Part shown: positions 1 to 32,249 of the stretch, piece by piece
How positions within the stretch are numbered: the stretch's first letter is position 1
How the letters are laid out: every line of letters begins with the position of its first letter
NCBI GenBank assembly: GCA_943704525.1
Contig: CALSCQ010001301.1
Coordinates: 1 to 32,249, forward strand
Source: Pigoraptor vietnamica
Taxonomy: Eukaryota > Opisthokonta > Filasterea
Reading direction: 5' to 3'
Length of the DNA: 32,249 nucleotides
Notes under the pieces: model-generated
What the model was told of the DNA's origin: nothing
What the model saw: the letters and a program-made list of their open reading frames with translations, nothing else
Database searches by the model: none
Translations under genes and position numbers: made by a program

Positions 1-41
1 CGCCCCCCCTTTCCCCCCCCCCCCCTTCCCCGCTCTCACAC
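1..41 (-). repeat. C-rich tract (G-rich on the coding strand) in a DDX46 intron
   Basis: Almost pure C on the + strand, broken by short T runs. It starts just after the donor that closes DDX46 exon 2, so the transcript would carry long G runs there. The intron continues past the left edge. Confidence 0.6.
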
Positions 42-784
42 CTTTGTCATGCGCGCAATTTCGGGCACTTCGACGTAGAACTTCTTATTGAACGGCATGT
101 ACTGTATCTTGGTGTGGTCCACGGGCTTCAGCTCCTTCTTCTTGTTCTTCGCGGCGCCAATCTCGTCGTCGCTCGCCCCCTCGGACGAGTACTCGAGCGC
201 ATCCGCGTCGTTCACCATGAGCTCACCGCGCTTTTTGCCGCCCTACGAAACACAGAAATGATGAGCACTTTGGGCTACAAACCAAACAGCCGCAACGCAC
301 ACGGGACATACAGCACGCAAGGAGATGCGCCCACACCGTGCCCACCTTGCCCTTCGTGGTTTGTGCCATTCGCTTCGCATCGCTCGCTTTCAATGTTTGC
401 ACTTCGGCCTGCGTTCGCAAGGTGAGACGTCAGCAGAGTGATAATCGCGCCTGAGGCAAACCCAGCGAACCGGCTTCTGCGCCCACCGCACACACAGCGC
501 ACAGGAATAGGCAGCTCAAGCACAGTGCAATCATTCAACACTTGTGCACATGTAACACGGGCGGAATCGAACCCGTGAGCAGCGGATGACTGCACGGCGC
601 ACCGTACCTGCACGCCCGCCATGAATGCGTCGAGCGGGTCCACTTCGTCGTCGCCCGCCCCCGCGTTCCCATTCGCACCCTCCGACATGTCCTCGTCCTC
701 AAGCTGCGCATCTTCGTCCTCCACGCGCGCCCGTTTCGCCGGCACAACAGTGATGTCGTCGAGAGGGCGCTTGCCCGAGGCCAT
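42..784 (-). CDS. DDX46: DDX46/PRP5 DEAD-box RNA helicase, N-terminal part (partial, leaves window)
   Basis: N-terminus of the U2 snRNP-associated ATPase that helps stabilise U2 at the branch site during prespliceosome assembly in the nucleus. Exons 608..784 and 42..242 (complement), phase-0 junction, 126 residues visible. Diagnostic motifs: DPLDAFM at the end of exon 1, then KKRGELMVNDADALEYSSEG and PVDHTKIQYMPFNKKFYVEV, which line up with the human segments GELMENDQDAMEYSSE and PVDHGKIEYEPFRKNFYVEV that precede the helicase core. The DEAD core lies beyond the left edge. The start is the ATG at 784, because DPLDAFM follows about 50 residues later in frame. Oddity: the long RS-rich region before DPLDAFM in animal proteins is absent; the N-terminus is short and acidic. 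It is divergent from the acyl-CoA dehydrogenase gene. Family assignment is firm; the exact start is inferred. Confidence 0.92.
556..577 (-). other. Hairpin with tRNA box B-like core, inside DDX46 intron 1
   Basis: On the minus strand GGTTCGATTCC (563-573) matches the pol III box B consensus GGTTCGANTCC. It sits in a perfect 6-bp stem (CACGGG with CCCGTG, 556-561 and 72-77 of the same hundred). The loop is 10 nt rather than 7, and no matching D-arm, box A or acceptor stem can be built, so it is not a tRNA gene. It may be a tRNA-derived remnant or chance. Confidence 0.3.
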
Positions 785-960
785 TTCCACGCGCGAACAC
801 CCCAACCCTCCTGCTGTATGTCCACACGCACCACAGTCACAATGTCCCAGAGACGTCTTGCTCTCCGTCGCGGCCGTGTGCTTCCTCGAAGGACTGCAAG
901 GAGAGCGAGTGGCGTTTCAGCGGCCCGTAACCGCACGTTTCGAACAGCTGTGACGGGAGG

Positions 961-1017
961 ATCACGTGATATGGCGTAACATCACGTGATGTGCGTAACA
1001 TCACGTGATTGCGCAAC
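961..1017. promoter_or_regulatory. Array of three ATCACGTGAT E-box palindromes plus a TTGCGCAA palindrome
   Basis: ATCACGTGAT occurs at 961-970, 981-990 and 1000-1009, about two helical turns apart. The two spacers end in GCGTAAC, and the third box runs directly into TTGCGCAA (1009-1016). TCACGTGA is the core bound by bHLH factors of the CBF1, USF and MiT/TFE type; TTGCGCAA is the classic C/EBP-type bZIP palindrome. Spacing and identity suggest a functional element serving one or both flanking genes. Confidence 0.7.
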
Positions 1018-1065
1018 TTCGACAGGTTCCGCTGGGTGCTCTTCTCTCTTTACTCGTTTCCTTGC

Positions 1066-1071
1066 TATAAG
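1066..1071 (+). promoter_or_regulatory. TATA-like box for acyl-CoA dehydrogenase
   Basis: TATAAG is the only TATA-like string well placed upstream of the proposed ATG at 1156. It would put the transcription start near 1095. This is a motif match only. Confidence 0.35.
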
Positions 1072-1155
1072 AGTGAGTGACAGCGGGTCTGCGCTTGTGT
1101 TGCCTCGCGAGGTGTCTTCTTGAGCGACTTGTGTGGGCTGCAAGTGCTGCAAAGC

Positions 1156-4100
1156 ATGGCGTCGCTGTCGGTGGGTTGAGGCCACGTGCGTATGTGTGGC
1201 ACATGGTGGCAACGACCGCTCGCGTAGTTGTTGAGCACAGAGTCCGTTGAGTCGACTGCGGCGGTGCATGCGTGTCCTTCGCATGTCTTGCTTTCCGGGT
1301 TGCATGTGCAGTTTGTATCCCAGTTATCAACACAGTCTTTGCTGTCGTTGTAATAGCCGTGCGTGTGTTGATACTGCTCCTTGTTCCTCGTGGACTTTAG
1401 TGTCCCTGCAATAGCCGTGCGAGTGAAGATCTGCTCTTCTTTTTTTGTCCCTGGATTGAGTAGTATTTGTCCCAATGTTCCCCATGGACTTTAGTGTCCC
1501 TGCAGTAGCCGTGCGTGTTGATGTGCTCTGTTTTTTATCTCGGAATTGTGTAGTATTTGTCCCAATGTTCCTCATATACTTAATTCTCCCTGCAATAGCC
1601 GTGCGTGTCTTGATTTGCTCTGTTTTTTTTTGTCCGCTACAGTCCTTCCGGTGTGCCGTCGCACACATCGCGCGCGCGTCTGCCGTTCGTGTGCCGACGT
1701 GCGCTCGCCGCTCTCTCGCCACGGCCGCCGTCGCAAATGCCCGGACAGCCGCCGGCACATCGCACCCGCCCCTCAGCGTGCTCACCGACGACGAACAGGC
1801 CATGCGTGATGCAGGTGAGTGGTGTAGCTATTGTGCGTGACTATAGGCAGTACCCGCTCTGCCATGCACTCGCGTATTGGCGAGAACATAACCGGAACCC
1901 CACACGAGCACGCAATGTGCACGTGTGTTTGTGTGTTTGTGATCGAGCTGTCGGCGCTGACGTCAGAGGCGGCCGCGCAGTGCACCGCTTTGCGGCGGAC
2001 GTCATCCAACCCAAGGTGGCTGAAATGGACCGCAACAGCAAGCTGGACCCGGACGTCCTCCGCGGCATGTTCGAGCAGGGGGTGCGTGCACATGGCCACT
2101 AACGCTGCTATTGCTCTGCCGCGAGTGAGCAATATCGAATAGCAGTTGGTCTGCTTACCTTGCTTACAGACGCCCCCATGCCTCTTCCCTCCCTCCACCC
2201 TTAGCTTATGGGCGTTGAGATTGAGGAGGAGTACGGCGGCACCAACGCGTCGTTCATGTCGTCGATTGTCGTGATCGAAGAAATTGCGCGCGTGGACCCC
2301 GCCGTCGCCGTCATCTGCGATATACAGAACACCCTCATCGACACGCTCTTCCGAAAGCTCGGCACGAAGGAGCAGAAGGCCAAGTACCTGCCCCGCCTCG
2401 CCAAGGACATGGTGCGCGAACTGTCTCTACTGCAAGACTCGTACTTTTCTTCGCTGTGTCGGTGTTTCGCGTCCAACTCACACACGCACACACACACACA
2501 CGCACGCACACACACACACACACTCACACATACACACACTTTCCAGGTTGGCAGCTTTTGCCTGTCGGAGCCAGCGTCGGGAAGCGATGCGTTTGCGCTG
2601 ACGACGCGCGCGGAGCGAAAGGGCGACCACTTTGTGCTCAACGGCTCAAAGTGCTGGATTTCGAACTCGGAGGAGGCAGGGGTTTTCCTCGTCATGGCCA
2701 ACGCAGACCCGTCGAAGGTGGGGATTTCGCCTCAGTGGGCATTTTATACACACGCACATTCGCACATTCGGCCCTCACACACACTCACACACTCACACAC
2801 ACACACGCACGCACGCACACGCTCACACATAGCGCGCGCGCGCACGCACATACACACACGCGACGCACTTATGCCACGTTGCAGACTGCTGACATGAGTG
2901 TGGGTCGTGGTGTGTGTCCTGCGCAGGGGTACCGCGGCATCACGTGCTTCATCGTGGATCGCGACACGCCAGGCTTTGAGATTGGCAAGAAGGAGGAGAA
3001 GGTGTGAAAATGCGGAGAAATGCGTACATGACACGTATGTGACGAGGCCACTTTGTATTCAGAAACAGTCACACTGAACTGACGCGCGTGACTTGTTTCT
3101 GCAGCTCGGCATCCGCGCGTCGTCCACGTGCGTGCTCAACTTCACGGACGCAAAGGTGCGTTCTTGCAGTGGGACTAACGGGTTGCCTTTTTTGCCGTCC
3201 CCGCAAATACTCGCGCACTCATGCGGGCGCAAAGTCGATTCCTCTGCGTCGTTTTGCCCCCACACGGTCCGCATTCACTGCCTGCGTCGCTTTTGCACAC
3301 GATCACACGGGCACTCATTTACTCTCCCTGCGTCTTGTGCGCAGATTCCCGCGGCGAACGTGCTCGGCGAGGTCGGCCAGGGCTACAAGTACGCCATCAC
3401 GATGCTCAACGAGGGCCGCATTGGGATTGGCGCGCAGATGGTCGGCCTTGCGCAGGGCGTCTTTGACGTCACCATCCCTTACCTCTACCAGCGCAAGCAG
3501 TTTGGCCGCGCCGTCGCAGAGTTCCAGGTGGGCTGGCAGCGCAGCATGCAGCGTTTGGTGTGCCTCGAAGCGCCGAATGGCTGGGGATGCGTGGGATGCG
3601 ACGATTATGTGTGTGCGCATTCGTTTTTGCTAGGAGGACTGTGGCGCAGTCGGCTGATGCGCGTTCTCTTACACTGCCCGTGCGTTCGATTCACGTGGAG
3701 CGCAGGCGATGCAGCACCAGCGCGCCCAAGTGGCGACAGAGATTGAAGCCGCGCGCCTGCTCGTGTACAACGCCGCGCGGCGCAAGGAATACGGCCTTCC
3801 GTTCGTGAAGGAGGCCGCCATGGCCAAGCTGTACGCGTCGCAGGTGTGTGCGCGTTGGAGAGAGAGAGAGAGACTGTGTTGTGTGTGTGTATGATTGCGT
3901 GAGTGTTGGGCGCAGTGCAAGGTCTGACGAATGGTGCGCGTGCACTCAATTGTTGGCCACGTGTGCGTTCGCAGGTGGCGGAGCACGCGGCGTCCAAGTG
4001 CATCGAGTGGCTCGGTGGCGTCGGCTTCACCAAGGACTTTCCCGCGGAAAAGTTCTACCGCGACTGCAAGATTGGCGCCATTTACGAGGGCACGAGTAAC

Positions 4101-4169
4101 ATTCAGCTCAACACAATTGCGAAGCTGGTCGACGCCGAGTACGGCGCAACGCCGTCGAACAAGAAGTAG
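1156..4169 (+). CDS. ACADSB: Short/branched-chain acyl-CoA dehydrogenase, mitochondrial
   Basis: FAD-dependent dehydrogenase of 2-methyl branched and short acyl-CoAs (isoleucine breakdown), passing electrons to ETF in the mitochondrial matrix. Exons: 1156..1170, 1643..1814, 1981..2081, 2205..2411, 2547..2717, 2927..3001, 3105..3155, 3345..3527, 3706..3843, 3975..4169; all phases agree, giving 435 aa (human protein about 432). Diagnostic stretches: [68 protein letters not shown], and [15 protein letters not shown] with the catalytic Glu at about 409. The N-terminus is Arg/Ala/Ser-rich (ARRSLATAA), as expected of a mitochondrial presequence. Exon 1 is inferred: ATG at 1156, MASLS, donor GTGGGT, then a strong polypyrimidine-AG acceptor at 1642. 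An alternative is an in-frame ATG at 1565 inside the repeat array. Several introns hold (CA)n runs. Confidence 0.95.
1345..1642 (+). repeat. Degenerate tandem repeat of about 90 bp ending at the exon 2 acceptor
   Basis: Units at about 1384-1477, 1478-1567 and 1568-1642, with a partial copy from 1345. Each has TTCCYCRTGGACTTTAGTGT-like sequence, CCCTGCARTAGCCGTGCG, a T-rich tract and (first two) TAGTATTTGTCCCAATG. The last unit is cut off by the real 3' splice site; its T tract supplies the polypyrimidine tract. Confidence 0.75.
2477..2540 (+). repeat. (CA)n microsatellite in an acyl-CoA dehydrogenase intron
   Basis: Imperfect CA run with CGCA and CTCA interruptions. It sits directly upstream of the acceptor TTTCCAG at 2546 and fills most of the intron. 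Confidence 0.9.
2748..2862 (+). repeat. Imperfect (CA)n microsatellite in an acyl-CoA dehydrogenase intron
   Basis: CA-rich sequence with TCACACTCACAC and CGCACGCA variants and a short (GC)n patch. It occupies most of the intron between the exons ending at 2717 and starting at 2927. Confidence 0.9.
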
Positions 4170-4349
4170 AAGTTCCGTGCTCATCTTCACTCGCTGTTCC
4201 GCACGCGCTTACATCGACACTAAAGAATCTGGAATTCGGTCGATTACGGGTACGCCTCACACTTCGCTACTTTAAGCAAGCAAATAGCCCTGTATTCACG
4301 TGGCGAATGGGGCATGTCACCCAGCACGCGCCAGTGAACAGCCGATCGC

Positions 4350-7300
4350 TCAGTGTATCCGCGTGAGCTCCTCGACAATCTTGATGAGCATGTCCACGCT
4401 GACGTCCTGCTCCGTGCCGTTGCTGCGAAGTGGAGAAACGCGTCAGTTGTGGTGTTGCATGCGGAACGCAACGGAGAAAGTCTACATACACACATAAATC
4501 ATACATACACACCTAAACACGCGCACACACATACACACACGCGCGCACGCACCGAGCAATCTTGAGCCCTTCGCACACGACGGCCATCTTTTCGCGGCTG
4601 AGGTCGAGGAAGCTCTCAATGAGATCGCCGTCGATGAAATTGCGCGCCTCGGACGTCTTGCGCTCATTCGAAAAGGCGCGCCAGGTGCACAGCGGTCAAG
4701 GAGGGACACATGCAACAGCAAGAGACGTAACGCGTGCGATGGCATAGGGAGGTGGGCCTGCTACAGACTAAAGTGACACACACTGCCTACTCTTCCCTCA
4801 GCACATCACGACACACACCGGCCCACGTGCGTGCATACACCCAACCCCTTCCCCTACGACAGCCATGCGCGGATATAAGTCGTGGCTGAAGCCGCCCACG
4901 CCGCGGATGACGCGCGTGAGGTTGTGCTGCACGCGGTGCAGGAAGGCGTACTGGTCGGCCGTGAGCGACGCGACGACGCCGAGCACGCCGTTGATCGTCC
5001 CGAATATTAGCGACGGCTGGATGGGGTTCTCGCTCTCCTCGGGCAGGCGCATCACCAGCGACCCTGCGTAACAGCCCCGCGTTACTCGCTTGCAGAAACA
5101 CACCCCAGCGCACACACAGCGGCCAACGCGAGCCCACAAGCAATCTTCGCGTCACGTAAAGAAAGAGACAGAGGCGGCTATTACGAGCAAATAGCAATCT
5201 GCGAGACACACACAATGAATGACATACGGAAACGATATAACCCACCGTGCCTGAACACGTTGACGTATTCTCCCAGGTGGTACTCGCCGACGACCTCGAG
5301 GCGCGCGCGGTCCTCGTCCGTCGCGGCGTCCGAATTGTGGCGGCACGTGAAGAGGTTGCCGCTGTTCTCAGCGCCCAAAAAGTGGTCGTCGTCGAGGATT
5401 TCGAGCGAGAGCATCCAGTTTGCGCTGCTGTCCCTGCAAGCGTGCGCGAAAGGGGGAGAAAAAAAACCGCGCTGCATCAATAAACTTTCCTCTAACAAGC
5501 GAAGACGCACACGGAACCGAATGGCCGGTGTGCACACAGCACGTTATCATCCACACTGCCTGGCCAGTAAGCGCATGCATGCCGAACTGCCTCGACGCCA
5601 ACAACAGTTGCGTCGCAGGGTCCCATACCCACCTCGCAATCTCTTCGATGGTGCCGCCGAGGGGCTTGTACACGCAGAGGCTGATCGAGTTCATCAGGTC
5701 ACCCACGGCGATGAATTCGCCGCGTGTCTTGACAATGATGGCGAGAATGTGTCCGCTGTGTCCGCACTCTGACTGCAGCTCCTTCGTGCCGTCCTCGAGG
5801 TCGGCCCACCGGAAAACGGCCACCTACGAAAGATGAGCAGGCGCATGTCAGCAAGGGTAATTAGGTTACAGGCAAACACGCACTCACGAAGCTCACGAAG
5901 AAAACACACGCGCGTACACAAACGCACACACGCGCGGACACGCGCGGCACTTGCCTTGCTGTTGATGCTCGCAAGCAGCTTTCCATTGAACGCGTTGAGC
6001 GAGTAACACGCCCCGCGAATCTCCTTCTCGGCCACTTTCACGAGGCGACCCTCCGCCACGCGAAGCACGATCAACCGGCCCTTCTTTGGCTCGTCGTCTG
6101 TCGGCAGCACAAGCGCCGTCCCCACCACATAGTACGGCGTCGGATCGCCCGCAAACGTCGTGGAGAGCAGCGCGCCGGGTTCCTCGCGCTCGTCCAGCTG
6201 GAACGTGTGCAGCGTCTCAAACGTCTGGTCGTCGATCAGTCGCACAAAGCACACGTTGTACTCGCGCCCGTCGGCGTCGACGGCGCTGCGCATCGTGGCA
6301 ACCGCAAACGTCCGCGTCGATTCCTGGTGCGCGATGCGGCGGGGCGTTTCGCCGAGGGGCACCGCGCGAATGTGCAGCTTCTGGATCTCGTCGATCGTCC
6401 CGATCGTGAGCGATCCGTCCGTCGCAAGCGCAAGGCTGTCGGGGAAGCTCTCCGAATTGAACGGGCAGACGTACGCGACCTCGCGGAGGTTGACGTTGGA
6501 GAAGAGGAGCTTGCGGTTGCTCGAATAAATGACCGACGGGCGGTCACTGCAGGCGAAGACATGGCGCGAGTTGCGCGCGTAGAACGACGTCAGGACGAGC
6601 GGCTGCGTGCCGAGGAGGACCTTCTTGCGCTCGCTCATGCGGCACGTGGCCGGGTCGAGCACAAACGACACGAGGGAGCCGTCGCCGAGCGCGCAGAGAA
6701 GATAGGCGACCCCCTCGAACGACGCGAGCAGGACGGAGCGGGGGATGATGTCACCGCCGATGACCTCGCGCGCCAGCGGCTCCAGGGTGGGCGCGCGCAG
6801 CACACGGACGCTTATGTCCGTCCACAGACCCACGGCGCACACGTGGGCGAGGCCGCTGTCGTCGAGCGGGCTGATGTCCACGCATGCGACCTCGTGCTCC
6901 ATCTGCGCATGGCCCGTCTCTCCGAGAGCGCCCTGCGCACGACCGACCAATGGGGTGAATTTCCACGCCCATGACACGCACCGCACAGCGGCCACACTCT
7001 CATGCAGACAATCGAAAAATAAAAATTAAAAATTAAAATTAAAATTGTGCGCTTTGCACGCTTGCACAGCAAGGTCCATGCGGCACCGAGTGCGCGCGCA
7101 CGCACCTGGCCAATCTCAATGTGGACGACGTGGCCGCCGCCCGTGGCAAGCAGAATTTGGCGGCCGTTGCACGATGCCACGTTGACCTTGGTGCCCGCAG
7201 GCGGCGCCCACTGCGCAAGCACCGCAAGCGACTCGGCGCTCACCAGCCGCACGCCGGCCTCGGTAATCTACGCGAGTGGCAACGACACGTGACGCTTCGT

Positions 7301-7799
7301 GAATACCAAGCAAAGTCTTATGCAGCACCCTCTTCCCCTTCACTTCTAGGCACGCTCTTCCCCTCCACTGCTTTGCACGGCCCCGTGTCATTTGTTACGA
7401 TGTTACGCACGGCCCACCTGCACGAATTGGCCGCCGAGGACATTCCCACAGAAAAGCGTCTGGCGCGTGGCGTCAAACCCGGCGATTTCCGTCTCCTCGA
7501 GTTCGAATCCCGCCATCGACAAAAAGCGCGTCTCGCCGACGAACGACACGACGAGCAGCGAGTCCGAGTTGGACGCGGGGTCCCTGCGCAGCGCCCACAC
7601 GCCCTTGATGCCCGGCAGCTCCACCGTCGCCTGCTCGTTGATTCCGATGCCGTTGCGTATGACGCGAAGGGAGCCGTCCTTGCCCACGCCCGAGCACGTG
7701 ACCACCTGCCCCTGGCCCTGGCGATCGAGGTCCACCACACACAGGTCCACAATGGGTCCGAGGTTCGAGTAGCTCTCAATCACTGGAACGACAAAAAGG

Positions 7800-7830
<31 letters not shown>

Positions 7831-10108
7831 TGTGTGTGGTGTGTGTGTGTGTGTGGTGTGTGTGTGGGGTGTGTGTGTGTGTGTGTGTGTTGGGGGGGGG
7901 GGGTTGAGTGTGTGAGGGAGAAGGAAGAGGTTCAAACAGCCCACACGCAGGAATGGACACACACTCATCATAAGTTGACACGGACGCGCGGCACGTGACA
8001 CCCACCCTCAATAAACGACCCGTTCTCGTCCTTCTCCTGCACGAGGCGGATGAGCTGCGAATCGCCAAAGACAGAGCCGACGAAGACGACGCCGTTGTCA
8101 AGGTAGGCGAGGCACGACGCGCTCGTCGTCTCCCCAAGCCACTCCATCCGCAAGTCCGCGACGCGCTCGCCGTCGCCCACGAGCAGCAGCATGTGCAGGT
8201 TGCCGGCCATGTCACCGAGGAGGAAGCGCGAACCGTTGGGATCGACGCGGCCGAAGCAGCGCATGAAGGTCGTGCGCATCGCGATCGACTTGAAGCGGTC
8301 GCCGTTGTGGTACGTCACCGTCTGTTCGCCAATGATGAGGACGCCCCCCATGGGCTGCGGGTTGCGTGGATGCGCAGGACGAAGGTGAGTAACGACGCCA
8401 ACCCAGAGGGAAAAGATACGAAAGACATAAACGGAGGGGAGAACACAAAGAACGAAGAAAAAGGGGAAAGGGAGCGATGATGAAGCCGATAACAGAAGAG
8501 AAGGCAGTAGAAGAAAAGGCAGCCCAAGGCAGCGAAGGAAGAGCAGAGATGTGAGATAGGGGAACGGCAAATCAGCGCCGTTGTAGGCCTACCTTGGGCA
8601 CCGGAATGAGCATGGTGGCGCCGCCCTCGACGTTCCTCTGCTCCCACGGCCCGTCACCAAACTCCTTCTCGCGGAGGAGGACCTCGTACGTCTTGACGTG
8701 CACCATGTTCTTCGAGTCTTCGTAGAGAACGACGATCGTCGGCTTGGCGGTGCCGTAGAGGAACTTGATGTCGATCACCTGGAGTTCCTCCAGACTGCAG
8801 GGCGACAGGGGGAAGCGGCACGTGAGTGAACGGTGGCAAGTGGAAAGTGCACGAAGGAGAAATGCGCGCATAAATGCAGCGTGATCCGTTATGCATGTGC
8901 GAGGGGGATAACGTACACCCACAATAGGAGAAAGTAAGCAGATAAGCAGCACACGCACACCAGTTGTCGAAGAAATGGCACATTGAGTGAAGGACACACA
9001 GGCGACGCACGGCGTGGAGTACGGTCAACTGCTAAGCACGCACGCGCGCACCGCACACATTGCAGTACGCACCGAATGTTGAAGGCGTCCTTGAACTGTC
9101 CGTTTACGATCGGAATGACCTTGAAGAGGCCGTCGTAAAGGCGCATGCCTGCGAGTGGAAGTCACACACACGCACACGCACGTCAGCAACAACGACAAGA
9201 AACACATGGGGAATTCATCACATAGACTGCGAGGCACGCCGTCGTAGATTCAGCGAGTTGAGAATACACGAGGGCACATGCACGCATGCAGACGCACCGA
9301 TCATGCGGCCCTCGGGATCGACTATACCAATCTGCCCGTTGTCCGATGGGCGTCCCGTCTTGTCCTGCATGCGCACACACACATCACTTAGCCACACGCA
9401 CACACGTCACTTTGCCGCACGCACACACGTCACTTTGCCGCACGCACACGCTGAGAGAGGGAGAAAAACAGCAGAGGCAACAGACGAATGACAACACAAG
9501 GCCTCGCCAGGAACACCGGTTTCGATCGTACATCTTCACTTTCGAACGTGCATCTTCACGCAAGTAAAGAAAGGATGCGGTGAAGTAACGAAACCACACG
9601 TCAGAGAGTGAGAGGGAAAGCAAGCCCACCGAGACGTCGCCGCCGGCCTTTGTGACAATCTCCCCCGTCGCCTGGTCAAACGCCAGCACGCAAAAGCGAT
9701 AGCGCTCCGTCGAGATGAAGAGGTAGTCCGTTGGCGACGTCTGTGAGGGCGAGAAGACAAATCGAATCACTCTCCCGCTCGCCTTTTCCCCTCCTGTGTC
9801 ATCAGCGCAAACAAGCGCGCAGTGACTCACCGGCGGGCGATACAGCTCGAGCACCGCAATACGGCCATAGATGCCAATGTCGAGAACGGGCTTGAGTCCC
9901 TCCGGGGTCATGTGGTGAATCTCAACCCGCGTGGACTGAAGTAGGCGCATAACGGCGTCAGTGCACGTGTTATCTGAGCGCTGCGTTGCGCGCGTTTACG
10001 TACCTTGGCGAGTATAAGGTTCTGATGGTCGGGCCCCGTGAAGTTGCCCGTCGCCACGTGCGTCACAGCCGTTGGCTTCTGCGCCGTCACAACATAGTTG
10101 TACGACAT
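4350..10108 (-). CDS. DDB1: DNA damage-binding protein 1, CUL4 E3 ligase adaptor
   Basis: Three-beta-propeller adaptor that links CUL4-RBX1 to DCAF substrate receptors in the nucleus and takes part in UV-damage recognition. Exons (complement): 10004..10108, 9831..9935, 9630..9740, 9298..9364, 9073..9148, 8593..8794, 8006..8354, 7418..7782, 7106..7267, 5955..6932, 5633..5823, 5246..5433, 4877..5063, 4553..4684, 4350..4422. All phases close, giving 1096 aa (human 1140). Diagnostic: [15 protein letters not shown] at the start, [102 protein letters not shown] and the C-terminus IVEELTRIH. Oddities: an AT-AC U12-type intron splits codon 1029, and a GC-AG intron follows codon 840. Convergent with ACADSB, divergent from CFAP299. 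Confidence 0.97.
4481..4552 (-). repeat. (TG)-rich intron start in DDB1
   Basis: On the coding strand the last intron begins GTGCGTGCGCGCGTGTGTGT, so the alternating purine-pyrimidine tract includes the donor site itself. Confidence 0.8.
4685..4876 (-). other. Minor-class (U12-type) AT-AC intron of DDB1
   Basis: No GT-AG solution joins the exons here: the downstream frame has a stop 15 nt upstream of the needed Trp codon and no AG lies between. An AT-AC intron fits exactly. The donor is ATATCC (4876-4871), matching the first six bases of the U12 consensus ATATCCTT. TCCTTGAC (4702-4695) matches the U12 branch-site consensus TCCTTRAC, and its branch A is 11 nt from the acceptor end. The acceptor is GTGCAC. 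Splicing gives TT|C TGG CGC, so the protein reads [12 protein letters not shown], matching human HSFWRSFHTERK. There is no polypyrimidine tract, as usual for this class. Confidence 0.93.
5824..5954 (-). other. GC-AG intron of DDB1
   Basis: Exon 10 ends AACAGCAAG and the intron starts GCAAGT, the typical strong GC donor; the acceptor is TTTCGTAG. The junction restores LASINSK-VAVFRW, matching human ASINSTVRLYEW. No GT donor nearby keeps the frame. Confidence 0.88.
7799..7903 (-). repeat. (CA)n microsatellite plus C run in a DDB1 intron
   Basis: The + strand shows (TG)n blocks broken by GG, then a run of G at about 7892-7903; the sense strand is therefore C-run then (CA)n. It lies in the intron 7783-8005. 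Confidence 0.92.
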
Positions 10109-10567
10109 TTTCGCGACTAGCGACGCCGCAGGCGCGGATGGCGCGTAAGGGCGAGCGAACGGTGCGGCGAAGACCAAAGACGCGGATGCACAAGGAGTCA
10201 CACCCGCGCACACGCACGCACGCACGCACACACCACACTTGCAGACTCACACGCACACACTCACACGGCTGAAATGGTCCAAAGAAAGTGCTTTGGCGAG
10301 GGTTGATGAAAGCGGGGCATTACACAGCTGACGATTGTCTGGTGTTTCCGACGTGACGAAACATCGGATTTATTTCACGATCAGCCGTTGCGAATTTACG
10401 ATAGTAGTGGCGTCATCGTGTCGTCATTGTCAATGTGTTTCTATGGAGATCACAGCCGCTCAAAGCGAAAGGTTACACTTGAACAGACACAAAGACCTCT
10501 GTTTCATTTAGCGCACACGCACTGCACATCCATTCCCTTTGGGGCGAGTGCTGCGCACCGTGCTAAC
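10109..10567. promoter_or_regulatory. Divergent promoter region, DDB1 / CFAP299
   Basis: A 459-bp gap between start codons. It has a CA-rich patch (about 10203-10263) on the DDB1 side, GACGTGACG at 10350, and an RFX-like site at 10437 on the CFAP299 side. No TATA box stands out. No credible extra reading frame. Confidence 0.6.
10437..10450 (+). promoter_or_regulatory. RFX X-box-like motif upstream of CFAP299
   Basis: GTTTCTATGGAGAT fits 12 of 14 positions of the degenerate X-box GTHNYYATRRNAAC and lies 118 nt before the CFAP299 ATG. X-boxes drive ciliary genes in animals and choanoflagellates. One motif match only, so weak. Confidence 0.4.
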
Positions 10568-12013
10568 ATGGACGACGAGCTCACCGACTTGCCCGCGGGG
10601 GCGAGCGACAACATTGTGTCTGAGTTTGCGACGTACGAGGACTACTTGAACAGCCAAATCACGCCCGTCGACCTCTACTATCTCGAGGTGCGCCCTGCCG
10701 CGCGTTTGCTGGAGACAGAACTTTGTCCCGTCTTTTGACCTGCTCTCACAACGAGCATTCACTTGCTGGCACGTTCGTTCAATTCTTCAATGTGTAGGAC
10801 GAGGAACCTTTATATGACAATATGTGCCTTCTTTTCCCTTCTCATCGCTCATTCACTCGCTTGCCACGCTCACACGTGCATTCTTCTTCCATTAGGACGA
10901 GGAACTTGCGCGGCAACTGGTGGAGCTTGGGTATCGAGGGAGTGGCGAAGTGCTGAAGCGGGAAGAGTTTGATGCGCGACGCAAGGCGGCGGAGAACGCG
11001 CGGCTGTCGAAGCGCAGCCAACCGAAGTCACTCGCGAGCTCAGGGCGGTTCTTCGAGTCGCTGCCGTTTCTCGCTGCGCTGGCCGAGCGAGAAGAGGCCA
11101 ACCGCAACGGCAAAATGACGGTGTGTGGGCGCTGGCGATGTGAACTGCTGGGGGATGACTGGGGTTGCTTTGGACAGATCACCTACACTCACAAACCCAC
11201 ACGTCGTGCAAACACACGGACGGCGATATGCATTGAGTGCGTCAGAGGAAAGAGATAATGGCTGATGTGTTCATGCTTTCGCACACTTGCGTGTGTTGTT
11301 CCCATCCCCTCCATTTTGTTTTTTCTGACGAACGCACTGCACAGTCGATTATCTTTATACGCGACAGAAGCCACCGCGGGCAGGAGATCTCTGGCTACAT
11401 CGACTATGCGCACCGCCTCAAGACGGAAGACTTTGAGCCGTACTTCACGCGCAAGAAGCGCCTGCTACCGCGGCCGAGCGACCTCAGCTTCTACAACTGG
11501 GAGACGCACACGTGCACGTCAAACTCAACGCCCAACTTTCAGGTGATAACGGACAACGAGAGCGGGCTGTTATTTAAGAACAAGCGCGACCGCAAGATCA
11601 TCAACGTCGACCCGAAGGTGCGTGAGGGGCCCTGTCGTGCGACGTTTTGGCCCTACGCGCGTTGCGATGGGAGATTCTGTGTTGAGAGTAGGCTATCGAA
11701 GGCTGAAAGTGTGTTCATATTTGTTGAGGGACGCCTGAAGTGGTCAGAAGCGAGAATGTTTTTTTTTTCCCTATATGTATCGCGACGCCGTTGTGACTCA
11801 ATAGTGTGTGCATACACTTGTGGGCGCCGTATGTATGCAGTCTCTCTCGCGCACGATCGGCAACCGTATAGTGACGTGAAGCTGATCCGGACACTGCGTG
11901 TCTGTCGTTCGCAGGAGCCCAAGCCCGGCGACAACTCGACGCGCGTGCCCATTGAGACGGACGAGTACATACAAGTCGTCATCTACGACCACATTACGCG
12001 CCGGAAAACATGA
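10568..12013 (+). CDS. CFAP299: Cilia- and flagella-associated protein 299
   Basis: Conserved protein of ciliated eukaryotes (human C4orf22) with a role linked to sperm and motile cilia; its molecular role is not settled. Exons 10568..10687, 10896..11120, 11345..11617, 11915..12013; phases all 0, giving 238 aa (human about 233). Diagnostic: [92 protein letters not shown] and the C-terminus YDHITRRKT. The conserved core spans nearly the whole protein. The ATG is in a good context (AACATGG) and gives the family's usual short acidic lead. Its presence is the best sign that this organism makes a flagellum. Confidence 0.95.
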
Positions 12014-12386
12014 GAAGTTCGGCGCAGCATCTGCCCTTGCCGTGCGTGCGTGCGTGCGTGCGTTGCCGCAGCTTGTTTGTATAAATTCGAAAAGGTGTGA
12101 CCCCCTCGCGAGTGCCGCGCTGTTGAGCTGTCACTTTTGTGTCGCTTCGAGCGGCCACCGTCAACGAAGACGCTGTGCTATCCACTCCCCGCACCACGCA
12201 CACCGCAACAACTCGGATTACTGTGGCTTTGGTCAAATGATCATAATTCAAATGCGACAACGCACACGCAATCGATGCACGCAACGCAACGCAAAGCAAA
12301 CGCAACGCAGCGGGGCGAAGCGGTGGGCACGCGCACACGAGACAGCGTCAGGACGCCGAAGCAACAGACGGCGACCCGAGGGCCGT
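12014..12386. other. Convergent 3' intergenic region, nothing recognised
   Basis: A 373-bp stretch between the stop codons of CFAP299 (+) and the cysteine-rich gene (-). It has CGTGCGTGCGTG and CGCAACGCAACGCAA-like short repeats (about 12041-12063 and 12278-12311). It probably holds both 3' UTRs; no clear poly(A) signal. Confidence 0.5.
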
Positions 12387-13058
12387 CTACTTGCAGCGAA
12401 TCTCGAAGCAGATGCAGTTGATGACGTCGCACTGCGGGAGCTTGCACTGGCACGCGCAGTTGGGACACGTGAGCTCGGGGCACTTGCACGAGGGGCACGA
12501 GCACGCGCGACAGCACTCGGCGCAGCACTCGCAGCACTCCTTGCAACTGCAGCAGCTGCAAAGCTTGGCCCATTCCTCCGCCGAGCACGCGCACCGCCAG
12601 CAGCCCGTCCAGCACGCGAGGATCTTGCGCCGACAGCCGCCCGAACACGTCGGACAACACGCCGTGAGCCATGGCGGCACTTGGCAGTCTTCGAGACAGT
12701 CCTGGCACTTGTGGCAGTCGGGACAGAGGATGTCCCTGATGTCCGGAAAGTTGCAGCGCGGACGACACGCCTCGCACGACTCGGCGCACGCTTCGAAGGT
12801 CGGACAGCACTCGCAGCAGAGGCAGTCGTAGATGACGCGCGCGCCGGTGCAATTGCACGACACGTCCTTCTTCACGAAGAACTGCCGTATCACTTGCAGC
12901 ACAAAGATGAACAGCAGCCACGCGAAGATGGCGAGCGCCAATATGGCGGCTGTCGGCACCGGCTCGTCATCGTACGCAAGGTACGTCGGCGTCGGAGAAG
13001 GCACAGGCGCCCACCCGGTTGGCGTGGGAATGGGCGCGAAGACGACGATCGGCGCCAT
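12387..13058 (-). CDS. Intronless cysteine-rich single-pass membrane protein, unrecognised
   Basis: A 223-aa protein not matching any family I know. Residues 1-34 are Pro-rich (PIPTPTGWAPVPSPTPT) and end in acidic DDE. One hydrophobic helix covers about 35-57 (AAILALAIFAWLLFIFVLQV), followed by basic RQFFVKK. The remaining 160 residues hold about 46 Cys, many as CC, CxC and CxxC pairs (for example SCCSCKECCECCAECC). By the positive-inside rule the Cys-rich domain would face the cytosol, which favours metal binding or S-acylation over disulfides; this is inference. There is no cleavable signal peptide. The ATG at 13058 opens the whole frame and the stop is TAG. It shares its promoter region with the UbiA-like gene. 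Intact reading through such a Cys-biased 672-bp frame argues that it is real. Confidence 0.8.
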   Translation of the reverse strand: MAPIVVFAPIPTPTGWAPVPSPTPTYLAYDDEPVPTAAILALAIFAWLLFIFVLQVIRQFFVKKDVSCNCTGARVIYDCLCCECCPTFEACAESCEACRPRCNFPDIRDILCPDCHKCQDCLEDCQVPPWLTACCPTCSGGCRRKILACWTGCWRCACSAEEWAKLCSCCSCKECCECCAECCRACSCPSCKCPELTCPNCACQCKLPQCDVINCICFEIRCK

Positions 13059-13503
13059 AATAACGAGCTATTCGAGCACTCTGAAGGGCCAGTTGCCCCA
13101 CCGCAGCCGTCTTAAGCGTCCATCACTCTCTTCGCTCTCACGTTTCCAATGCCTTGCCCGCCCACACGCGCGCCACACACGCGCAGCACACACTCTCTCA
13201 AAATCTGTGCTGCGCTCACTCACACTCCAACCGAAAGTGAAGTGGGCTGTGGGCTAACGTTTCAAACCAAAAATCAAAAAAAAAAAAAAAAAAGGCGCAG
13301 GAATGTGCCCACTCAAATCTCAGCGAATTCTCGGCAATATTTTGTCCAGGTAACATGAGGAACATTGAATTTCAAAACCACCACCGTACGCGGTGTCGGC
13401 CTTCGTGCTAACAACAACAACACACGCCGTGCTCAAAAACTGGCAGAGGCGCGTAATCTCGCATAAGAGCGTTGCTTCCGCGAGACCTCTTCTCTGCGGC
13501 ACC
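13059..13503. promoter_or_regulatory. Divergent promoter region with an 18-bp poly(A) tract
   Basis: A 445-bp gap between the start codons of the cysteine-rich gene (-) and the UbiA-like gene (+). An uninterrupted A18 lies at 13276-13293, nearly central. Poly(dA:dT) tracts commonly exclude nucleosomes in promoters. No TATA box or other motif stands out. Confidence 0.5.
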
Positions 13504-15055
13504 ATGAGCACCGCAGCGCACAAGTCCCATGGCGGGGACGACAAGGCCAAGCTGAAGGCATCGCCGCGCGCGCCGAACAGCCCTGCGAGCAGGTGCCTTT
13601 GTGTTGTTGGATTCGTTGACATCTCTCTTTATTTCCTTTCTTCATTTCATGTTTTTGTCACTTTTTTTGTGGGAGATGGCGTGGTTGTGAGTGTTTATTT
13701 GGCTTGTGCGTGCAAGTGCTGCGCTTATGTTGTAGTGTACAATCAAACTAATAACGCAACCTCTTATCCTCAGCCCCGGCGCGTGGGTGACGTTCTTCAA
13801 CGAGCGCGTCCCCATTCTTGTCTATGCGCTGCTGGCGTGCGGACCCGTGTTCTCCGCGCTGCGGCTGTGCGAGCGCGATTTCGACTGGGCCACGTTCCTG
13901 TGGACGGCGCCCGCGCAGCTCCTCTTTCTCATCACGATCCGATTCATGGACGACGTCAAGGACTTTGACAAGGACTGCCAGGTGCGCGCACGTGGCCGAA
14001 TGCTCATCGGACAAAGTTTGTGCTCGCTGTGCGTGAGAGGGAGGGCCAGTGCGTGGCCTTCTCATCTATCGTTATTGACTCTAGAGCTGATCGTCGCGAA
14101 TGCTGTGTTATGTAGTTTATATGTACTGTTAGACAAAGCCTCTTCTTGAAGACCTTGCTGTTGTTTGTCGCTTGTGCGCTTGTTGTGACGCTGCCTTTCT
14201 ATCCCGCGCAGGTGCATCCCGATCGCCCCCTTCCCCGCGGGCTGCTGAAGGTGTCGGAGGTGGAGAACGCCGTGCGCTTCTTCCTCGCCGCTCTCTTTGC
14301 GTTTGGCGGAGTGCTCGCCTTCCAGTTTGGCCTTCGCCAGGGCGCCACGTTCACGTTCCAGGTCAGTGCTGCACTATGAAAAGACTGTGCTTGTGGATAT
14401 CGTTGGACATTCTCAGTTCGGTGCCCAACGCCACACACGCACACACGCACACACACACTCACACACACACACACACACACACACAAACACTCTGATTACC
14501 TCGCTATTCAAGCTCACGAGAGACACGCACGCGCTCGCGCAGGTCATCTACCTGTACCTGATGTACATTGAGTTTGGAGCCGGCGAGTGGCTCGAGGAGC
14601 GCCCCTTCCTCTACGCCATCACGCACCAGGTCGCCATCTATCCCGGCGCCGTGCATCTCCTCGGCATGATCAAGCCCGAGATCCTCGCCGAGCCGCGCGG
14701 GTGGTTCCTCGGCTCGCTCGCACTCTCCGGCTTCTTCACGTTCGAGGTGTGCCGCAAGCTCGACCCCTTCGTCGACCCCAAGAAGGGCACGTACCTGATC
14801 GTCTACGGCCCTCTGCGCACGTTCCTCATCACGGCGGGCGCTGTTGCCATCGGCTACGTCTCGGCGCCGCGCCTCGGTGTCGCGTCGTTCCTCCACCCTG
14901 TCCAAATCGCGCAGATCACGAGCCTCGGCGTGCTTCTGTTGCTTCCGAAGGACCTGCAGAAGAAGCTGTACAAGCTCGTCGAGGCGCTGTCCATCTTCTA
15001 TCTCCTCTTCCACCTCTGGTCGCTCCCCATTGTGCACTGGTGGGCGGGCAAGTGA
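13504..15055 (+). CDS. UbiA-like integral membrane protein (prenyltransferase fold)
   Basis: Exons 13504..13592, 13774..13981, 14212..14361, 14543..15055; phases close, giving 319 aa, the usual UbiA length. Multiple hydrophobic helices. First Asp-rich motif: RFMDDVKDFDKDCQVHPDRP, followed by LPRG, resembling the RLxDExKDxxxDxxxxPxRPLxxG of a bacterial UbiA subgroup. Second motif region: CRKLDPFVDPKKGTYLIVYG. UbiA enzymes move a prenyl group from a diphosphate onto an aromatic or other acceptor inside membranes, using Mg2+ held by these Asp motifs. The second motif here is weaker than DxxxD, so the substrate and even activity are uncertain. The first ~28 residues are hydrophilic (KSHGGDDKAKLKASPRAPNS). 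The start has a good context (ACCATGA). Convergent with the zinc-finger gene. Confidence 0.8.
14431..14490 (+). repeat. (CA)n microsatellite in a UbiA-like gene intron
   Basis: A CA run with CGCA and CTCA interruptions, then about 13 perfect CA units, in the intron 14362-14542. Confidence 0.92.
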
Positions 15056-15260
15056 GGCCGCGGTCGCGAGTGTGCGCGCACACAGTGGGGAGCACACGCT
15101 TGCCCATTGTGTTGGTTGTCGAAAGCAGCGCGTGTGTTGCGCTGCAGTGGTCTCGAGAGAATTAAGTTGTATGTGTGAAGGCAGTGTCAACGACCACCAC
15201 ACGCTCGGTCGAAGGGCGGATTCCCTTTATGCAGTGCGTCACCAGACACATGACGCAATT

Positions 15261-18200
15261 TCACGCAATGACGAGCCACTCGTTCACGGCGTCGTCGTAG
15301 GCGAGCCTGAACTTGGACGGCACCAGCGACGACGCTCGAAATCCCCGCCGCACGTCCCCCGTGTTGACGGAGAGCGCGCGCGTGGTGGGGGCGACGGGCT
15401 CCTTTCCCTTGGTCGTCTCTTGCTCACGCTGAGATAACGAACGTGGCATGCAAAATTAGGCGAGTGCGTGCAGACCAGAGTCGACGAAACAAGATAAACG
15501 ACCCCCGGACGCATACACGCACAAACTCAAAACTGAAAGGAACACAGTTCAAAGTACCACAGCGCCCGCGCAAACACGCGACACCCACGCATCCGGGGCA
15601 AGTCCAGTGCGCCCTCAACACGCGGCCGACGGCGTCCGCATCCAGACAACCCTCGTGGTACGCCATGAGGCACACCGAGCAGTGCAGTAGGTCTTCCTTC
15701 GACCCATCGCGACACGCCACGCAGCCCTCCCCTCCGACGTCGCCTTCCTCCGAGCTGTCGTCGTCCGTGTCGCTGTGTTCCACGGCCACGAGGCGCACGG
15801 GGAGCACGGGCACCCCATCCGACAGATCGGCGTCGGACAATTCATCGGCGTCGAGTGCGGATGCGCGCACGCACGCGGCAGCACTGGACTCTCCGGCCCA
15901 GCGGCGGACGCTCTCGCGCTTACACTTGCGGCGAGAAGACCCCTTCCCGAGCGCGCGCGCCGAGCGGCGGCGACGACCAAGCAGCTCTTCGCCCGCTGCC
16001 ACTTGGGCGCCGTTGTCGTTCAGAAAAACTTCGACCGGCGCCGCGTTCGGATCCTCGGGAAACAGGACGATCCGACGGCCGGTGGCGCGCCGGTGCGGGG
16101 GAGTGTGTTCGGTGCCGTCCGGCGGGCTCGGCAACACCATCAGCGGCCGCACGCCGCCCCTCAGCTGCGGCCCACGGCCCTTCGGTTTCGCGACCGCCAC
16201 AACTGCGTCCGTCTCGTCAATTTCAGACGCGCTCGACGACGTCGCCGATTCGTCGTCGGTATCCTCGCCCTTCACGCGGCGATCGCGGGGCTTCTTTGGA
16301 CTCTTGCGCACGGCCACATAGCGCGAGCGCCGTGCACCCGACGGCGCGTCGACCTCCAACGCATCGCCGGCGCCCCCGGATCCCTCGCGTGCATGCGCGC
16401 GGAGCTTCTTCGGGGGCGTCTCGTGCTCCAGGTCGCCCTTGCGCTTGCGGCCCTCGCTGGCGGGCGCAACGTACTCGCGCGCGTGAAGGCACAGGTCGTG
16501 CTTTGTGGCAAATATCTGCAAAAAAAGGACATGAGTGGACGAAGGGAAGTAACTCCGCCGGGCGAGCGCGTAAATGGACCCACACGTGAACCCAATCGGT
16601 ACCACAAATAACACGTTTAGAAACGCGATGGAAGGACTAGACGGATCTGCCGCAACGCACGCAGACGCACACTTGGAGAGTGAGAGAGAGCAAGGCACAC
16701 ATGCGTACATCTGTGCACACAGACGTCCATCCGTACCTTGCCGCAGCCGGGCTCGGCACACGGGTACACGTGGCACGCCGTGGGTTGAACGTGCAGGAGG
16801 CAGTGATGGGCAGCGTCGCTGGAGGTGCGCGCCACGTAGCTGCAGGCAGGCCACCTGTGGTGGAAAGCGACAAGCGTGAACATCCGGACGAGAAGCGACA
16901 ATGCGCAGTAGGAGCAGAGACGAAGGCGAAGCAGGCGTGCACACACGCGTGTACACACATAGCTTGTGCATGCAGGCGCCGATATAGCACACAAATTCGA
17001 GCGCGACAAACGCGGCATGCGCGTCGCACTCACTCGCAGCGAACGGGCACGCCACCGTGCGTCGTCATCGCATGCAGTTCGGTCAGGTGGCGCGACAGGT
17101 GCTCGCGCTTCGAGTAAATGGCGCCGCAGCGCGCCCAACGGCACACAAACACAAGCATGCGAGTCCCAGTGACGTTGCCAATCGCCAGCGACCTCTGCGC
17201 GCCCGCAGCGGGCGACTCGTCGTCGCTAGACGCCTGCACGTCACGACGGTGCACACCATCTTTCTCCTCGGGCGAGGACAGCGATGGCGAAGCACTCTCC
17301 TCATGGCCGGCGTCGTCGTCCAGGAGTTCACGGCAGTGGTTCAGCACATGCTGCTCGAAAGACGAGGAAGTCCAATACGGCGACGGTCTCAAACCGCAGT
17401 CGAAAGGGCAGTGCGCGTGTCGCCACGCTCGGTGCACCGTGAGAATGTGGTCGGCGAGCTGGAAGCTGTTGTGCGACACAAACGCACAGCCGCGTCGAAA
17501 GGGGCACGCGGCGCCGGCTCCACGTGAATGCCGGCGGGGCGCAGATTCCCGCAATTCCCGCGATTCCCGCGATTCGGGAGGCCGCTCGGCGACTGGCCCC
17601 TGCGGCTCTGGCCGGTGCACGCGCATGTGCATCTGCATGCGCACGAAGCTCGCAAAAGTTCTCCCACAGCCCGGATGCCGGCAGACCTGGTGGCCGTCCG
17701 TGACGAACGTGATCTCGGGACGTTCCAGGTCACCCGCATATCGCCCGGCCTGTCCGCGGTAATCGCCGCGGTAATCGTACGTGACAGGGGCCATACGTTG
17801 CATCGTGCTCGGCGGGGGTGGCGGAAGCGGCGCGCCCGTGAGTGTGAAGCGTCGAGGGCTCGGCACGGACGGTAAGCCCCTCCGAAAGTCCGTCGGCGGT
17901 TCATACGCAGCTGCAGAAAGAAGATACCTCGATCAAACGTCACGTCCAATGCGCCCGACCACATAAAATAGAGGACATTAGCGCACGGGCGCACATACCC
18001 CTCGAATCCGCATAATAGCTGGGCCTCCTGTACCCATAGGCGAACCGATATGGCACTACGGGCGGCGGAGGCGGCGGAGGCGGCGGAGGGTGTGACGGAA
18101 GGACCCAACCGGCGCGCGCTTGGTCCGTGGCCACGTGCACCGCCGAGCGCGGCGGGTCCACGCGGGGTTCAGTGACGTCCTCCGCCTCACCCGCGCTGTT

Positions 18201-18898
18201 ACTCTCCGATGCGCTGCCCGCACTGCCCTCGCCGTCGCGGTCCCCACGGTCATGTGGTTCTGGGCCGGCGGCGCTCGCTGCCGAACACTCAGGACACCCA
18301 CAGTGTGCCCCTGCATCCCCCGCGACGCAGCGGCGCTCGCTGCCCTCATGCGGCGGGTAAAGCGACCGTGGGGCGTAGGGCGACGCATACGAGGTTGTAT
18401 AGTACGACGACAGCGGGCCTGCGGCGGGATACTTTGGCCACGGAGGGGCGCCCAACCCTCGCTCATAAGCCGCCGCGCTTCGGTACGCCGTGTCGTTCGC
18501 CGAGCGACGCATGGAATACGGCGGCGGGTAGGGATACGGCGAATACCGCACGGCGACAGGCACTGCAGGCGGCCAATAGCGCCCGTAGCCCCTGATGAAT
18601 GGATGAAAGGGTTCAGTTAGCAGAGCCGCTACATACAACCGGAGAGTCTCAACAAGATACCACGTGCAAGTAGTGTACTTGACACACAAAACTGGTGCAG
18701 CACAAGCTAAGCACAGCCCGCGACTGAAGGTAGTGACGTTCGATAGACTCGGCACTCTCACCGATGGTCGTATGCGTAGTGCGCCGCATCGTACGGGTGA
18801 GGAGGCCCACGCGCGCCGCCGGCCCATCGCCCGTACTCCGAGGGGTAACCCGGCCTGTAAGCACCCTGGCGGTGCGCAGCACCTGGGTAGTACGCCAT
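15261..18898 (-). CDS. C2H2 zinc-finger and PHD-finger nuclear protein
   Basis: Exons (complement): 18762..18898, 17999..18591, 17034..17910, 16737..16854, 15589..16515, 15261..15428; phases close, giving 939 aa. Residues 1-240 are Tyr/Pro/Gly-rich (MAYYPGAAHRQGAYRPGYPS) with a poly-Pro run. Canonical C2H2 fingers: CRHPGCGRTF...HMRVH (about 320-342), CPFRRGCAF...HILTVH, CRWARCGAIY...HLTELH and CEWPACSYV...HHCLLH, the last split by an intron; two further finger-like segments lack a standard ligand. A basic, Ser/Asp-rich linker with KKPRDRR and PKGRGPQLRGG stretches follows. A PHD finger (C4HC3) occupies 840-884 (CVACRDG...CSVCLMAYHEGC...WTCPGC) and ends exactly at an exon border. The domains suggest DNA binding plus histone-tail reading. 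I recognise no orthologue. ATG at 18898 is the first in frame. Confidence 0.85.
18042..18091 (-). repeat. Proline-codon (CCN) repeat in the zinc-finger/PHD gene
   Basis: On the coding strand a run of CCG/CCT/CCC triplets encodes about ten Pro residues followed by VVPYRFAYGYRR. The + strand shows GGCGGAGGC repeats. Confidence 0.7.
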
Positions 18899-20322
18899 TA
18901 TGCAGCTGCTCGCAATATCAGGCTACCAATGCGCATGTTGGCAGCCGACGCCGGACCGACGGGCAATAAACGACCGGGGAAAACCCCAAAAACAAAATAT
19001 CCGCCCGCAACTGAAGGGCTCGGCCACCGCAACGCGGAGCTCCCCGTAGTCGCTGCCCCCCGTGGTCACTGCGGACAATCGCTCACGGCGACCACCGAGT
19101 TAACCTGAGCCGCGTACGTGACGGCGGACACGTGCGCGGACGTCGTCGGCAGTTGCAAAACGGCCGGCAGAGGCCGCTGGCTGACCAGTGAGACGTGGCG
19201 CCGCCGGCACGAGCAGCCACGGCAAGCAGCTGCTGTCAATGCGTGGCGGTGCGCGACGCTGCGGCCCTATCGGGGGCGGGAGACCGACGCCGTCCCCTGA
19301 GCCAGTACACCGACGCGTAGCCGTGGCTATTTGCCGCGGCGTGAATACAACTGAGGCAGTCGGCGGGCCGGGAAATCAATTTGCGACACGGCTCTGTAAA
19401 ACGCAAATGGCCCGGCGCACTCCAGTCCTCAGGCTCGCCAGGTCAGACAGCCGGCGACAACACACGACCCGGCCAGCCCTCCCCTGGCCGCACCGCCAAA
19501 CCGACTCCGTATGATTATTAATAGTCAAGAATGATTTCGGCGGTCGCCGGCGGAGCCCGGATCAGTCGCACGTGGTTAGACCAGGCTGAGCGCGGCCGCG
19601 TCAATTGAAAATAATCACACCGAAGTCAACTCCGCCCCGCCACTCAGTGTGGAAAAGCCCGTCAACCGACTTCTCGGCGAATGGACGCCGAACATGTTCA
19701 GCATGCAGGCGCCGGCGGTTGGGCTGTCGGTCGCCCTGACGGATTGACAGCGCGCCGACTCGTCACGTTATCTGAGTTTCGCCGATTCCGCGCCCGACGT
19801 CGACACTCAGCTGTTTCGAATCGAGAAGTCGGCAGACGATAATCTCTCAAATAAACCGGAGTGACTCGAGGCTTCGTGACCGATTGAACTGGCAGTTAAG
19901 CCGGTCGCCCGCGGGTGGCGGAGTTCGGCGACTTCGTCAACCGAAATCGGACTTCGCACGGAACTCCACCAACACTAGGGGAATCGCCCACACACCGAAA
20001 CAGATTGACGCAAAATCGAAAAGAGATTAAACCGATGGAGAGCGAGAGAGGAGGACGGAGCGCAGTCGCATGCACCTTGCGTTTTTTTTTTTTTTTTTTT
20101 TGGCACTGCCGCACACGGCCGAACGTGTCCGTAGGTCACGCACGCAGTCGCCAAATGGTCGTGCGCCACTTTCCCACTGATTTTTGGTCAGTTGAGTGCT
20201 CACTCAAACACCCCCATGGCCCCGCCCACTGCACGTCGACACCCGCTCCATACATTTTCCATACTAAAATAAACCCGTAATAACGCATCGCCGATGCCTC
20301 ATCGGGCGGCACTGGTCCGCGC
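18899..20322. other. Gene-poor stretch of distinct composition, no gene recognised
   Basis: About 1.4 kb upstream of the zinc-finger gene. Reading frames are short and give arbitrary-looking protein. The sequence is rich in CCGG, CGGC and CAGT/ACTG-type words and has no CA runs, unlike the rest of the window. It holds T20 at 20082-20101 and a + strand AATAAA at 20268-20273. An undetected + strand gene ending at that signal is possible, but I found no exon. Confidence 0.4.
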
Positions 20323-20417
20323 CTATTTATAGAACTCCGCCCCCCAGCGTGTACGCCACTCCTCCTTCTCCACCCGCGCGTGCAGCTTGCCCGCCACGTC
20401 GACGCGGAACCAACCGG
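20323..20417 (-). CDS. Probable last exon of an unrecognised minus-strand gene
   Basis: On the minus strand a good acceptor (TTTACGTTTTAG) is followed by a frame encoding GWFRVDVAGKLHARVEKEEW and RTRWGAEFYK, then TAG; the exon enters in phase 1. The peptide is charged, likely helical, and its codons look like those of neighbouring genes, unlike the DNA on either side. I do not recognise the family. No upstream exon was found in the 2 kb of odd composition to its right. It could be a chance frame. Confidence 0.4.
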
Positions 20418-22504
20418 CTAAAACGTAAAGAACCCGGCGACGCGCTTGTGCGCTCGGTGAATTAATCGTCGACAATCGTAGACTCGAAACCGGCGTCCGA
20501 TCCGGCGGTCCCTGAGCCACCGACTCCCCACCGGCGCGGCCGGCCCGTTGCCCGGCGGACGTGCCGTGACTGTCATGCCGATTGTGCCGCAACGGGTCTT
20601 AATTTTTGTGTGCCGAACTGCAGTGCCAGTTGGCGTCGTCAGTCAGTGACCGTCGCTTTTACTGAACTGACCGTGACGGCCAAGGGCTGCCGCAGGCTGA
20701 GAACTGTCATGCCGGCCGATTACTCCGATTCAGACGGTGACTACAGTACGCCGGGACCGCGTAATTTTGGCCGCTGATGACGGACGGCCGTACAGTCGGT
20801 GGGAAATGGCATGCCATTGGTCTCGGCGCGAGAGCTCCGCAGTAATCACCGTGGAGGCCAGCGACACATTAAACCCGGGACAGAATGATAGCGGGAGTCG
20901 CCAGCCGGCGCATAATGAGGCCGCTGGCCGACCGGACTCCGAGTTATCGCCGGCCACGACCAGGCAGTACCGGCGCCGATACGCCGGCGCCCGCCGGCGA
21001 TAACTCGTCACTGACAGAGGCCGTCGGTCTTTGGCGGCCGGCAGTAAGCCGCCGTATGCAGTCCGTCTCTGGGCAGGCCTCGGTGACGGAGCGGGCCGCT
21101 CGGCATCAGTCAACGCTCGGTGCTGCACTCAGTCAGTGCAGCCACGGTGGTGGCATTGCCGGCAGCCGACCGTTGAGTGAGCCGGAATGCCGCCAAGGCG
21201 GCTGCTGCAGCACGATCAGAGCCTTGCCGGCCGTGGTCAACCCGAGTCGCGGCAGCCGCTCATGGGCAAGGACAGCACTGCTCATCACTGAACTCGGTCC
21301 GAGTGCCGCGCCGTACGTAACTCCGTTCCCCGGGTAAGTCGGCCGACCGCGGCCGGAGCAGGATACGCATTTGATACTCCGAGGCTGAACCGGCCGCCGT
21401 TGTGAAATCTATAGCCTCACTTCTGATGCAGTGCATTTTTTAAACGGCAACCCAGTCTCGGCAGCGCCCGCGACTGTGGAGGCCGACGATCATACGTACG
21501 GATTCAGTGACTGACGGTGTTACTGACCAAGGCCAGTTGACGGCCTGTCAGTGGTCTGCATCTCGGGAACTGGCCGTCCGTCGCTCAGCGGCCGGCGCCG
21601 CAATCCGGGCCACACGGGCATTGAACGCGGCCGACCGGCGGCTTCCCCGAGCCGAGGGCTGACAGAGCCACAGCGGATTTTGACTGACCGGGCTGACTGG
21701 AAGCGGCTTAGTAGTAACTGCGCTGCTGTCTCGGATCCGATGTACTGTCTTACCAGTGGAAAAGAGCCGGCTGAGTCTGACTGTGCAGTCGCTCAGTCGG
21801 CATCAGTCGCCGATATCCGGCATGCACTGAGTGCTGTGGCGGCTGATCGGTGGGCCGGTTCGCCGGCACAGCCGAGACTCTGGTCGCCGCCCGAACTCAG
21901 CCGGCATTCGGAAAGGCCGTCATGGTGCAGTTGGGCCACCGGCGGTCCGCGCCCGGGTCAGTCAAACGGGCGCCCCGCGGCGAGTCCAGCAGCCATTGGC
22001 CGCCGGCCGGGAACTCCGACGGAGGGAAGCTGACATGCTGAGTTAACTTTGTCAGTTTATCCCGACAGTTGTGATTATTGTAAGTGGTACGGCTGCGGCC
22101 GTTCGGTAACTGAATAATGACGCCGCCGGCCGGAATCAAGTGAACTCACCCTGCGGCACCGAATTGACTCAGCGCGACGGGCTCTGACAGTCATGCGCAC
22201 TGACTGAGTGTGCCCGCAGACCACGACTCCCCAGTTCACTGGCATGATCGGTGGCCCCGTTTCGCTCGTAACCGGTGATCTCCCCCTGACCGGCCGTCCG
22301 GCGCTCCCCGAGTCTCGCTCAGCACATTGTGAAAAGCCGCCGCCCGGCAGGCGCCGGCGGTCAGTAAACTGTTGCGGCTGCCGGCTGAGGCACGGGCACA
22401 CAGCACAGCGGACTGACTGCTGGACGGCAGGTCGAATAATTTTGTTGGCAATCGGATAAAGATGTCGGGCGGTGCGGAGCAATCCGTTCAGTATTGAGTA
22501 CTGC
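20418..22504. other. Gene-less stretch of distinct composition
   Basis: About 2.1 kb with no credible exon on either strand. It has dense GCCGGC/CCGG and CAGT, TCAG and TGAC words, few GCGC words, and no microsatellites. It could be the long intron(s) of the minus-strand gene whose terminal exon lies at 20323. Confidence 0.4.
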
Positions 22505-22800
22505 TTAACCTCCTGTTAGCATCAAAGCCCAAATTGGGCTCCGTGCGTCAACCCCATCAATGTCCAACCACGCCAAGGGACGGGGGATTCGCCTGATTGG
22601 CTGATGACGTGTAAAATTTGATGGCGGACAAAAGCGTGAGAAGTATGCAAGGCATGGCAAACACGAGCCGTTACACTCCGAGGAGAATGAAACATTGCCC
22701 CCGACTTTTTTCAAACAATAGAGTGGAGTCAAAGGGACGCGTCCATGGGCGACACGTGTGCGCCGAATCGCTGCAACGGATGGATGGTCGTCGAGGCGAT
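22505..22800. promoter_or_regulatory. Island of ordinary composition, possible divergent promoter
   Basis: About 300 bp that lacks the CCGG/CAGT texture on both sides. It contains GATTGGCTGATGACGTG (22596-22612): an inverted CCAAT box next to a TGACGT half-site, a common promoter pair. A + strand ATG at 22621 opens about 60 codons of basic peptide (MADKSVRSMQGMANTSR) that may be a first exon or noise. Confidence 0.35.
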
Positions 22801-23311
22801 GCGGTGACCCAGTGTCGTTGACTTCGGCCGACAGTGGGCAGGCTGCCGCCCGAGCACTACCGACAGTACGGCTGAGTGACGAGTCAACAGCGTGCACCTC
22901 TCAGTCCCATCTCAGTCTACGTTGCGTACTTCTGCACCCCCGGCCCGATTGTCTCAGCCGGCGGACTGATTTTAATCGGCCAGAACCGGTCCGACAGATT
23001 GAGGTCCCTCACACAGTCGGCCGCCGCGGTTACGTTTTAGGTGCCACGCCGCGGTGGCTTGGCTACACGGCTGAACCAGAGCGCGTCAATCCCGCCCGGT
23101 TGGGAGCATTGGGCGGCTAGAGGGGCGGACCACGTCAATCGGCAGCTCTACTTAGAATATTTAGGCGCACGGCCGCGACGGTTCACAAATCTCACTTGCT
23201 AAGTCAAGCCTGCCCGCCCCGGCGTCTCACCGGCGGTCAGTTACCCGTTACCGCGTCCGTCCATCACTGCTCAGCCCTATCATTTCGTGTTGCTCGAAGT
23301 CTCCTCTTCGG

Positions 23312-26300
23312 ATGGGGCGGTTGGAAATTTGCGTGCCGAATGGCGGCGCGTCCGTTCGCCCCGGCGAGAACATTGGGGGATGGGTCGACGTGTATTCGAA
23401 CAAAGGTGCACGCATGCGCCAGCTCACGGTTCGCTTCGCGGGGAAAGGTTCGTTGTGGGGCATGTCACCCGGACACTGCCGTGGCTGTTCATTAAGCGCC
23501 ATCGTGGTTGCCTGTCCATGCCACACATTGACAGCTACTTGCCGTGTGAATGGTCAGGGTCACGAACGCCTGAGTGACGCGTGCAGCAGTGCAATTGTCG
23601 TGGGGCTCGGCAGTTGACTGTCGTCTGTCGTGGTCATGACAATTGAACTGAATGCATTGGGTCGACTGCGCCGGGGGCAGACGAACCCGAACTGAATGCC
23701 CGGCTGCAATCTTGACTTACTAATGAAACTTCTGACTAAGTCTCTAACTGCTGCGCAGAGTGTGCGACCGTTCCACCGCCCGATGCGAATCCCAATTCTC
23801 CGCGGCAGTCTGTCCATTGTGAGTCAGCGGCTCGGTCGGCCACTGTTATATTGTGCTCGGCTGATGAGTCGCCGCTCGTCAATGCGTCTGTTCAATCGCC
23901 TCTGACTCGTGTCTCCGTCTCCGTTTACGTTTTGCCTGGTTACATTGATTTCTATTGTCCGACAGGCCGGATCAACCCGGCGGCAGACAGTACATTCTAG
24001 ATCTTGTCTGTGACGTGCCACCTGGCATGGCGTTGATTTCTCCTGAATCCTCTCCGTCTGACGTGTTTTAAAGTGCTAACGGCATGGATTGCGTCCCGTT
24101 CGCAGTTTCCGAGGTGGACACGAAAATAGTTAACGCACAGGTGAGTGCGAAGCCGACAACATTGGATTAAGAACATTCTGTCTGACTCAGCAGCTATTAA
24201 TTATATCAGTGAATAGATATTAGCGGCCTGATTGAAGCGACTGTGCAGTAACAACTGCTGCGACAGTAACTGTTGCACTGCCGGCAATGTCTTTCACTAA
24301 TTTAACTACGATGCATGCCAATGGCGATGGCCGTTTTCCTGCGCTTGCAGTCGGATCCCGTGCGGCTGCCGTCCGGACTTCAGCGTTTTGCATTCACGGT
24401 CCGTGTTCCCGAGGGACTCCCGCCCACCCTTCGCCTCCCATACGCGTCCATCCAGTATGAACTCACGGGTGGGTGACTGGCGGGCGTGAAGCCGTCATTT
24501 CGCTACTGGGGCCGTTTCACCGTCAGTCCGTCGGCGGTGAAGTTATTTGATAATTGTGTTGTCGGCTAACGAAGGGCAATGCCACTGGCATTGACACGTC
24601 ACTCCTTCGAGGTATTTACTAAATTCTGTTAATTCGGTGTCTTGACAGTCGTGACTCACTGATTTTGAAATCCACTTCCAACCGATGATTCACAGGGATC
24701 GCCGTGGTCGAGTCAAAGTATGGCTTCTTCGAGGGCCGCTTGAAAGAGCGCGTTGCATCGGTGGCTGTTGAGGTGTGTCGTCCCCGGCCGTTGCAGTACA
24801 GTTATAGCCGACCGACGGACTGCGCTTGAAATTGTTGATGACCGCCAGCTGCATTCTGACTGGATCAGTCGGTTTGGGGTAACGTCGGTGCCATTCGCAG
24901 GTGCTCCCAGGAGTGATCGACCAGGCCATCTTCACCAACTTCCGCCACCCGGTCATAGGAAACCAGCGCAAGGACTTCTCGTGAGTGTCAAACGGTGTGA
25001 TGTTGATGGTGCGCAAAACAGTGAGCCTCCGGCAGCGCCTGACCGCCGTTTGCCGAGATCTAACGGCCGCCGTCGGCGTCTCTCCTGGCCCTGTTATATA
25101 TAATAGTCATGGGTGCGCATTGTACGGACTCGATGATCTTAATGGCCGCGATGCACTCAGGTTGCCGGCGTCTGGCAGCGCGACGCTTGAGGTCATAGTT
25201 CCGCGCGGGTATTACTTCCCCGGCGAACAGATTGAGCTCCAGATTCGAGTGTAAGTGCAGTCGGTGACTGCGCATTGACAGTCTTCATTCCTCGGCGGCT
25301 TACGGTAGAGCTAACTGGACCGTACATTCGTCACCACACAGCCAGAACTATTCGCAGCGCAAGATTGAATACGTCAAGTGCTACTTCAGCCGCGAAGTGA
25401 CCGTGACTGTGAATGGCGTCGCGTGAGTTGCGGCTGGTGTCGTCAATCAGTGTGATTGCATTGATCGCTGTAATAAGGCAATCGTTCGCGGTGAGTCTCA
25501 CGACAACATTCATCCAGGTACCGGCGGCAGGAGCGTCTGCTGAAGCAGCGGCTCGAACAGGTCGTGCGCCCCAAAACGCACGCGTTCATGACGCTGTTCA
25601 TTCCGTGCGCATCCCCCGTGGGTTCCGTGTCCTGCCACTCGCGCCTTATCGACGTGCGCTTCACGGTGAGCGTCACTCTCATAACCACTAGCAACGTCAC
25701 TCAATCGATAGAACCAGCCGCAGGGCATTCAATGTACGGCATGTTGTTTATCGCTTCACGCTCCCAGGTGTCTGTCCGTCTCGGCGTGGCGTGGGCCAAG
25801 GACGTCGCCACGACCGTCCCCATCGAGGTGGTCGCGCACCCTGTCGTTCCGCCGCGTCCAGTCCAAACCGGGGCACAGCCGACTCAGCAGGCGCCGGTGG
25901 GTGGCCTTGTGGGCGCGCCCCTCGTGCGCGAACCCGAGGGCTACGGCCCATCGACGTTGGGGCTTCCCGTGCCGGGGACCGAGACGCACCGCATGGTGGT
26001 CGGAGGCCTGGCGGCTCCCTCCGCGCCGCCGTTAGGGATGCGCGCGCTCGTGGGTGGTGCAGGCGCGTCTGGCGACTCGGCGGCCTACCCGCAGCTGCTG
26101 AGCGAGCTGAACTCGCGGCTGCCGGGCGGTGCGTGCGGAACAAAACCCGAAGTGTGCCGTCCGGACAAGTCGCGCAAGCCGAGCGTCGCGCCGCGTCCGC
26201 AGCCACGCGACGCGCAGGCACAGCCGACGGTGCCTCCGCGTGGAATGTACCCCGATTTGCGCGCCGTCGAACACGAACACAGGCACATGCAGTACGAGGA

Positions 26301-26394
26301 GGTGGAGGACACGTCGCAGCGCCCGATGGTGGCCCCGCGTCCATTCCCCGCACAGTCGTCGCGCTCGCCCCCTCCGCGTTACTCGGAGTATTAG
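23312..26394 (+). CDS. Arrestin-fold protein with C-terminal PPxY (ARRDC/alpha-arrestin-like)
   Basis: Exons 23312..23447, 24106..24140, 24351..24468, 24696..24772, 24901..24980, 25161..25250, 25342..25422, 25518..25665, 25768..26394; all phases close, giving 463 aa. N-terminal arrestin sandwich: MGRLEICVPNGGASVRPGEN, LPSGLQRFAFTVRVPEGLPP, IQYELTGIAVVESK. C-terminal sandwich: LEVIVPRGYYFPGEQIELQI, RVQNYSQRKIEYVKCYFSRE. Residues about 290-463 are a Pro/Arg-rich tail with repeated PPRP and APRP and end in PPPRYSEY. PPRY (457-460) is a PPxY motif of the kind that recruits NEDD4-type WW-domain ubiquitin ligases, so a role as an adaptor for membrane-protein ubiquitination and endocytosis is likely. 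The arrestin fold is clear; the subfamily is inferred. Its donors are mainly GTGAGT/GTAAGT, unlike the GTGCGT of neighbouring genes. Confidence 0.85.
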
Positions 26395-26489
26395 GGCCAG
26401 CGTCGTCGTTAAGCGTCCCGACAGACGCCGCGTACACGTGCGCGTCCAAAGCAGTAGCATAAATAAGCAGCGTCTTCCACCCGAGAGCA

Positions 26490-28403
26490 CTATGTAACAG
26501 ACATGTTGCGGCTCGAATGCGGGCGGCTTGTGCCCATGGACGTCGGCGCGCGCGATGCATCGCCCGACACGTGCGCGCCAGAGCGACTCGCGAGCGTTGC
26601 AATGAGGGAGCGCGAGGCCAGCGGGTCCGCGGGCGCAGGCACCGGCCCGTCCTCGGCGTCGAGCGCGGCGGGCAGCGTCGTCCCAAGGGAAGCAATCCAC
26701 GAGAGCATGTCAGCGCGCGACATTCGCAGCACCATCTGCCGGGCCACGCGAAGGAGGTTGCGCACTTCGGCCTGCGCCTGTTCGCTCGCGGGAAGCGAAT
26801 TCGCAATCGCCAGAAGGCCCTCCTTTGTCAGCTTGGCGCCGTTTTCGGCGAGGCGGCGGAAGCGCTTGAGGATCATGTCCTCGCCCGTCGTTATCTGGTC
26901 GCCGCGCGTCGTCTTGACGAAGATGTGGAGCTCGTCGCACCAGCTGAGCGGCTCGACATGCGTCTTCTTGTTCGTGCGCAGCTCCGTCGCGCGGTGGCGC
27001 ATGAGGTGCAGGTCCCGCACGACGTCGAGGGTCGGCCCCGTGTCCATCCCCAGCGCCGTAAACTTGTTGCGCAGCACTTTCGCCCTCCGCGAGTCCAGCC
27101 GCTGCAGCGTCATCTCCAGGCGGTCCGACAGAGCCGACCGCGCACGCCGGAAGCCGTCCACGTACTGGTCGAGGCGCGCCTCTAGCTTCTCGCTCATCCA
27201 ATAGCCCCCTCCGAGTTGCTCGTCCAGGTCTTCAAACGTCGTGAAGTACCCAACTGCCGTCGACGCCCGACGGGGCGAGTGCCCTCCGCCACGTCCGCGC
27301 TGGGGCGACGCGGGTGTCGGCGCCGTCCTGTGGGGAAGCGTTGGGACGGCGGCCGCCGGAAGGACAGGACCCGAAGTCGCCGCCGGTGCCGGTTCGTCCG
27401 CGGCGATGGACGCACGGCGCGCGCGCGGGGGGACCGCCTGGCCATGTTGCAGCATGTCGTCCCACGTGCGCACAGCCTCGGCGGCGTGGGGCAGCGAGGA
27501 CTTGAGCACAGACTTCCGCCCGTGTCGGCCGTACGTTCCCGTGCCGTGCGATCCGCGCGTTCGCGTCGCGAAGACAGCCGTGTTGGACGGCGTGCCCATC
27601 TCGTTGACGCTCGAAGGGGCCGGGCTGCGGCGGTGTTTCTCGTCGGATCCAGGGGTCGTTGCCGCCTGTGCATGGCCGTCGCCCTCATTTCCGCCCTCTT
27701 GCGCCGCATCCCCCTCCGCCGGCCGCGGCTCGTCCTCTTCGCTGTCGGGCAAGTCGTGCACGAAGGCGCAGCCCGCGCGCACCGACTTGATTCGCTGCTC
27801 CGCCGCAATCAGCTCGCGTCGAATCTGCGCGTACCCGTTCTCCGCACTCGTTGCCGGTCGCTTCGGCTTCATCGTCTTGATGCGCGCAAGAGTTGCGGCC
27901 GACACGGCGCGCCGGGTGGCCCCGTGCGCGGCGTGCGGACTCGTCGGCGCATCCGTGCCGGCAGTCGCACCCAGCCCGGAGGGCATGGCCGCATCGCGAC
28001 CGGGCGTGAGCGCGCGCGACTGTCCCGCGCTCTTCGCGTGCCCCGCCTTAGTGCGCGCATCGTCCTGACGCACCTCCACCTCCTCCCCCTCGTCCGAATC
28101 GTGCGAGTGGTCCGTGCCCAGGCCAGTTGCAATAAGGTCCTCCAAAGCAAGCGCGATGCTGCCCACGGGCGCGTACGGCTCCTTCTTCGACGAACCGAAC
28201 CCGCAGCTGCGCAAGTGCTGCCGCCGCTCGTAGTTCTGCTTCCACTGCGAGCCCATCGACGAGAACGACTCGAACGTGCGCTGCTTGATGGCGGTGGGCT
28301 CGTAGGGCGACGGGGCGAGCTGGTACTGGTGAACGAGGCTCTTCAGCTCCCCAACAGTGACCCGCCCGGGGTCGTGCGGGGCATGATGCTTGACGTGATC
28401 CAT
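26490..28403 (-). CDS. Intronless 637-residue orphan, partly helical
   Basis: One uninterrupted frame from the ATG at 28403 (the promoter-proximal Met; MDHVKHHAPHDPGRVTVGEL). I do not recognise it. Residues about 1-80 are ordered-looking (ELKSLVHQYQLAP, QWKQNYERRQHLRSCGFGSS). About 90-380 are low-complexity, acidic and Ala/Pro/Ser-rich with basic patches. About 385-610 look helical and globular: FTTFEDLDEQLGGGYWMSEK, RLDQYVDGFRRARSALSDRL, VVRDLHLMRHRATELRTNKK, DELHIFVKTTRGDQITTGED, NLLRVARQMVLRMSRADMLS. No catalytic motif, signal peptide or membrane helix. A cytoskeletal or ciliary coiled-coil role is possible but only a guess. Its convergent neighbour ends 95 bp away. Confidence 0.8.
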   Translation of the reverse strand: MDHVKHHAPHDPGRVTVGELKSLVHQYQLAPSPYEPTAIKQRTFESFSSMGSQWKQNYERRQHLRSCGFGSSKKEPYAPVGSIALALEDLIATGLGTDHSHDSDEGEEVEVRQDDARTKAGHAKSAGQSRALTPGRDAAMPSGLGATAGTDAPTSPHAAHGATRRAVSAATLARIKTMKPKRPATSAENGYAQIRRELIAAEQRIKSVRAGCAFVHDLPDSEEDEPRPAEGDAAQEGGNEGDGHAQAATTPGSDEKHRRSPAPSSVNEMGTPSNTAVFATRTRGSHGTGTYGRHGRKSVLKSSLPHAAEAVRTWDDMLQHGQAVPPRARRASIAADEPAPAATSGPVLPAAAVPTLPHRTAPTPASPQRGRGGGHSPRRASTAVGYFTTFEDLDEQLGGGYWMSEKLEARLDQYVDGFRRARSALSDRLEMTLQRLDSRRAKVLRNKFTALGMDTGPTLDVVRDLHLMRHRATELRTNKKTHVEPLSWCDELHIFVKTTRGDQITTGEDMILKRFRRLAENGAKLTKEGLLAIANSLPASEQAQAEVRNLLRVARQMVLRMSRADMLSWIASLGTTLPAALDAEDGPVPAPADPLASRSLIATLASRSGAHVSGDASRAPTSMGTSRPHSSRNMSVT

Positions 28404-28962
28404 TGTGTAAGTGTTGACTGGGTGTGTGTGTGTACGCGCTTGTGTGAGCTTGTGTGCAAGAGCGCGGCCTGTCTAGGCGCGAGGCTCTGCACTGGCGTTC
28501 AAGCGCGCGCGCGTCTGTGTGTGTGTGCCAGACAGCGCTCTCCGTGTTGGCGTGGAGAGGACTGAGAAACAAGCACGCTTCTTCTTCTCAGTCAATGCAC
28601 GGCTGTGAGTGCGTGTCACCATGGTGAGGACCTAAATTGCTTGTTATATACCTCAGGTTCCGATATACCCCTATATGGGTCATGTTGCTATTAATAGTGT
28701 ACTATGATGTGTCTAGGATGTGTCCGGATACGTAACATGTCTATTACGTCGAGAAGCAATGACGAACCAGCTGTTCCTTCAGCAACAACGCGCATTTACT
28801 TTTGGCATCCTCGTCCGTGCGATGCGCCACATTCTTCTGCGCGTATATTGCATCGTGCGTCAGCCTCTTGGTGTCTCCCGTGCGGTCGTTAGTGCCTCTG
28901 CCTCTCACTCGCGCCTGCGCTGGTCATCACCTCCCTTCGCACATCACGCGACCTGTCGAACC
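28404..28962. promoter_or_regulatory. Divergent promoter region, orphan / proline iminopeptidase
   Basis: A 559-bp gap between start codons. The orphan side is TG-rich (about 28421-28460 and 28513-28529). The middle is the most AT-rich DNA here (28631-28750) and has ACCCCTATATGGGT (28667-28680), close to a CArG box, and GATATA/ATATAC words. No clear TATA box at a fixed distance. Confidence 0.5.
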
Positions 28963-30964
<2,002 letters not shown>

Positions 30965-31172
30965 GTCCGCCGCGCTATCGCTTGTGCACGCGTTTCGATG
31001 CCACTTGTGGTGTTGCGTGTGCGTGCGGGCTCTCGGTGTGTGGCTGGGACCACCGCCGCAGGGTTGTGCAATGTACGATGTTGAGTTTCCCACATCTATT
31101 CGTGTTCACTCGTTCATTGCCGCACGCAAACGCCAACGCAACGCACAGCGCATTGCATTCCGCACGCACACA

Positions 31173-32132
31173 TCACTTGGGCGGCTCCTCGTACTTGTCG
31201 ATGACGGCGCGCATGCTGGTGGCCGACTGCTTGAGCTGGTTCTCTTCCTCCGGGGAAAGGGGCGGCTTGAGGGTTTGCTTGATGCCGGCGTGGCCAAGCA
31301 CCGCGGGGAAGCTGAGGCACACGCCCAGCTCGGGGATGTAGTGCGAGAGGGGGCGCACGTGACGGAGGTTGAAGATGATGGATTCGCATATGGATGCCGC
31401 GCAACCCGCGATGCTGCGAGGACAGAGAGGAGGGTGATGTCAGCAAGAGTAGCAAGCTTAAGAAGTGCTACACTCGCTATCACAGTCGTATCAGCGGTGT
31501 ATGCAGCGATAGGGCAGGCCACTCGATAGGGCAGGCCACTGGCATACTAACAACGACGTGAGGAAGCGCACGCACCCAAAGTACGTCGCGCACACTGGCA
31601 TACTAACAACGACGTGAGGAAGCGTACGCACCCAAAGTACGTCGCGCCCTTGAGCTCGATGATCTTGTACGCCTTGTTTTTGACGTCCTGCGCCAGCTTG
31701 TCCCGGTCCATCTCCTTAATCGCGGGGAAGTCCAGCAGCGGCGTCCCTCCCACGTGCGCAGACGACCACGCCACAAACTGGCTGTCGCCGTGCTCCCCCA
31801 ACACGTACGCGTGCACCGCCGTCTCGGCAACGTCCAGCTTGTGCGCGAGCTCACCACGGAGGCGCGCCGAGTCGAGGAACGTGCCGCTGCCGAACACCTG
31901 GCCCTGCGGGAGTCCGCTGAGCTTCTGCGCAAAGTACGTGAGGATGTCGACGGGGTTGGCGATGAGGAGGAGCACCGTCTCCTTCTTGAATGGCTTCATC
32001 GACTCGATGACCGACGAGAGAATCGCGCGGTTGCGGCCGATGAGCTCCACGCGCGTCTCTCCGGGGCGCTGCTTGGCGCCTGCCGTGACGATCACAATGT
32101 CGCACTGGCCGGCCTCTTGCGGAGTTCCAGAC
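31173..32132 (-). CDS. L-lactate dehydrogenase, C-terminal two exons (partial, leaves window)
   Basis: NAD-dependent interconversion of pyruvate and lactate. Exons 31632..32132 and 31173..31413 (complement); the junction restores ATYFG-IAGCAASICESI. Visible motifs: VIVTAGAKQRPGETR, in which Gln at the position equivalent to 102 marks lactate rather than malate specificity and the last Arg is the mobile-loop Arg; ANPVDILTY; GSGTFLDSARLR with substrate-binding Asp and Arg; VLGEHGDS with the catalytic His; and the C-terminal SPEEENQLKQSA helix. The N-terminal GxGxxG nucleotide-binding part lies past the right edge, beyond a (TG)n intron. The Q-for-R call separates it from LDH-like malate dehydrogenases but was made by eye. 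Confidence 0.93.
31508..31648. repeat. Nested tandem duplications covering the LDH splice donor
   Basis: GATAGGGCAGGCCACT occurs at 31508-31523 and 31525-31540. Directly after, a 56-bp unit is repeated at 31538-31593 and 31594-31648 with one substitution. The right-hand unit contains the end of an LDH exon and its GTGCGT donor, so the intron holds a second copy of the exon tail (ACGTACTTTGG) and donor 56 nt downstream. Confidence 0.88.
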
Positions 32133-32135
32133 CTG

Positions 32136-32249
<114 letters not shown>

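Follow-up and report, generated by a model that had tools for sequence, protein, structure and literature searches.

In splicing, the donor of U12-type introns and the U6atac element that recognizes it rank among the most conserved signals. At this locus, a DDB1 gene is interrupted by an AT-AC sequence whose donor departs from the usual one at two positions. The question was whether this is a genuine U12-type intron, and what in the same genome could read such a donor. The window, meaning the whole stretch of DNA analysed (32,249 nt), corresponds to C532, one of the 1395 contigs in an assembly of 32.5 Mb, and its genes mark it as eukaryotic. The donor shift probably co-evolved with U6atac in a lineage-specific manner, and perhaps with U11 too, as judged from the sequences described below.

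The AT-AC intron of DDB1

The intron occupies 4685..4876 on the minus strand (192 nt, phase 2). Read on that strand, its junctions were ...CACGACTT/ATATCCGCGC...CCTCCTTGACCGCTGTGCAC/CTGGCGCG..., and joining them gave a gap-free DDB1. The 5' splice site ATATCCGC (4869..4876, minus strand) has the form RTATCCGC, the commonest donor found in this genome. The branch site CTCCTTGAC (4695..4703, minus strand) places the branch A at position 4696, which is 11 nt from the intron end, and was among the listed genome matches of the CTCCTTRAC search (C532:4685-4703). The 3' splice site GTGCAC (4685..4690, minus strand) was read directly from the sequence, and inspection found no AG between the branch site and the acceptor. 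The upstream exon (SLVMRL...GGFSHD; 4877..5063, minus strand) had its 5' edge (CGCAG/GGTC) judged by eye, and the downstream exon (...LKIAR; 4553..4684, minus strand) was defined by homology and frame. The next intron, GTGCGTGC...CTTCGCAG (4423..4552, minus strand), looks major-type with its donor GTGCGTGC; the frame was kept there by several cut points, of which the GT-AG option was chosen. The last exon, up to the stop (4350..4422, minus strand), was assigned by frame.

Against PDB, the spliced protein matched DDB1 in 39 distinct sequences, with E values from 6.7e-28 to 1.3e-27. Both printed alignments, including that with human DDB1, ran without a gap over the junction, which by our count corresponds to roughly residue 1072 of the human protein in 10ay_C numbering. 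Pfam CPSF_A also spanned the junction after splicing (4.5e-18). With a donor beginning ATATCC, a TCCTTRAC branch site near the 3' end and a conserved protein restored, 4685-4876 is almost certainly a real U12-type intron, and we infer that it is spliced in the organism. The sequence-only reading had proposed an AT-AC U12-type intron here, and removal of the stretch from ATATCCGC through CTCCTTGAC to GTGCAC did rejoin DDB1 without a gap relative to the human protein; the branch A, the acceptor and the lack of an AG alternative were all seen as it had described them. Its ATATCC donor likewise stood. Its treatment of that donor as an ordinary U12 donor did not, since the full donor is ATATCCGC and not ATATCCTT, differing at +7 and +8.

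U12-type donors across the genome

Donors were surveyed by anchoring on branch sites and leaving the donor free. The pattern TTCCTTRAC N6-12 YAS matched 102 times in the genome and 158 times in the reversed control, so that many of its matches must be due to chance; the CTCCTTRAC set gave 149 matches against 258. What exceeded chance was the branch site paired with a donor motif, not the branch-site word alone. Eighty-eight distinct TTCCTTRAC sites were examined (C1356 and two unlisted sites were left out, and the remaining matches overlap the same sites). At 25-300 nt upstream of these 88 sites, there were 15 sense and 0 antisense occurrences of RTATCCGC, with 0.8 expected from the background rate, and RTATCCTT occurred once. 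When the range was 25-600 nt, RTATCCGC was found 16 times versus 1 in antisense and RTATCCTT twice; at 700-1300 nt from the sites, RTATCCGC was found 4 times. The second set, made up of the first 60 distinct listed CTCCTTRAC sites of the 149 matches with the window's own excepted, lent weak support (RTATCCGC 4 sense versus 2 antisense).

For protein support, candidate introns were excised by pairing AT starts with AC ends or GT starts with AG ends, and the resulting reading frames were searched for protein matches. Eighteen introns, that of DDB1 and 17 more, were supported by matches across the junction; 6 were AT-AC and 12 GT-AG, their lengths were 80-523 nt and the branch site lay 10-21 nt from the intron end. 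Fourteen carried RTATCCGC and were assigned to DDB1, an IMP3-like S4 domain, PIH1_CS, AP-1 mu, urocanase, LSG1, MCM_bind, EXOSC1, RasGEF, CYFIP, SHQ1, PDE, HIT and UBL5. Other donors were carried by the introns in a cation-pump C-terminal domain (GTATCTGC), SGF29 (ATATCCCC), CAMSAP_CKK (GTATCCAC) and ALG6/8 (GTATCCGA). Some of these names are our own, taken from the protein family or from the top-scoring PDB chain.

The 14 supported RTATCCGC introns came from 21 candidates. Two (L018 and L025) had no Pfam match and were left uncounted, as were L033, which lay outside the scan, and L134, L147, L150 and L183, for which the fetched flank was too short. For donors of other forms, 51 site/donor pairs were inspected, and 10 with open frames were picked by eye and scanned, of which L024, L027, L040 and L092 were counted as supported. 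L023, a possible ATATCCTT intron, had a Myb match just below the cut-off and entirely downstream of the junction; L035 had a desaturase match below the cut-off and barely at the junction; L088 had weak sub-cut-off matches only; and L028, L048 and L093 were without a protein match. All six were left uncounted.

Among the 18 supported introns the donor began with RTATCC in 17 and with RTATCT in one. Position +7 was G in 16/18 and +8 was C in 17/18; GC stood at both positions in 15/18 and TT in 0/18. The U12-type donor consensus of this genome has thus very probably shifted from RTATCCTT to RTATCCGC. The same counts could arise in another way, namely from ordinary U12-type introns in a GC-rich genome whose +7 and +8 drifted to GC, the change in U6atac described below being unrelated, an assembly error or a feature of a pseudogene. 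The window, at 60% GC, fits such drift. However, GC followed RTATCC in only 8 of 49 background occurrences, the DDB1 donor itself among the 8, a rate far from that of the supported introns (14/17 versus background, p = 4e-9), and positions +9 and +11 to +14 remained mixed, though +10 was C in 12/18.

Minor spliceosome RNAs and the reading of the donor

Three minor spliceosome snRNAs scored above their Rfam cut-offs: U12 at 73.8 bits, U6atac at 81.4 bits and U4atac at 64.0 bits. One copy of each was found among the best-scored candidates (for U6atac, the best 46 of 652); as only the best candidates are scored and the assembly may be incomplete, further copies are possible. U12 retained its branch-site reader GUAAGGAAAAUAACG. 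CENATAC (PF14968) was present in four pieces, all on contig C747, the best at 59.2 bits; in human cells it is described as promoting the splicing of AT-AN minor introns (PMC8280824). A zf-U11-48K match (PF05253, 28.2 bits) was non-specific, an archaeal control also being above the cut-off. The sequence-only reading had expected a retained minor spliceosome and had suggested a genome search for U12, U4atac and U6atac, which recovered all three, with CENATAC in addition; the U11 part of that expectation was not found.

Nucleotides 1-29 of U6atac equalled the Rfam consensus at 26 of 29 positions. The exceptions were nucleotides 12-14 (AAG to GCC), inside the donor-pairing element, so that positions 12-16 read GCCGA versus the canonical AAGGA. 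The chance that three random changes among 29 positions would all fall inside the five-nucleotide element 12-16 is 10/3654 by our own arithmetic. The RNA ends in UUUUUU and was computed to fold with the U4atac of the same genome into a long helix; together with the 26/29 agreement, this argues against a pseudogene or an error. The U6atac pattern GTATGANNNNGAGAGAAGGTTAGC went unmatched when contigs of prokaryote genomes and of viruses were searched.

Suppressor genetics in CHO cells paired U6atac GG14/15 with intron CC5/6 (PMC4980772), and this register places G12 of the present U6atac opposite +8 C and C13 opposite +7 G. Over the 18 introns, the genome's own U6atac could form 33 of 36 pairs at +7 and +8, and the consensus U6atac 0 of 36. 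Four of the five pairs at +4 to +8 were available to the own U6atac in 15/18 introns. Among the supported introns and in the U6atac found, the canonical combination of TT at +7/+8 with AAGGA did not occur on either side. One of the three changes was uncompensated, as C14 stood opposite C at +6 in 17/18 introns and opposite T in one; it may be that U11 alone reads donor +6, or that C14 is erroneous. The computed pairing energies of the own U6atac were -2.9 kcal/mol on UCCGC, +3.1 on UCCUU and -9.1 on UCGGC, and those of the consensus U6atac were -3.3 on UCCGC and -6.0 on UCCUU. By these calculations, the own U6atac would reject UCCUU and would hold UCCGC only about as well as the consensus RNA does. 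Its best computed partner, UCGGC, was not carried by the introns.

Both the uncompensated C14 and the energies on UCCGC, which do not favour the own over the consensus U6atac, speak for drift toward GC. A chance match of the two changed positions is estimated at about one in nine to sixteen, so the argument for co-evolution leans also on the concentration of the changes on both sides. Given the background counts and the intact U6atac, drift with an unrelated or spurious U6atac change is an unlikely account of the data.

Under co-evolution of donor and U6atac, U6atac would have changed at the nucleotides facing +6 to +8 as the donor consensus moved from RTATCCTT to RTATCCGC. The U11/U12 di-snRNP would bind the donor and the branch site, with U12 pairing to CTCCTTGAC. 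U6atac would then replace U11 and, as we infer for the cell, pair as U4-A16, C5-G15, G7-C13 and C8-G12, after which the AT-AC intron would be excised with the help of CENATAC. Removal of the DDB1 intron by the major spliceosome has a precedent in the major-type AT-AC introns described in human (PMC8280824); the donor ATATCC, the long branch site with its A 11 nt from the intron end, the minor snRNAs in the genome and the 17 similar introns make it very improbable here. Least probable of all is a chance motif, with other splice sites used to join the exons of DDB1, since, although branch-site words alone were no commoner than reversed words, the join restored DDB1 without a gap and the same motif pair restored other proteins.

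Two further observations concern U6atac. Its locus (L002, minus strand 1501-1619) lies, by eye, head to head with a gene resembling an X-family DNA polymerase. Its G10 could pair with the +10 C present in 12/18 introns.

The ordinary U11 5' end is AAAAAGGG. The Rfam U11 model, at default settings and at E 10, gave no match in the genome, in a search where none of the control genomes could serve as a positive control for U11. A U11 core pattern gave, with at most 3 mismatches, 39 matches versus 47 in the reversed control; loci were given for 30 of the 39, none of which had an Sm-like site (one expression) 40-160 nt downstream, and four matches inspected by eye were unconvincing. The U11-like pattern GCGG...AATTTTTGG matched 50 times versus 29 in the control, and none was convincing among the 21 of 50 rows with letters (some only up to letter 80). 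A pattern for a U11-like RNA starting with GCGG, namely GCGG N0-4 TTCTG N55-85 TTTTTGG, gave 5 matches versus 0 in the reversed control; these pattern-level candidates lie at C69:11688, C580:21156, C803:4773, C811:11043 and C1022:16587.

Known systems and the reach of the change

The introns described here resemble canonical U12-type introns in their AT-AC and GT-AG classes, the TCCTTRAC near the intron end, the dedicated snRNAs and CENATAC. They differ in the donor, which is printed as the consensus RTATCCTTT in PMC2846911 and is mostly RTATCCGC here. An EST study of Acanthamoeba castellanii identified three U12 introns (PMC2846911). By the counts given there, the RTATCCTT rule was obeyed in 0/1 AT-AC and 1/1 GT-AG introns under Burge and in 0/3 GT-AG introns under Sheth, and a C-rich stretch after the donor was reported, its meaning unknown. 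The likeness to the present genome, by description only, lies in the few introns, the rule-breaking donors and the C-rich stretch, here at +9/+10. However, the account in the available part of that source speaks of a consensus donor and draws no link to U6atac. In a survey of more than 3000 genomes, twelve introns of Acanthamoeba were called minor; under the main test of that survey, not one was conserved in human or in Protostelium (PMC10639083). Physarum polycephalum and the other unusual minor-intron genomes it treats share with ours lineage-specific minor-intron features in protists; the available text deals with intron numbers and phases, terminal dinucleotides and the loss of snRNAs, and holds no matching change of donor and U6atac (PMC10639083). 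Another parallel is the P120 suppressor, in which U6atac GG14/15CC compensates donor CC5/6GG (PMC4980772). Both cases concern one and the same element of U6atac together with the donor, but that change was engineered in CHO cells at +5/+6, whereas the present one is natural and at +7/+8. No report of a natural co-change of U6atac and donor was found in the literature searched, mostly below full-text level.

The balance tips slightly toward a natural recoding in which U6atac and U11 changed together and most U12-type introns followed, so that programs trained on RTATCCTT to find introns would overlook them or score them too low, here and in relatives. The survey of more than 3000 genomes used intronIC (PMC10639083), whose matrices were derived from human introns (PMC7367187). 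If the recoding is true, surveys that score introns by human-derived matrices may count too few minor introns in lineages of this kind. If both sides moved, the genome would illustrate a joint change of code by a group of introns and a single RNA gene, and related species would make this testable.

Elsewhere in the window, two stretches stood out by eye. The texture of 18900-25800 was unlike the rest, with few CA repeats and many GCCG and CAGT-like words, and a long CA repeat at the end (32130-32249) lay inside an apparent lactate or malate dehydrogenase gene.
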